Below are positions 1 to 56,349 of a DNA stretch of 56,349 nt, piece by piece (position 1 is the stretch's first letter; each line of letters begins with the position of its first letter). The stretch is from a bacterium (lineage in GTDB: Bacteria; Patescibacteriota; Minisyncoccia; CAIUEV01). Under the pieces are notes generated by a model, which was not told the DNA's origin, made no database searches, and saw nothing but the letters and a program-made list of their open reading frames with translations. The translations under genes and the position numbers were made by a program. The stretch covers positions 1-56,349 of the forward strand of contig JAJXZR010000001.1 of the NCBI GenBank assembly GCA_021779915.1. The letters are read 5' to 3'.

Positions 1-23
1 AAAAGAAAAAGGGACCCGCTTAT

Positions 24-347
24 ATGCTTTCAGAAAAAACTAGTAAGGCAGGCGTTGTAAAAATTGTTATTAAGGGTTGGTTCGAAGTATTTTCCCAACT
101 AATAGATCTTCTTCAAGAAAGAAATTTTATTCATTCGAACAGATTGGTCAGCAACCAAGAATTTCATCAATTACTCAAGGAAAAACGTTTTAGAGCTAGC
201 CTCAAAAAAATGATATTTTCGACACCAAATTTTAAACAGAAAAAAGCAGAAAAAAAAGCTAAAAATTCTGTCTTGAAACAAGGTGAGAAAGAGGAGCAAA
301 AGACAAACGGTGAAGAGGGCAAGGACCAACTTCCTGAATGGTTTTGA
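24..347 (+). CDS. Doubtful small ORF, antisense overlap with rnhB
   Basis: This 107-codon frame is lysine- and glutamate-rich (two KKAEKKAK-like runs near residues 70-85) and has no signal peptide, membrane helix or family motif that I recognise. Its last 89 bases overlap the 3' end of the convincingly identified ribonuclease HII gene on the other strand. Only a weak purine stretch lies before its ATG. It could be a real convergent gene cut close to the window edge or a chance frame. I list it only because nothing else explains bases 1-258. Confidence 0.2.
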   Translation: MLSEKTSKAGVVKIVIKGWFEVFSQLIDLLQERNFIHSNRLVSNQEFHQLLKEKRFRASLKKMIFSTPNFKQKKAEKKAKNSVLKQGEKEEQKTNGEEGKDQLPEWF

Positions 348-903
348 TGTGTCGTGCGGTTCCATACCCCTTGTTGTCGCAAAAACAGTATTTTGGCCAT
401 TTTTTGTGGCATTTTAACATAAATCTGTCTCTCTCAACTTTAGCTACGATCGATGCGCAGGCGATCGAAAAAATTCTTGAATCTCCTCTTTTGAAAAGTT
501 TCTGCTTGTGATTAGTTTTTGTAATAAACTTTCTAATACCGTCTACTAAAAGAACATCAGGAACAAGTTTAATTTTTCTGAGTGCTTTTTTTGAAGCTTC
601 TTCGGTAGCTTTGGTTATTCCTATGCGGTCAATCAGTTTAGCTGATACCATTCCTACCGCGAACGACATATTTTTTGCAATATATTTATAAAGTTTTTCT
701 CTCTTTTTGGCTGACAATTTTTTTGAATCATTTACTTCTCTCCACCAACTGAGTTTTTGATTTTTTTCCAGAAAATCATAATCAAAAACTACCACTCCAA
801 CAGCTAGGGGACCAGCCAGTGGTCCCCTCCCTGCTTCATCCATACCAATGATAATCTTTTTACCGCTTTTTAATAGTTGTTTTTCAAAAGTGAATAGAAG
901 CAT
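259..903 (-). CDS. rnhB: Ribonuclease HII
   Basis: This enzyme cleaves the RNA strand of RNA-DNA hybrids and starts removal of single ribonucleotides from DNA. The N-terminus carries the hallmark IGMDEAGRGPLAGPLAVGVV with the catalytic Asp-Glu pair. Further in are LLVDGIRKF, the ACASIVAKVERDR block and GYGTARHI, followed by a C-terminal HRLSFAP that matches the usual HRxSFxP end. At 214 residues it has the family's normal length. It is the last gene of a minus-strand series after mreC and the priA-like gene, from which it is separated by a repeat-rich 100-base spacer. All catalytic motifs appear intact, so an active enzyme is expected. Confidence 0.95.
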   Translation of the reverse strand: MLLFTFEKQLLKSGKKIIIGMDEAGRGPLAGPLAVGVVVFDYDFLEKNQKLSWWREVNDSKKLSAKKREKLYKYIAKNMSFAVGMVSAKLIDRIGITKATEEASKKALRKIKLVPDVLLVDGIRKFITKTNHKQKLFKRGDSRIFSIACASIVAKVERDRFMLKCHKKWPKYCFCDNKGYGTARHIKTIQEVGPCPLHRLSFAPLSHLVSRQNF

Positions 904-908
904 GAGGA

Positions 909-1009
909 ATTAGTTCATAAAGTTCATAAAGTTCATAAAGTTCTCTTGGATGAATATGTTCCTATCAACTTTACAAACTTTATAAACTTTCTAACTTTCT
1001 AAACTAATT
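909..1009. repeat. Hairpin made of short AGTTCATA/AACTTT units
   Basis: The left half repeats AGTTCATAA three times in tandem. The right half is a series of ACTTTATAA/ACTTTCTAA units that can pair with it, so the whole folds as an imperfect hairpin. The element reaches over the stop codon of the priA-like gene. Related elements occur at 10950, 13491, 28397 and 40768, with shorter ones near 20535, 27408, 35318 and 52107. Confidence 0.6.
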
Positions 1010-3145
1010 TAGGCTTTCTGGTTCAATATCAATTTTTACGCCGTTTGGTAGGTTTGCTAGGATTTTATTGATGGGAAATTCTTTTTGGGTTTTTAAAATA
1101 AGGGTGGTGAAATAAGACCCTTTTTTGTAATAAGTTTCTCCAGGAGCGATGAAAGACTCTAAAACCCCTTGTCTTGTTTTTAATTTATCGGCGAGGAAAC
1201 TGGCTTTCTGTTGGGATTCCATGCGGGTTTTCCCAGAGACTTCTAGCTTTACCAAAAGAGAAAAAGGAGGGTATTGAAAGGTTTTTCTTTGATTAAGCCA
1301 GAGGGGAAATAGGGAGGAATAAGTGCTTGCAATAATTTTTTCAAGAAAAGGATGATTGGGATTGGAGGTTTGGAGAATTATTTTAGGAGAAATGGAAACA
1401 AGATTGAAAAAACGGGAAGCTAGAACCTCCTCGCTGTTATAGTTTGGATTGTAAAGTAAACTGTCAAAGGAAACAAAAGAAGCAATTCCGACTTGTTTTT
1501 TAAAAAGGCGCAATAGGGCTATCATCCCTCCATAGCCCACAACAATGCAAGGTTTACCAGCATTGTCAACCAACTTGTTCCAAAAATTAAGATATTGTTT
1601 AAAAGTGGATTTGGCATCAATGGGAACCAGAAGTTCGAAATCAATTTCCTTTTTAATTTTGAGGAGCTCTTCTTTAACTTTTTCAATTCCAGCTCCCGGA
1701 AAGTAAAAATTTGAACCTTGGCATTTTGGACATTTTCCCAATGATTTATCGACGAAGGAACAATTATGACATTCGAGCCTGGAATTTTTGTTGAGAAACA
1801 AAGGTTTTTGACAGTTGGGGCAATTAGGTATGTAGCCACAGTCCCGACAGATTGTCAATCTGGCAATTCCTTTACGTCCAGCTAAAATAACAACCCATTT
1901 TTTCTTAAGAAGGGATTTTTTGATGCTGTCCTTAAGATATTGGGAAATAATGCTGTCTTTTTCATTTAATTTGGCCTCTAATTTCAAATTAATGATCGAA
2001 ATTTTTGTTTTTTCTCCTTGGAAAGAGACGGTTTGCGTTATTTTGTGAGGGGGGTTTTCTTCCGGTTTTTCGGAAATGCTTTCTGATTTACTATTCGGAA
2101 AATTAAATTTTATAATTTTATTATTTTTTAAAAAGTAGGGTGAGTTAAAAAAATCTTCAAGTCTTGGAGTTTGGCTCAAGTAGAGCTTTAGCACGTTGTC
2201 ATAAAGAGTCGGCAAAACAGATCTGACATCATAACGTGGCGACATATCCCATTGTTTAAAATTGGGATCGTGCCCATCTTCCAGAATGACTAAACCTAAT
2301 TTCAAAAAAGGAGCAAAAATTGAAGATCTTGTCCCTATGAAAATAGCGGGGCGTAAATTTTGAGCAAGCTGCCAACCTTCTCTGAAAGCGGTATGGGGCA
2401 AAGCTTTACTTAGGATTATTGGGCTTGAAACAGAAACTTTTTGGGCAAGCAGATAATATTTAGCACAAACAGGTAACAGTTGCGTTTTTTCTGGAACCAC
2501 GATTAATACCTGTTCTCTTTTTTGAATAGTTTTGACAACTATTTTTTGAAGTTCAGAAGTTTGATTTTGAGACAAGAACACATAGGGCAGTTTTTGTCCC
2601 TTCTCAAAAAGAAGATTCTCTTTTTTCTTATCTGTATTTTTGATAGGGGCAAGATAGTCTACCAATTCGACCATTTTCCCAAAAGTTGCCAAGTAGCTTA
2701 TTTGACTGTGTTTGCCCATTTTTGGATCTTGAGCGATGTATTTGGCAAAATGGTTCCAGGAAACCAAATAATGTTCAGATAGAATTTTTGATTTCCGTAT
2801 TAAATTTTCTGGAAAATATTTTTTGGCTGTTACGCTGATAATTTCTCTAATTTTAATTTTTGGAGGGATAAAACTGCAATAGAAATAATTTTTATTTCCA
2901 ATTAGCTTTCTTAAATTGGTCTCCCAAATATTCCCTTTGAAATTGGGTGTTACTATTTTTTGCAGTTTTACTACAACTCCCTTTTTTATGCTTCGACGAA
3001 AGGGAACTTCAATCAGATCTCCGGTTTCAGGATAGAGGTCTGGTTCTCTTGAGTAGTAAAAGAAAGTAGAATTGTTTTTATAAGGAAATCGTTGAAGTAG
3101 AAGAACCTCAAGCAGAGTTAAGGTTATATATTCTTTTTTAGGCAA
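1004..3145 (-). CDS. priA: PriA-like primosomal protein N', helicase motifs degenerate
   Basis: The length (713 residues) and overall order match PriA, the replication-restart helicase. The zinc-binding insert is intact, with eight cysteines at residues 433, 436, 442, 445, 459, 462, 472 and 475, followed by the PGAGIEKVKEELL element typical of PriA. The N-terminal DNA-binding region (VPFRRSIKKGVVVKL) and a GTRSSIFAPF block are also recognisable. The Walker A loop (GxTGSGKT) is absent, however. The DEEH box has become EDGH at residues 289-292, the GSATPSLE motif reads LSQTPRLED, and the C-terminal GTQMxxKGxDF and GRAGR motifs are missing. The frame is open with no frameshift, so the protein is probably made. 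I infer loss of ATPase activity and survival as a structural or DNA-binding primosome factor. Confidence 0.88.
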   Translation of the reverse strand: MPKKEYITLTLLEVLLLQRFPYKNNSTFFYYSREPDLYPETGDLIEVPFRRSIKKGVVVKLQKIVTPNFKGNIWETNLRKLIGNKNYFYCSFIPPKIKIREIISVTAKKYFPENLIRKSKILSEHYLVSWNHFAKYIAQDPKMGKHSQISYLATFGKMVELVDYLAPIKNTDKKKENLLFEKGQKLPYVFLSQNQTSELQKIVVKTIQKREQVLIVVPEKTQLLPVCAKYYLLAQKVSVSSPIILSKALPHTAFREGWQLAQNLRPAIFIGTRSSIFAPFLKLGLVILEDGHDPNFKQWDMSPRYDVRSVLPTLYDNVLKLYLSQTPRLEDFFNSPYFLKNNKIIKFNFPNSKSESISEKPEENPPHKITQTVSFQGEKTKISIINLKLEAKLNEKDSIISQYLKDSIKKSLLKKKWVVILAGRKGIARLTICRDCGYIPNCPNCQKPLFLNKNSRLECHNCSFVDKSLGKCPKCQGSNFYFPGAGIEKVKEELLKIKKEIDFELLVPIDAKSTFKQYLNFWNKLVDNAGKPCIVVGYGGMIALLRLFKKQVGIASFVSFDSLLYNPNYNSEEVLASRFFNLVSISPKIILQTSNPNHPFLEKIIASTYSSLFPLWLNQRKTFQYPPFSLLVKLEVSGKTRMESQQKASFLADKLKTRQGVLESFIAPGETYYKKGSYFTTLILKTQKEFPINKILANLPNGVKIDIEPESLN

Positions 3146-3182
3146 TTGAATGATTTAAAACCAAGAAGTTTTTTAGAGAAGG

Positions 3183-3986
3183 TTATTTTCTGTCTTTAAT
3201 AATCCAGACTTTCCTTATCTTCTTTCCATCCCATGGGAGGTCGAGAACTGCTTCCTTGAAAAGGCGGTCGTCGCTTTCTTTTACTTCCGATACTTTTCCC
3301 AGAAGCAGTCCAGAAGGCACTCCAGGATCGGTATTGTCAGTAACTACTTCGGCATTTGTGTCAATTTTGCTTTCAATCGGCAACATTTCTAAAAGAGCTC
3401 TTAAATTTTTACTTCCCTCCAGGACCCCATTATAATCAGTCCCGGCAATTATAGCGGTTATTCTGCTTGTGATGTTGGAGGTCAAAGCGATGTAACTGGT
3501 TGATCGAGTTGTCCTTTGAATTTTTCCAATCATAATGCCGGTGTCATCTACTACCGCCATCCCGGGGCGAATTTGTTGTTCTTCTCCTTGATTGATCATT
3601 AAAATGGGGGCATCAAAAAAATTATCTTTTCCTATCACATCTGCTTCTTCCAGATTGAAATTAGTTGCCACATTCTCATTTTGCAGAACGATCCCGTTGG
3701 ACAGAATGTTCTCTTTTAGTTGAGAATTTTCTCGCATAAGCCTTTCATTTTCCAAACGTAAAGTTTCTAAATCGTTGGAATTAACCAATTTTTCGTTAAC
3801 TTGCGACAACTTTTCTTTGATTTGCGTACCCAAAAAACTTAACTTGTTTCCTAAATAGCCAAAAGTATATTGATAAAGCGAATTGTTGGTAAAAAGTAAC
3901 CCAAGCAGTACAAAAAAGACCAAAATATATTTAATTGGCCATTTCCTTTTTTTTTGTAAGGAGGATTTTTTATAATTTTTATACAT
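3183..3986 (-). CDS. mreC: Rod shape-determining protein MreC
   Basis: MreC is a membrane-anchored scaffold that links cytoplasmic MreB to wall-synthesis enzymes. The sequence has a basic N-terminus, one membrane helix at about residues 20-38, a coiled coil at about 50-95 and then a beta-rich domain. The beta-rich part contains the MreC-type segments GMAVVDDTGIMIGKI, STSYIALTSNITSRI and GVPSGLLLGKV. Its length of 267 is normal. It follows the 960-residue secreted protein on the same strand by about 50 bases. The mreB gene is 9 kb away on the other strand and no mreD is visible, so the usual mreBCD cluster is broken up. Confidence 0.87.
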   Translation of the reverse strand: MYKNYKKSSLQKKRKWPIKYILVFFVLLGLLFTNNSLYQYTFGYLGNKLSFLGTQIKEKLSQVNEKLVNSNDLETLRLENERLMRENSQLKENILSNGIVLQNENVATNFNLEEADVIGKDNFFDAPILMINQGEEQQIRPGMAVVDDTGIMIGKIQRTTRSTSYIALTSNITSRITAIIAGTDYNGVLEGSKNLRALLEMLPIESKIDTNAEVVTDNTDPGVPSGLLLGKVSEVKESDDRLFKEAVLDLPWDGKKIRKVWIIKDRK

Positions 3987-4037
3987 AAACTAACGAATAT
4001 AAAAATACAACGGAGCTGGAGTTAATACGTTGAAAAT

Positions 4038-6920
4038 CTAACTTTTTTTCTTTTCTCCTGCATAAGAAATCCAAGCTACTCCGCTTAAAAGAAAATACAA
4101 AAAGATTGCCCAAACCAATGTTTCAAAAATAAATCTGAAATTATCCGGAACATTCAAGTAGGCGAAAGCCAAACTTCCTATTGAGCTCTTTTGGCTAATG
4201 GGCGTGGTTTTGTCAGATTTTGTCATTAGAGTGAGTTCATCCTCATAAACTAATTGTTTATTAGATGTTTCAACTCTCAACTTCAGATTGTGAGGAGTAC
4301 CGGGAAGATAGCTTTCGTCAAGTTTTAGATCATAATTATCATTGCCCTCTTTGAATTCTGAACTGTCGAAGGACCAAAGATAACGTACATCAGTTTCGGA
4401 GGCAAAGTTACTGCCAACCGGACCTCTATAAGCAACGAAGTTTAAATCAGTATTAAAGGGAATCCGGTATACCAGATTGTCTTTTGAAGAATTCGAATTT
4501 TCTTTATCGGTGGAAACATTGGAAAAAGTTTTTTCGCTAGGCCTAATTCTGACATAAGGATTAATCACTTTAAGATTAACCGTATTTTCTGCTATATGTG
4601 TTCGGTTTCGATTTGTGGCTACTAATTTTATTTCATAATTGGAACCCGGATTTTTATCGATATTAAGAGAAATCTTGGGGTCGCTCCCCTCAACTTGTTT
4701 TTTATCTACGTACCAAACAAAATCGTCATATAATCTTCCTTTGTATTCGGCTAAAACTGTGTCTCCTTTGGTTGTCTCGTTGTTTTCCAGATCTTCCCTT
4801 TGTTCTAATTTTCCAGCATTTAAGGTGAGTCTTGAAAAATCTATTTTCAAATCTTCATTTACTTCAAAATTCAGGGTAGCTTCTCCTAGTTTCTGAACGG
4901 TATCTTTGATGCTGACCGCTCTAACTAGGGCGGTATAATTTCCTTCGATTAAAGGGATTAGGGTGAGTTTGTTCCAGCCAGTAGTTCCTTCTTCTTTATA
5001 AGTAGCCAACAAATTGTCTAGCGGAGTATAGGCGACTTCAGCTCCGTTCATTTTCCAAATCAATCTGCCGTTTTTATCGTCTTTTTCTGGTTTTAGAACA
5101 TTCTCTCCGTGTTTTAAAGTCCAATTGTAAGAAAACAATTGTCCATCATTTTCTTCATCGGCGGTAATCGCTTCAAGGTAAATTGAGTCTTTAACATTCG
5201 GACGAAGCGGAAAGAGATTAATCATCGTGTCGATTTTGTTATTGTCAGTTGAGGCGGTACTTTGCCAAATATCTTTCAGTGCAAGATAGCCGAACCCGAA
5301 ATCGTTGGATTCAACGCAAGTCCCATCTTTTTTATCTTTACAAGAACAAAGATTGTTAAAATCAGGAGAACTGTTTTCTTTGATTCTAATAGCCTCGCTC
5401 GAGCAATTCTCCGGAAAAGCCCACATGATTTTATAATAAGGGGCTTGCTCGTTAGTTGAAAGAAGAGAGGTTCCCTCCACTACGACTCCGATTTTATCTC
5501 CGGGTTGATAGGTGAATCCCACAGTTTGCTGACCTAGCCCTACAATATCTGCTTCATCTGGAAAACCGTCTCCGTCCGTGTCGGCATTAGTAGGGTCGGT
5601 TCCCCAAAAAATTTCTTCATTAGTGTCAAAACTGCCGTCTCCTGCTTTAAAAGGAACTTTATCATCCCATTTTAAAGCAGGATTAGGATTATTTGCTCCT
5701 GGAAAAAAATGACCGCAAGTAATCGGTTGGAATATTCCAGCAAGGTGGTCTTTCACATCTCGCCCTCCAAAATTGTATCGAAAACATCTGCTTCCAACTG
5801 GTTCGACCGAAGGAGAAGATAATAAATTAGTATCACTCACCTCGCACTTTTTAGTACAGTAATCTTTCTGTTTGTTGATAGTCCACTTGTTTTTGTTATA
5901 TTCTCTATCGCAATCAGAACAGTCTTGGGCAGGTTTACTTCCACAAGTGCCTTTGTTGAGGCAACAAAGATCTCTTTGATTAGTACAGTCGCTTTCCTGA
6001 CTGAAAAAATCTCCGTCGCATTTATTGTATTGATCAATCGGCAATGTTCTAAGGCAGTCTTTTTGCTTATCGTTGTCTTTTTGATTGCATATTTTTGAAA
6101 AACAATCGTCTTCAAGACTGGTCTTCATACCAGTTAAACAGGAGCTATAGTCATCGTTGCAAGAGCTACAACACTGATCGATCCAAGTGTCGCAAGCTGG
6201 CTTGAAACAGCTCTCATGTTTCCACTCCACCTCGTTTAGAGCGTTGTCATAAGTAATTTTACAATTTTGTTTGCAACTGGAAGTAAAATCGCTATAGTTA
6301 AAATCATAATCTTTTCCCAAAATATCTTCAATATTTTTTTCAATTGCACCCTTCCCTCCGTCTCCTCCAAAACTCGCCAGATAACCGTCACGATCAAGTC
6401 CTGGTCCCTCGGAAGAAGTTCCTAAATCTTTTGCCGTTTTGCTGGTTCCGGGCACATAAGTTCCTCTAGCTTGGGCCATTGCTCCGCGAATCAAGGCTCC
6501 TTCGACTGTGTTGGAAGGAATAAAAACTTTCTGGCCATTTTTCACTACCACCGAGCCAACTTTGGGGTCAGCATTAAAAATGTACCAAGAATAATAAAGT
6601 TTTGAACTAGATGTTCGAAAATTTTGGGGGAGAGCTTGAGCGTGAACCGATTCTTGTGCTTTGGGATTTGTTGGAGTTATAGTGATATCCACATTAGGAA
6701 TCTTGTTTGGGCCTTCTGAAGAAGAACCCAGATTATTATTAGCGTCATCTGAAACTTTGTTAGAGCTGTTGAAGGAGGCTGCCAGCATTTTTATACTATC
6801 GGAAGCAGAGAGGTTTTGCTGATCCGAATCAAACGAACCAGGCAGAAGAAAAGCGAAGGCTGTATTCCCTCCGGATAAAAAAATTGTAGATAAAATTAGA
6901 AAACTGCTTAAATATTTCAT
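4038..6920 (-). CDS. Large secreted Cys-rich membrane-anchored surface protein with Ca-binding repeat and Ig/PKD-like regions
   Basis: I cannot name a family. Residues 1-23 form a signal peptide (hydrophobic core, AFA before the mature start). Residues about 210-370 are extremely cysteine-rich, with CC pairs and CxxC motifs that imply disulfide bonding outside the cell. A thrombospondin type 3-like calcium motif follows near residue 450 (NADTDGDGFPDEAD). The region from about 560 to 900 looks like several Ig- or PKD-like beta domains (for example YNWTLKHG, DFVWYVDKKQ and RYLWSFDSSE). A single membrane helix at the extreme C-terminus (FRFIFETLVWAIFLYFLLSG) is followed by a basic tail, giving an outside body with a membrane anchor. 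It sits between a two-repeat cytoplasmic protein and mreC on the same strand. I infer a role at the envelope; function unknown. Confidence 0.85.
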   Translation of the reverse strand: MKYLSSFLILSTIFLSGGNTAFAFLLPGSFDSDQQNLSASDSIKMLAASFNSSNKVSDDANNNLGSSSEGPNKIPNVDITITPTNPKAQESVHAQALPQNFRTSSSKLYYSWYIFNADPKVGSVVVKNGQKVFIPSNTVEGALIRGAMAQARGTYVPGTSKTAKDLGTSSEGPGLDRDGYLASFGGDGGKGAIEKNIEDILGKDYDFNYSDFTSSCKQNCKITYDNALNEVEWKHESCFKPACDTWIDQCCSSCNDDYSSCLTGMKTSLEDDCFSKICNQKDNDKQKDCLRTLPIDQYNKCDGDFFSQESDCTNQRDLCCLNKGTCGSKPAQDCSDCDREYNKNKWTINKQKDYCTKKCEVSDTNLLSSPSVEPVGSRCFRYNFGGRDVKDHLAGIFQPITCGHFFPGANNPNPALKWDDKVPFKAGDGSFDTNEEIFWGTDPTNADTDGDGFPDEADIVGLGQQTVGFTYQPGDKIGVVVEGTSLLSTNEQAPYYKIMWAFPENCSSEAIRIKENSSPDFNNLCSCKDKKDGTCVESNDFGFGYLALKDIWQSTASTDNNKIDTMINLFPLRPNVKDSIYLEAITADEENDGQLFSYNWTLKHGENVLKPEKDDKNGRLIWKMNGAEVAYTPLDNLLATYKEEGTTGWNKLTLIPLIEGNYTALVRAVSIKDTVQKLGEATLNFEVNEDLKIDFSRLTLNAGKLEQREDLENNETTKGDTVLAEYKGRLYDDFVWYVDKKQVEGSDPKISLNIDKNPGSNYEIKLVATNRNRTHIAENTVNLKVINPYVRIRPSEKTFSNVSTDKENSNSSKDNLVYRIPFNTDLNFVAYRGPVGSNFASETDVRYLWSFDSSEFKEGNDNYDLKLDESYLPGTPHNLKLRVETSNKQLVYEDELTLMTKSDKTTPISQKSSIGSLAFAYLNVPDNFRFIFETLVWAIFLYFLLSGVAWISYAGEKKKS

Positions 6921-6942
6921 TGGATAAATAAATTTTTTAAAA

Positions 6943-8001
6943 CTAAAAAATTATTTCCTGGCTTTCTTTGGAAAACGACAGCAAATATCCTTCGTCGTAG
7001 GATCTTAAAATTAAACCAAGGTGGTCTCTGTCGCCGGAGGTGAGGTTTTGCACGTTGGGAGATCGAAGAAGGTAGTCGCTTCTTTCGTTGATCTCATGCG
7101 TTCCTGATCCGGCGTAAGCTCTGTAATCTTGAAGCCAATTCTCGATAGTAGGGTTGACAATTTCTCCATTATAAAGAAGCTTTATTGGATTCTGCCCGAT
7201 TTTTTGTTCACCGATTCGAGGATATTTTTTGATAAGATCGATAATCTCACCGCTTAAAAGGTTTTGGCTGAAAGGATTAATTTTTTCTCGAACATCCGAA
7301 ATAATATTATTGTCATTGTTGTTTTCGGGGCTTTCTAAAGAGGTTAATTCTTCGGAATATTCCTCCAAAACACTTTGGAGTGCGTCTCTAATTTGTTTTT
7401 GAGAAGGAAATTTTAGTTCTTCATAAAATTCGATAATTTGGAGTAAAAGAAATTTTTCTTCCTTACTAAGTTTAGCAACGTTGGGATTTTCGGTGATATA
7501 TTTGACGGGGATAATCTTTTCATGGCGGTCCATTCCATAAATCCGGTTATAGTCGCGTAACCAATTAAGCAAATAAGGAGGGGAATCTTGTTTTTCTCCA
7601 TTGATTCTAATATCGAACAATCCAATCCTTTCTTCATTCCTAAGCATCGCCTCTATAAAAAGTTGTAGGGTTTCCGGCCAAAGAACATCAGAAGTCAGGT
7701 TCATTTTAATAGAAAATCGATTCCTAATGTCGATGCCAACCTTAAAGGCTTTAACGAGAGATTTCTCAAATAGCCCCAATTGTTCTCTTTCGGATAAAGT
7801 TTGAAAGAGAATGAATTTCAAAAGACAGGCGTAAACTTCCAGTTCTTCCACTTGAGCTCGATTTTTCAAAACAGTTGGCGATTTTAAGAGCTCGTTTATT
7901 TTTTTTAGCTCTTCGTCCGCCTCGTCCATAAAATAAGTCTTCAAAATTTCTATCGTACTTTCTCTTATTTTTTTAATTTGTTCATTTGTATCTGACATCA
8001 A
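6943..8001 (-). CDS. Uncharacterised cytoplasmic protein with two internal repeats
   Basis: No known family is recognised. The protein has no signal peptide or membrane helix. Two segments of about 63 residues, near 133-196 and 278-340, resemble each other. Both run NGE..., then NWLRDYNRIYG or NWLQDYRAYAG, then a basic helix, then ENPNVAKLSKEEK or RSPNVQNLTSGDR, ending in EFYEEL or RSYDEG. The linker between them is Asn-rich. It starts at an ATG 22 bases before the gene for the large secreted protein, so co-expression is likely. The repeat may be a small protein-protein interaction module. As far as I recall, similar W-x2-DY repeats occur in unnamed CPR proteins, but I could not search. Confidence 0.8.
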   Translation of the reverse strand: MMSDTNEQIKKIRESTIEILKTYFMDEADEELKKINELLKSPTVLKNRAQVEELEVYACLLKFILFQTLSEREQLGLFEKSLVKAFKVGIDIRNRFSIKMNLTSDVLWPETLQLFIEAMLRNEERIGLFDIRINGEKQDSPPYLLNWLRDYNRIYGMDRHEKIIPVKYITENPNVAKLSKEEKFLLLQIIEFYEELKFPSQKQIRDALQSVLEEYSEELTSLESPENNNDNNIISDVREKINPFSQNLLSGEIIDLIKKYPRIGEQKIGQNPIKLLYNGEIVNPTIENWLQDYRAYAGSGTHEINERSDYLLRSPNVQNLTSGDRDHLGLILRSYDEGYLLSFSKESQEIIF

Positions 8002-8005
8002 AATA

Positions 8006-8120
8006 ATGTAAAATTAAAAGATCAAAATGCAAAATTGAGGAGTCGCCTTAGGCGACAATCAATTGAATGTTGCGATTAGCGACACCACAATTTTCCATTT
8101 TGATTTTTGCATTTTAAATT
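8006..8120. repeat. TGTCGC-core inverted repeat, copy 1
   Basis: This is a palindromic intergenic element of about 110 bases. The outer arms are A/T-rich (ATCAAAATGCAAAATTG against a matching right arm), and the middle holds AGTCGCCTTAGGCGACA followed by TGCGATTAGCGACACC. Related copies lie at 22984, 33008 and 50281. It carries no coding potential. Confidence 0.7.
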
Positions 8121-8158
8121 ATGCGCTTGTACAAAAATAACCAAAACACGTCTGGTGT

Positions 8159-9094
8159 TCAGACCAAATTGCTTCTCCAATTCTTCAATAAACTCAAATC
8201 CCGAGCCATTCCTTCCGGGGTTGGTGTTTCTAAAATCACGTCTGTATTATAATCCTCTTTATAAAAATAGTCTACTAAATTTAAAAAAGCTTTTTCTCCG
8301 ATTTTACCCTGGCCCAAGTGGGCGTGGCGATCTACTTTGGAATCAAATTCAGCCAGAGAGTCGTTAAAGTGGATAAGTTTTAATTTGTCCCTGCCAATCC
8401 ACTTTTCCATTTTAATGAGGTTGGATTTTATTTCTTCAGTAGTCCGAAAATCATAGCCGGAAGCAAATGCATGGGCAGTGTCCAAACAAAATCCACTGAG
8501 AGCGGGAACAGCCTCAAGATAGTAGGATATTTCTTCAAAGGTAGCTCCTAACACCGCTCCAGAACCGGCGGATATTTCAATAAGGAGAGGAATATTTTTT
8601 TCTTGTCCGGCAATTTTTTCCAGTCCCGCAACCACTCTTAAAAAGGCACTTGGATCAAACTTTCTTTTTTGAGCCAGAACTAAAAGCTCCTTAAAATATT
8701 TTTTAGAAAAACTCTCTGAGTAATTTTGCTCAAAAAGAGGTGTTTCAATTTTAAAATCCCTAGCGCTTCCCAAATGAGTTACGACGTATTTTGCTCCAAG
8801 AATCTTAGCTCTTTTAAGATCTTCTTTAATCGCATTGATAGAGCCAAAAAAAATTCGATTGTCTTTGGAAGCAAGATTGATGAAATAAGGAGTGTGGATA
8901 TAATAATTTTTTAAACCAAGCTTCTTCAATCCCTCTTTAAATTCTTTTACTTCGGCTTCTTCGAGTTCTTTTGCTTTTCCTCCGTGAGGAGAACGAGCAA
9001 AAAATTGAAAACACTCTCCGCCAAGAGATTCCACTCTCTCGGGAATTTTTGTAATACCACCGGAAGCACTGACATGGAAACCAAAGCGTAACAT
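8159..9094 (-). CDS. nfo: Endonuclease IV (AP endonuclease)
   Basis: This zinc enzyme cuts DNA 5' to abasic sites in base-excision repair, downstream of glycosylases such as MutM, which is also in this window. The start FGFHVSASGGI is the family's opening signature. Metal-binding motifs appear in order: YYIHTPYFINLAS, VTHLGSARDF, LLIEISAG, FCLDTAHAFASGYD, KLIHFNDS with DRHAHLGQGKIG, and a C-terminal VILETPTPEG. Its length of 311 is near the family norm of about 280-300. It is flanked by a palindromic repeat downstream and a MITE upstream, so it is probably transcribed alone. Confidence 0.95.
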   Translation of the reverse strand: MLRFGFHVSASGGITKIPERVESLGGECFQFFARSPHGGKAKELEEAEVKEFKEGLKKLGLKNYYIHTPYFINLASKDNRIFFGSINAIKEDLKRAKILGAKYVVTHLGSARDFKIETPLFEQNYSESFSKKYFKELLVLAQKRKFDPSAFLRVVAGLEKIAGQEKNIPLLIEISAGSGAVLGATFEEISYYLEAVPALSGFCLDTAHAFASGYDFRTTEEIKSNLIKMEKWIGRDKLKLIHFNDSLAEFDSKVDRHAHLGQGKIGEKAFLNLVDYFYKEDYNTDVILETPTPEGMARDLSLLKNWRSNLV

Positions 9095-9150
9095 TTCAAA
9101 TAATTAAAAATGTAAAATGCAATAAATATTTTTTAAGAAACGAGCTTACG

Positions 9151-9292
9151 TGTCATCCCCGGCGTGTCGACCGGGGATCCAGGCGGATAGTATTAATCTA
9201 GTAGAATATTGTTTTGTTTAGTTTTCTAAGAATGCACATTGAACTAACATTCAATTAGTCTAACTGGATCCTGGGTCAAGCCCGGGATGACA
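9151..9292. mobile_element. MITE-like element with TGTCATCC ends, copy 1
   Basis: The 142-base element begins TGTCATCCCCGGCGTGTCGA and ends with CCCGGGATGACA. Each end is itself a small GC-rich hairpin next to GGATCC. The interior is A/T-rich and non-coding. The two ends are inverted relative to each other, as in non-autonomous transposable elements. It separates nfo from gpmI. Other copies lie at 16422, 23937, 48418 and 51872. Confidence 0.75.
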
Positions 9293-9334
9293 CTGTCAAA
9301 TTAGTTTCTTGAAGTATCTATTACCCATTTATTT

Positions 9335-10942
9335 TTATTTTAGTGCATCTAGCAAACTGTTTCCTACCATATCATGAGGAACGGGGATATTCAATAAAGC
9401 AAGAATAGTAGGAGCGATATCCACCAACATTCCGTCCACCATGCTTTGATGGCGCATAATTTGGGTTTCTGTCCGCTCTTTTTGATTGTCCGGCGTCACA
9501 AAAAAACAAGGAACGGGATTGTCAGTGTGCTCTGTGGTAACTTCTCCGCTCTTGGGATCCATCATTACCTCAGCATTGCCATGATCCGAAGTGATAAGTA
9601 AACTACCTCCTCTCTCCAAAACGGATTTTGTTACATACCCTACACATTTATCAATTGATTCAACTGCTTTTACCGTTGCGCTAAAATTTCCGGTGTGTCC
9701 CAACATATCCGCGTTAGCGTAGTTGATGAGAATAAAATCGTATTTATTGAGGCTGATTGCATTTAGGACTTTTTCCGTTACCCCCGCTGCGCTCATTTCC
9801 GGGGTTTCTTCATAATTACTGACCTGTGGCGAAGGAACTAACATTCGGTCTTCTCCGGGAAAAGCCTCTTCACGACCACCATTAAAAAAATAAGTGACAT
9901 GGGCATACTTCTCTGTTTCGGCAATATGAAACTGTTTTTTTCCGGTATCAGAAATCACTTTGGCGATAGGGTTAACCACTTTTTGAGGTGGAAAAGCAAC
10001 ATCCGAATTAAGCCCGTCTTCGTAAGAAACTGTGGAAATAAAAAGGAGGTCGCGAATTTTTTTATCCCTTGGAAAACCATTAAAATCTTCTTCTATAAAG
10101 GATTTTGCGATCTGTCTGGCGCGATCTTCGCGAAAATTAAAGAATATGATAGCATCACCTTCGCGAACTGGACCAACGGGATCTCCTTTTTCATCAATTA
10201 TAGTTGTTGGCACTATGAACTCATCGGTAACGTTTTGATTATAAGAATCATGAATAACTTGCATGGGATCGGTCGCTTTATTTTCCCCGTTGCCAGTAAT
10301 TGAATTATAAGCTTTTTGAATTCGATCCCAATTTTGATTGCGATCCATACCGTAGTATCTTCCTCCAATGGAAGCTATTTTTCCAATCCCCGATTCGGTT
10401 AATTTTTCCTGAAGCATTTCAATAAAACCTTCTCCTGATTTTGGCAAAGTATCTCGACCATCGGTAAAAGCATGAATAAAAAGTTTTTTAATTCCGCTAC
10501 TGATCGCCATTTCAATTAATGCAAAAAGGTGGTCGGTGTGTCCATGTACCCCGCCATTAGATATAATGCCCATTAGATGGAGGGCACTTCCCTTTTTTTT
10601 GACGTATTCCATCGCTTCAAGGTATGCTGGATTGGTAAAAAAGGTACCATTCTGAATGGCTAAGTTGATGCGGGGCAAATTTTGATAAAGTATCATTCCT
10701 GAACCTATTGTCATATGTCCTACTTCTGAGTTGCCTGGTTCTCCCCAAGAAAGCCCTACAGATATTCCTGAGGCTTGGAGTGCAATACAAGGATAATTTC
10801 CTTTCAAATAGTTAATATAGGGAGTCTTGGCACTGGCTATAGCATTGCCTTCGATAGAAGAATTGATACCCCATCCATCAAGTATCATAAGGACAATTGG
10901 CCGGTATTCCTTGACGGTATTTATTGAGTTTTGAAAAGACAT
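9335..10942 (-). CDS. gpmI: 2,3-bisphosphoglycerate-independent phosphoglycerate mutase
   Basis: It interconverts 3- and 2-phosphoglycerate in the cytoplasm using two manganese ions and a phosphoserine. The N-terminal metal site VLMILDGWG, the catalytic serine in EPGNSEVGHMTIG, and the GGVHGHTDHLF, AFTDGRDT and FNFREDRARQ segments are all present. The second metal cluster shows as NYANADMLGHTGN and TSDHGNAE, with a C-terminal TEHTDNPVP. The 535 residues compare with about 510 in typical members. It starts divergently from the ferredoxin-gap-mreB set across a hairpin repeat. It belongs with gap and pyk to the lower glycolytic branch encoded here. Confidence 0.96.
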   Translation of the reverse strand: MSFQNSINTVKEYRPIVLMILDGWGINSSIEGNAIASAKTPYINYLKGNYPCIALQASGISVGLSWGEPGNSEVGHMTIGSGMILYQNLPRINLAIQNGTFFTNPAYLEAMEYVKKKGSALHLMGIISNGGVHGHTDHLFALIEMAISSGIKKLFIHAFTDGRDTLPKSGEGFIEMLQEKLTESGIGKIASIGGRYYGMDRNQNWDRIQKAYNSITGNGENKATDPMQVIHDSYNQNVTDEFIVPTTIIDEKGDPVGPVREGDAIIFFNFREDRARQIAKSFIEEDFNGFPRDKKIRDLLFISTVSYEDGLNSDVAFPPQKVVNPIAKVISDTGKKQFHIAETEKYAHVTYFFNGGREEAFPGEDRMLVPSPQVSNYEETPEMSAAGVTEKVLNAISLNKYDFILINYANADMLGHTGNFSATVKAVESIDKCVGYVTKSVLERGGSLLITSDHGNAEVMMDPKSGEVTTEHTDNPVPCFFVTPDNQKERTETQIMRHQSMVDGMLVDIAPTILALLNIPVPHDMVGNSLLDALK

Positions 10943-10949
10943 GGGTATT

Positions 10950-11040
10950 AGTTTAGAAAGTAAAAAGTTTAGAAAGTTTAGAAAGATATTTTTTAAAAAC
11001 CACTTTCTAAACTTTCATAACTTTCCAAACTTTCTAAACT
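10950..11040. repeat. Hairpin made of AGTTTAGAAAG units
   Basis: The left half carries AGTTTAGAAAG-like units in tandem. The right half carries their complement (CTTTCTAAACT twice, with ACTTTCATAA between). The element fills much of the divergent spacer between gpmI and the ferredoxin gene, so any promoters for either gene must lie within or beside it. Confidence 0.65.
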
Positions 11041-11145
11041 TATTAGTTCATTATCCTTTTCAATTATTTTTTCGACAACTTTTAAATCAGATGTTAAAAA
11101 ATGGTTGTAAGACAGATAGATTAAATAACAATTAATATAAACAAA

Positions 11146-11337
11146 ATGAAGGTCACCGTTGACAAAACAAAGTGTATTGGTTGTGGAGCTTGTGCCTCCA
11201 TTGAACCGGCTGTTTTTATGATCAATCCGGAAGACGGAAAATCACAGGCCGATCAAAATAATGTGGCTGGTCGAGAAGACGCTTGCAAAGAAGCAGCCAG
11301 TGTTTGTCCAGTCGGAGCAATTGTTATTGAAGAGTAA
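11146..11337 (+). CDS. Small ferredoxin, single Fe-S cluster
   Basis: This 63-residue electron carrier has the motif KCIGCGACASIEP near the N-terminus and SVCPVGAIVIEE at the C-terminus. That gives the CxxCxxC...CP ligand set of a monocluster [4Fe-4S] (or [3Fe-4S]) ferredoxin. An additional Cys at EDACKEA could form a disulfide, as in related archaeal-type ferredoxins. It precedes gap by 40 bases on the same strand and may be cotranscribed. The start follows an A-rich leader (ATATAAACAAAATG) with no Shine-Dalgarno site. Its redox partner cannot be told from this window. Confidence 0.9.
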   Translation: MKVTVDKTKCIGCGACASIEPAVFMINPEDGKSQADQNNVAGREDACKEAASVCPVGAIVIEE

Positions 11338-11377
11338 AAATTAATTTCAAATTATTTTTAATTTTTAAAAATACAAA

Positions 11378-12397
11378 ATGCCAATAAGAATTGCCATCAA
11401 TGGTATGGGGCGAATAGGGAGAGCTGCTTTTAAAATTGCCATGGAAAGACCGGACGCGACAATCGTTGCCGTCAATGATCTTACTGAACCTAAAGATTTA
11501 GTTTATCTTTTAAAACATGATTCTGCTTACGGATTGTGGGATAAAAAAATTGATGCAAAAGAGAATGAAATAAAGGTGGGGGAGAAGGTAATTCCGTTTT
11601 TCAAGGAACCCGATCCAGAAAAATTGCCATGGAAAAATCTTGATGTTGATGTTGTGCTTGAATGTACGGGAATTTTTAGAAATAAAGAAAAAGCCTCCAA
11701 ACATTTGACTGCTGGGGCAAAGCTGGTTATTTTGAGCGCTCCCCCTAAAGATGAAGATATCCGAATGTTTCTGATGGGATGCAACGAAAAAGAATTTAGA
11801 GCCGGACAGCACAAGATTATTTCCAATGCTTCCTGTACTACCAATTGTTTGGCTCCGGTAATCAAAGTGTTAAACGATGAATTCGGTGTTGAACAAGCTT
11901 TGATGACGACCGTCCACAGCTATACAGCGAGCCAAGCTTTGGTTGACGGGCCAGCTAAAGAAACTCGAGAAATGAGAGCAGCCGCCCTCAACATTATCCC
12001 CTCAACAACTGGGGCGGCAATCGCGGTAACAAAGGTTTTACCGGAGCTGAAAGGACGTTTTAATGGAATGGCAGTAAGAGTTCCCTCACCGGTAGTTTCT
12101 GCTTCTGATCTTGTGGTAAAACTGAGACAGACCGTAAGTGCTGAAAAAGTAAACAACGCTTTTATTGCGGCTTCTAATGGAGCGATGAAAGGAATTATTG
12201 AAACTAATTCTGAAGAATTGGTATCAACTGATTTTAAAAAGAATCCCCATTCTTCCATAATTGACTTAGATCTTACAATGACAGTAGGTGGCGACTTAGT
12301 AAAAGTATTCGCTTGGTACGATAATGAATGGGGATACAGCGAAAGATTGGTCGATTTAACTTTATATACAGGATCAAAGATTAAAAAGGAGGAGTAA
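11378..12397 (+). CDS. gap: Glyceraldehyde-3-phosphate dehydrogenase, type I
   Basis: It oxidises glyceraldehyde 3-phosphate to 1,3-bisphosphoglycerate with NAD(P). The Rossmann start RIAINGMGRIGR, the active-site block SNASCTTNCLAP with the catalytic cysteine, the base in TTVHSYT, and the phosphate-binding and anion-site residues in RAAALNIIPSTTGAA and GMAVRVPSP are all seen. The end has WYDNEWGYSERLVDL. Its length of 339 is normal. An Asp in the VNDLTEP cofactor loop suggests NAD preference. It ends 14 bases before mreB, and its final codons contain an AAGGAGG stretch that may serve the next gene, although about 20 bases from that start. Confidence 0.97.
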   Translation: MPIRIAINGMGRIGRAAFKIAMERPDATIVAVNDLTEPKDLVYLLKHDSAYGLWDKKIDAKENEIKVGEKVIPFFKEPDPEKLPWKNLDVDVVLECTGIFRNKEKASKHLTAGAKLVILSAPPKDEDIRMFLMGCNEKEFRAGQHKIISNASCTTNCLAPVIKVLNDEFGVEQALMTTVHSYTASQALVDGPAKETREMRAAALNIIPSTTGAAIAVTKVLPELKGRFNGMAVRVPSPVVSASDLVVKLRQTVSAEKVNNAFIAASNGAMKGIIETNSEELVSTDFKKNPHSSIIDLDLTMTVGGDLVKVFAWYDNEWGYSERLVDLTLYTGSKIKKEE

Positions 12398-12411
12398 GGA
12401 TATTAACTTTT

Positions 12412-13488
12412 ATGCTTAGACTAAAAAAATTTTGGCACGCTTGGCAAAGCCGTTGGCGTTTCGATATTGGAATTGACCTAGGAACGGCCAATACTTTGGT
12501 TTATGTCAAGGGAAAAGGCGTCATAATTAATGAACCCTCAGTTGTTGCGGTCAATAAAAAGACCGGCAAGATTTTGGCAATTGGTACGGAAGCTAAAAAA
12601 ATGGTAGGAAAAACCCCGGCTCATATAGTTGCAACGAGACCTTTAGTCGAAGGAGTGATTTCCGATTTCGAAGTAACCGAGCAGATGCTGACTTATTTTA
12701 TTAACAAAGTGCGGGATGGTCGTTTTTCTTCTTTAATTAAACCAAGAGTCTTGGTGGGAATTCCTTCTGGTGTGACGGAAGTGGAAAAAAGAGCCGTTCA
12801 AGAGGCAACTCTTTCCGGAGGAGCGGGTGAAGCGTACTTAATTGACGAACCGATTGCGGCAGCCATTGGTGCCCGGCTTCCCATTCAAGAAGCAGGAGGA
12901 AATATGATTGTGGATATCGGAGGAGGAACTTCGGAAATTGCGGTAATTTCTCTTGGAGGAGCGGTGGTGGCAAAGAGTTTGCGAGTAGGAGGAGACAAAA
13001 TGAATGAGGATATCATCAACTATGTCAGGGAAAATTTCAGTTTGCTTCTGGGTGAAAAAACGGCTGAAGATGTAAAAGTAGCGATTGGATCGGCCTACCG
13101 CCTAGATCAACCGATAAAAATCGCTATTCGAGGAAGAGACCTGATAACTGGTCTTCCTAAAGAAATTGAAGTGAGCGACAGTGACATTCGCCAGGCTACT
13201 CAAAAATCGGTAAGAATTATCATAAACACCATAAAAACAGTTTTAGAAACCACGCCTCCTGAACTTTTGGGAGATATTATGCGAAGAGGAGTGATTCTGG
13301 CTGGCGGAGGAAGCTTGCTTCGCGGGCTTGATCGATTGATTGCCGAACAAACCGAGATGCCAGTAAAGGTGGTTGATGATCCTCTTACGGCAGTAGTAAG
13401 AGGAACCGGAATCGTCCTGGAAGACATCGACGAACTTCGCTCAGTTCTTATTGACACATATGTTGAAGATAATAAACCTAAGTGGTAA
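12412..13488 (+). CDS. mreB: Rod shape-determining protein MreB
   Basis: MreB is a bacterial actin that forms membrane-associated filaments guiding lateral wall synthesis. The protein starts with a basic amphipathic segment (LRLKKFWHAWQSRWR) followed by the phosphate-1 motif IGIDLGTANTLVYV. Other actin-fold motifs are NEPSVVAVNK, VGIPSGVTEVEKRAV, the phosphate-2 loop MIVDIGGGTSEIAVI and GVILAGGGSLLRGLD. Its length of 358 is slightly above the usual 345 because of the N-terminal extension. It is followed after a 90-base repeat by the VirB2-like/L,D-transpeptidase-like gene on the same strand. No mreC or mreD follows; mreC is at 3183. Confidence 0.96.
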   Translation: MLRLKKFWHAWQSRWRFDIGIDLGTANTLVYVKGKGVIINEPSVVAVNKKTGKILAIGTEAKKMVGKTPAHIVATRPLVEGVISDFEVTEQMLTYFINKVRDGRFSSLIKPRVLVGIPSGVTEVEKRAVQEATLSGGAGEAYLIDEPIAAAIGARLPIQEAGGNMIVDIGGGTSEIAVISLGGAVVAKSLRVGGDKMNEDIINYVRENFSLLLGEKTAEDVKVAIGSAYRLDQPIKIAIRGRDLITGLPKEIEVSDSDIRQATQKSVRIIINTIKTVLETTPPELLGDIMRRGVILAGGGSLLRGLDRLIAEQTEMPVKVVDDPLTAVVRGTGIVLEDIDELRSVLIDTYVEDNKPKW

Positions 13489-13490
13489 TA

Positions 13491-13572
13491 TAAGTTTGTA
13501 AAGTTTGTAAAGTTAAAAAGTTAAAAAATATTTACTTGATGAACTTTATAAACTTTATAACTTGATGAACTA
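13491..13572. repeat. Hairpin made of AGTTTGTAA/AACTTTATA units
   Basis: AAGTTTGTAAAGTTTGTAA on the left can pair with the ACTTTATAAACTTTATAA run on the right. It fills the space between mreB and the next gene and belongs to the same loose family as the element at 10950. It could attenuate transcription out of mreB, but there is no proper T-tract. Confidence 0.55.
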
Positions 13573-13578
13573 ATACAA

Positions 13579-15897
13579 ATGTCTCAAAACAAAAAAATTG
13601 CCCTGCTAATTTCGGTTTTTTCCTTGGCTCCTGTGTTTGTAGTTGCCCAGGACAAACTCGTGAATTGTTCAGGGATGGACTGTTCTTTTTGCTCTTTAAT
13701 TGAAATTTTCAGTTTGACGAGTAAATGGATTTTTTCCATCTCAGCGACTGTCGCAGTTTTCCTCCTAGTAATAAGCGGGCTTTATTATATTTTTTCTATT
13801 GGAAACAACCGATACCTAAAAATTGCGAGACTAACTGCTGTATACTCGGCTTTGGGTTTTTCTTTCATTCTGGTGGCTTTTTTGGTAGTTAGTACAATAA
13901 TTTGGATGTTGGGAGGAAAGAAAGAAGGAAGTTTTCTTAGTTTTGAATGTACGGTAATGAATTATGCTGATGAAAAAGATGCTAGCCTTGCAACAGATAC
14001 TAGTCCTTGGTCGGAAATTCCTTACACACAAAACATAAATAAACTAATATCTGACAAATTAGGAGCTATCGTACTTGATAATAATACTAATCCACAAAAC
14101 TTAAGCCAGGATCTTTTAGATATGAATCCTGATAACACTTTAAAGGCTATTATTGCAAGCAGTAGCTTGACTGCGGATGATATTATGAATTATATAAAAT
14201 ATACTAATGGCTATACCGACAATCTGAAAAATATTGATCCAGCCAAAATTAATGAATATGTTGCTTCTTTGCAAAATAAGATTCAAGAAGTTGCTTCAAT
14301 CAGCCGAACAGATGCAGATGTTAGCATAGATGGAAAAAATAATTATTCTAATATTTCCGGTGACTATCCAGTTGAAGACGGAACTTTATCTTCGGCGATT
14401 AGTAAATTGATTAACAGCTTAAAGAGTAAAAAAGCTTCTGGCAGTACAGTGATTTATCCTGATGCCAAATCTTCTAATACCATGAATTTATGCATTGATT
14501 CAGGAGGGGATTGGACTCAGTTTCAAAACGAATGCAAGGCTTTAGGAGGCACTAATTGTTCAGATGTCTCCAATCCAACGATGGGTTGCCAGTGTCCAAG
14601 CGGGATGACTCTTTTTCATAACCAATGCATAAAAAATTCTGACTATAAATCAAGTAGCAGTGCAGATAAAGACGACGATGGAGATGGAATAACCAATAAT
14701 CTTGATAAATGCCCAGGAACACCTAAGGGAGAAATTCCTGATAAAGATCCCTCCAGTTCCCGTTTGGGTTGTTCCTGTTCTCAAATTGCCCTTCAAACCA
14801 GAACTTGTCCTGCCACTCGTTGTGAAGGAACGAATCTGGTAACTTATCCAGGTTCCGGAAAAGATCTTTGTTTTAATGGAATGGTGACTGAACATTCCTG
14901 TGACGCAGTAAAAACTGAAGTGGTAAGCCAATGCCAAACTATTAGCCAAATTACCAATCCCACCCAACAGGAAAACGTAGCCAAGCAGGATCCTGATCTT
15001 TATAATAAAATCAAAGATGCTTTGAATCGTAACAAAGGCTCTAATAATGGCTCTGGCGGAAGCGGAGGGGGTACAGGCGGAGGCGGTAACACAGGAGGTG
15101 GCGGTAATACGGGAGGCGGTAATACGGGAGGGGGTAATACCCAACCAGACGGAAATATTCCTCCTGACAAAGGACCAGGCAGTTTCAACCCTTCTCCCAG
15201 CTTCAAAGAAATGGCCGAATGTATCGGTTTCAAGGATGGAAAAATTCCCTATAATGGGGTTATAGTCCTCCTTTTGAACAAGGAAGATCCTACTAATGCT
15301 CTACACCCCAGTCGAAACGCTAGTAGACTTTTTTATTTGGACAGAAACGGACAGGTAGTTGGGATGAACGGAGATAAAGGAACAGAGCAGGGTGGTCTGC
15401 CAGCGGGTCCTTGGACGAAAGGAAGTGGAGGAACAGCTTGGTCGCCAGGTTTTACTTTTTTCAATGCGCAAACCGTTCATGTTAATGGCAGTCCCGACCC
15501 TTGTTCTTTTAAATCAGGTGCTGGAGTAAGTTGTGGTCCACAAGGGGAAGGAAAATTAAGTAACGGTCAGTTGGGAGGAGATAAATTTGAGGGAATGTCG
15601 GGATGCAATATGCATTCTGGAAACAACCGTTCTCATTCTAGAGGTTGTTTGACGATGGGGGGTAAAGAAAGGTGCGGTTTTACTAATGATATAAAATCAA
15701 TGGCCACCCAAAATCAAGGAAAAATCATGATGGCGACGCTGACGGCCGAAAATACTGATAAAAATGACCCACATGTTAAAAGCGATTATTGCGGAAAAAT
15801 GGATCCTTACAAAGCAATTGACAAATATAAAAATCAGAAAGATTCTAGTTTTGACCCATTTCAAGGGTATTCCGGCGGGGATTCCAGGGGGAAATAA
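13579..15897 (+). CDS. VirB2-like membrane protein with Ca-binding repeat, Gly-rich linker and L,D-transpeptidase-like C-terminal domain
   Basis: The order is as follows: signal peptide (1-23); LVNCSGMDCSFC with cysteines at 30, 35 and 38; two membrane helices at about 45-70 and 85-112; a Ser/Asn-rich stretch; a Cys-rich part holding a thrombospondin type 3 motif (DKDDDGDGITNNLDKCP); a Gly/Asn linker of about 40 residues; and a C-terminal domain. That last domain contains H679 and C690 in MHSGNNRSHSRGCLTM. This resembles the H...SxGC catalytic box of L,D-transpeptidases (YkuD and DUF2778 types), so I infer a peptidoglycan-acting enzyme. The first 110 residues closely match the start of the protein at 53348-55621 and resemble VirB2/TrbC-type pilins. 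It lies directly after mreB. The N-terminal assignment is good; the enzymatic call is moderate. Confidence 0.75.
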   Translation: MSQNKKIALLISVFSLAPVFVVAQDKLVNCSGMDCSFCSLIEIFSLTSKWIFSISATVAVFLLVISGLYYIFSIGNNRYLKIARLTAVYSALGFSFILVAFLVVSTIIWMLGGKKEGSFLSFECTVMNYADEKDASLATDTSPWSEIPYTQNINKLISDKLGAIVLDNNTNPQNLSQDLLDMNPDNTLKAIIASSSLTADDIMNYIKYTNGYTDNLKNIDPAKINEYVASLQNKIQEVASISRTDADVSIDGKNNYSNISGDYPVEDGTLSSAISKLINSLKSKKASGSTVIYPDAKSSNTMNLCIDSGGDWTQFQNECKALGGTNCSDVSNPTMGCQCPSGMTLFHNQCIKNSDYKSSSSADKDDDGDGITNNLDKCPGTPKGEIPDKDPSSSRLGCSCSQIALQTRTCPATRCEGTNLVTYPGSGKDLCFNGMVTEHSCDAVKTEVVSQCQTISQITNPTQQENVAKQDPDLYNKIKDALNRNKGSNNGSGGSGGGTGGGGNTGGGGNTGGGNTGGGNTQPDGNIPPDKGPGSFNPSPSFKEMAECIGFKDGKIPYNGVIVLLLNKEDPTNALHPSRNASRLFYLDRNGQVVGMNGDKGTEQGGLPAGPWTKGSGGTAWSPGFTFFNAQTVHVNGSPDPCSFKSGAGVSCGPQGEGKLSNGQLGGDKFEGMSGCNMHSGNNRSHSRGCLTMGGKERCGFTNDIKSMATQNQGKIMMATLTAENTDKNDPHVKSDYCGKMDPYKAIDKYKNQKDSSFDPFQGYSGGDSRGK

Positions 15898-15940
15898 GAA
15901 AACATAAATCTCTAAATAATATTTAAATTAAAATTCGGTT

Positions 15941-16414
15941 ATGAAGATCAAAGTTACTTGGGGAACCGGGACGGGAAACACTCTTTTGAGTTCTTTCGAC
16001 AGTGCTTTATTTGATGCGGGAATTGCTAATTATAATTTGATTCCCTTAAGTTCGGTCATTCCTCCCAAATCTAAAATCGAAGTGAAAAAAATAAATCTGC
16101 AAGAATCAAAAAAAGATTTTGGTAAAAGGCTTTATGTGGTTTTAAGTCGCAATTGTACCGCTAAAAAAGACGCCAGTATTTTTGCCGGAGTAGGCTGGGT
16201 CATGAATGAAAAAGAGCAAAAAGGCTTGTTTGTTGAACATCACGGGGAAAGTGAAAAAGAAGTTGAAACTTTGATAAAAAAATCCTTAACTGACATGACT
16301 GTTTACCGCAAGGATAGTTTTGGAGAAATCAATATGAAAATAACTGGCATAAAATGCACTGGAAAACCAGTTTCGGCACTAGTTTGTGCGGTTTATAAAG
16401 TCAGTAAATGGTAA
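15941..16414 (+). CDS. pdaD: Pyruvoyl-dependent arginine decarboxylase
   Basis: This enzyme turns arginine into agmatine, a first step to polyamines or an acid-resistance reaction, using a pyruvoyl group made by self-cleavage. The diagnostic segment is DAGIANYNLIPLSSVIPP: cleavage would occur between Ser37 and Ser38, with Ser38 becoming the pyruvoyl. The N-terminal GTGTGNTLLSSFDSALFDAG, the GVGWVMNEKEQKGLFVEHHG block and the C-terminal SALVCAVYKV also match the family. Its length of 157 is typical. The family is best known from archaea, chlamydiae and a few bacteria. No agmatinase or spermidine synthase gene is in the window. A MITE begins 7 bases after the stop. Confidence 0.88.
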   Translation: MKIKVTWGTGTGNTLLSSFDSALFDAGIANYNLIPLSSVIPPKSKIEVKKINLQESKKDFGKRLYVVLSRNCTAKKDASIFAGVGWVMNEKEQKGLFVEHHGESEKEVETLIKKSLTDMTVYRKDSFGEINMKITGIKCTGKPVSALVCAVYKVSKW

Positions 16415-16421
16415 AAAAACA

Positions 16422-16642
16422 TGTCATCCCCGGCGTGTCGACCGGGGATCCAGGAGAATAGAAAATTGCACTAATTAGTCTAATTATACTAATTGACCTA
16501 AAAAAGCACCAAGCACTAAATAATAAAATAAAATCTTAGAAATTGGTTTTCGAGAGTTTGTTTAGAATAATTAAGTTAATTAGTACAATTAGAATAATTA
16601 GTGAGTTTAACTGGATCCCCGGTCGACACGCCGGGGATGACA
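16422..16642. mobile_element. MITE-like element with TGTCATCC ends, copy 2
   Basis: At 221 bases this is the cleanest copy. It starts TGTCATCCCCGGCGTGTCGA and ends with the exact reverse complement of that start, each end followed inward by GGGGATCCAG. The interior is A/T-rich (TAATTAG/CTAATTA-type units) and resembles the interior of the copy at 51872. There is no reading frame for a transposase. The element ends 19 bases before the mutM start codon. Confidence 0.8.
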
Positions 16643-16661
16643 CATTTTTTAAACTAATTTA

Positions 16662-17558
16662 ATGCCTGAGCTTCCCGAAGTTGAAACTGTAGTTCGCAGT
16701 CTTAAGAAGAAAATTATTGGAAGGAAAATCAAGAAGATCTGGACTGATTGGCCGAGGGGCGTTAAGAATTCAACTGAAAAAGAATTGAATGAAAAGCTCA
16801 ATGGCAAGATATTCTCTAAAGTTCAAAGAAGAGGTAAAAATATTCTTATTGAAATCGGAGAAAAATATACACTTTGGATTCATCTCAAAATGACCGGACA
16901 TTTGATGGTTCGACCGGTTTCTTTTTTCGGTAAAAAGTTAGATGAATTCAAGGGAAAAGAACTGGAAAGTCCTTTTTCGGAAAAAGTGAATCAGTATATT
17001 CATTTTAGAATCATCTTGGATAAAAATGAAGAATTAGCTCTTTCAGACCTGCGAAAATTTGCCAAAATAACGTTTATCGAAGAGCCGATTACTCAAAAAT
17101 TAGTTAGCTCGATGTTTTTTGATCTCGGACCGGAACCCTTAGAAAAAGAATTTACTTTGGAAAAATTTTCTGAGATTCTTAAGAATAAGAAAAATCAGAA
17201 TAAAGAATTAAAAATATTCTTACTGGATCAATCAGTAATTTCCGGTATTGGAAATATTTATGCCAGTGAAATTCCTTTTGAGGCGGGGATTAGTCCAAAA
17301 AGAAGGATAAAAACTCTAAAGAAACAAGAAAAAGATAAACTTTACAATGCAATTTTAAAAATTCTAAAACTTGCGGTAAAAGAAAGAGGCACCAGCATTA
17401 GTGATTTTCGTAACCCAGATGGTAACAAAGGAAATTTTGGCAATCTAAGAAAAGTATACCAAAGAAAGAATCAAAAATGTTCCAATTGTGAAGGAACCAT
17501 CGAATCTTTCAAACAAGGCCAAAGAACCACTTTCTGGTGTCCGAAATGCCAGAAATAA
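16662..17558 (+). CDS. mutM: Formamidopyrimidine-DNA glycosylase
   Basis: It removes oxidised purines such as 8-oxoguanine and nicks the abasic site by a beta/delta-lyase reaction. The N-terminal PELPEVETVVRSL gives the catalytic Pro2 and Glu3. A conserved lysine lies in RRGKNILIEI, the H2TH region reads LLDQSVISGIGNIYASEI, and the C-terminal zinc finger has cysteines in CSNCEGTIESF and FWCPKCQK. The length of 298 is slightly above the norm of about 270. Endonuclease IV at 8159 would act next in the same repair route. The gene begins just outside a MITE end, so its promoter may come from the element. Confidence 0.95.
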   Translation: MPELPEVETVVRSLKKKIIGRKIKKIWTDWPRGVKNSTEKELNEKLNGKIFSKVQRRGKNILIEIGEKYTLWIHLKMTGHLMVRPVSFFGKKLDEFKGKELESPFSEKVNQYIHFRIILDKNEELALSDLRKFAKITFIEEPITQKLVSSMFFDLGPEPLEKEFTLEKFSEILKNKKNQNKELKIFLLDQSVISGIGNIYASEIPFEAGISPKRRIKTLKKQEKDKLYNAILKILKLAVKERGTSISDFRNPDGNKGNFGNLRKVYQRKNQKCSNCEGTIESFKQGQRTTFWCPKCQK

Positions 17559-17599
17559 GTTTTTGCTGTTCTTTAATTAATCAATTTAATTTGGCTTTC

Positions 17600-19132
17600 A
17601 TGTTTAAAAAAATCATTCGCAGAAATATGGTTCAAATTGTGATTGTATTTGTAGTAACATTCTCGATTTTTTATGCCCTAGAATTTAATTCCCGCAATCC
17701 CTATTTTTCCGGTTATGACAGCTTTTATCATATTGGCATGTCGGAATTAATTATGAAGGAAGGCTTTACTAGACAATTTCCTTATCTCTATTTCACTACT
17801 ATAAATAAAAATTTTTCTGACAATCACCTTTTATTCCATCTCTTAATGATTCCATTTATTAAATTATTCGGGGATGTTGTTGGTCCGAAACTTTTTATTG
17901 TATTGACTTTTTCTCTGGTGTTTGTCTTCTTGTTTATTCTACTTAAGCGGTTAAACTTCGCTTGGGCGCTTCCCTTCACTTTCATTGCTTTTTTTTTAGA
18001 GCCTTCAGATTTCTATTTCCGGATGGCCTTTATCCGTGACCCAACTCCCTCTTTGTTATTCCTTGTAGTCGGATTATTTCTTGTTTATGAAAGGCGGTAT
18101 GTTGCTATTGGAATCCTGTCTTTCCTTTATGGATGGCTATATACAGGTGGAGGGTTCTTATTCCTTCTGACTTATGTGATAATTTATGAAGGAATTTCCC
18201 TGCTCACTAGAAAAAAATTGAATTGGAAAATGCTGATTTATTCCACTCTTGGAACTGCTTTGTCGCTTGTAATAAATCCTTATTTTCCTGCGAATGTGAA
18301 ATCAATATTTCTACAAATATTTCAAACTGGTCTTCAAGCCAAACAATATTCGGGCGGTGAATGGTACCCTTATGACACTTGGTTTTGGTTCTCTATTTCC
18401 TACATTCCTTTGATTATTTGTTTTGGAGCGATTGGAATTGCTCTTTACAAAGGTATTAAAATTTCTCGTTTTTCTCTTTCGGTTTTTATTTTCAGTCTTT
18501 TCCTGATGGTTTTACTTTGGAAATCAAAAAGATTCATCGAATTATGGCCATTTTTTGCAATTCTGAGTGGGATTTTAATTGCGGGCAAACAACTGGAGGA
18601 GTGGGTAAAACAAACAACCAATAGAGTTCTGAGAGAACACTTCAAAAAACATAAACTCCATTTCATTGTTTTACTTTTAGGAATCGGAATACTGGGATCT
18701 ACGTCACTAGTGTTTGCCAGAGGCGAATGGTCAAGAGCCTGGAAGGACACGGCTATGGATTATAACGTTGATAAAGCCAAAGAAGCCCAGGAATTTCTTA
18801 AATCTAAAAGCAATCCGGGAGATATTGTGTTCACGGACGATTGGGACGTTTTTCCTTTGTATTTTTATCTCAACCAAAAAGATTACTACATTGTGGGACT
18901 TGATCCTGAATTTATGAACCAGTTTGACCACAATCTTTATATACAGTTTGCAGCTATTTCTTCTGGTAACGACAATAAGAATCTAGAACGGATCAAGGAT
19001 TTATTCAAGTCCAAATGGGTGATAGTGAAATTCGATCATGCCGAGTTTATTGGTAATCTTCGAGCCCGAAAAGATCTTTTTGATGAAGTTTTTTCCAATG
19101 GTGAGTACTTTGTTTTTAAAGTCAAAGGATAA
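17600..19132 (+). CDS. Multi-pass membrane protein, GT-C-like glycosyltransferase
   Basis: About ten to eleven hydrophobic helices are followed by a soluble C-terminal domain of about 140 residues (from SRAWKDTAMDYN). The first outside loop carries NPYFSGYDSFYHIGMSEL, the place where GT-C enzymes (STT3/oligosaccharyltransferase type) hold a catalytic acidic residue. I infer transfer of a sugar from a lipid carrier to a wall or surface acceptor, with no certain substrate. The frame is open from 17537, overlapping mutM. I chose the ATG at 17600 because the extra 21 residues are poorly hydrophobic and would lie in mutM, whereas FKKIIRRN is a normal basic lead into helix 1. Confidence 0.7.
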   Translation: MFKKIIRRNMVQIVIVFVVTFSIFYALEFNSRNPYFSGYDSFYHIGMSELIMKEGFTRQFPYLYFTTINKNFSDNHLLFHLLMIPFIKLFGDVVGPKLFIVLTFSLVFVFLFILLKRLNFAWALPFTFIAFFLEPSDFYFRMAFIRDPTPSLLFLVVGLFLVYERRYVAIGILSFLYGWLYTGGGFLFLLTYVIIYEGISLLTRKKLNWKMLIYSTLGTALSLVINPYFPANVKSIFLQIFQTGLQAKQYSGGEWYPYDTWFWFSISYIPLIICFGAIGIALYKGIKISRFSLSVFIFSLFLMVLLWKSKRFIELWPFFAILSGILIAGKQLEEWVKQTTNRVLREHFKKHKLHFIVLLLGIGILGSTSLVFARGEWSRAWKDTAMDYNVDKAKEAQEFLKSKSNPGDIVFTDDWDVFPLYFYLNQKDYYIVGLDPEFMNQFDHNLYIQFAAISSGNDNKNLERIKDLFKSKWVIVKFDHAEFIGNLRARKDLFDEVFSNGEYFVFKVKG

Positions 19133-19229
19133 AATCGAAATTAATAGCAGTTTCTCTTGCTTTTTTTGAAAAAGGGGCTTAGTTTAGCTCGTTGGTTTGA
19201 TCATTAAAATTTTAAAAGGAGATATTGCG

Positions 19230-19652
19230 ATGTTGACAAGATTGAAAAGAATGATCGGTTATGTTGTTGTCTTGACGGCAATTTCCTATGGAATGTGTGG
19301 ACTTACATTCTACGCAGTCGGAAATTATTGGTCTGCCACCATAATAATTGGTCTAACGAACGTTCTAGCGGCATTAATGGCCAGTTTTAGAATGGTTGCG
19401 GAAAGAGGACCATCGGTACATTCCGATGCACTTGATCAAGGTTTCGGGCTAGGAACGATTATGTTTATTGGTCAATTTTTGTATGTAATTCCTCAGCTTA
19501 AGGTCATTAATGGTTATCCAAGTTTTTGCATAACTTATTTTGTTTGTGCAATCATACTTGTTACGACTTGGGTTGGAGTTGCGTGGGCATGTACTTTGGG
19601 GGAAAGTTTTCACGAAGCTTTCTTCAAAACCAAAAATGCAGTTATCGATTAG
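19230..19652 (+). CDS. Small four-helix membrane protein, unknown function
   Basis: No family is recognised. About 140 residues contain four hydrophobic helices (near residues 10-30, 35-50, 75-90 and 105-130 from this start) and short polar loops. The AERGPSVHSDALDQGFG loop is the most polar part. I chose the ATG at 19230 because AAAGGAG sits just upstream, an unusually clear ribosome site for this window; an in-frame ATG at 19197 is possible. A good intrinsic terminator follows, so the gene is a self-contained unit. Confidence 0.7.
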   Translation: MLTRLKRMIGYVVVLTAISYGMCGLTFYAVGNYWSATIIIGLTNVLAALMASFRMVAERGPSVHSDALDQGFGLGTIMFIGQFLYVIPQLKVINGYPSFCITYFVCAIILVTTWVGVAWACTLGESFHEAFFKTKNAVID

Positions 19653-19674
19653 TACGTCGATTAGAAAACACACA

Positions 19675-19706
19675 AAGAGCAACTAAACTTAGTTGCTCTT
19701 TTTTAA
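19675..19706 (+). terminator. Intrinsic terminator after the small membrane protein
   Basis: AAGAGCAACTA pairs perfectly with TAGTTGCTCTT across the 4-base loop AACT. A T-rich run follows directly on the plus strand. The stem is 11 base pairs. It lies between two convergent genes. Confidence 0.8.
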
Positions 19707-19717
19707 TTTGATCAGAA

Positions 19718-19993
19718 CTAAATGTTACGGGTTTTATTTTGCCAGCGGGGAAGAGTTGGCATCATTTGGTCGGCCATCATCTCTGCTTCTTGAGGAGTTT
19801 TCCCTAGGAGGGTAATTGTTGCCTGGATGCTACTGGCGCGGACTTGCTCAAAATTCTTAAGTTCTCCCGTTTGTTGATTTTGGCAATGGATACAATAGCG
19901 ATTGTCCAGTGCAGAAGAAATATTTTTATTAAGAGGCATACCACAACTTTCACAAACCAAAGCAACTGGGTTGTCTAATGATTCGTCGGTCAT
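19718..19993 (-). CDS. Small zinc-ribbon protein
   Basis: The 91-residue protein has two cysteine pairs, CESCGMPL and CIHCQNQQ, about 20 residues apart. This forms a zinc ribbon like the putative zinc ribbon domain family (CxxCGMPL...CxxC). The C-terminal half is a helical, Met-rich segment ending MMPTLPRW. It likely binds one zinc ion; its target is unknown. It is in series with, and about 20 bases downstream of, the RDD protein gene on the minus strand. Confidence 0.75.
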   Translation of the reverse strand: MTDESLDNPVALVCESCGMPLNKNISSALDNRYCIHCQNQQTGELKNFEQVRASSIQATITLLGKTPQEAEMMADQMMPTLPRWQNKTRNI

Positions 19994-20016
19994 AAATTTG
20001 AATAAAAAATATCTAT

Positions 20017-20475
20017 TTATTTCTTCACTACGTAAGTCTTAGCAATTTTATCGTGCAGGCCTTGTTTTTTCTTATCAAAAGCAATCCAGAGAAACCCGAT
20101 CCCCAGGGTAATCCAACTGACGATATATCCAAGATAGCGGATAATAGCTGTTTTCCAGGACAATTTTTCTCCTTTTTCATTTACAATTTTGAGTCCGAAC
20201 AACATTTTTCCCGGACTAGTTGAAAGCACTCCCCAAAATCCGATGGTGTAGAGGATTGGAACTAAAGTTTGCCAGCCGGTAAAGCTGACATTAGCCGTTC
20301 CATCCTGCATGTTGGCGGTTTCGCTTCCAAAGAGAATTCTACCTAAAATTGACAGGATAATCCCGTCAATAATCGTTGCCAGAAGCCTAATCCAAAACCC
20401 TGCGTACTTTTTTGTTTTTACGCTTGGAACTTCCGGATTAGTTTGCTCTTTTGGAGCCTCTGGTTCGTTCTCCAT
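20017..20475 (-). CDS. RDD family membrane protein
   Basis: Family members are small integral membrane proteins of poorly known, possibly transport, function. After a charged N-terminus (about 30 residues) comes YAGFWIRLLATIIDGIIL with the family's Arg and Asp-Asp type positions. Then follow SPGKMLFGLKIVNEKG, the RYLGYIVSWITLGIGFLWIAF helices and KKQGLHDKIAKTYVV. These match the RDD consensus throughout. The length is 152. It is transcribed ahead of the zinc-ribbon gene. Confidence 0.88.
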   Translation of the reverse strand: MENEPEAPKEQTNPEVPSVKTKKYAGFWIRLLATIIDGIILSILGRILFGSETANMQDGTANVSFTGWQTLVPILYTIGFWGVLSTSPGKMLFGLKIVNEKGEKLSWKTAIIRYLGYIVSWITLGIGFLWIAFDKKKQGLHDKIAKTYVVKK

Positions 20476-20618
20476 TTGTTTTTGATTAAAATTTATTAAA
20501 GATCAAAATTATTTCCTTAAATTATACCACAGTTTTATTCTTGATAAACTTGAAAAACCTTATAACTTGAAAAACTAAGTTTTTTGTTGACTTTTTCTAA
20601 TATTTGTCTCACTATAAC

Positions 20619-20650
20619 CCTCGAAAAAGCTGTTTAACAATTCGAGGAGG
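20619..20650 (+). promoter_or_regulatory. Leader hairpin overlapping a strong Shine-Dalgarno site
   Basis: CCTCGAA (20619-20625) can pair with TTCGAGG (20641-20647). The right arm contains the first part of GAGGAGG, the ribosome site of the gene starting at 20657. A folded leader would hide that site. A TATAAC lies just upstream (20613) with TTGACT at 20587, but the 20-base spacing makes that promoter weak on paper. Confidence 0.35.
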
Positions 20651-20656
20651 AACAAG

Positions 20657-21343
20657 ATGGAGAAAAAAATATTCTATAATTTTTTTGAGCTTGGAGACTT
20701 CGTTTACTACAAGCCCTTATTGCCGGATAATCCCCTTAGGAAAGAAGATCTCTACTTAAAGAGGTTGCAGTGCAAAATAGTGGGATTTGAAGAGCTGGCA
20801 ATTGGCCGTAATTCGGAGAAAGCGCTCCAATGGGGAATTAAACCGGGGATTTATAAAAATCTTGATAAAGTAAAGATTAAAATTCCCTTAATTGGTGGGG
20901 AAACCGTTTGGGTTAGGAGAGCTTACGATTTGGAACATTGCAACAAGAAAGTTGCAAAAGAAAGAGCGGTGGCGCTTAAATATTTGAGAGACAAGTATAA
21001 AAATAATGAAGTCGAACTTGCAAGGAAAATTGCCGAAAAAAATTTTATTCGAGATCTTCCTGAAACACCTTTTTGGGAAGATGATTTAGTTGAAATGAAA
21101 AGAGTTTTTGCCGGCAGTATTTACCGAATAATCGACATTGACTATGTCCGCTTACGAGAAATAATCTACAAAGACGAAGAGATGGAAATAGAATATTCTG
21201 CTTACAAGATAATCAATTTGGAAGGCAAAACAAAAGAAGTCAACAAAGATGAAATCAAACTGCTCGTTCGCGGAAAGTATTGGAAAAAAGCACATGACGC
21301 GGATGTTTTGTTGTTTCATCCAAAAACTCTTCACCACGTGTAA
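20657..21343 (+). CDS. Unrecognised 228-residue soluble protein
   Basis: I recognise no family. The protein has no signal peptide or membrane helix and is rich in charged residues. The first part (about 1-95) looks like a beta-rich fold with FELGDFVYYKPLLP and VKIKIPLIGGETVWVRRAY. The middle is helical (CNKKVAKERAVALKYLRDK) and the end is again beta-rich. The repeated theme of GDFVYY and YRIIDIDYV segments would fit small SH3- or Tudor-like barrels, but this is a guess. It has an unusually strong ribosome site (GAGGAGG) and its own terminator, unlike most neighbours. Confidence 0.7.
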   Translation: MEKKIFYNFFELGDFVYYKPLLPDNPLRKEDLYLKRLQCKIVGFEELAIGRNSEKALQWGIKPGIYKNLDKVKIKIPLIGGETVWVRRAYDLEHCNKKVAKERAVALKYLRDKYKNNEVELARKIAEKNFIRDLPETPFWEDDLVEMKRVFAGSIYRIIDIDYVRLREIIYKDEEMEIEYSAYKIINLEGKTKEVNKDEIKLLVRGKYWKKAHDADVLLFHPKTLHHV

Positions 21344-21360
21344 GCAATTTAATAAAATCC

Positions 21361-21394
21361 AAAACGGAATGCCAAAAGGCTTTCCGTTTTTTAT
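21361..21394 (+). terminator. Intrinsic terminator after the 228-residue gene
   Basis: AAAACGGAAtGCC pairs with GGCtTTCCGTTTT around an AAAA loop with one T-T mismatch, followed by a T-rich run ending TTATTTTA. It lies 18 bases after the stop codon. Confidence 0.75.
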
Positions 21395-21460
21395 TTTATG
21401 CTTTAATTACCAAAAATTTAAAAATAGTTGAAAATAGAAAAGTAAAATTTAGATTTTCTT

Positions 21461-22987
21461 ATGAACAATTATACGATAGTGGAAAAACTGAAAAATTGGC
21501 GGGGGGAGCAGGCAATGAAGGAGAATTGTGAACTTTTTCGGATTCTTTCCAATGGAACGATTGAAGAAATCGCCTCTATTTTACCTCGAAATAAAGAGGA
21601 ATTGTTAAAGATTAAAGGAATTAAGGAAAGAAAATTTGAGAAATATGGGAAAGACATTCTTCGAATAGTTACCGGCCTGGAAGAAGGTAATGATTCTGAA
21701 AGCAACGATGAAAATACCCTCTTCTCATTTTTACCAAAAGGCAACAAAGATGAGAAGGAAAAAATTTATTCGGTAGGTGATTTTTTAGATCTGGTAAATC
21801 AAAATTTATCGGGTTTAAGAGCGAGTATAAGAGGAGAAATTACTAGTTTGGACCAGAGGGGCAATTATTTGTTTTTTTCTCTCAAAGACAAAGAAACAGA
21901 GAGTTTAATTAATTGTTTTATGTGGCGGAGTGATTATGAAATATGCAAAGTAGAGATTTCTGAGGGGATGGAAATTATCGCTCATGGAACGCCAGAAGTT
22001 TACAAAAGAAGTGGCCGGTTTACCTTTAGAACTGATGCGATTGAATTGTTTGGAGAAGGAGCCTTGAAAAAAGCTTATGATGAGTTAAAAAGAAAACTTG
22101 AAGAAGAAGGGCTTTTCCTCGAAGAAAGGAAAAAACCACTTGCCGAATATCCTCATCGAATCGGGCTTATTACCTCGCGGGATGGAGCAGTGATCAATGA
22201 TTTTTTAAATAATATCGGTCGATATGGCTATAAAATTACTTTTGTGGATTCCCGGGTGGAAGGTGTGATGGCAGTAAAGGATTTGGTTGAGGCAGTTCGA
22301 TTTTTCAAAAAACATCCGGTCGATGTGCTAGTAATAATCCGTGGTGGAGGAAGTTTGGAAAGTCTACAAGCTTTTAATAATGAAGCCCTTATTCGTGAAG
22401 TAGTAGGACTTGAAATCCCTTTGATGTGTGGAATTGGGCACGACAAAGACGTTCCCTTGCTTTCTTATGTGGCTGACCAAGCCTATTCCACGCCTTCTAT
22501 TGTAGCTAGGGAAATCAATCAATCCTGGGAAAAGGGGGTGGAAAAACTGGGACTTTACCAAGTTGAAGTTTTAAATGCGTTTGATAGAATATTAAAGGAT
22601 TCCAGTTACAATCTGGAGCGTGTTAAAGAGAAAATCAATACGTTTTTTCAAGATATCTCAAATAATTTTAAAGAAAAGGAGCAATCCGTCAAGCATTGGT
22701 TTTTGCTTCTTAATCAGTTAATTAAAATTCAAAAAGAAAAAATAGAAAGGGGGAAAAGTATTATTTTATCGGGTTTTGAAAATAAGTTGAATCACATTTA
22801 TGGCAATATCGATCAATTCGAAAGAAACCTTAAGAATAACGATCCAAGCCACCAATTAAAACTGGGTTACAGTATTTTAACTCTTCAAGGAAAAGTAGTG
22901 CGATCGGTTAAAGATCTCAAAAAGGGCGATGAAATCAGAAATAAACTGAGTGACGGGGAAGTTGTGTCGGAAGTTAGAAATAATTGA
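21461..22987 (+). CDS. xseA: Exonuclease VII large subunit with N-terminal HRDC-like domain
   Basis: With XseB it degrades single-stranded DNA in both directions. Residues about 100-200 form the OB fold (IYSVGDFLDLVNQNLSGLRA, IRGEITSLDQRGNYLFFSLKD). The catalytic part has RIGLITSRDGAVINDFLNNI, VDVLVIIRGGGSLESLQAFN and MCGIGHDKDVPLLSYVADQA with TPSIVA, then a long coiled coil and the C-terminal GYSILTLQGKVVRSVKDLKKGD. Before all this, residues about 5-75 look like an HRDC domain (VEKLKNWRGEQAMKEN then LPRNKEELLKIKGIKERKFE). That domain is normally found in RecQ and RNase D and is not part of E. coli XseA. The total length is 508 against about 456. xseB follows after a palindromic repeat. Confidence 0.93.
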   Translation: MNNYTIVEKLKNWRGEQAMKENCELFRILSNGTIEEIASILPRNKEELLKIKGIKERKFEKYGKDILRIVTGLEEGNDSESNDENTLFSFLPKGNKDEKEKIYSVGDFLDLVNQNLSGLRASIRGEITSLDQRGNYLFFSLKDKETESLINCFMWRSDYEICKVEISEGMEIIAHGTPEVYKRSGRFTFRTDAIELFGEGALKKAYDELKRKLEEEGLFLEERKKPLAEYPHRIGLITSRDGAVINDFLNNIGRYGYKITFVDSRVEGVMAVKDLVEAVRFFKKHPVDVLVIIRGGGSLESLQAFNNEALIREVVGLEIPLMCGIGHDKDVPLLSYVADQAYSTPSIVAREINQSWEKGVEKLGLYQVEVLNAFDRILKDSSYNLERVKEKINTFFQDISNNFKEKEQSVKHWFLLLNQLIKIQKEKIERGKSIILSGFENKLNHIYGNIDQFERNLKNNDPSHQLKLGYSILTLQGKVVRSVKDLKKGDEIRNKLSDGEVVSEVRNN

Positions 22988-23089
22988 AAATTAAAAATGG
23001 AAAATTGTGGTGTCGCTTCGCGACAATTAATTGAAGGTCGCCAAGGGCGACACCTTAATTTTGCATTTTGATTTTTACATTTTTAATTT
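22984..23089. repeat. TGTCGC-core inverted repeat, copy 2
   Basis: The outer arms are AAATTAAAAATGGAAAATTG and its A/T-rich counterpart. The inner part is GGTGTCGCTTCGCGACA and GTCGCCAAGGGCGACACC. It lies between xseA and xseB, which are usually adjacent, so transcription must pass through this hairpin for coupled expression. Confidence 0.7.
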
Positions 23090-23103
23090 AATTTATTAAA
23101 CCC

Positions 23104-23301
23104 ATGGACAAACAAAATTTATCCGAATCCCTTAAAAAACTCGAAGGAATTGCTAATTGGTTCGATAATCAGGAGGAGGTGGATGTGGAGAAGGGACTTC
23201 AGAAAGTCAAAGAAGGTGTAAAATTGATCAAGGAAAGCCGGAAGAGATTGGAGGAAGTAGAGAACGAGTTTGAGGACATTAAAAAGGAACTTGAAAACTA
23301 A
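23104..23301 (+). CDS. xseB: Exonuclease VII small subunit
   Basis: XseB subunits coat XseA to form the working nuclease. The 65-residue protein has the family layout: LSESLKKLEGIANWFDNQE, then VDVEKGLQKVKEGVKLIKESRKRL, all helical, with an acidic tail. The start ATG at 23104 follows a short A/T leader after the repeat. Its stop overlaps by 4 bases with the convergent pth gene. Confidence 0.9.
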   Translation: MDKQNLSESLKKLEGIANWFDNQEEVDVEKGLQKVKEGVKLIKESRKRLEEVENEFEDIKKELEN

Positions 23302-23909
23302 AGAGTGAAACTGCTGTTATTAAACATATTCATAGACTGCTCAAACCCTTCATGGATCAAAACTTCCAGGACCTCAGTCCCTTTTTTGGAAACGGTCTCA
23401 ATAATCTTTGGCGGAAAACTTTTTAGAATAAATTTTTCCGCCTTAATGTGTCCTTGAAGTTCAGATTTGGCCTTGGAAATTGGTCTTACGCCAATTTTAA
23501 TGCGGGTAAAATTGGTGCTTCCGAGAGATTTAATAATGCTTTCAACTCCTTTATGGCCACCAGAACTCTGGTTAGCTGAAATCTTCAGCTTTCCTAAAAG
23601 AATATCTGAGTCATCATGCACCACGATAATGTCAGCAGTTCTGATTTTCCAAAAATTCTGCGCTTCCCGAACGGCTAGACCTGAATTGTTCATATAGGTT
23701 TGAGGTTTGATAACAATAATCTCCTTTTCGGATGTTTTAATTTTTGCCACTTTGGAGTGAACTTTCTTGGCACTCTCAAAAATTCTTTGACTGTTTGAAA
23801 TAAATTCCTCAACAACCCAAAAACCCGCATTATGAGGAGTTTTTTGGTATTCCGGCGCAGGATTGCCCAGGCCGACGATGAGAATTGTTTTATCAGTAGT
23901 TTGAGACAT
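23298..23909 (-). CDS. pth: Peptidyl-tRNA hydrolase
   Basis: It frees tRNA from prematurely dropped peptidyl-tRNA. The sequence starts ILIVGLGNPAPEYQKTPHNAGFWVV, with the conserved Asn and the catalytic His of the HNxGF motif. It continues with VIKPQTYMNNSGLAV, VVHDDSDILLGKLKIS and SSGGHKGVESIIKSLGSTNFTRIKIGV, all Pth signatures. The length of 203 is normal. It is transcribed towards xseB, and upstream lies a MITE only 27 bases before its start codon, so the promoter is likely inside that element. Confidence 0.95.
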   Translation of the reverse strand: MSQTTDKTILIVGLGNPAPEYQKTPHNAGFWVVEEFISNSQRIFESAKKVHSKVAKIKTSEKEIIVIKPQTYMNNSGLAVREAQNFWKIRTADIIVVHDDSDILLGKLKISANQSSGGHKGVESIIKSLGSTNFTRIKIGVRPISKAKSELQGHIKAEKFILKSFPPKIIETVSKKGTEVLEVLIHEGFEQSMNMFNNSSFTL

Positions 23910-23936
23910 AGTTGAAAAGTAATTTTTAAAAACACG

Positions 23937-24104
23937 TGTTATCCTCGGCGTGTAGACCGGGGATCCAGTTAGACTAACAAGACTTTATTTTAATATTTAT
24001 CGTTAAAAAATTAAATATATTTAAATCAACGCTTTGCGAGATTAATACTATTCTCCTGGATCCCGGGTCCCTGCCTGCCGGTAGGCAAGAAGCCCGGGAT
24101 GACA
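23937..24104. mobile_element. MITE-like element with TGTTATCC/GGATGACA ends, copy 3, carrying a nested palindrome
   Basis: The left end is a diverged copy (TGTTATCCTCGGCGTGTAGA). The right end reads GGATCCCGGGTC, then the 20-base palindrome at 24070-24089 (CCTGCCTGCCGGTAGGCAAG), then AAGCCCGGGATGACA. Compared with copy 1, where CTGGGTC runs directly into AAGCCCGGG, the palindrome has been inserted exactly into the loop of the terminal hairpin. The same 20 bases recur, inverted, inside a gene at 52794. Confidence 0.75.
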
Positions 24105-24334
24105 CATAATTAAGTTTTTCCTTTTCTTAAGAGAGGAACTTGTTTAGAAGATTAAGATTTATTTACAAAATTCAAAAATTATAAAAATTAAAATTTATCA
24201 ACTTATTTGCCTAATATAAAATTATTAGCAATAAATATCATTTAGGAAAGAATTTTGGTTAGAAAGACTCGAAAAATTGGCTAAATTATTTTAACGCGTT
24301 AGAGTTTCATACGTCTTATTTTTTTGTATTAAAT
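24105..24334 (+). promoter_or_regulatory. A/T-rich leader of the L18-S5-L15 block
   Basis: These 230 bases have no open frame. They separate pth and a MITE from rplR and must hold the promoter for the ribosomal block, because nothing upstream reads in that direction. The best match I see is TTGGCT (24277-24282), a 17-base gap, then TAGAGT (24300-24305), each 4 of 6 against consensus. There is no Shine-Dalgarno site before the rplR ATG. Confidence 0.3.
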
Positions 24335-24706
24335 ATGAGTTCAAAAGTTGTATCACGAAACGAAAAAAGATTATCCAGGCATGGCAGAATCAGAGGCAAA
24401 GTTAAAGGAACGGCTGATTGCCCCAGACTTAACGTTTTTTGTAGTCTGAAGTTTGTTTATGTTCAAGCAATCAATGACGACGAGGGTAAGGTTGTTGCCA
24501 AGGCTCACAGTAAAGAGCTTCAGAAAAAGGGAGAGAAAAAATCTTTAAGTAACATAGAAAGTGCTATTGCTGTAGGAAAAATGATTGCCACGAGGTGTCT
24601 TGAACAAAAAATCGACAAAGTGGTTTTTGACCGCGGAGGTTATAAATATCACGGAAAAATCAAAGCTTTGGCTGATTCAGCCAGAGAAAACGGATTGAAA
24701 TTTTAA
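24335..24706 (+). CDS. rplR: 50S ribosomal protein L18
   Basis: L18 binds 5S rRNA in the central protuberance. The N-terminus is strongly basic (RNEKRLSRHGRIRGKVKG). It is followed by PRLNVFCSLKFVYVQAINDDEGKVVAKAHS, SAIAVGKMIATRCLEQKIDKVVFDRGGYKYHGKIKALAD and SARENGLKF, the normal L18 sequence and C-terminus. The length is 123. In most bacteria rplF precedes it; here a MITE and non-coding DNA do. It is followed by rpsE after 5 bases. Confidence 0.97.
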   Translation: MSSKVVSRNEKRLSRHGRIRGKVKGTADCPRLNVFCSLKFVYVQAINDDEGKVVAKAHSKELQKKGEKKSLSNIESAIAVGKMIATRCLEQKIDKVVFDRGGYKYHGKIKALADSARENGLKF

Positions 24707-24711
24707 TTGTT

Positions 24712-25425
24712 ATGAATATTTTTATGTCAACAGCTGATCAAAATAGAAATACGCCAGGGGGGAGACAGGAAAACAGGGGTGGTGGTCGTCGCGACTCTCA
24801 TCTAAGAGGAAGAGACAAAAGAGAAAAGGATTTTGACCACAGCCTTCTTCATGTCGCCCGTGTGGCTAGAGTCGTCCAGGGAGGTAGAAGATTCAGTTTC
24901 CGTGCTACGGTTGCCATCGGAGATCGCAAGGGAAAGGTGGGAGTGGGAGTAGCTAAGGGGTCAGACGTATCTACTGCAATTGGTAAGGCAATTCATGATG
25001 CAAAGAAAGATTTAGTATCTTTTCCTATAATTTCCGAAACGATTCCCTATGAGGTCGAAGCCAGATACAAAGGAGCAAAGATCATTATAAAACCTGCTAG
25101 AATTGGGAAAGGTATTGTAGCTGGAGGATCGCTTCGAGTTATCGCAGAATTAGGAGGAATAAAAAATCTGACTGCCAAGAGCCTTGGCTCCAGTAACAAG
25201 ATAAATACTGCCAAAGCAATGCTTGGCGCCTTGAAAGCTATGCGATCCAAGAGAGCTTCTACTCCAATTGAGTTTGAAAATAAGGAAATGGAAAAGGCAG
25301 AGAAGCTCGAGGAGCAGAAAAAGACTCAAGAGAGCCTTGAAAAAGAGGAAGGGGTAAAAGTCTCTCCCGAGATAACGGAGAAAGCTAAATCCGCTCCCGC
25401 CAAAGCCACAACAATCAAGAAATAA
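24712..25425 (+). CDS. rpsE: 30S ribosomal protein S5
   Basis: S5 helps decoding fidelity and forms part of the mRNA entry region. After a Gly/Arg-rich N-terminal tail come FDHSLLHVARVARVVQGGRRFSFRATVAIGD, GKVGVGVAKGSDVSTAIGKAIHDAKK and the C-terminal RIGKGIVAGGSLRVIAELGGIKNLTAKSLGSSN. It is longer than usual (237 against about 165) because of an extra charged C-terminal tail of about 50 residues (Glu/Lys, then Ala/Pro-rich). An in-frame ATG at 24724 is an alternative start. No L30 gene lies between it and L15. Confidence 0.97.
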   Translation: MNIFMSTADQNRNTPGGRQENRGGGRRDSHLRGRDKREKDFDHSLLHVARVARVVQGGRRFSFRATVAIGDRKGKVGVGVAKGSDVSTAIGKAIHDAKKDLVSFPIISETIPYEVEARYKGAKIIIKPARIGKGIVAGGSLRVIAELGGIKNLTAKSLGSSNKINTAKAMLGALKAMRSKRASTPIEFENKEMEKAEKLEEQKKTQESLEKEEGVKVSPEITEKAKSAPAKATTIKK

Positions 25426-25461
25426 AGATAACATTAATTTTAACTAGATTAGTTTAATTTT

Positions 25462-25962
25462 ATGGAATTAAAAGATTTAAAGAAACCAAGCTGGCACAAA
25501 AAATCCAAGAGAATAGGAAGAGGTGGAAAGAGAGGAACTTACTCAGGAAAAGGAAATAAGGGGCAGAAGGCTCGTTCAGGTGGGAATATTGCCCCGGGAT
25601 TTGAAGGACAGGATACTACTTTGGTATCCCGCTCGCCTAAAATTCGTGGTTTTTCCTCTCCTAAACTGAAAAATATTGTTATTAGTTTGGATGTTCTAGA
25701 AAAAAACTTTGTATCCGGTGATTCAGTCAGCCCCAAAACACTGATTGAGAAAAAATTATTAAAACTTAACAAAAAAAGCCGTTCCAAAAAGAAGGCCGTA
25801 GTTAAGATTTTGGGGGAAGGCGAAATTACCAAATCTCTCAAGATTGAAGAGTGTCTGGTTTCGGGGACTGCCCAGGAAGCCATTGTTAAAGCGGGTGGAA
25901 CTGTCACTCAAAAGAAAGCGAAAGTTCAAAAAGAGAGGGCGTCTAAAAAAGTTGAAAAATAA
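25462..25962 (+). CDS. rplO: 50S ribosomal protein L15
   Basis: L15 is a late-assembly protein of the large subunit. The Gly/Lys-rich N-terminal extension is typical (KRIGRGGKRGTYSGKGNKGQ then SGGNIAPGFEGQDTTLVSR). The globular part ends in VKILGEGEITKSLKIEECLVSGTAQEAIVKAGGTV with a short Lys-rich tail. The length of 166 is slightly long. In most bacteria secY follows; here it is a tRNA-modification gene. Confidence 0.96.
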   Translation: MELKDLKKPSWHKKSKRIGRGGKRGTYSGKGNKGQKARSGGNIAPGFEGQDTTLVSRSPKIRGFSSPKLKNIVISLDVLEKNFVSGDSVSPKTLIEKKLLKLNKKSRSKKKAVVKILGEGEITKSLKIEECLVSGTAQEAIVKAGGTVTQKKAKVQKERASKKVEK

Positions 25963-26019
25963 AAAACCTGTTTTCTTGACAGGCGAGTTCTGCTTTCAGA
26001 TAAAAAGTTAAAAGATTAA

Positions 26020-27405
26020 ATGACAAAAAAAAGTCTCTACTCTTTTTGTGTTCAAATTTACGGCTGTCAGATGAATTATGCTGATGCCGAAAGAATTGTC
26101 TTTTTGCTTGAGAAGAAAGGGGGGATCTTGATTAAAGATCCAGAAAAAGCCGACTTTATTGTAATTGTAAGTTGCGGAGTAAGAAGGGGCGCGGAACAAA
26201 GAGCGATTAGTTGGATGAAAAAACTGCGCATAAAAAACCAGAACGCTTTTATTGTCTTAACCGGCTGTTTAAGCCTTAGAAAAGACATCCAGCGGGTACT
26301 TGCCGATGTTGCTGATTTGTCTTTGCCCGTCTTTAATTTTAAGGAAGCCTTGGAAAAGTTTCTTATTTTTAAGAAAAAAGAAAAAAACGAGGACAAAAAA
26401 GAGCTCCAAATGGAATTAATTAATTCTCCTTTTGACGCAACTTGTTTTTATGCCACGAAAACAAAAAGGTTTTCCCGCTATCGTGCTCACATCCCTATTA
26501 TGAGCGGTTGCAACAATTTTTGTTCCTATTGTGTTGTTCCTTACGCACGCGGTAAAGAGGTATCTCGCTCCCCCGAAGAGATTATTAGAGAAGTAAAACA
26601 ACTCATAAACCAAGGGTACAAGGAAATCTATCTTTTGGGGCAAAACGTCAACAGTTATAAGGGGCGGGATAAACAAGGTGCAATCTGGAATTTTGCCTGC
26701 CTTTTGGAGAAAATAGATGCAATCAAAGGAAATTTTTGGGTTAAATACTTATCCTCGCACCCCAAAGATGTGGATGTTCTTTTTCTTAAAACTCTTGCCC
26801 TAAGAAAGAAAATCTCTTATAACCTGCACTTACCTATTCAATCAGGAAGTACAAGGATTTTAGGGCTAATGAACCGCAAATACAGTAAGGAACATTACCT
26901 TAATCTTGTCCAAAAAATTAGAAAATATGCCCCTAAAACGGTTTTGTCCAGTGATATTATTGTTGGCTTCCCTTCGGAAACAAAAGAGGATTTTAAAGAT
27001 TCTCTCGAGGTGCTTAAGAAATGTCAGTTTGAGATGTTATATTCTCTTAAATACTCACCAAGACCAGGTACCGAGGCTTTTAAAATGAAAGATGATGTTT
27101 CGATTGAAACAAAAAAAATAAGGCAGAAAAAATTGGATGGAGAATGGAAAAAAATAGCCGATAAGCTTAATCAAAGATTTGTTGGAAAAGAGCTAGTAAT
27201 GCTTGTGGATAAAATAAAAGAAAAGGGTAAAAAAGAAGAAAAAGAACTTTATTATTATTGGGGCAGATCTTTTGAGGATAAAAATGTTTATTTTATTTTA
27301 AAAGAAAGAATTGATTTAGTAGGAAAATGGGCAAAAGTTGTCATCCTGAAAGCCTCCCCTCTTTGCCTCGAAGGAAAATTTTTAATGGTTGAAAAAGAAG
27401 GGTAA
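26020..27405 (+). CDS. miaB: tRNA-2-methylthio-N6-isopentenyladenosine synthase (MiaB-type radical SAM enzyme)
   Basis: It adds a methylthio group to adenosine 37 of tRNAs reading U-starting codons. The N-terminal UPF0004 domain holds three cysteines in CVQIYGCQMNYADAER, VIVSCGVRRGAEQR and VLTGCLS. The radical SAM domain has CNNFCSYCVVPYARGKEVSR, then LLGQNVNSYKG, LHLPIQSGSTRILGLMNRKY and SSDIIVGFPSETKEDFKD. A C-terminal TRAM-like domain starts near RFVGKELVMLVD. The length of 461 is normal. Among the MiaB, MtaB and RimO relatives, QNVNSYKG and the overall pattern favour MiaB. It starts 57 bases after rplO, in the place where secY would be expected. Confidence 0.9.
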   Translation: MTKKSLYSFCVQIYGCQMNYADAERIVFLLEKKGGILIKDPEKADFIVIVSCGVRRGAEQRAISWMKKLRIKNQNAFIVLTGCLSLRKDIQRVLADVADLSLPVFNFKEALEKFLIFKKKEKNEDKKELQMELINSPFDATCFYATKTKRFSRYRAHIPIMSGCNNFCSYCVVPYARGKEVSRSPEEIIREVKQLINQGYKEIYLLGQNVNSYKGRDKQGAIWNFACLLEKIDAIKGNFWVKYLSSHPKDVDVLFLKTLALRKKISYNLHLPIQSGSTRILGLMNRKYSKEHYLNLVQKIRKYAPKTVLSSDIIVGFPSETKEDFKDSLEVLKKCQFEMLYSLKYSPRPGTEAFKMKDDVSIETKKIRQKKLDGEWKKIADKLNQRFVGKELVMLVDKIKEKGKKEEKELYYYWGRSFEDKNVYFILKERIDLVGKWAKVVILKASPLCLEGKFLMVEKEG

Positions 27406-27482
27406 AATTAGTTTATCAAGTTTATCAAGTCCATAAAGTTTGTAAAGTATATAAAATATTTTTAAATAAATTAAAACAAAAA

Positions 27483-28391
27483 ATGAAATCAATTGAACTT
27501 AACAAATTGACTTGGGTGATGGCTGAACAACCGAAAGCGGAGGACATTTCTTTTTTACAGGATAAATTCGATCTTCACCCTCTTATCATTGGAAAACTGA
27601 CTTTACCGGTTTATCGACCTCAATTCAGCGATCACAAGAAATATTTTTTCGCGGTAATCCATTATCCCGTTTTTGGCGAGGATGGGAGCTTTAAAGAAAT
27701 CGGCGAGGTAGACATTCTGGTAAACGAAAAATTTGTGGTTACCGCCACTTCTCATCCCGATTCCCCAGTGGCATTGTTTTTTGATAAATGCCATTCTAAC
27801 CTGGAAAGTTGCAAAAAATATTTTAATAACGGTTCCCACTACCTTCTTCTTATCATAATAAACAATTTTCTTAGTAATTATTTCCCCTTCCTAGATGATT
27901 TAGCTAAAGAAATCGACAAAATCGAGGAGCATCTTTTTAAAGAGGAGGAAGGTAAAACACTGAAAAGCATTTCGCTTTTACAAAGAGACATCATCGAGTT
28001 TCGCAGGATTATAAAGCCTCAAATTTCCATCTTACGCTCCATTTTTGCTGTGAAAGAAATTGCTAATGACGATTATCTTAAAACTTATGCTCACGATATT
28101 ATTGCCACTAACATTCAAATTTGGAACACCCTGGAAAATTACTGGGAAACAATCAATGCTTTGCATCGCACAAATAATACCTTGCTCTCTTATAAATTAA
28201 ATCGTGCCATCAACGTTCTTACGGCATTTTCGATTATTTTTATCCCTGCCAACCTTGTTGCCTTTATTTTTGGGATGAATGTAGACATGCCCCCTGTTTT
28301 TAGAGACACAAAAATAGTTTTTCTAGTCATGATAGGAGCAATGAGTGTTACTTCGCTACTCCTGCTTTATTTAGTGAAAAGGAAAAACTAA
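27483..28391 (+). CDS. corA: CorA-type magnesium/divalent cation transporter
   Basis: It forms a pentameric channel for magnesium (or cobalt/nickel) in the cytoplasmic membrane. The long cytoplasmic N-terminal part includes ADFLDDLAKEIDKIEEHLF-type helices and SLLQRDIIEFRRIIKPQISIL. The two C-terminal membrane helices are preceded and joined by FIPANLVAFIFGMNVDMPP, in which GMN is the ion-selectivity signature. The C-terminus is short and basic (LVKRKN). Its length of 302 is typical. It lies between miaB and rpmE, set off on both sides by A/T-rich repeats. Confidence 0.92.
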   Translation: MKSIELNKLTWVMAEQPKAEDISFLQDKFDLHPLIIGKLTLPVYRPQFSDHKKYFFAVIHYPVFGEDGSFKEIGEVDILVNEKFVVTATSHPDSPVALFFDKCHSNLESCKKYFNNGSHYLLLIIINNFLSNYFPFLDDLAKEIDKIEEHLFKEEEGKTLKSISLLQRDIIEFRRIIKPQISILRSIFAVKEIANDDYLKTYAHDIIATNIQIWNTLENYWETINALHRTNNTLLSYKLNRAINVLTAFSIIFIPANLVAFIFGMNVDMPPVFRDTKIVFLVMIGAMSVTSLLLLYLVKRKN

Positions 28392-28396
28392 AAATT

Positions 28397-28464
28397 AGTT
28401 TAGAAAGATTTTTTTGTTCGTATTGCTTTATGAGACTTTTGAAACTTTCATAACTTTCTAAACT
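28397..28464. repeat. Hairpin made of AGTTTAGAAAG units
   Basis: AGTTTAGAAAG at the left end pairs with CTTTCTAAACT at the right end. The inner part is A/T-rich, with ACTTTTGAAACTTTC units. It follows the corA stop directly and belongs to the same family as the element at 10950. Confidence 0.6.
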
Positions 28465-28537
28465 ATCCTGGGTTTGCCTATCTCGTTATTCCATGTTAAA
28501 AAACAGCTGATTTATTATTTATTTAAGATGTATTCAG

Positions 28538-28810
28538 ATGAAAAAGAAAATTCACCCAAATTATGGACCAGCGACTATTATTTGTGCTTGCGGTAATCGA
28601 GTAGAAACTGAATCTACCGTTTCTGAGCTTAAAGTAGAAATATGCAGTGCATGCCATCCTTTTTATACTGGACAGAAAAAAATTGTGGACTCCGCTGGAC
28701 GAGTTGATCGCTTCAAAAAAAGATTAGAAAAAAGCCAATCAATTATCGAGGAAGAAAAGTCCAAGAAGGAAACAAAGACTAAGAAGGCGACCAAGAAAAA
28801 GAAAAAATAA
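28538..28810 (+). CDS. rpmE: 50S ribosomal protein L31, zinc-binding form
   Basis: The sequence begins [22 protein letters not shown] and continues [30 protein letters not shown]. This has the CxC...CxxC zinc ligands of the C+ type of L31. A Lys-rich C-terminal tail of about 30 residues is added, giving 90 residues instead of about 70. It is followed by the parvulin gene on the same strand. Confidence 0.96.
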
Positions 28811-28841
28811 TATTTTAGCATTACGCAATTTCATATTATAA

Positions 28842-29972
28842 ATGCAAATAAATAACAATATAAAAGAACAACCTGCCAATATTTCTCCAGATAATTTTGA
28901 TCGTGGTCTTATAAGATTACTCAGATGGGTGCTGATTTTTATAACTCTTTTTGTAGCCACTTTTTTTGTGACTGGATGGGGTATTTATCGCCTAAATTGG
29001 CAAAATTCTTTTTCCAATTCGGTAGCTAGGGTCATCCCTTATCCAGCTGCTATCGTTAATTATACTAATTGGATATCTTTTAATGATTATAACCAAAATA
29101 TCCAGTCTATCAGGAAATACTTGGAAAGTAAGGAGGCTGCCTACAAGGGGAGCGGGTTTGATTTTTCTACGGATGAAGGTTTGAAGCGCCTAGCAATTAT
29201 CAAGAAAAACGTTCTTAATCAGTTGATTGAAAATAGAATAATAAGAATTTTAGCTGAAAAAAGGGGAATAAAAGTTTCCGACGCAGAACTTTCTGATACT
29301 ACAAATAAAATTTTAGCTCGCGATAATCAAGAAAAGGAAAATTTAACTCAATTGTCCCTTCTTTACGGCTGGGGTTCAGATGATTTTCAAAAAAGAGTAG
29401 TAAAAGACCTGCTTTATCGGGATAAATTGGAAGAATATGTCAAAAACCAAGGAGAGCTTGATAAAAATGCTAAAGTTAAATTGCAAACCGTGCTGGATAA
29501 AATTAAGAATGGAGAAGATTTTGCGGAGGTTGCCAAAGAATTTAGTGAGTCTCCTAGCAAAGAATACGGTGGATTGTTGCCGGCTTTTACTAAAGAAGAA
29601 GCTCCAGAAAACTTTGCTAACGTTGCATTCAGTATTCCGGTTGGAAAAATTAGTGATCCAATCGAAGGAACTGATGGATGGCACATTGTAAAAATCGAAA
29701 AAAAATTTGAAGAAGGGGGAAAGACTAAGGTAGAACTGAGAAATATCTTTATCAATCGAGACACTCTCGATGACTGGCTAAAAAATCAAAAAAAACAGTT
29801 TAGAGTGTATGTCCCTCTAAGCGATTATTTCTGGCATCCCGAAATGGGGCGACTCTATTTCAAGGATGAATCTTTGAACCAGTTGGAGGAAAAAATTAAT
29901 CGTGCCACCATAGATGAAAAATTGCAGGAGGCTGATTTTTTACTAAACGTTTCCAAACCCCTTTCAAAATAG
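28842..29972 (+). CDS. Membrane-anchored peptidyl-prolyl isomerase (parvulin/PrsA-SurA type)
   Basis: This is a folding helper for secreted proteins. A cytoplasmic tail of about 30 residues precedes one membrane helix (RWVLIFITLFVATFFVTGWG), with the remainder outside. A SurA_N-like helical part contains LNQLIENRIIRILAEKRGIKVSD. The parvulin domain is about 230-320: LDKIKNGEDFAEVAKEFSES, EYGGLLPAF, VAFSIPVGKISDPIEGTDGWHIVKIE. A C-terminal helix bundle follows. The length is 376. It would help fold the large Cys-rich surface proteins encoded here, although that link is only inferred. Confidence 0.9.
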   Translation: MQINNNIKEQPANISPDNFDRGLIRLLRWVLIFITLFVATFFVTGWGIYRLNWQNSFSNSVARVIPYPAAIVNYTNWISFNDYNQNIQSIRKYLESKEAAYKGSGFDFSTDEGLKRLAIIKKNVLNQLIENRIIRILAEKRGIKVSDAELSDTTNKILARDNQEKENLTQLSLLYGWGSDDFQKRVVKDLLYRDKLEEYVKNQGELDKNAKVKLQTVLDKIKNGEDFAEVAKEFSESPSKEYGGLLPAFTKEEAPENFANVAFSIPVGKISDPIEGTDGWHIVKIEKKFEEGGKTKVELRNIFINRDTLDDWLKNQKKQFRVYVPLSDYFWHPEMGRLYFKDESLNQLEEKINRATIDEKLQEADFLLNVSKPLSK

Positions 29973-29999
29973 AATTTTATCAAAATTTCAACAAAAAAT

Positions 30000-30599
30000 A
30001 TGCTAAATCAAAAAGAAAAAAAAGAGATTAAACCGGACGTTGGGTCAATGATGGGGAATTTTATGAATCCTCGGGTAGTAGCGTTAACTTTAGGAATCCA
30101 GATGAATGACAATATCGCTGATTTAGGTTGCGGAGGAGGTTATTTTACGATCCCCTTGGCACATTTAGTGGGAAAAGGAGGAAAAGTCTATGCTGTAGAT
30201 GTTATGGAGGGCCCACTTGAAGCAGTTAAAAGTCGCGTACACATGGAAAAATTAGAAAATGTTTCGATTATTAGGAATAATTTGGAAAAGAAAAATGCTC
30301 TTCAAAAAGAAATTCCTTCTGAACATTGTCAATGGGTAATTTTGGCCAGCATACTTTACAGTTCGACCAAAAGCAATGCTATTTTAGCAGAAAGTAAGCG
30401 AATTCTAGCTAAAAACGGCAAGTTGGTAATTATTGATTGGGAAAAAAAGCCCAAGAAACAATTTTCCTTTTTTGGACCACCCCTAGAATCAAGAATCAGC
30501 GAAGGCGAGATTAAAAATTTAGCGAAGAAAGAGGGATTTAGGTTGGAGAAAAAGTTTAATGTCGGAAAATTTCATTATGGCTTTATTTTTTCCAAATAA
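30000..30599 (+). CDS. Class I SAM-dependent methyltransferase
   Basis: The Rossmann fold motif I reads NIADLGCGGGYFTIPLA. A motif with an acidic residue for the SAM ribose follows in KVYAVDVMEGPLEAVKSR, and later there are VSIIRNNLEKK and NGKLVIIDWEKKP. This is the general Methyltransf_11/25 type, near UbiE/ArsM-like proteins in its opening, but the substrate cannot be deduced. The length is 199. It sits 27 bases after the parvulin gene and ahead of ftsK. Confidence 0.85.
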   Translation: MLNQKEKKEIKPDVGSMMGNFMNPRVVALTLGIQMNDNIADLGCGGGYFTIPLAHLVGKGGKVYAVDVMEGPLEAVKSRVHMEKLENVSIIRNNLEKKNALQKEIPSEHCQWVILASILYSSTKSNAILAESKRILAKNGKLVIIDWEKKPKKQFSFFGPPLESRISEGEIKNLAKKEGFRLEKKFNVGKFHYGFIFSK

Positions 30600-30675
30600 T
30601 TGAAAAGAGAGAAATCGAAAGGTAAAATGGAAAAACTCCATGCCGGTATAAATTGTATAAAATTAATCGTTTTTC

Positions 30676-33003
30676 GTGGCTTCAAAAAAAAACAGTAAAA
30701 AATCGCAAAATCTCGAGGAAGAGGCGGATAATTCGCAAATTTCCACTTTTGCCAGAAGATGGCTTTATGCCGTAATAGTTTGGGGAATTGCCATAATTTT
30801 TATCCTCAGTATTCTAGGACAGGCCGGTGCAATGGGCAAGTACATTGAACTTATACTCGATGGTCTTTTGGGGTGGGGAAGATATGTTATTCCCATAATT
30901 ATGCTTGCAAGCGGGCTTTGGATTGTTCGAGAGGAAAAAATCACTCATCCCTATTATCGAGTGACCGGTATTTTTGTGATGTTTATTTCTGCACTTTCTA
31001 TAAGTGCTCTTTTCTCGGGTGGAAATGGAGTAAAAATTAAGATACTGGAGGCTCGAACTATGGGAGGCTATGCTGGTCTTTCTCTAGCCTATTTGTCCAG
31101 AATTCTCGGTTTTTGGGGAGGCTTTGCTCTTTTGTTTACGTTTTTTGTAGTTGGAATTATTTTGCTTCTGGATAGTTTTATTGCAGATAAAAAAAATAAA
31201 GAGGAAATTTTAGTTAATCAAAAAACAGAAATAGAAAAAGAAGAAGCGCACCAAGAAAGTTTCAGCGATTCCGTCCAAACAGAGGAGAATAAAGAAGAAT
31301 TAGAAAAGAAAAATATCTTCACCCGGGTTCTGGATTGGAGAAAAAAAGATAAACAAAAAGAAGCTATTCTCAAAGAATTCGAGCAAAAGGAGAAGGGAAA
31401 TGTTTGGGAAAAAATACGAAAGCAACCACCGGAAGAAACAAAAAAGGAGACTCAAAATATCCCAATAGAAAAATCTGTGCTTAAACCGGAAATTACCCAG
31501 CTAAATTGGAAATATCCCCCCTTTAATATTTTAGAAAAAACTAAATCGAAAGCAATTGCTGAGGATATCAAGAAAAACACCATGGCTATTAAAAATACTC
31601 TTATTAATTTTGGTATCCCTACTGAAATAGCCGATGTAAACGTTGGTCCAACTGTTACGCAGTATGCAGCGCGTCCGGCGGAGGGAATCAAGTTAAGTCG
31701 GATCACCGCTCTTCAAAACGACTTGGCAATGTCCTTAGCTGCTCATCCAATCAGAATTGAAGCCCCGATTCCTGGAAGATCACTGGTAGGGATAGAGGTG
31801 CCTAACAAGGTAAAGAGAGTGGTTTCGTTGCGAGAAATACTGGAATCGCCCACTTTCAATGAATCTAAAGACCGCTTGTTAATTGCCTTAGGAGAAGACG
31901 TGGCAGGTAATTATGTTTATTCTGATCTTGCGGAAATGCCTCACTTGTTGATTGCTGGTTCTACCGGCTCGGGAAAAAGTATCGGCATCAACTGCTTAAT
32001 CGCTAGTTTGCTTTATCGCAATTCTCCAAAGGATATGCGAGTTATCCTCGTTGATCCTAAAAGAGTAGAGCTTTCGGTTTATAATGATATACCCCATCTT
32101 TTAACTCCTGTTATCATGGATCCGCCAAAAGTGGCGAACGCTTTGAAATGGGCAGTTTCGGAAATGGAAAGAAGATATATTTTAATTCAGGAAACAATGT
32201 CAAGAAATATTGTTTCCTATAACAGTAAAATTACAGAAGGCGAGATTGAACCAGAAGTTGACCAAGAGACCGGAGAAATTATCGAACCGGAATTTTTGCC
32301 TTATGTTGTTATTATTATTGACGAATTGGCTGATTTAATGTCTTCTCCTTTTGCTAAAGAAATTGAATCTTTGATTGTTAGATTGGCACAAATGTCTCGA
32401 GCAGTGGGAATCCACCTAGTGCTTTCTACTCAAAGACCGTCGGTTAACGTTATTACCGGCATTATAAAAGCCAATTTTCCCACTCGAATGGCGTTTCAGG
32501 TAGTTTCTCAAATCGATTCCAGAACTATTTTAGATATGTCTGGAGCAGAGAAACTTTTAGGAAAAGGAGATATGCTTTATCTTGCCCGGGAGTCCAATCA
32601 ACCTAGGCGTATTCAAGGCGCATACGTTTCGGAAAAAGAAATTCGCAAAATGGTTGAATACCTGATTAACCAAGAAGCAGTGCAATATGATCCAACCGTA
32701 ACAAAAGCCGTTTCTTCTAGCAATGGAATTAGTGGCGAGAACGAGGAAGACGAAGACGAATTTTATGAAGAGGCGGTGAAAATTGTTACTCGAGAAAAAA
32801 GAGCTTCCACTTCCCTTTTGCAACGGCATTTGAGAATCGGCTATGCTCGTGCCGCAAGGCTGATGGACTTTTTGGAGCGGGAGGGCATTGTCGGCCCGGC
32901 AGAAGGCTCAAAACCTAGACAAGTATTAACTGCAACGCCAAAAGAAGCAACAGATTATGAAGATCCTCTCAGTGATCAGGTTAAGAGAGATCAATGGAAT
33001 TAG
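30676..33003 (+). CDS. ftsK: DNA translocase FtsK/SpoIIIE
   Basis: It pumps chromosomal DNA through the closing septum. Four membrane helices in the first 165 residues are followed by a short charged linker of about 110 residues. Then come the alpha part (AIKNTLINFGIPTEIADVNV, GPTVTQYAARPAEGIKLSRI) and the RecA-like motor with Walker A GSTGSGKS at residues 428-435 and VIIIDELADLM as Walker B. The winged-helix gamma domain lies at the end (EEAVKIVTREKRASTSLLQR and RAARLMDFLEREGIVGPAEG). The length of 775 is compact against 1329 in E. coli. The start is GTG, as no nearby ATG fits before the first helix. Confidence 0.96.
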   Translation: MASKKNSKKSQNLEEEADNSQISTFARRWLYAVIVWGIAIIFILSILGQAGAMGKYIELILDGLLGWGRYVIPIIMLASGLWIVREEKITHPYYRVTGIFVMFISALSISALFSGGNGVKIKILEARTMGGYAGLSLAYLSRILGFWGGFALLFTFFVVGIILLLDSFIADKKNKEEILVNQKTEIEKEEAHQESFSDSVQTEENKEELEKKNIFTRVLDWRKKDKQKEAILKEFEQKEKGNVWEKIRKQPPEETKKETQNIPIEKSVLKPEITQLNWKYPPFNILEKTKSKAIAEDIKKNTMAIKNTLINFGIPTEIADVNVGPTVTQYAARPAEGIKLSRITALQNDLAMSLAAHPIRIEAPIPGRSLVGIEVPNKVKRVVSLREILESPTFNESKDRLLIALGEDVAGNYVYSDLAEMPHLLIAGSTGSGKSIGINCLIASLLYRNSPKDMRVILVDPKRVELSVYNDIPHLLTPVIMDPPKVANALKWAVSEMERRYILIQETMSRNIVSYNSKITEGEIEPEVDQETGEIIEPEFLPYVVIIIDELADLMSSPFAKEIESLIVRLAQMSRAVGIHLVLSTQRPSVNVITGIIKANFPTRMAFQVVSQIDSRTILDMSGAEKLLGKGDMLYLARESNQPRRIQGAYVSEKEIRKMVEYLINQEAVQYDPTVTKAVSSSNGISGENEEDEDEFYEEAVKIVTREKRASTSLLQRHLRIGYARAARLMDFLEREGIVGPAEGSKPRQVLTATPKEATDYEDPLSDQVKRDQWN

Positions 33004-33007
33004 ATAA

Positions 33008-33119
33008 ATGAAAAATGTAAAAATCAAAATACAAAATTATTGAGTCGCCTTGATCGACAATCAATCAATCGTCGCTGTAGGCGACACCATAATTTTACAT
33101 TTTGATTTTTACATTTTTA
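33008..33119. repeat. TGTCGC-core inverted repeat, copy 3
   Basis: Outer arms AAATGTAAAAATCAAAATAC and TTTTGATTTTTACATTTTTA are nearly self-complementary. The centre holds AGTCGCCTTGATCGACA and GTCGCTGTAGGCGACACC. It lies between the convergent ftsK and yraN genes, where it could also work as a two-way transcription stop. Confidence 0.75.
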
Positions 33120-33120
33120 T

Positions 33121-33549
33121 TTATATCGTCACATATTTATAGTGTTTTAATTTTACCTTTTTAATCGACCTAATTATTATCACACTGATTAGATCGATTC
33201 TCCATTCGGGGAAAGTGTAGGGGGCTAAGTCCCGGAAATAGGGTTCCCAAAGCTCGGGTTCTTTTTCAAGAAATAGCCAGGCAGTTTTTTCTATTTTTTT
33301 GAGCTTGCGAGAATTTACAGAGTCTTCTGGAATTATGGAAAGCGGATTGTAGATATTTTCCATTTCATACAGCCACTTACTTCTCACTTCAACAAAAACA
33401 ATTTCTTGTCTTCTTGAGTCATAAACAATAATATCCACTTCCCCTTTTTTGTGGGAATAATTTCGGGCGATTATTTGATAATTTCTCTGTTTTAAAAAAG
33501 AAACAGCGATATTTTCAGCATAATTGCCCTGGGATTTAGTATTTTTCAT
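33121..33549 (-). CDS. YraN-family (UPF0102) predicted endonuclease
   Basis: The family has a Holliday-junction-resolvase-like nuclease fold and unclear biological role. The sequence has GNYAENIAVSFLKQRNYQIIARNY, the catalytic-type KKGEVDIIVYD with Glu and Asp, and IVFVEVRSK with the second acidic residue and Lys. The later part (VNSRKLKKIEKTAWLFLE, FPEWRIDLISV) fits as well. The length of 142 is slightly long. It follows comM by 14 bases on the minus strand, a common pairing in bacteria. Confidence 0.92.
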   Translation of the reverse strand: MKNTKSQGNYAENIAVSFLKQRNYQIIARNYSHKKGEVDIIVYDSRRQEIVFVEVRSKWLYEMENIYNPLSIIPEDSVNSRKLKKIEKTAWLFLEKEPELWEPYFRDLAPYTFPEWRIDLISVIIIRSIKKVKLKHYKYVTI

Positions 33550-33563
33550 ATATAAAAAAGAAA

Positions 33564-35105
33564 TTAAATTAAATCCATGCTTTGTAAACGGTACTGCAAG
33601 GCTTCCGCAATATGTCTGGCGAATATTTTTTCCGATCCTTCTAAATCTGCAATTGTGCGACTAATTTTAATAGTGCGAAAATAACTACGAGCACTTAAAT
33701 GAAATTTTCTGATAGCTTGGTTCAATAAATCTTGTTCTTTAGGAGAGAAAACACAATATTTTTTTATATGATTATTGCGCATTTCAGCATTGGAATAAAT
33801 CTTTTGTCCTCTATAGCGCTCCTGTTGCATAGTTCTAGCTTTTTGCACCCTTTCCCTGATTTTATCAGAACTTTCTTCCGGGAGGGTGGAAGTTAATTTT
33901 TCATATTTGACTCTGGGAACATTTAAGAAAATATCCATTCGATCGCTAATTGGACCGGAAAGTTTTTTTTGATATCGAACAACAGAACTATGGTTGCAGG
34001 TACATTCTTTCTCAGGATCGTTAAGATATCCACAAGGGCAAGGGTTCATAGCTGCTATCAAAATAAACCGAGCAGGAAAAGTAACTGATCCGGCAGCTCG
34101 AGAGATAGTGATTATCCCGTCTTCCAGTGGTTGTCTCAGGCAATCGAGTGTTTTGGCTGGAAATTCCAAAAATTCATCCAGGAAAAGAACTCCTCTATGA
34201 GCTAAACTAATTTCTCCGGGTTTTGGATTAGTTCCTCCACCAATCAAAGCGACACTTGAGGAAGTGTGGTGAGGGGAACGAAAAGGTCTTTCTTTAATTA
34301 GAGGAAAGTCGCGACTCAACTTGCCTGAAACAGAAAATATTTTAGTTGCTTCCAGACATTCTTCCGTATCCATCTCCGGCAAAATTCCTGGAAATGCTCT
34401 TGCAATAAGAGTTTTTCCTGATCCCGGGGGACCGATAAGGCAAACATTATGTCCTCCGGCTGCCACGATTTCCATTGCTCTTTTCACATGCTCTTGCCCT
34501 TTTATATCCTGCATATCATAAAGATATTCCGGTTTTTTTTGGAAATTTTCTTTTCTTTCATAAGGAAACAAATTTATTTCTCCATTAAAAAAAGAAATCA
34601 GTTCAGCTAAACTGTTTAACGGATATGCCTCGATTCCATTCACAATGGAAGTTTCCCTGGCATTTTCAGCAGGAAGAAAAATTCTTCTAAACCCACTGTT
34701 TTTGGCGGAAATAACAACAGGGAGAGCTCCTCTGACTCCTCGCAATTCACCATTTAGAGCTAATTCTCCGATGAACAGACTGTCTTTATAAATTTCCTCC
34801 TTGCTGGGAATTTGTCCGCTTGCCATCAAAATCCCTACTGCGATTGGTAGATCATACATTGCGCCTTCTTTTTTAAGATCGGCAGGAGCTAGATTAACAA
34901 CCAAGTTCCCTAGACGATAAGGAGGAACCGCCCCACTATTTTTCATAGCTGATCCCACCCGTTGCAGGGATTCTTTCACGGCAGTGTCTGGAAGCCCAAC
35001 CATCATGAAATGGTGGGTTCCTGGAAAACAGTCCACTTCTACTTCGACAACCACTGGTTCAAGCCCGACTATGGCACAGGATTTTATTTTGCTAGTACGG
35101 CGCAT
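33564..35105 (-). CDS. comM: ComM/YifB-type AAA+ ATPase (Mg-chelatase-like)
   Basis: In other bacteria ComM is a hexameric helicase for branch migration during natural transformation. The N-terminal Lon-protease-like domain reads VVVEVEVDCFPGTHHFMMVGLPD...VKESLQRV. Walker A is GPPGSGKTLIARAFPGILP and the chelatase block is RPFRSPHHTSSSVALIGGGTNPKPGEISLAHRGVLFLDE (shown in two adjoining parts). Later come the CPCGYLNDPEKECTC zinc-like cysteines and the C-terminal LSARSYFRTIKISRTIADLEG. The length of 513 is normal. With VirB2/pilin-like genes nearby, a link to DNA uptake is conceivable but not shown. Confidence 0.95.
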   Translation of the reverse strand: MRRTSKIKSCAIVGLEPVVVEVEVDCFPGTHHFMMVGLPDTAVKESLQRVGSAMKNSGAVPPYRLGNLVVNLAPADLKKEGAMYDLPIAVGILMASGQIPSKEEIYKDSLFIGELALNGELRGVRGALPVVISAKNSGFRRIFLPAENARETSIVNGIEAYPLNSLAELISFFNGEINLFPYERKENFQKKPEYLYDMQDIKGQEHVKRAMEIVAAGGHNVCLIGPPGSGKTLIARAFPGILPEMDTEECLEATKIFSVSGKLSRDFPLIKERPFRSPHHTSSSVALIGGGTNPKPGEISLAHRGVLFLDEFLEFPAKTLDCLRQPLEDGIITISRAAGSVTFPARFILIAAMNPCPCGYLNDPEKECTCNHSSVVRYQKKLSGPISDRMDIFLNVPRVKYEKLTSTLPEESSDKIRERVQKARTMQQERYRGQKIYSNAEMRNNHIKKYCVFSPKEQDLLNQAIRKFHLSARSYFRTIKISRTIADLEGSEKIFARHIAEALQYRLQSMDLI

Positions 35106-35405
35106 AAATGATTAAAAGGAATAAAAATTTATAAATATGTAGAAAGCCTTACCGCTTCTCCCTCTTGGAAAAAGAGAAGCGGTTGTAAGCCTTTTACGCC
35201 TTTAAAGAATATTCGGAAAAAGGAGCAAAATTTTTCGCGAACATCTTTATGCCGAAACTATATCAAAGAGAAGATAAATTTTTTCTAAAAAAAAGATAAA
35301 ACGAAAATCAAGATTAGTTCTTCAAGCTATAAAGTTTTTCAAGTTTATCAAGCAATAAAGCTGTTGTTCAGGTATTGACAAGCAATATTAAAAAACGAAA
35401 TGCTG
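35106..35405. other. Spacer between pyk and comM with a strong hairpin
   Basis: This 300-base spacer holds no gene. Its main feature is the hairpin at 35143-35194. AAAGCCTTaCCGCTTCTC pairs with GAGAAGCGGttgtAAGCCTTT, with a small bulge and a loop of about 13 bases. On the minus strand it lies downstream of pyk and upstream of comM. The trailing T-run is short, so a terminator or a leader structure for comM are both possible. A short AGTTTATCAAG-type repeat is at about 35318-35362. Confidence 0.5.
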
Positions 35406-36851
35406 TCAGATTCCAATATTTATATTTTGGTTTTCTATTTTGACCTTAAATTTCCATCCAGTTTTTTTGTCTTTTTCCGCTTTTACGTAGATTAAGTGTT
35501 TTAAGCCGGATATCTCTTCGTTGAAAGCAGTCCGAAGAGGAAAGGGGAGAACCCCCCAGCAAACTAAAAGTTTTCTGGAAAGAGGGCTATGGCTCCCCAT
35601 AAAACAATAAACAGGAGTGTTGGGACGAAGACTGGCTAGATGCTTAACAAAGAGAACGGGAGTTTCTTCCAGAACAATTCCATCGGGTTTTGACTCGAGT
35701 GCTAGGCGGAAAATTGCTTGAGCTGTCATTTGAAGGAGATTTTTTTGAGGCAGATTTCTTCTTGTTTCAAGCTCTTTAACTCGGTTTAGGTCGTCATAGG
35801 GTGATTTTTCCGTAACTTTAATTATTTTTTCCATCATCTGGACAGAAAGAATTGGATATTTACCGCTGGCTGACTCCCCCGAAAGCATAACCGCATCAGT
35901 TCTATCGATAACGGCATTGGCAACATCCGTTAGTTCTGCCCGAGTAGGCCTAGGAGAATCAACCATTGATTCAAGCATATTAGTTGCTACAATGGCCGGT
36001 ACTCCGCTTCGGAGACAGTGTCTTAGTAGTAATTTTTGATAAACAGGAACCTTTTCGGGAGGTGCCTCTACTCCTAAATCGCCCCTGGCTACCATAATCA
36101 CATCCACCACTTTAAGGATATCTTTTAGATTATGCAGTGCTTCCAAAGTTTCAATTTTAGCCACAATCCAAGGATGTCCAGTCGTTTTGCCTAAAATTTT
36201 AGTTATTCTTTTTTGGAGGGAAACAATGTCTTTTGCGTTTTTGACAAACGATAAGGCAATAAAATCAAGTCCCTTTTTTACTGCAAATTCAAGGTCTTTT
36301 TGATCCTTTTTTGTAAAAGAAGGAATAAATTTAGCTAGAGTAGGAAAGTTTATTCCCTTGCGTATTTTTATCAGTCCATTATTTTTTACCGACATTTCCC
36401 ATCTTTTCTCGCTAATTTTTTTAAGGCTTCTAAGCTCTACCATACCGTTGTCCAAAAACACCGAGTCACCATTTTTAAGGTGTTTTATGAGCATCACATC
36501 ACAATCTAAGCGGATTTGCTTCTTTAAATCGCCTTCTAAGCGTCCTTCAACTAAATAAACTTTTTCTCCTTTTTTAAATTCTAGCTCAGAAACTTTATTA
36601 TTCTTATCTTTTAATTCAGAAATTCTCACTCTTGGTCCCTGAAGATCAGCCATGATCCCAACACTTTTTCCAGTTCGGTAAGCGGCATGGCGCAGATTCA
36701 AGATAGCCTGTTCGTGCCAGTCATGTGAACCATGAGAAAAATTTAATCTAGCAATATCCATCCCCGATTCTATCATTGCTTCGAGAGTCTCAATATTTTC
36801 TGAAGCGGGGCCAATAGTCGCGACCACTTTGGTCAAGTTATCTTTTTTCAT
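35406..36851 (-). CDS. pyk: Pyruvate kinase
   Basis: It makes ATP and pyruvate from phosphoenolpyruvate. The sequence begins TKVVATIGPASENIETLEAM with ARLNFSHGSHDWH, then IMADLQGPRVRISEL. The B domain is about 75-175. The active site has FIALSFVKNAKDIV, IVAKIETLEAL, VIMVARGDLGVEAPPEKVP and AIVATNMLESMVDSPRPTRAE. The C-terminal regulatory domain is recognisable (LASLRPNTPVYCF). The length of 481 is normal. Together with gap, gpmI and the sugar isomerase it indicates glycolytic energy metabolism. The next gene downstream is comM; upstream is a CPR-type hypothetical gene on the same strand. Confidence 0.96.
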   Translation of the reverse strand: MKKDNLTKVVATIGPASENIETLEAMIESGMDIARLNFSHGSHDWHEQAILNLRHAAYRTGKSVGIMADLQGPRVRISELKDKNNKVSELEFKKGEKVYLVEGRLEGDLKKQIRLDCDVMLIKHLKNGDSVFLDNGMVELRSLKKISEKRWEMSVKNNGLIKIRKGINFPTLAKFIPSFTKKDQKDLEFAVKKGLDFIALSFVKNAKDIVSLQKRITKILGKTTGHPWIVAKIETLEALHNLKDILKVVDVIMVARGDLGVEAPPEKVPVYQKLLLRHCLRSGVPAIVATNMLESMVDSPRPTRAELTDVANAVIDRTDAVMLSGESASGKYPILSVQMMEKIIKVTEKSPYDDLNRVKELETRRNLPQKNLLQMTAQAIFRLALESKPDGIVLEETPVLFVKHLASLRPNTPVYCFMGSHSPLSRKLLVCWGVLPFPLRTAFNEEISGLKHLIYVKAEKDKKTGWKFKVKIENQNINIGI

Positions 36852-36901
36852 TTTGTTTTAGTTATAGGTTTTATTTGTCCTATAGGACTTATTCGAATTT
36901 T

Positions 36902-37504
36902 TTATTCAATACAACAATCGACTGCTTTTTTCACTAGCTCACCGAGTTTTCCCAAAACACCCGTTCTTTTTTGAGTATTATGGTCTTTTTGGTGAATCCC
37001 CAATTTTTTAAGAGTGTCCCGCACTTCCCGACGCATCAGCTTGGTTTCTTCGGGCTTTACAATTTTCAAATTAAGTCCCCAAAAAAGCAGGTAAAGCTCA
37101 TAGGAAAATCGAAACATCTCGTCAGCGGTTTCTTTTTTGCCATCTTTTAGATTCTTTGTCCCGACTTCCATCAGACGCATACTGGCAGAAAGAAGATGTT
37201 TGCTGGTACACCACACTTCTCCCTCGTATTCCTTGATAATCTTTTTAAGAAGCCTTTTACGCATTTCACGAACAATCCGTAAAATTTCAAAATATCCGTT
37301 ATTTTGGGTTTTTTCAGCGGTAAAAAACAAGTGTTCCTCAATTCCAATCAGATTCATTATGGCAAGGGAAAGATCTTCGTCAGTTGAAAGATCGAGATTG
37401 TTATCTCTTTTGAGTTCATTAATTCTGTCGATAAACTCTTTAATTCTTTCTTCGCTCAATAATTTTTCCAATATACCCCCTTCTTCCTTAAGATTTTCTG
37501 ACAT
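36902..37504 (-). CDS. Conserved-looking helical hypothetical protein
   Basis: No functional family is recognised. The 200-residue protein is almost entirely helical and has no signal peptide or membrane helix. Distinctive stretches are DEDLSLAIMNLIGIEEHLFF, EILRIVREMRKRLLKKII, EYEGEVWCTSKHLLSASMRL and YELYLLFWGLNLKIV. From memory, proteins with the EEHLFFT...EGEVWCxSKHLL pattern recur in CPR genomes, but I could not search. It ends about 50 bases before pyk and starts 30 bases after the AI-2E-type permease gene on the same strand. Confidence 0.75.
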   Translation of the reverse strand: MSENLKEEGGILEKLLSEERIKEFIDRINELKRDNNLDLSTDEDLSLAIMNLIGIEEHLFFTAEKTQNNGYFEILRIVREMRKRLLKKIIKEYEGEVWCTSKHLLSASMRLMEVGTKNLKDGKKETADEMFRFSYELYLLFWGLNLKIVKPEETKLMRREVRDTLKKLGIHQKDHNTQKRTGVLGKLGELVKKAVDCCIE

Positions 37505-37534
37505 AAGTTTCTAGTAAATTATTATAAGACAAAA

Positions 37535-38587
37535 TTAATTATCGCCTTGGATAATTTTTTTTTCAAATATTTCTAAAATTGTTACAAAAATTGAGATAAT
37601 GATTGGCCCCACTATAAAACCCATTGCTCCAAATTCAACAATTCCACCCAAGGTTCCCAAAAGAATCAATACTGGATGAATAGCCGTATTTTTTCCCACT
37701 AGTCTCGGTCGCAAGAAATTATCGAAACCGCCCATTACAAAAGTGCCGACAAAAACAAGGATTAGTCCCGACATAACTTGTCCGGTAACAAACAGCCAAA
37801 TAGCCATAGGAAGCCAAATTATAGCTGAACCGACAAGAGGAATGACAGAGAAAAAAGTCATCATCAATCCCCAGAAAACCGGAGATCCGATGCCCAAAAA
37901 AAAGAAAGCAACTCCTCCCAAAACTCCTTGTATGATTCCCATTATCACACTACCTCGCAGAGTTGCCCGACTCATTGACATAAAACGTTCAAAAAGAGTA
38001 TTATCGTCTCTTTGGGGTAGGGGAGAAATTCGAAAAAGATACCTTAAAAACTTTTCGCCATCCAAGAAAAAATAGTAAAGTGTAAAAATCATAACAAAGA
38101 CCAGGAAAATAAACCAGCTCAATTGAGTGTATACCTGTTGAAGAATCCCAGCAGTCACCCCGGCTACTTGATTAGTAACCTCATTCAGGTTAATAGAAGT
38201 AAAATAATCGTTAACTTTAGCTTCCTCGAGCCCGAAATGGTTTCCTTGCTGAACAACCCAAAGCTTCATTTTATCTTCAAATCCAACAACTATAGAAGGA
38301 TTGTTGCTAATATTGCCATAAATATCAAGAGCTTCTTTTGAAGCAATGCTACCAATGATAAATATAGGTATAATGACAATGAGAGCAATCAGTATGCAAG
38401 TGAGAAAGGAAGCAATTTGAGCGTTTTTAACAACTTTTTTAAAAAACTCAAAACACTTTTTGAATAGTTGCCAAAGAATAAAAGAAATTAACAGAGTAAT
38501 GATAAAAGGAGAAAACATCTTAAACACCGCCAACCCTGAAACAATAGCGATTGCTATCAAAAAATAGTTGTTAGTTTTATGTTTCAT
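37535..38587 (-). CDS. AI-2E family (PerM-type) membrane transporter
   Basis: This is a polytopic protein of a broad export family; the substrate is unknown. It has about eight hydrophobic helices. The family core is near residues 200-330: SPLPQRDDNTLFERFMSMSR, the GIIQGVLGGVAFFFLGIGSPVFWGLMM helices, SVIPLVGSAIIWLPMAIWLF and DNFLRPRLVGKNTAIHPVLILLGTLGGI. The length of 350 is typical. It is the first gene of a minus-strand series (permease, hypothetical, pyk, comM, yraN). Upstream lies the first long fold-back element. Confidence 0.92.
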   Translation of the reverse strand: MKHKTNNYFLIAIAIVSGLAVFKMFSPFIITLLISFILWQLFKKCFEFFKKVVKNAQIASFLTCILIALIVIIPIFIIGSIASKEALDIYGNISNNPSIVVGFEDKMKLWVVQQGNHFGLEEAKVNDYFTSINLNEVTNQVAGVTAGILQQVYTQLSWFIFLVFVMIFTLYYFFLDGEKFLRYLFRISPLPQRDDNTLFERFMSMSRATLRGSVIMGIIQGVLGGVAFFFLGIGSPVFWGLMMTFFSVIPLVGSAIIWLPMAIWLFVTGQVMSGLILVFVGTFVMGGFDNFLRPRLVGKNTAIHPVLILLGTLGGIVEFGAMGFIVGPIIISIFVTILEIFEKKIIQGDN

Positions 38588-38664
38588 TCTAATTTTGTTT
38601 TTAAAATTTGATTCTATTACTAAAATATCAATTGTTTACTATTGCGACAATTATTCGGTATTAG

Positions 38665-38786
38665 AAATTTAAAAAATCTGTTTTTTAGTATTTTTTTATC
38701 AATTTCTTGTTGCGGAACTCGCTTCGCTCAGACAGTCCTCACAAGAAATTGATAAAAAAATACTAAAAAACAGATTTTTTAAATTT
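38665..38786. repeat. Long fold-back element A (46-bp perfect stem, conserved loop)
   Basis: The left arm 38665-38710 pairs without a mismatch with 38741-38786. The 30-base loop (38711-38740) contains TGCGGAACTCGCTTCGCTCA. The base of the loop is TTTCTTGT/ACAAGAAA. The loop matches, in reverse orientation, those of the elements at 42790 and 44952. It lies in the divergent spacer between the permease gene and secG and carries no coding sequence. Confidence 0.9.
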
Positions 38787-38860
38787 TTGGCTAGTTATCA
38801 ATTATTACTCAAAATCATAAATTTGTTTATTAATATAAGTATAAAAATTAACATTAGGTT

Positions 38861-39088
38861 ATGGTTCAAATTATAGCGATAGTCCAGGTTGTATCAGCCA
38901 TTCTTCTCACAATTGTAGTTCTTTTGCAAAACAGAGAGGGCGGTGCTTCCGGCGTTTTAGGTGGGGAAGGAGTAGGAGGTTCGTTTTACACGAAACGAGG
39001 TCTTGACAGAGGGCTTTTTTACGGAACCGTAGTTTTAGGGGTTATCTTTTTTATGAGTGCTATTGCCAGTTTTTTTGTGAGTAAATAA
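38861..39088 (+). CDS. secG: Protein translocase subunit SecG
   Basis: SecG is the small auxiliary part of the SecYEG channel. The sequence has two membrane helices with the typical link: AIVQVVSAILLTIVVLLQN, then REGGASGVLGGEGVGGSFYTK, then a second helix ending in ASFFVSK. The length of 75 is normal. It is followed after 35 bases by a membrane-anchored hypothetical gene on the same strand. The start has an A/T leader without a Shine-Dalgarno site. Confidence 0.93.
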   Translation: MVQIIAIVQVVSAILLTIVVLLQNREGGASGVLGGEGVGGSFYTKRGLDRGLFYGTVVLGVIFFMSAIASFFVSK

Positions 39089-39123
39089 ATTTGCAATTGT
39101 ATTCCAAAAAATAATATAAAAAA

Positions 39124-39846
39124 ATGACAAAAGATTCACAAAACAAAAGGATTATCAGGAGTCTTCTAGTCTTCTTAGCGGTTTTTGCAATTGCACTAAT
39201 TTTAATCGAAATTATGTCTTCAAATTCGACGGTTACAGATATAGAAGGACTAAAAAAAGCGACTAGCCTAGATGAATTCATTGTTTCAAATCCCAATGAT
39301 TTTATGAGCAATCAGGAAAAAAAGGCAATGGGATTGAGTGATACAGAAATACTTTCACCGGTTCCACTCAAAGTGGAGGGTGCAAAAATTATTATGGCAC
39401 CAAAACTTCTGGGAGGGGGAGACCTTGTTTATACGCCCGTTTTTGCCACTGGAAATTATTTTGCCATTATTACCGCTGAAAATCTAAGTAAGATTTTTTC
39501 TCCTCAATCCCCCGAACAAGCTATACAATATATTGATTTTCTTAGAACTAAGCTTGGAGCAACCAGTTATGATCGCTCCAGGATTACTGTTTGGCAAAAA
39601 AGCGATTATGATAATATACATTGTAAAGATGACAACGGTAATGATCTTGGGCTACCAAACGAACGGCCGGTTACGACAGCAACTTCCAAAGACAATGGTT
39701 GGGAAATAACTTGGATTTATCATTCCCAAACAGTTCCAGCCGGTTTTTTCAGAGAAGTTTTTGAGGTTGGTAAAGATGGGAGTGTCAACCTAAAAGAAAA
39801 AGAAGGGGAACCTTTCTGGTCTTGCGGAACAGGAATCTTGTTTTAG
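39124..39846 (+). CDS. Membrane-anchored protein of unknown function
   Basis: No family is recognised. One N-terminal helix (SLLVFLAVFAIALILIEIM) acts as an uncleaved anchor, with about 200 residues outside. The outside part has LGGGDLVYTPVFATGNYFAI, a Gln/Ile-rich helix (PEQAIQYIDFLRTKLGATSY) and a C-terminal FWSCGTGILF. Cysteines at DNIHCKDDNG and WSCG could form one disulfide bond. It sits right behind secG and convergent with the delta-prime gene, so it may be cotranscribed with secG. Confidence 0.75.
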   Translation: MTKDSQNKRIIRSLLVFLAVFAIALILIEIMSSNSTVTDIEGLKKATSLDEFIVSNPNDFMSNQEKKAMGLSDTEILSPVPLKVEGAKIIMAPKLLGGGDLVYTPVFATGNYFAIITAENLSKIFSPQSPEQAIQYIDFLRTKLGATSYDRSRITVWQKSDYDNIHCKDDNGNDLGLPNERPVTTATSKDNGWEITWIYHSQTVPAGFFREVFEVGKDGSVNLKEKEGEPFWSCGTGILF

Positions 39847-39865
39847 CTTTGGATGAATTTTTTTT

Positions 39866-40765
39866 CTAAACATTTAAAAGATAAGCTTCAAGAAGCAATT
39901 CCGGGTTTCCGCTAGGATTGCTCTTTTTGGCTTGACTGGTATAATCCAATGTTTTTTGAATTTTTTTAATTAGTTTTTTACATCCCTTCGTGTCTTCTTT
40001 TTCATAAGCTTCTTTGAGTTTCGAATAGTTTTCTAAAGTAAAAATTTCCAGCAAATCTATAACCTCATTTTGGCTGTTTTTTATCCAATCTTTCGCCCAA
40101 GATATTTTTTGAGTCGGGCTCAGAGAGCTTAGATTTTGGAAAAGATCAAAAATATTTTCATAATAAGTGAAATTATCAGCCATCTTACTGGCTAAATTAA
40201 TATTTCCTTGCGACCAAAAATATATTTTTACTATTTCTTCATTTTTAAGATGGGGGAAGTTATTCGTTAAATATTCTGTGATGAGCAGATTTTCTTTTCT
40301 AGTCAAATTAAACTGAATTGAACGGCTAATTAAAGTTGGGAGAATTTCTTCCCGTGAATTTCCAAAAAGGATTAGGTAACGATTTTTTCTCGGCTCTTCC
40401 ATAGTCTTAAGCAGAGCGTTTTGAGACTCAAGGTTTAGCGCTCTAACATTCGGAATAATCCCTATTTTAAAAGACCTAGAAGAACTCGAGAGACTGAGGT
40501 CTCGAATAAAACTTCTGGTTTCTTTAATACTGATACTATTTTTCCCAACGCTCCTAACAAGTAAAATTACTTCCGACTCCAAAGAATTTCGATCGGACAA
40601 GACTCCGTCTTCATGTCCCAACAAATAAGCAAATATTTCACTTTGGTTTTTTTTCCATTCTTCTTCCCCCAACGGAAAAATAAAAAGCGGAGGTTTCTCC
40701 CCCTCCTTACACCAATTCAGGAGAGTCGAACGTAAAAAAGGATAATGTTTTTTTAGAAACACCAA
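39866..40765 (-). CDS. holB: DNA polymerase III delta-prime-like clamp-loader subunit
   Basis: Delta-prime is a non-hydrolysing member of the clamp loader. The AAA+ family signature of delta-prime/DnaX is seen in SSRSFKIGIIPNVRALNLES, QNALLKTMEEPRKNRYLIL and LPTLISRSIQFNL, followed by a helical lid (WSQGNINLASKMADN). The N-terminal Walker A that DnaX has is absent, as expected for a delta-prime type. The length is 299. It is convergent with the preceding gene, and a hairpin repeat lies upstream. Confidence 0.85.
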   Translation of the reverse strand: MVFLKKHYPFLRSTLLNWCKEGEKPPLFIFPLGEEEWKKNQSEIFAYLLGHEDGVLSDRNSLESEVILLVRSVGKNSISIKETRSFIRDLSLSSSSRSFKIGIIPNVRALNLESQNALLKTMEEPRKNRYLILFGNSREEILPTLISRSIQFNLTRKENLLITEYLTNNFPHLKNEEIVKIYFWSQGNINLASKMADNFTYYENIFDLFQNLSSLSPTQKISWAKDWIKNSQNEVIDLLEIFTLENYSKLKEAYEKEDTKGCKKLIKKIQKTLDYTSQAKKSNPSGNPELLLEAYLLNV

Positions 40766-40767
40766 AT

Positions 40768-40911
40768 TAGTTTATCAAGTTAGAAAGTTTATCAAGTTCA
40801 TTAAATAAGAACTATAATGAATAGATAAGAAAACGCAATAAAACAAAAAACAAACCTATAGCAACAGAGATCATAATAAAAAAGTTTGCTTGATAAACCC
40901 AATGAACTAGT
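40768..40911. repeat. AGTTTATCAAG-type inverted repeat
   Basis: The left arm has TAGTTTATCAAGTTAGAAAG, then a second TTTATCAAGTTCATT. The right arm has GTTTGCTTGATAAAC and AATGAACTAG. The middle is about 70 bases of A-rich DNA. The element runs into the stop codon of the PMT-like gene. It is a larger, looser member of the family at 10950. Confidence 0.5.
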
Positions 40912-42709
40912 TTTCCGGCACATGATAGACGAAAATTGAATATCCGATTTGAGCGACTGGTTTATAATAATCTGTCAGCCAATGGTAGCTTCCTTGAGAA
41001 GGAGGATTCAAACTGTTCCATTGAATGGCGCTGGCGGAAATAGCGAACCAACCACTCGTTGGCTTCTTGTCAAACCCCCAAACTTGGTACCTGCCGTTTA
41101 AGTAATAATCAAGGTTTCCCCCACCAAAATAATCAATCTTAACATAAGGAATATTATTGTCATCCATAAACTGGCGTAATCTGATCAAATCCTGTCCCCA
41201 ATCCAAATTGGAATCTACTAGATATTTATAACCCTCTTTCGGTCCTCCAATCGTTTCGTTAAAATAGGCAAGATAGCTTGGGAAAACTAATATGTTACTC
41301 CCAACAACCCAAATTAGAAGCAAAGAAAGTATTCCAATAGTGAAAAAGCGTGCCCAGACTTGTTTCTTTCCTTCAAAGTGCTCCCAAAAAATTGAAAGCA
41401 TATAGGCGGTAAAAAGATAAATGAAAGGAAAAACAGGCAAAATATAACGGATTCCCAACTGTAGCTTGTTAACCGAAGCCATAAAGAAAATCAGAAAAGC
41501 GAAAAAGAAATAACCTATAAGAACCGCATTTGTTTGAAGCCAATAAGCATTCAATAACTTGTGATTTTTCCCTTTAGACCAAGATTTCAACACCTTTACA
41601 AGAATCAAAGTAAATATTATTCCAGCAAAATAGAAAAGTATTTGCGATGCAATCGGTTCTTTTAATAAATAGGCGAAAACAAAGTAATCCGGCCAATTTT
41701 TCCCCACCTCCCCAAAGAAATAAGTGGTGTGGCCTCCAGTGGCATGAGCGGTAACCATTAAAAATCCTAAAAGATACTGGGCATAAGGCCTTGTAAGGGG
41801 AAAATCTGTCATTTTGTTCAAGTAGTAAGGAGCATTGATTTTCCCCAGATCATTGGGGGTTAAAGATTCATTGATTAGTTGATGTTGAACAGCTAATGGC
41901 ATATTCCACATAGTGAAAGTATACCAAACCCCCACTAAAACATATCCAATTGCCATTATTACAATAGCTTTGCCTATTTGGAGAAACATCTGGTGTAAAG
42001 CTATTTTGGATTTTCCTTTGCGGTACACCCCCAAACCATAAAGAGCCCCAATTACTAAAAAGGTGGGAATTAAGAGAAAAACAGAAAATTTGGCTAGTTG
42101 CGCTAAACCAAAAATTAAACCGGCAAACAGCATTCTTTTCCAGTTTGGTCTTTCTAAATAAAGATAATAGGAATAAAGAGCAAAAACAGTAAAGGCAGTA
42201 ATTCCCATATCGGTCGTAATAAACCTCCCGTGAGCCATCAAATTAGGCGAAAAAAGAAAAAGCAAAAGAGCAATTAAGGCAGTTTCTCTCCTTTTGGTAA
42301 TTTTTTCGGCAAACCGATAAAGTACCCAGCCTCCCAAAAGGAATATTAGAATCATAGGAATACGAGCCCAAAACAGCATTCTATCAGCATCATTTCCGTA
42401 TTTATATAAAAATTTGTCTCCCAGATCCCACTGGTCATTGACATGATCCTTCCAAGCAGGATCTTGTTCAGGGAAATAAACGCTTTGAAAAAGAAGTGGA
42501 ACGGCCGCCAACTCTTTAATAAGTGGCGGATGTTCAGGGTTGACACGATAGTCCTGTTTGGTTAGATAGGAATATCCGGAAACAATATGAGGCATTTCAT
42601 CCCTCACGGCTGAATCGTCCCAAATACTAAAAATCGCCAGCAAACCTGCCATTATCATAAGAACAGCAGCAATAAAATGCGTTTTAATAATGTGTTTCCA
42701 GAATTTCAT
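40907..42709 (-). CDS. PMT/ArnT-like GT-C glycosyltransferase
   Basis: This is a multi-pass membrane enzyme that would move a sugar from a polyprenyl-phosphate donor to a protein or glycan outside the membrane. The first outside loop has the family pattern DEMPHIVSGYSYLTKQDYRV with NPEHPPLIKELAAVPLLFQS, including the acidic residue and the HPPL motif of dolichyl-phosphate-mannose mannosyltransferases. About twelve helices follow. The C-terminal soluble portion (YKYLVDSNLDWGQDLIRLRQ) matches the W/D-rich end found in many PMT_2 family members. The length is 600. The acceptor is unknown; surface proteins encoded here are possible. Confidence 0.88.
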   Translation of the reverse strand: MKFWKHIIKTHFIAAVLMIMAGLLAIFSIWDDSAVRDEMPHIVSGYSYLTKQDYRVNPEHPPLIKELAAVPLLFQSVYFPEQDPAWKDHVNDQWDLGDKFLYKYGNDADRMLFWARIPMILIFLLGGWVLYRFAEKITKRRETALIALLLFLFSPNLMAHGRFITTDMGITAFTVFALYSYYLYLERPNWKRMLFAGLIFGLAQLAKFSVFLLIPTFLVIGALYGLGVYRKGKSKIALHQMFLQIGKAIVIMAIGYVLVGVWYTFTMWNMPLAVQHQLINESLTPNDLGKINAPYYLNKMTDFPLTRPYAQYLLGFLMVTAHATGGHTTYFFGEVGKNWPDYFVFAYLLKEPIASQILFYFAGIIFTLILVKVLKSWSKGKNHKLLNAYWLQTNAVLIGYFFFAFLIFFMASVNKLQLGIRYILPVFPFIYLFTAYMLSIFWEHFEGKKQVWARFFTIGILSLLLIWVVGSNILVFPSYLAYFNETIGGPKEGYKYLVDSNLDWGQDLIRLRQFMDDNNIPYVKIDYFGGGNLDYYLNGRYQVWGFDKKPTSGWFAISASAIQWNSLNPPSQGSYHWLTDYYKPVAQIGYSIFVYHVPEN

Positions 42710-42789
42710 TTTTTTTGTTTTTAGAAATTTTTTATAATTAACTTTCTTTCATTCTATTCTTAAAAATCTCATTTATCAAATATTAAGAA

Positions 42790-42907
42790 TATTCTAAAAT
42801 CTATTTTTTGAGTATTTTTTATTAGTTTCTTGTGAGGACTGTTCGAGCGAAGCGAGTTCCGCAACAAGAAACTAACAAAAAATACTCAAAAAATAGATTT
42901 TAGAATA
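42790..42907. repeat. Long fold-back element B (44-bp stem, conserved loop)
   Basis: The left arm 42790-42833 pairs with 42864-42907 with a single A-C mismatch. The 30-base loop includes GAGCGAAGCGAGTTCCGCA. It lies 7 bases after the stop of the sugar-phosphate isomerase gene (minus strand) and before the PMT-like gene. Loop orientation is opposite to element A and the same as C. Confidence 0.9.
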
Positions 42908-42914
42908 ATACATA

Positions 42915-43943
42915 TTATTTCAACAGCTCCTTAAATCTTTCTACCATCGCAACCGGCGTGGGATCGGTTTCATAGGCAATAGCCAGATAATACGAGGCGA
43001 AGCAACCGATTTGTAAAATGGAAAAAATACGAAAAATAATTTCTCCTTCGGGCATTTCAATTTTAGTCACCTTTGTTCCGTAATTAGCAAGCAAACTAGC
43101 CATTCTTTCAAAACGTTTTAGGTTTCTGGGATCGTCCTTATTATCTTCAAGGAAAATCAAGGAAAAATTAGCTTGGGGGTTAGTGAATCCAACCATTTCG
43201 TTGTGGTTTAGCTCCGGAAAATAGTTCCAAAAAGCAGGGGTTTTGGAATTTTCATTGAACATTATCTTCCAAATCATGGCAATTGATTTAAACTGCCAGG
43301 AAGAATAAACCACCGGCGTTTCCCCATGAACATTACCAGCGATTTTTTTTCCAATTTCTTTGTATTTCTCCATATTCATATATATTTCCAGTTTTGCTGA
43401 AGCCAGACTGTCGGCGACATTTTTAACTACACCTATATTTATTAAAACGCCCAGTAAAGCGGAGAAACTAGTTCCAATTCCCATTCTTGGTTGCATGCCT
43501 TGGGGAAGTTTAACAAGGGGAACATTACATTCTCGAGCAATCTCGGTCACTTTTCCCCCACTAGAAATGGCTATGCAAGCCAGTTTGTTTTCGTAAACTT
43601 CTTTAAAAGCAGAAAGAGTTTCTTCAGTATTGCCAGAATAGGAAGAAATGACATTCAAACATTTCGGATTAAACGCTTCCATGGGAAGGGCATAGGATCG
43701 ATTAATAATAATGCGAAAAGGATTTCCTCTTCTTTCTTTATTAACAGTTACATCTAAATAAATCTGCAACAAATCTCCCACCAGCGCCGACCCCCCCATT
43801 CCGTTTATAAGAAGAGTGTCGAATTCACCCTTTGGAGCTATTTCTTTGGAAAGCTCTAATCCCTCCATCAACTGATTGGGCATATTTTCAATCACCTGGA
43901 AAAGATTCTCTTTGTCTATGTCATTAGAATTTTCTTCATACAT
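42915..43943 (-). CDS. Bifunctional phosphoglucose/phosphomannose isomerase (SIS-domain)
   Basis: It would interconvert glucose 6-phosphate or mannose 6-phosphate with fructose 6-phosphate. The first SIS domain has LLINGMGGSALVGDLLQIYL and NVISSYSGNTEETLSAFKEV, then ACIAISSGGKVTEIA and PLVKLPQGMQPRMGIGTSFS. The second has TPVVYSSWQFKSIAMIWKIM, FNENSKTPAFWNYFPELNHN and EMVGF, as in PgiB-type enzymes. The end reads AIAYETDPTPVAMVERFKELL. I chose the ATG at 43943 (343 residues); a longer frame from 43994 would start within 10 bases of tRNA-His and adds a Lys/Phe-rich stretch untypical of the family. Confidence 0.9.
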   Translation of the reverse strand: MYEENSNDIDKENLFQVIENMPNQLMEGLELSKEIAPKGEFDTLLINGMGGSALVGDLLQIYLDVTVNKERRGNPFRIIINRSYALPMEAFNPKCLNVISSYSGNTEETLSAFKEVYENKLACIAISSGGKVTEIARECNVPLVKLPQGMQPRMGIGTSFSALLGVLINIGVVKNVADSLASAKLEIYMNMEKYKEIGKKIAGNVHGETPVVYSSWQFKSIAMIWKIMFNENSKTPAFWNYFPELNHNEMVGFTNPQANFSLIFLEDNKDDPRNLKRFERMASLLANYGTKVTKIEMPEGEIIFRIFSILQIGCFASYYLAIAYETDPTPVAMVERFKELLK

Positions 43944-44003
43944 TTTTTTAATTTTAAAAAATGAATAAAATTTTAATTTTTTGTTTCTGACCAAATACCC
44001 ACT

Positions 44004-44079
44004 GGGGTGACTAGAGGGAGTTGAACCCTCGTGACCAGTTCCACAGACTGGCGTTCTACCGTTGAACTATAGTCACCCC
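44004..44079 (-). tRNA. tRNA-His (anticodon GTG)
   Basis: On the minus strand the sequence folds as a tRNA. The acceptor stem is GGGTGAC/GTCACCC, with an extra 5' G (position -1) opposite C73, the identity mark of histidine tRNAs. The D arm is near AGTTCAACGGTAGAAC. The anticodon stem CCAGT/ACTGG encloses CTGTGGA with anticodon GTG, and the T arm is GAGGG-TTCAACT-CCCTC. The 3' CCA is not encoded: C73 is followed by AGT. An added CCA by nucleotidyltransferase is therefore needed. Confidence 0.95.
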
Positions 44080-44106
44080 GCTAGGTACTTAAACCATTAC
44101 AGCTCG

Positions 44107-44135
44107 ACTTTATCAGATTTTATTTAATAAGACAA
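44107..44135 (-). promoter_or_regulatory. Likely promoter of tRNA-His
   Basis: Reading the minus strand, TTGTCT (-35, at 44135-44130) and TAAAGT (-10, at 44112-44107) are spaced by exactly 17 bases. They stand about 30 bases before the tRNA 5' end. Each box is 4 of 6 against the sigma-70 consensus. It lies just beyond the dedA terminator, as needed for an independent tRNA unit. Confidence 0.4.
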
Positions 44136-44178
44136 AAAATTTTCAAGAAGAATACGAAAAAAACAAAAAACTATTCTA

Positions 44179-44216
44179 TCAAAAAACAAAGCCCGCAAAA
44201 TAATGAGGGCTTTGTT
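44179..44216 (-). terminator. Intrinsic terminator after the dedA-like gene
   Basis: AACAAAGCCC pairs with GGGCTTTGTT across a 12-base loop. On the minus strand the stem is followed by a run of T (GTTTTTTG). It lies about 57 bases after the stop codon of the DedA-family gene and isolates it from tRNA-His. Confidence 0.8.
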
Positions 44217-44272
44217 AATAGTTAGCACGCCAAAAGACTTAAACGAAAACTGCAAAAAAGGCTCATCTTTTC

Positions 44273-44896
44273 TCACTCCTTTTCCATATTCTTCATAAAT
44301 CTAACTGCTAAATAATAAGAAACAATCAGCAAAATAGTTATTCCAACCGTTACTTCGGCTGTATAGCTAAGGTAATTGTTAATTTGTTTATAGGATTCCC
44401 CAAAATAATACCCAATAAGAACTAGAAGAAACGATTTTGGTAAAGTTCCTACAAGATTAAAAAAAACAAATTTGCCGATTGGAACTTTGGCTACCCCGGC
44501 CGCAAACAGAAATACTGATCCTATCCCTTGAGTAACTTTAGATATAAGCAACGTTTTACCAGCATGCTTTTTAAAATATTTTTCAAGCTTTAAAATTCTT
44601 GCATTGCTTGCTCCCGTAATTTTTCTCCATCCCAGAGCAATAGAAGTGTTTCTTCCCCAACGACCCAGAAAATAATACAAGAGATCGCCCACGACATCCC
44701 CCAAAACCAAGATAAAATAAGCTGTCACAAAATTAATTTTTCCATGGGCAGAAAGAAAACCGGAGAGAACAGCCACAATTGGACCTTCAAAAACGGATAT
44801 GGGAAATATTACCCAATATTTGTAGGTTGCTAGCCAGAGAAGAATGTTTTGAAGTGAAAAAAACATTTTAATGAAATCAAAAACCATAAAAATCAC
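44273..44896 (-). CDS. DedA-family membrane protein
   Basis: DedA proteins are now thought to move or scramble membrane lipids such as undecaprenyl phosphate. Motifs include FPISVFEGPIVAVLSGFLSA with an acidic residue in the re-entrant loop, FILVLGDVVGDLLYYFLGRW, and KHAGKTLLISKVTQGIG with FAAGVAKVPIGKFVFFNLVG. The length of 207 with four or five helices is normal. The family's usual FxxR...G motif is replaced by LISKVTQGIG, so the Arg is missing, a modest deviation. It has its own terminator downstream, and a fold-back element lies upstream. Confidence 0.87.
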   Translation of the reverse strand: MIFMVFDFIKMFFSLQNILLWLATYKYWVIFPISVFEGPIVAVLSGFLSAHGKINFVTAYFILVLGDVVGDLLYYFLGRWGRNTSIALGWRKITGASNARILKLEKYFKKHAGKTLLISKVTQGIGSVFLFAAGVAKVPIGKFVFFNLVGTLPKSFLLVLIGYYFGESYKQINNYLSYTAEVTVGITILLIVSYYLAVRFMKNMEKE

Positions 44897-44951
44897 TTTC
44901 TATGACATCAGATTAACAAGTTTTTATCTAATTTGGTAATATTTATTGGTT

Positions 44952-45076
44952 ATCGAATTTCAAAATAGTTTTTGAGGAATTTTTTCTTAATTTATTGTGA
45001 GGACTTGTGTGAGCGAAGCGAGTTCCGCAACAAGAAATTAAGAAAAAATTCCTTAAAAACTATTTTGAAATTCGAT
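44952..45076. repeat. Long fold-back element C (47-bp stem, conserved loop)
   Basis: The left arm 44952-44998 pairs with 45030-45076, with one G-T pair and one A-G mismatch. The 31-base loop has GAGCGAAGCGAGTTCCGCA as in B. It sits in the divergent space between the dedA-like gene and rpsT, ending 3 bases before the rpsT -35 box. Confidence 0.9.
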
Positions 45077-45079
45077 TTA

Positions 45080-45108
45080 TTTACAGAATTTAAGAATTAA
45101 GATATAAA
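45080..45108 (+). promoter_or_regulatory. Promoter of rpsT
   Basis: TTTACA (45080-45085) and TATAAA (45103-45108) are separated by exactly 17 bases, each 5 of 6 against the sigma-70 consensus. Transcription would begin about 27 bases before the start codon. It lies immediately outside fold-back element C. Confidence 0.6.
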
Positions 45109-45141
45109 AGAGGAGATAAGTTTTAAAAGTAAGATAATTCA

Positions 45142-45417
45142 ATGCCTAACAAATCAGCCGGAAAAAAATATTTAAAAGTTTCCAAGAAAAACAATGCCCG
45201 TAATGTTGCAGTTAAAGATAAGATGAAGAAAGTTGTCAAAAGCATGAAGGAAACTCTGAAAAGCGAGGGAGCGACAAAAAAGGTGGAGGAACTTCTTAAA
45301 GAGGCCACTAAAATTATTGATCGAGCCGCTCAGAAAAAAGTCATCAAGAAAAACACAGCTGCCAGAAAAAAAAGTCGGTTATATAAAAAACTAAAGGCAA
45401 CTAAGGAGAAAAAATAA
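45142..45417 (+). CDS. rpsT: 30S ribosomal protein S20
   Basis: This is a small basic helical protein bound to 16S rRNA. The sequence begins MPNKSAGKKYLKVSKKNNAR, has KMKKVVKSMKETL and ends with the S20 signature IIDRAAQKKVIKKNTAARKKSRLYKKL. The length of 91 is normal. It is a single-gene unit with a clear promoter and terminator. Confidence 0.95.
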   Translation: MPNKSAGKKYLKVSKKNNARNVAVKDKMKKVVKSMKETLKSEGATKKVEELLKEATKIIDRAAQKKVIKKNTAARKKSRLYKKLKATKEKK

Positions 45418-45428
45418 GATTTCAAAGC

Positions 45429-45466
45429 ATTTAAAAAGACCCGCTGTCAAAAGGGTCTTTTTAAAT
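45429..45466. terminator. Two-way intrinsic terminator after rpsT
   Basis: ATTTAAAAAGACCC pairs perfectly with GGGTCTTTTTAAAT, a 14-base-pair stem with a 10-base loop and A/T runs on both sides. It can serve rpsT on the plus strand and the phosphoesterase gene (ending at 45496) on the minus strand. Confidence 0.85.
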
Positions 45467-45495
45467 TTATCCTTTTAAAATTTCAAATTAACTTT

Positions 45496-46425
45496 TTATT
45501 TTCCCACAAAATCGAACTTGTTTAAAAGTTTTCCGTTAGTTTTGTAAGCACGTACAGTAATTTTTTTTCCTTTTACGTCTACCAGCACATAACTGTTTTT
45601 TGTATAATAATAATCGGACATCCCTTTTTTTGGAACTTTGGCGGACGTTGAAGCGTTAGTGTTGCCGACAATGAACTGGTAAACTTCGTTTTTTACTCCA
45701 GGAAGAAGATCGACAGTGATTTTTTTTCTGGTGTAAAGGTGTTCGTGTCCAGAAAAGACTGCCGTGACTTTGTAATCAGAAAGAATATTCCAAAGCTCAT
45801 CTCGTTCAGAAGGATTCTTATCTAAACTTTTACCTACCTTGGAATTTGTGGGCCAGGCTGGCTCGTGAAAAAAAACAAAAACATTCTCTCGCGTGTTATT
45901 GTTTAGATCTTCTTCTAGCCAAGTTCTTTGATCGCTGTCAACATCGTGATCATCAGGATTTTGACTGTTAAGGAAAACAAAGTGGGAATTCCCGTAATTG
46001 AAAGAATAAACCGTTTCATCATAACTGGAAGAGGGACTGTTGCCAGGAAGACTAAAAACTTCCTGCCAAATATCATCTGCAGAGGTATCCGTTCGGTCGT
46101 TGTCTCCCATTGTCAGATAGTATTTGGAAAACTTTGACTTTAGGATATCCTTAAAACTGGTAAATCTGGTCTTGCAAACATCATCACCCCCGCAAGAAGT
46201 GCTCATATCCCCCATAGAAACAATAAACTTTGATTTGGCTGTAGAAATCTTCTTTACCGCTTTTTGTAAGGGGCCATTGGAAATGTCTGGATTAAACTTT
46301 TCGCTGTCCCCCACAATACCAAAAGTAAAATTCGACGTACTTGCACTTGCCCTATTACCCACTTGAAAAAGCAAGAGAGCAAAGCTCAAAAACAAACACC
46401 AAGAAAGTTTGTTTTTTGTTTTCAT
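45496..46425 (-). CDS. Secreted calcineurin-like metallophosphoesterase
   Basis: Residues 1-28 are a signal peptide (LFLSFALLLFQVGNRASA). The metal-binding motifs appear in order: FGIVGDSE, VSMGDMST, YLTMGDNDR, VFFHEPAW and VFSGHEHLYTR, as in purple acid phosphatase-like enzymes. The C-terminal 60 residues form a beta domain (MSDYYYTKNSYVLVDVKGKK). It likely hydrolyses phosphate esters outside the cell, a way to salvage phosphate or nucleotides from a host. Two cysteines in TSCGGDDVC may pair. It is expressed alone between rpsT and dnaG. Confidence 0.88.
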   Translation of the reverse strand: MKTKNKLSWCLFLSFALLLFQVGNRASASTSNFTFGIVGDSEKFNPDISNGPLQKAVKKISTAKSKFIVSMGDMSTSCGGDDVCKTRFTSFKDILKSKFSKYYLTMGDNDRTDTSADDIWQEVFSLPGNSPSSSYDETVYSFNYGNSHFVFLNSQNPDDHDVDSDQRTWLEEDLNNNTRENVFVFFHEPAWPTNSKVGKSLDKNPSERDELWNILSDYKVTAVFSGHEHLYTRKKITVDLLPGVKNEVYQFIVGNTNASTSAKVPKKGMSDYYYTKNSYVLVDVKGKKITVRAYKTNGKLLNKFDFVGK

Positions 46426-46489
46426 TTTTGTTAAATAAATTAAATTAAAATACCAACTTTTTTTAACATTTTTTTATAAAAATTGCATT

Positions 46490-48346
46490 TCACGATTTAT
46501 TTTTACCATCTTTAATCTTTTGATTAAAGGCGTTCAGTTCCTCAAAAAGCCTTTTTAATTCCATTTTATCGCCTTGTTTTTCAGCCGTTTTTATTAAATT
46601 TACTAAAACTCTTTTTTCTTCCTGCAAGTTCTCCTCTAAAAGATTGTCTAGACAATACAAAAGCTCTTTTTTTTGTTCCTCCAGATCATCTTCGTTCGTT
46701 AGTTCCATTTCCTTTTCAATCTTAATGGCAATTTTTGAAGCTTCCAATTCTAAATTACGGCTTTCAAACTTGAAGTCTCCCGATTTTACTTTTTCTAGGG
46801 ATTTGTCATCTAAACCCTTTAAAAATTTTTTCACTTCTTTCCAAATGCTGAAAATTTCGGGACTTTTAAAATAAACATTTTGCATCCTCTCCCTCAGAAC
46901 AAAATAAAGTTTCGGATAATTAAAAATCAGTCCGACTATCCTTTCTTCCAACAAAAATTTTCTCCCTTTTTCTTGGTTTAAGGGGGTATTTTCCGCGCCG
47001 ATATTTTGATTAACTGACTCAACAGTTGATTTTTGTTCTTTTTTCAATTTTTCAAACAGAAAATTTTCCGGGACTTGGACTTCTTCGGAAAGTTTTCTCA
47101 CAAAATGCGATTTTTCCACTTCGGAAGGCACTTTGGCGATCATCTTGATTAGCCGGTCAGCAAGGGATTTCTTTTGGTCAAGGGACAGTATCCTTTTTTT
47201 AAAAGCTAAATCAAAAAAATAGCCTAAAACACTCTTGCTCTTACGTGCTTTTCTTTTCCATTTTTCAGGATCCTCTTTGGCAATATCCGCCACATCTGTT
47301 CCGACCTTAAGGGAAATTACCTTGACGTCCAATTCATCTTCCCAAGCGAGTTCTGCTCCTCTTTTGGTGGCTTTAACTCCGGCCATATCACCGTCAAAAG
47401 CCAAAACTACTCTTTTGGTATATCGGCGCAGGAATTGAAGGTGCTTTTTGGAAAGCGCTGTTCCACAAGTGGCTACAGCCTGATTAACTCCGACTTGATG
47501 GCTTAAAACCACATCCAGATTACCTTCTAAGAGTATTACCTCCCCTTCTTCGCGAATAAAGGGCTTAGCCAAATGAAAACCGTAGAGCAGACTCCCCTTA
47601 TCATAAAGTAACGTTTGGGGAGTATTGACATATTTGCCTTGAGTGGTAGTATCACCGGGAAGAACTCGTGCAGAAAAACCAACCGGTCTTCCTAAACTGT
47701 CAAAGATAGGAAAAATCGCTCGCCCCTTGAAACGATCCATAAACAGCCTAGAATTTCCGCTTTGGTATTGAAAAACACTGCCACTTTCCAATATTTCTTC
47801 TGGGGAAAAACCTTGAGATTTTAAATTATCAAAGAGGGCAGTGGGGAAACCATTATTATTTTTTCGAGGCGAATATCCCAAGCGAAACTGCTTAATCGTT
47901 TCGGGTTTTAAACCGCGTGAAATATAGTAATCATAAGCTTCTTTACCTTCTATTGATTGCAGGGCGTTTTCAAAAAACAAAGTGGTTGATTCTAAAATAC
48001 GAAATAAAATTTCCTTCCTACTTCCCCGACCATCACTTAAGGCGCTAGACCTCATTCCTTGGTATTTACTAGGGTCAAGGCCTGCTTTTTCCGCCAGCAT
48101 TTTAAGCGCTTCTTTGAACTCTAGACCCTCCATCTCTTCGGCAAAAGTAATTATATCTCCTCCCTTAGCGCATCCAAAACAGTGAAAAATTTGTTTTTCC
48201 CGACTTACCATAAAAGAAGGAGTTTTCTCTTTGTGAAAAGGACAAAGACCCCGAAAATTTGATCCAGCTGGAGTAAGTTTCAAGTATCCGGAAATAAATT
48301 CCACAATATCAGTCCGATCTTTTACATCATCCACGAGAGAACGCAT
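46490..48346 (-). CDS. dnaG: DNA primase
   Basis: It makes RNA primers for the replication fork. The N-terminal CHC2 zinc finger has C35, H38, C56 and C59 (RGLCPFHKEKTPSF, HCFGCAKGGDI). The catalytic core has GYSPRKNNNGFP, the RAIFPIFDSLGRPVGFSARV block and a Toprim domain with VILLEGNLDVV and VVLAFDGDMAGVKATKRG. The C-terminal helicase-binding part is helical and diverged. The length of 618 is normal. No rpoD follows, unlike in many bacteria; next downstream is the phosphoesterase gene. It starts 72 bases from a MITE. Confidence 0.96.
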   Translation of the reverse strand: MRSLVDDVKDRTDIVEFISGYLKLTPAGSNFRGLCPFHKEKTPSFMVSREKQIFHCFGCAKGGDIITFAEEMEGLEFKEALKMLAEKAGLDPSKYQGMRSSALSDGRGSRKEILFRILESTTLFFENALQSIEGKEAYDYYISRGLKPETIKQFRLGYSPRKNNNGFPTALFDNLKSQGFSPEEILESGSVFQYQSGNSRLFMDRFKGRAIFPIFDSLGRPVGFSARVLPGDTTTQGKYVNTPQTLLYDKGSLLYGFHLAKPFIREEGEVILLEGNLDVVLSHQVGVNQAVATCGTALSKKHLQFLRRYTKRVVLAFDGDMAGVKATKRGAELAWEDELDVKVISLKVGTDVADIAKEDPEKWKRKARKSKSVLGYFFDLAFKKRILSLDQKKSLADRLIKMIAKVPSEVEKSHFVRKLSEEVQVPENFLFEKLKKEQKSTVESVNQNIGAENTPLNQEKGRKFLLEERIVGLIFNYPKLYFVLRERMQNVYFKSPEIFSIWKEVKKFLKGLDDKSLEKVKSGDFKFESRNLELEASKIAIKIEKEMELTNEDDLEEQKKELLYCLDNLLEENLQEEKRVLVNLIKTAEKQGDKMELKRLFEELNAFNQKIKDGKNKS

Positions 48347-48417
48347 AAAAATATGTTAAAATAATTTTTAGAATTATACCTTGTAGGAATTGTAGAATAA
48401 ATAAAAAGAAAAGACCA

Positions 48418-48663
48418 TGTGCCATTCCGGGCTTGACCCGGAATCCAGGATAGTAAAACTTAAAATTCCAAGAAACAAGAGACAAATTGCAAACAAATTC
48501 AAGCATCACAAATTCCAAATAAAAAAAATAATGTTTTGAATTTGGAAAATTGTATCTTGTTTGCCTGCCTGCCGGTAGGCGGGTAATTTGTTTCTTGGAA
48601 TTTGGAATTTTGCTAGATTAATTCTATCCTCCTGGATCCCCGGTCGACACGCCGGGGATGACA
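48418..48663. mobile_element. MITE-like element with TGTGCCATTCC/GGATGACA ends, copy 4, with nested repeats
   Basis: The left end is diverged (CCATTCCGGGCTTGACCCGG then AATCCAGG). The right end is the standard GGTCGACACGCCGGGGATGACA form, given here as its last 20 bases plus two. Inside, AAAATTCCAAGAAACAAG and its complement CTTGGAATTTGGAATTTT form a second inverted pair. Between those lies the palindrome CCTGCCTGCCGGTAGGC (48564-48580). It separates dnaG from murC and holds no gene. The spacer 48347-48691 contains nothing else. Confidence 0.7.
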
Positions 48664-48691
48664 TATATTTGAAAATTTTAATTAAATCCCA

Positions 48692-50278
48692 ATGTCTCCT
48701 CAAAACAATCTCCTCAAATCTTCCAAAAACATCCACCTTGTCGGCATCAAAGGCGTCGGTATGACGGCTTTGGCCGAGATATTGAAAAATCAGGGAAAAA
48801 TTATAAGCGGTTCGGACACCCAGGAGAAGTTTTTTACCGATAAGGTTTTAGAAAAGCTCAAAATACCTTTCAAAGAAGGATTTGAGGCTTCTAATTTGTC
48901 CAATAAAACTGATTTAATCATTTATTCCACTGCTTATAATCCGGAAGTTCATCCGGAAATTCAAGCTGGTATCGAACGAGGAATTTCCACTATCACTTAT
49001 CCTGAAGCAGTTGGGCAGTTGTTTAATGAATCCCTGGGAATTGCCGTTTGTGGAACTCACGGTAAAACCACCACCTCGGCTATCTTGGCAACGGCTCTGA
49101 AAAAAATAGGGTTTGACCCAACTGCCTTGATTGGTAGCAATGTTTTAGGATGGGGAAGCAATTCGATCTCAGGGAAAAGCCCGCTCCTCGTTTTGGAGGC
49201 AGATGAACATCAAAACAAACTTCGATTCTATAATCCTTGGGGATTGATTGTCACTAACATCGATTATGACCATCCTGATTTTTATCCAACCAAGGAAGAT
49301 TATTTTTTGAGTTTTAAGAATTTTATTCAAAAATGGAAAGAAAATAAAACAATTCTAACAAAAATACTGATTTTAAACGGGGAAGACGCTAATACTCAAA
49401 AACTAATCACTGGTTTAAAGCTAAAAAATACAGAAAAAGAGCTGATCGGTTTTTTTGGTAAAGACATTCGAGATGAGGAAAATAATAACTCATCGGAAAA
49501 TAATAAAGGTCAAGTTAGTCTTAAAATATCTTTACCTTCTAAAGCACTGCCTTTTGAAAGTCAACCGGATTTGATAATAAATATTAAAACCCCGCTTGTT
49601 GGTGAACATAATCTTTCTAATCTCAGGGCTGCTGCTACTTTTCTGGCTTTTTTTCTGCTTTCTCTTTGGAAAAACAAGAATTATCCCTTACTTTTTCCTC
49701 GAGAAAAAAATCAATTAAAAATCGATCGTTTCAAAACTATTCTCTGGCTAAAAACCGAAATTAAAAATGTGGAGCAGGAAGAGAATTGGCTTAAAGAACT
49801 TTCCGAGTTGATCTCGTCGGGTCTGTCGTCTTTTCAAGGAACCGAAAGACGATTTGAACTAAAAGGAAAAAAGGGTAACGTTTTGGTTTACGATGATTAC
49901 GCCCATCATCCAGCAGAGATTAGAGCTACTTTGTCCGCCGTAAAACAAGCTTTTCCGAATCACGAAATTTTTGTCCTTTTTCATCCCCACACCTTCAGTC
50001 GAACCAAAACTTTTCTTAAAGATTTTGCCAAGTCGCTTGAGATTGCTGACCGAATCGGAATCCTAGAAATTTACGGTTCCGCCCGGGAAGAAAGTGGGGA
50101 AGTCAGCAGTCAAGATATTATCAATCTTATTTCCAAAGACAAAAAAGTGGTTCATTATTTTAAAAATCATAAAGAGGCGTTAGAATTTCTCAATAGTCAA
50201 TCCTTCGATAAACCCACGATTTTTCTAACTATAGGAGCGGGGGATGTTTGGAGAGTGGGAGAGAAATGGCTGGGATAA
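48692..50278 (+). CDS. murC: UDP-N-acetylmuramate-L-alanine ligase
   Basis: It adds the first amino acid to the peptidoglycan precursor in the cytoplasm. The N-terminal Rossmann part is NIHLVGIKGVGMTALAEIL with SGSDTQEKFF. The ATP loop is GTHGKTTT at residues 121-128. The central part has LVLEADEHQ and VTNIDYDHPDF, and the C-terminal domain has QGTERRFELKGKKGNVLVYD, YAHHPAEIRATLSAV and HPHTFSRTKTF. At 528 residues it is longer than the usual 460-490, with an insertion around 230-275 that is Asn/Lys-rich. The related ligase Mpl is an alternative, but the DDYAHHP block fits MurC. Presence of murC supports a real wall. Confidence 0.92.
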   Translation: MSPQNNLLKSSKNIHLVGIKGVGMTALAEILKNQGKIISGSDTQEKFFTDKVLEKLKIPFKEGFEASNLSNKTDLIIYSTAYNPEVHPEIQAGIERGISTITYPEAVGQLFNESLGIAVCGTHGKTTTSAILATALKKIGFDPTALIGSNVLGWGSNSISGKSPLLVLEADEHQNKLRFYNPWGLIVTNIDYDHPDFYPTKEDYFLSFKNFIQKWKENKTILTKILILNGEDANTQKLITGLKLKNTEKELIGFFGKDIRDEENNNSSENNKGQVSLKISLPSKALPFESQPDLIINIKTPLVGEHNLSNLRAAATFLAFFLLSLWKNKNYPLLFPREKNQLKIDRFKTILWLKTEIKNVEQEENWLKELSELISSGLSSFQGTERRFELKGKKGNVLVYDDYAHHPAEIRATLSAVKQAFPNHEIFVLFHPHTFSRTKTFLKDFAKSLEIADRIGILEIYGSAREESGEVSSQDIINLISKDKKVVHYFKNHKEALEFLNSQSFDKPTIFLTIGAGDVWRVGEKWLG

Positions 50279-50280
50279 TT

Positions 50281-50390
50281 AAAATTAAAAATGCAAAATT
50301 AAAAATTGTGGAGTGAGCTGTCGCTCACATTTTAATTAATTGTCACTTTTAGCGACACCGAAATTTTGCATTTTGCATTTTTAATTTTGA
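50281..50390. repeat. TGTCGC-core inverted repeat, copy 4
   Basis: The outer arms AAAATTAAAAATGCAAAATT and AATTTTGCATTTTGCATTTT are complementary. The inner part is GTGAGCTGTCGCTCACA, itself a perfect small hairpin, followed by TGTCACTTTTAGCGACACC. It lies between murC and the flippase gene, 1-3 bases after the murC stop. Confidence 0.7.
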
Positions 50391-50399
50391 ATTAATATT

Positions 50400-51854
50400 T
50401 TGCTCGCCAAATCCTTCTTTTTTGTTCTAATTAGTGAAATTTTTTTCAATCTTTCTGGTTATATTGTCCACAGTGGGATGGGGCGGATTTTGGGACCGGC
50501 GGGGTATGGTCGTTATGGAGTGGTGATCACGCTTTCTACTATGATTATAATTCTCATCGGAAATGGTATTCCGACGGCGATGGCAAAGTATTTAAGCGAG
50601 ATTTTTGAAAAGAAACCGGGACTAGTGCCAATTATTAAAAGACAAGCGGCGATACTACAAACATTGTTGATTGGCTCAGTTACGGTTTTATTCTATTTTT
50701 TTTCCCCTCTTATTTCTGACGTCCTAGGTGACAGTAGCTTAACGCCCTTATTTCAGATTTCCGCTTTTATTATCCCTTCTTTTGCTCTAGCGTCTTTTTA
50801 TTTTTCCTATTACACGGGAGTCCACAAATTCAAAGTTCAGGCAATCCTCAAAACCAGTCGTTCCATTTTTCGAGTAGTTTTTATTTTAGGGTTAGCCCTG
50901 CTCCTCAAAAGCCGTGGAATGGCTCTCCAAGGCGCTATTCTTGGCTATATTCTTGTTCCTCTTACAATTTTTTTTGAAGCCAGTCATTATAACTCTTACA
51001 AAAAACAAAAACCGGAAGGAAGTTTTAAATGGCAAAAATTATTGAAATACGCTTGGCCGGTCACACTTTTTATGATCGCTTACGAGTTTCTGATTACTAT
51101 TGACCTTTATATGGTAAAAGGTCTTTTGCGCGATGACTATTTAACTGGGATTTACAATGCGACTATTACAGTGGGTCGCATTCCTTATTATCTTTTTTAT
51201 GCTCTTACTATTATTTTGCTCCCCACCGTTTCCAGGTCTACCTCTAACAACAATCACGATGAAACAAAAAAACTGGTCAGCCAGTCACTTAGGTTAATGA
51301 CCATGTTTCTGGTACCTATCTGCATTTTAATGTCAGCATATTCGGCTCCAATCCTACAAATTTTTTATTCTAAGAGATTTCTAGCAGCCACAGAACCAAT
51401 GTCAATTTTTGTTTTTGGAGTAGGATTCTTGACCATTTTTTATGTTCTTACTTTTGTCATAAACGGAGCCGGAAAAGTGAAAGTACCAATGTACATCTCG
51501 TTTTTTGGACTCATCCTCAATATTATCCTCACCTATTTTCTTATCAAAAAATATGCTCTTCTTGGAGCTGTGTGGGGAACTTCTACGACATCTTTGATTG
51601 TCACACTGATTATGCTAGTCTACACTTATAAATTCTTCGGTTATTTATTTGAATTAAAAAGTTTTCTTAAAATTGTATTGGCTGGCTTATTACTTTCCAT
51701 TCCCGCTTTTCTTTTACCAAGGGAATCAATCTTTACGCTACCCATCGGCGCCTTAGAATTTGGATTTTATATTTTGCTCCTTTATTTATTCAAAGAATTT
51801 GGCAGTTTTGAGATTGATTTTTTTATGCGAATGGTTAGGAGGAAGAAGAAGTAA
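50400..51854 (+). CDS. Polysaccharide flippase (MOP/Wzx-MurJ-like exporter)
   Basis: This is a polytopic protein with about twelve to fourteen helices that would flip lipid-linked sugars across the membrane. The N-terminal ISEIFFNLSGYIVHSGMGRI, LGPAGYGRYGVVITLSTMII and GNGIPTAMAKYLSE are typical of the polysaccharide-biosynthesis branch. The central WPVTLFMIAYEFLITIDLYM and the mid-region NATITVGRIPYYLFYALTII also fit. The length is 484. The start is a TTG at 50400. It follows murC, so it may handle lipid II or a surface glycan carrier; the family alone does not decide this. Confidence 0.88.
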   Translation: MLAKSFFFVLISEIFFNLSGYIVHSGMGRILGPAGYGRYGVVITLSTMIIILIGNGIPTAMAKYLSEIFEKKPGLVPIIKRQAAILQTLLIGSVTVLFYFFSPLISDVLGDSSLTPLFQISAFIIPSFALASFYFSYYTGVHKFKVQAILKTSRSIFRVVFILGLALLLKSRGMALQGAILGYILVPLTIFFEASHYNSYKKQKPEGSFKWQKLLKYAWPVTLFMIAYEFLITIDLYMVKGLLRDDYLTGIYNATITVGRIPYYLFYALTIILLPTVSRSTSNNNHDETKKLVSQSLRLMTMFLVPICILMSAYSAPILQIFYSKRFLAATEPMSIFVFGVGFLTIFYVLTFVINGAGKVKVPMYISFFGLILNIILTYFLIKKYALLGAVWGTSTTSLIVTLIMLVYTYKFFGYLFELKSFLKIVLAGLLLSIPAFLLPRESIFTLPIGALEFGFYILLLYLFKEFGSFEIDFFMRMVRRKKK

Positions 51855-51871
51855 ATAGAACTTTATTTTTA

Positions 51872-52093
51872 TGTCATCCCGGACTTCTTGCCTAACGGTA
51901 GCAAAGAAGCGGGGTCTAGGTTAGTTTCACTAATTATTCTAATTGTTCTAATTATACTAATTGATCTAAAAAACACCAAAAACCAATAAATAAAATTTTT
52001 AAAAAATGGTTCTTGTGAATTTGTTTAGAATAATTAGATTAATTAGAATAATTTAAAAAGTTACTGGATCCCAGCTCGGAGGACGGGATGACA
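51872..52093. mobile_element. MITE-like element with TGTCATCC ends, copy 5
   Basis: The 222-base element begins TGTCATCCCGGACTTCTTGC and ends CGGGATGACA. Its interior is clearly related to that of copy 2 (TTCTAATTATACTAATTGA, AAACACCAAAAACCAATAAA and GAATTTGTTTAGAATAATTA have counterparts there). The left end contains TTCTTGCCTAACGGTAGCAA, a worn version of the nested 20-base palindrome. The last bases provide an in-frame ATG for the following gene. Confidence 0.75.
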
Positions 52094-52141
52094 CACTTTT
52101 TTCGATCTATCTTTATAAACTTGATAAACTTTATGAACTTT

Positions 52142-53359
52142 ATGAACTCATCTTCGCCCGAAATCCTTCTAATCACCCGCCCGCTCACCCCCCCTTGGGA
52201 CGAGGCTAGCAAGAATTTGGCTTATACAATTGCAAAAAATATTACCGAATATAAATTTCATATTCTGGTAGGGAAGTATGATTCAACTCTTCCCAAACAC
52301 ATTACCCAACATTTGATTTATAAAGGGGCTGATTGGACGGGAATCCAAAAAACCCGTTTAATTTTGTCACTTCCTAAAATTTTAAAAAATAATCCCGGGA
52401 TAAGCATTGCCCATCTACTTTTCGCTCCAACTCCCCTTAACACTCGAGTGCTTGGGACTATTCTAAAAAGATTCGAAGTACAAATCATTCAAAATCTGGC
52501 TTGCCCCCCTCAAAACAAAAAAACCAATCTTAATTTTGCAGACAAAATCATTGTTTATTCCAAATATACCGCAGAGAGGATCAATCAAAAAAACGTCAAT
52601 ATAATTCCGCCTTTCATTGATTTTGAAAAATTTCCGGTTCTAAGTGAAAAGGCAAGAAGTGATTTAAGAAAGAAATGGAGAATTGGAGAGAATGACAAAA
52701 TAATACTTTTTCCGGGAGAATACAGCCGATTAAACGCACTGGGAACGCTTTGGAAAGGATACACAGGATTAATTTCCAATTTCCAATTTCCAACCTTGCC
52801 TACCGGCAGGCAGGTTTCCAAAAAATTTTCAAGTTCCAATGACAAAATTAATTTAAAGCTTTTTATGGCGTGTCGGATTAAGAATAAAAGAGATTTGGTA
52901 TTAGAAAAAAAGTTTAAAAAACTGGTTAATTTAAGTCAATTTAAAGATAATGTGTGGTTTCTGGGTAAAATTGAGAAACCGGAAGAAATGTATCAGATTG
53001 CCGACTTGACTGTCTTCCCAGTTAAAAAAATGGAAGGGAAGTTTGATTTTCCCTTTGTCTTGCTTGAATCCTTAGCTTGCGGAACACCCGTTTTAACCAG
53101 TGCTATTGGGGCGCTTTCTGAGATTTGGAGAGGAGAAAAAGAGTATGGAGAAAAATACGTTTTTGAAAAAGAGGAAGAATTCGTGAGAAAAGCTGGTGAA
53201 ATTTTAGAAGGAGAAAAGAAAAAGGATGATCTATCTAATTTTGTAAAAGAAAAATTTTCTAAGGATAAAATTCTAAGAAACTACAAGGAGATTTATGATT
53301 TAGGAAATATTTTTTATTCTAGTACGAAGAAAAATCTTAAATCTAACCTACCATTGTAG
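52142..53359 (+). CDS. GT-B glycosyltransferase (GT4-like) with in-frame repeat insertion
   Basis: It would transfer a sugar from a nucleotide donor to a lipid or glycan. The N-terminal half begins PEILLITRPLTPPWDEASKN, and DKIIVYSKYTAERINQKNVN is the domain link. The C-terminal GT1-like domain has IILFPGEYSRLNALGTLWKG, NVWFLGKIEKPEEMYQIADL and FPFVLLESLACGTPVLTSAIG. Between YTGLI and KINLKLFM an unusual segment reads SNFQFPTLPTGRQVSKKFSS; its DNA is the dispersed palindrome at 52794-52814 with flanking TTCCAA units. The frame is open from 52088 inside the MITE. I chose the ATG at 52142, before the first conserved strand. It overlaps the convergent downstream gene by 12 bases. Confidence 0.85.
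   Translation: MNSSSPEILLITRPLTPPWDEASKNLAYTIAKNITEYKFHILVGKYDSTLPKHITQHLIYKGADWTGIQKTRLILSLPKILKNNPGISIAHLLFAPTPLNTRVLGTILKRFEVQIIQNLACPPQNKKTNLNFADKIIVYSKYTAERINQKNVNIIPPFIDFEKFPVLSEKARSDLRKKWRIGENDKIILFPGEYSRLNALGTLWKGYTGLISNFQFPTLPTGRQVSKKFSSSNDKINLKLFMACRIKNKRDLVLEKKFKKLVNLSQFKDNVWFLGKIEKPEEMYQIADLTVFPVKKMEGKFDFPFVLLESLACGTPVLTSAIGALSEIWRGEKEYGEKYVFEKEEEFVRKAGEILEGEKKKDDLSNFVKEKFSKDKILRNYKEIYDLGNIFYSSTKKNLKSNLPL
52794..52814. repeat. Dispersed 20-bp palindrome inside a coding gene
   Basis: The sequence at 52794 (CCTTGCCTACCGGCAGGCAG, plus one G) is the exact reverse complement of the palindrome in MITE copy 3 (24070-24089) over 20 bases. It also matches 17 bases in MITE copy 4 (48564-48580). 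Here it keeps the reading frame and encodes LPTGRQ. Confidence 0.85.
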
Positions 53360-55621
53360 TAATTTTTTCCAAGCATTGTTTTTATAGCAATTTAAGATGT
53401 TCCTTCCATAATTCGGTTCTGTTTCTTTGCCTGGTCCATATCTATCCGCCAGCGACACAAGGTCGTTGTCGTTGCCGATCGGTTTTCCATTGCCATTTGT
53501 TCCTCTTTTTTTGAAATCAAGTAGGGCATAGGAAAGAGCAGCGGAAAGGTTGGGGTCTGAACGAAGCAATTCTCTTTTTTTAGTAAAATTTTCGCTCATT
53601 ATTATTTTTTTTAAATCCCCCTTTCCATCCCTCGCAACTTTATCAGAGAGCTCTTTAAAATGTTCTGGTGCATATTTTTCCATTTGTTTAAGAGCGTCCT
53701 TACTGTCATTCATACACATTTGACCGATTCCCGAACAGCCCGAACTACTCATCGCACCGGCGTCGAATTTTGATTCGTATTGAAAAAAACACATGGCAAA
53801 ATCAGTTGGAATATTTAAATCCTTTCCGTTTTCAGCAATTTCTTTGCGCACCCCTTCCAACATTCCTCTGATTTGTTCTCTCTCTTCCAGCGTGAGAATT
53901 CGATCAGTCGAAACACGATATTTTAAATCGGAAATATCATAATTATCAACAGCAGAAACACGTTCTGCCACCGTCGATCCGCTTGGGTTATTAGTTTCTT
54001 GGCTTGTTGTCTGGGTTACAGAAGAACTAGTTGGTTGAACATCCTCATTGATTTTATTCGTCGCTCCGATAGAAGTCGGGTCTTGCAAAGATTCCGGGGT
54101 TGGAGCGGAAGGGGCCTTAGGATTGTAAAGAGTTCCATTATTTGGTGCAGGCGGTTCAGGCAGAGTTGGCAATGTTGGAATGTTGGGAGCAAGATTTTCT
54201 GCTTCGCCATAAGCTTTCGTAACCTTGGAAGTAACTTCCGAGATAATCCCCGTTTCTTCACTACTTGAATTTTCTTTTTGAATAATTTGTTTAGCCATTT
54301 GGGCCATTTGGGAACTGAAAGCAAGGGTATCTTCAACTGTACCAGTTGCATCCTTTACAAGCCCCGTAGGCAAAATACCGGAGTTATAAGTCAAATCAGT
54401 CATTTCCCCCGTTGATTTTTGTTTCATTTCAACATCTTTTACGATTGTGCCAGCAAGTTCCTGTAAAGAATCGTCCGTATAACTTTTGTTTAGAACTGTG
54501 TCAGCAACGACCTGAGAGATTGATTCTGTAGCTTTTTGAGCCGTTTCCTGAGAAATATTGGGAGGAAAATTAAAAGTGATTGGATTATCCTTGTTTAAGG
54601 AATAATTATCTTTTTTAGCGTCGTAATTGAAATTGAAAGTAACGTAGGAAAGATCCGTTTTAATTTCATCGCTACTTAGAATGGGTTTGTTTTCAATATA
54701 GACCAAACCGTCTTTGGTGATTGTTTTAATAGCTTGATTTGGATTTTGGTAAATATTCTTTGGCCAAAGATTATTGAATTGAGAAGGTGTTTTTCCTTGC
54801 TCTCCCAAATAGACAGGGATTTCTGTGGTAGGAGAGTCAGAAACAAGCTCTGAAATTAATTGTTTGATATTTTTGGTAGTCTGGGAACTGTTAGAGCCTA
54901 TATAATTGTTTAGATTTACAAATTGAGAAACATTGATTGAACCGGAACCGAATGTATTTTTTGGTAAAACCGTATAAAGAATACTCTTTTTCTCGGAAGC
55001 TTGCTTGACTGCAGTAATAATTTGTTTTGCCGAGTCGTCAAGTGGTTGCCCTCCAAGGCCATGGAGAAAAAAGTATTTATTTTGAGGAATTTTATCTAAA
55101 ATTAGCGAGGAAAGATCCTCTAATCTTACAGGGTTATTTCTACCACCTATCCCATTCAAAAGTACTTCATTGGCATACTGAATTTGATCAGGATTTTGTT
55201 CTTCCGTTCTATTTTCTGCATTGCTAGAAATTATAGGCGGATTGCATTCAATTTTCCACCAAGATGTTTGATTATAGCCAAGTAGAGAATAAAGGGTGTG
55301 TATCAAAAGCCAAGCTAAAAGGCAAACAGAAAAGCCAATTAAACTGAATTTTAATCCTCTTTTTGCTATTTTTAAGTAGCCGGAGCGAAAAAAAGAGCTC
55401 AGATAAAACAATCCATAGACAATAATAAAAAACAAGGCTGTTGCAAACGAAACCGATAACAAAAAATAAAATGACTTTTCAAGGAGCATTATAAAATTGC
55501 AAAAATCACACCCCGTGCCGGTGCAATTAACCAACCCCGAGGGGTCTGAAGCACTGGAGAATAAAGGAAAAATAGAAAAAATAACCAATAAACTTATAAA
55601 TCCTTTTAATTTTCGCGCCAT
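53348..55621 (-). CDS. VirB2-like membrane protein with C-terminal lytic transglycosylase (SLT) domain
   Basis: Order of parts: signal peptide (1-24); LVNCTGTGCDFCNF with cysteines at 33, 38 and 41; membrane helices at about 50-75 and 88-112; a long Ser/Thr/Asn/Gln-rich stalk (about 120-560) with Pro-rich NIPTLPTLPEPPAPNNGTLY; and a C-terminal SLT-type domain. The SLT domain has FAMCFFQYESKFDAGAMSSS, GCSGIGQM and NLSAALSYALLDFKK. E616 would be the catalytic Glu that cuts glycan strands, and Y-G-P in SLADRYGPG fits the family end. The first 110 residues are paralogous to the protein at 13579-15897. It is followed upstream (minus strand) by a cytidylate-kinase-like gene. I infer a wall-cutting component of a surface or secretion machine. 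Confidence 0.82.
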   Translation of the reverse strand: MARKLKGFISLLVIFSIFPLFSSASDPSGLVNCTGTGCDFCNFIMLLEKSFYFLLSVSFATALFFIIVYGLFYLSSFFRSGYLKIAKRGLKFSLIGFSVCLLAWLLIHTLYSLLGYNQTSWWKIECNPPIISSNAENRTEEQNPDQIQYANEVLLNGIGGRNNPVRLEDLSSLILDKIPQNKYFFLHGLGGQPLDDSAKQIITAVKQASEKKSILYTVLPKNTFGSGSINVSQFVNLNNYIGSNSSQTTKNIKQLISELVSDSPTTEIPVYLGEQGKTPSQFNNLWPKNIYQNPNQAIKTITKDGLVYIENKPILSSDEIKTDLSYVTFNFNYDAKKDNYSLNKDNPITFNFPPNISQETAQKATESISQVVADTVLNKSYTDDSLQELAGTIVKDVEMKQKSTGEMTDLTYNSGILPTGLVKDATGTVEDTLAFSSQMAQMAKQIIQKENSSSEETGIISEVTSKVTKAYGEAENLAPNIPTLPTLPEPPAPNNGTLYNPKAPSAPTPESLQDPTSIGATNKINEDVQPTSSSVTQTTSQETNNPSGSTVAERVSAVDNYDISDLKYRVSTDRILTLEEREQIRGMLEGVRKEIAENGKDLNIPTDFAMCFFQYESKFDAGAMSSSGCSGIGQMCMNDSKDALKQMEKYAPEHFKELSDKVARDGKGDLKKIIMSENFTKKRELLRSDPNLSAALSYALLDFKKRGTNGNGKPIGNDNDLVSLADRYGPGKETEPNYGRNILNCYKNNAWKKLLQW

Positions 55622-55638
55622 TTTCTTTTTTATGAATT

Positions 55639-56211
55639 TTAGTTTTTATTTTCCAGATCTTTAATCATATCATTTGCCATTTTGATAATTTTTTCCGCTG
55701 TTTCTTCGGGGGACAAATTAGTGCTGTCGATAACAAGATCGTAGTTATTTTCGTTGGTAAAATCAACTCCATAATATTTTTCATAACGCATCTTGTCGGT
55801 TTCCACTCTTTCCTGAAGCTTCTTTGCAAGTTCCTCTATTGAATCGGCCTTTTCCTCGTTTTTTCTTTCCTCCTTAGCAAGATCTTTAAAAATTCTTTTA
55901 GACGCCTCGCCTAGATCAACAGAAATATAAACTTTCAAGGCATCAGGAATAAAATAAAAAGCAGTTCGGCTTTCAATCACAAAATTGTCGCTATTCCTGC
56001 CTAAATCAGTGACATACTGATCGATCTCCTCGTCAATTGTCGAGTCCGTTTCAGCTTGTTTCATCAACTCAAGAATAGTAACACCCTTATTTTCAGCCAT
56101 TTTTCTGAGGATTCCCCCCATATAATAACGTTCATAACCCATTTTTTCACACACTATTTTTGCCACTGTACTTTTACCCGATCCAGGAAGACCGGAGATA
56201 GAAATGATCAT
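55639..56211 (-). CDS. AAA-type nucleotide kinase, cytidylate kinase-like
   Basis: The P-loop IISISGLPGSGKSTVAKIVC opens the protein, followed by MGYERYYMGGILRKMAENKG, as in archaeal-type cytidylate kinases. The FVIESRTAFYFIPDALKVYI segment with SVDLGEASKRIF and RYEKYYGVDFTNENNYDLVI also match that type. It would phosphorylate CMP or dCMP to the diphosphate. The length of 190 is normal. It precedes the SLT-domain gene on the minus strand by 17 bases. A broader adenylate-kinase-like function cannot be excluded. Confidence 0.82.
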   Translation of the reverse strand: MIISISGLPGSGKSTVAKIVCEKMGYERYYMGGILRKMAENKGVTILELMKQAETDSTIDEEIDQYVTDLGRNSDNFVIESRTAFYFIPDALKVYISVDLGEASKRIFKDLAKEERKNEEKADSIEELAKKLQERVETDKMRYEKYYGVDFTNENNYDLVIDSTNLSPEETAEKIIKMANDMIKDLENKN

Positions 56212-56290
56212 AAATTAATTTTTAATTTTCGGTACTGGTGTAGAAATCTTGACTTGTAACCAGCAGTTTGATTAGTGTTTTAGATATAAT

Positions 56291-56348
56291 TCAGGTATAT
56301 TGTTTTTTAGAAAAAAAAGGTAACCCTTTTAATTAATAATATACCTGA
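56291..56348. repeat. Inverted repeat at the right edge
   Basis: TCAGGTATATT (56291-56301) and AATATACCTGA (56338-56348) are exact complements around 36 bases that hold GGTAACC. The window ends one base later, so the structure may be the end of a larger element. It lies about 80 bases upstream of the cytidylate-kinase-like gene. Confidence 0.6.
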
Positions 56349-56349
56349 T

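Follow-up and report, generated by a model that had tools for sequence, protein, structure and literature searches.

A pilin-module protein with a divergent SLT end and its paralogues with predicted cell-wall enzyme ends in a Patescibacterium

Described VirB1 and VirB2 proteins

The VirB1 enzymes known from Gram-positive bacteria are all membrane-anchored, have extracellular enzyme domains and are placed via VirB8 (PMC12857230). PrgK, encoded by pCF10, has an intracellular domain and one helix followed by LytM, SLT and CHAP domains (PMC11323569). In Patescibacteria, a 2025 survey reported VirB2-like arrays and scarce VirB1; most of those with VirB2 are without VirB1, from which it was concluded that the latter seems dispensable for the putative VirB2 pilus, and VirB1 homologues were found associated with virB4 in Paceibacteria (PMC12102498). 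Cultivated Patescibacteria are all obligate episymbionts (PMC12206443). In the one Patescibacterium tested, S. epibionticum, the type IV secretion system (T4SS) is essential for growth on the host (PMC10633639). Fusions between a pilin module and a wall hydrolase, as found here, could harbour VirB1 activity that a search with one family would miss, and are testable candidates for the way in which an epibiont secretion machine crosses a wall.

The protein studied here is encoded in a 56,349-nucleotide stretch (the window) of a genome of the class Minisyncoccia. Like PrgK (pCF10), TraG (pIP501) and Orf14 (Tn916), it combines a membrane anchor with a predicted extracellular SLT-type domain and, in case of its paralogue on contig C29, the gene lies near virB4. 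Unlike in the Gram-positive VirB1 enzymes, the anchor is a two-helix VirB2-like Cys module whose ends are probably both outside, and whereas PrgK stacks its enzymes in one chain, here they are spread across eight paralogues. The module belongs to the same Pfam family as the Patescibacteria VirB2-like pilins (PF18895 arrays; PMC12102498) and both forms occur in this genome, but the small pilins stop after the second helix while the fusions add 230 to 700 residues with enzyme ends and have four conserved cysteines. The SLT motif with its catalytic Glu is shared with Slt70, MltE and MltC; the similarity to them is very low, however, and the window protein has a membrane module in front and no Slt70-type superhelix. 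No description of pilin-hydrolase fusions was found in the literature searched, which mostly did not reach subscription papers; what is new is the combination of known modules and the conserved set in which they occur.

The SLT protein of the window and its pilin module

The gene (53348..55621, minus strand; ATG start) codes for 757 aa, exactly the ORF, with an SLT end and E616, proposed from the sequence-only reading. Its product is arranged as a signal peptide, CxxxxCxxC, two membrane helices, a linker and the SLT-like end. The putative signal peptide (residues ~1-25; 55547..55621, minus strand) was read from the sequence. The N-terminal motif, LVNCTGTGCDFC, is followed by two long hydrophobic helices and WWKIEC; the Cys-pilin (VirB2-like) module, recognised with a profile from other genera, spans residues 29-129 (C33, C38, C41, two helices, WW, C126; 55235..55537, minus strand) and is predicted to fold as a two-helix hairpin (40-75 and 81-114; pLDDT ~72). 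Between WWKIEC and the SLT-like end lie a conserved middle domain (residues ~150-275, GGRNNP...KYFFLHGLGGQ, from an alignment of five sequences; 54797..55174, minus strand), also present in the SLT proteins of T4SS operons, and a long low-complexity linker. The similarity to the C29 paralogue extends beyond the module (BLASTP E 5e-23 for the residues after it).

The whole protein matches Pfam T4SS_pilin (E 3e-4) and SLT (E 0.016). Its SLT-like catalytic domain (residues ~575-750; 53372..53899, minus strand; E616 at 53774-53776) scores 18.6 bits with PF01464 (E 0.0014), below the cut-off of 21.3; the C29 member of the family reaches 49.6 bits and, like the relatives in L095, L101, L111 and L115, exceeds that cut-off. 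The window protein carries a catalytic-Glu motif (E616-S617, then G628-C-S-G-I-G-Q, GxxGLxQ-like); C611, E616, S617, G628 and G633 are invariant across five full-length relatives and the predicted catalytic Glu across seven sequences. A low-confidence model has its closest PDB folds in the lytic transglycosylases Slt and MltE, though at Foldseek E >0.1. The SLT end is divergent but probably real.

The second protein of the window with this module (13579..15897, plus strand; 772 aa; ORF exact) has the module at residues 26-127 (13654..13959, plus strand), a Cys-rich and TSP3-like middle and an L,D-transpeptidase-like end (residues 542-772; 15202..15894, plus strand). The resemblance of the two N-termini noted from the sequence alone is borne out: they share 35.6% identity over ~117 residues (BLASTP E 6e-22), identical C-x4-C-x2-C spacing and a fourth Cys following the second helix. 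A profile built exclusively from three other genera gives 97.5 bits for the SLT protein and 94.0 bits for its paralogue. Leave-one-out profiles within the genome give 92 and 82 bits, against a best score of 8.7 bits among ~1000 shuffled sequences, which excludes chance; the prospect that the N-termini might prove unrelated in a profile comparison can thus be set aside, and by all these scores they are truly homologous. The Pfam family is T4SS_pilin (PF18895, VirB2-like). The two window copies stay under its 26.6-bit cut-off (21.1 and 15.9 bits) and four of the six other paralogues exceed it, all eight being homologous to one another. With an own-genome profile the eight score 114-137 bits and the small pilins follow, after a sharp gap, at 46 bits or less; because the eight themselves went into that profile, the one from other genera serves as the independent test. 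No relatives were found in viral collections.

The proteins have the layout of PF18895, namely a signal peptide, two helices and a basic cytoplasmic loop. The inter-helix loop has a mean charge of +2.9 (24 of 29 loops are positive) and the outer segments one of −1.3. By the positive-inside rule, this basic loop between acidic segments would place the enzyme end outside.

The L,D-transpeptidase-like end contains the motif H...SRGC...R (His / Ser-x-Gly-Cys / Arg), its His, Gly-Cys and Arg being invariant in seven sequences; the spacing of the Arg differs from that in the usual L,D-transpeptidase motif. No YkuD match was obtained from Pfam at E up to 5 for seven members of the family, a PDB profile search gave no match, and the single-sequence fold (pLDDT 34) is unusable. 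The L,D-transpeptidase identity is thus motif-level and the activity predicted. The earlier idea of a machine that cuts and re-seals a wall leans on this motif, for which neither Pfam nor PDB profiles gave a match, and is not supported as proposed. The gene directly follows mreB (12412-13488, plus strand). A short gene, arginine-decarboxylase-like by eye, lies nearby (15941-16414), and a similar one is found close to the L,D-transpeptidase-like gene of G001 (L065:6914-7387). The sister group of the L,D-transpeptidase-like gene is found near a UppP-like gene. On C45 another mreB-like gene has a small pilin gene in its vicinity (L027:3828-4829, 7624-8106).

Eight paralogues, T4SS genes and fusions in other genomes

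Beyond the window, the genome was covered as stretches around search matches. It has exactly eight Cys-module proteins: two with SLT ends (C29 and the window), two L,D-transpeptidase-like (the window and C19), two with HExxH (C42 and C27), one with VanY (C28; PF02557, VanY / peptidase M15, E 3e-10, 40.4 bits, cut-off 25) and one enzyme-free (C46). One membrane module is indeed joined to different predicted peptidoglycan enzymes, as had been suggested, with four kinds of catalytic-looking end; the two-enzyme pair then envisaged is in fact a group of eight. The genera G001 and G003, of the same family, have eight each, again with two SLT, two L,D-transpeptidase-like, two HExxH and one VanY; the eighth copy is enzyme-free in G003 and cut by the contig end in G001. 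G002 has five such proteins. Because the profiles behind the class labels of the ends were made from these very proteins, the labels show which ends are related and are no proof of activity. Pfam, PDB and PHROG searches of the L,D-transpeptidase-like and HExxH ends gave no firm family match, and HExxH activity is a motif-level prediction. On most of the eight the head is an enzyme with a known or predicted wall-cutting role, and this near-fixed repertoire is suggestive of a secretion machine equipped with a constant set of wall tools rather than of a two-protein pair. As to the possibility of a general CPR anchor with random partners, which would have refuted the sequence-only reading, the module is widespread in Patescibacteria, but its partners are not random, because one 2+2+2+1 set of enzymes recurs in three genera.

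The search for VirB4, VirB6, VirD4 and pilus genes elsewhere in the genome, advised from the sequence-only reading, recovered VirB4 (C29), a VirB6-like protein (C42), two VirD4-like ATPases (C20 and C16), PrgI (C34) and small pilins. On C29 the genes are ordered TrsD, VirB4, a 217-aa two-helix protein and pilin-SLT, an order kept in the other three genera (4/4); G001 has two SLT genes in tandem at the TrsD-VirB4 operon. The 217-aa protein (L021:11467-12120, minus strand), found between virB4 and the SLT gene in all four, has no Pfam match. It was considered as PrgI/VirB3 and ruled out (hhalign to real PrgI proteins, 7.9% probability). On C42 the gene for the VirB6-like protein (TrbL E 0.0019; hhalign 100% to VirB6-like proteins of T4SS operons) is followed by a glycosyltransferase-like gene, the pilin-HExxH gene and two Cys-rich genes with the pilin module. 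G002 and G003 retain the run from the VirB6-like gene through the glycosyltransferase-like one to pilin-HExxH (three of four genera, that of the window included). The two Cys-rich genes of C42 (L022:9738-13055 and 13094-14914, plus strand) code for proteins with long Cys-rich repeats, adjoin the VirB6-like gene and are without a known enzyme end. The suspected link to a secretion apparatus is thus found in the T4SS pilin family of the module and in the position of the SLT and HExxH paralogues next to the VirB4 and VirB6 genes; the two window genes themselves lie outside the T4SS operon. The C29 paralogue and its relatives are encoded in a T4SS locus, as expected of a VirB1 component, which the window SLT gene is not. 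Orthology of the window SLT gene to the operon SLT gene was ruled out: it is a paralogue of dispersed location whose sister, in G003, is dispersed as well.

The VirB4 of the genome is nearest to Candidatus Moranbacteria / Moraniibacteriota records (~60-87% identity). At virB4 loci of other Moranbacteria, pilin-SLT fusions were verified with Pfam in L095, L101, L111 and L115 and identified by close similarity in L125, L133 and L148. The pilin proteins with M15-like ends at such loci (L100, L101, L103, L145) stay at motif level because Pfam did not confirm them. Note that at the loci of these other Moranbacteria genes of 876-1014 aa downstream of virB4 were rejected as VirB6, which corresponds to the upstream genes of 696-845 aa. 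An even draw of 112 genomes of the class contains 28 with an SLT match, of which 11 carry the SLT domain on a pilin module (G000 and G001, whose module lies outside the short locus, are counted as fusions); eight of the 11 belong outside the family of the window. Further fusions of the module carry NlpC/P60 and glucosaminidase domains, and some pilin-module proteins of the class have non-enzymatic partners (PKD or Cys-rich). The gene at L038:1120-2397 (plus strand) joins a glutaredoxin domain, the T4SS pilin module and an NlpC/P60 end behind a signal peptide in one chain, and is followed by a gene for a pilin-glucosaminidase fusion (L055).

Possible roles of the module-borne enzymes

We lean, with slightly more confidence than doubt, towards the window protein being a VirB1-type peptidoglycan-cleaving enzyme held in the membrane by a two-helix, VirB2-like (PF18895) pilin module. 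With both module ends outward, the enzyme would work in the wall space. The module may dock at the T4SS translocon or pilus, or be incorporated into it, and so bring the wall enzyme to where a channel has to cross the wall of the Patescibacterium itself and perhaps that of a host; the docking function may reside in the anchor. Among the paralogue heads, SLT would cut glycan strands and VanY remove D-Ala; of the other two kinds, one is zinc-protease-like and one probably an L,D-transpeptidase or carboxypeptidase. The same enzyme set in three genera, the T4SS-linked SLT and HExxH paralogues, the fusions at virB4 loci and in 11 of 28 genomes of the class, and the membrane anchors and extracellular domains likewise found in Gram-positive VirB1 enzymes (PMC12857230) all argue for a VirB1-type function. 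The argument is weakened because the window genes lie outside the T4SS operon, the SLT end is below the cut-off, the L,D-transpeptidase-like and HExxH ends have no firm family and some pilin modules of the class carry non-enzymatic partners. Owing to the position of their genes, T4SS membership of the window copies is a deduction, and the window protein would be VirB1-like in function only.

In six of eight cases the gene is found apart from virB4 and VirB6, which would also fit a general surface anchor that holds many outward enzymes, with the operon copies alone serving the T4SS and the window proteins acting as ordinary hydrolases of wall growth or division. The L,D-transpeptidase-like gene after mreB (12412-13488), its sister group near a UppP-like gene, the C-terminal position of the module behind passenger domains in G032 and the PKD or Cys-rich partners elsewhere agree with this explanation, which we regard as somewhat unlikely: the family of the module is one of T4SS pilins, in several genera two of the enzyme classes have a T4SS link, and the partners are strongly biased towards wall enzymes. 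Many heads on one module, long flexible linkers and Cys-rich middles could alternatively describe weapons that the T4SS loads and that attack the wall of a host or prey cell nearby. The episymbiotic life style (PMC12206443) and the T4SS essential on the host (PMC10633639) point the same way, but a membrane hairpin favours anchoring over release, and a weapon role seems quite improbable. A wider and unlikely reading would be that the T4SS pilus or translocon of Moranbacteria is a mosaic, with different wall enzymes on some of its VirB2-like subunits, an organelle opening own and host peptidoglycan, with VirB1 merged into the pilin family and not lost.

Two further arrangements of the module were observed. 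In the genome G032 the layout is reversed, with large outward passenger domains first and the module C-terminal (L077:4246-5919, L077:8390-10345 and L079:3834-5351, plus strand). The tandem SLT genes of G001 (L060:5138-7564 and 7592-10117, minus strand) code for near-identical membrane segments with different ends, and one of them is without the first Cys residues, a possible sign of duplication or gene conversion.
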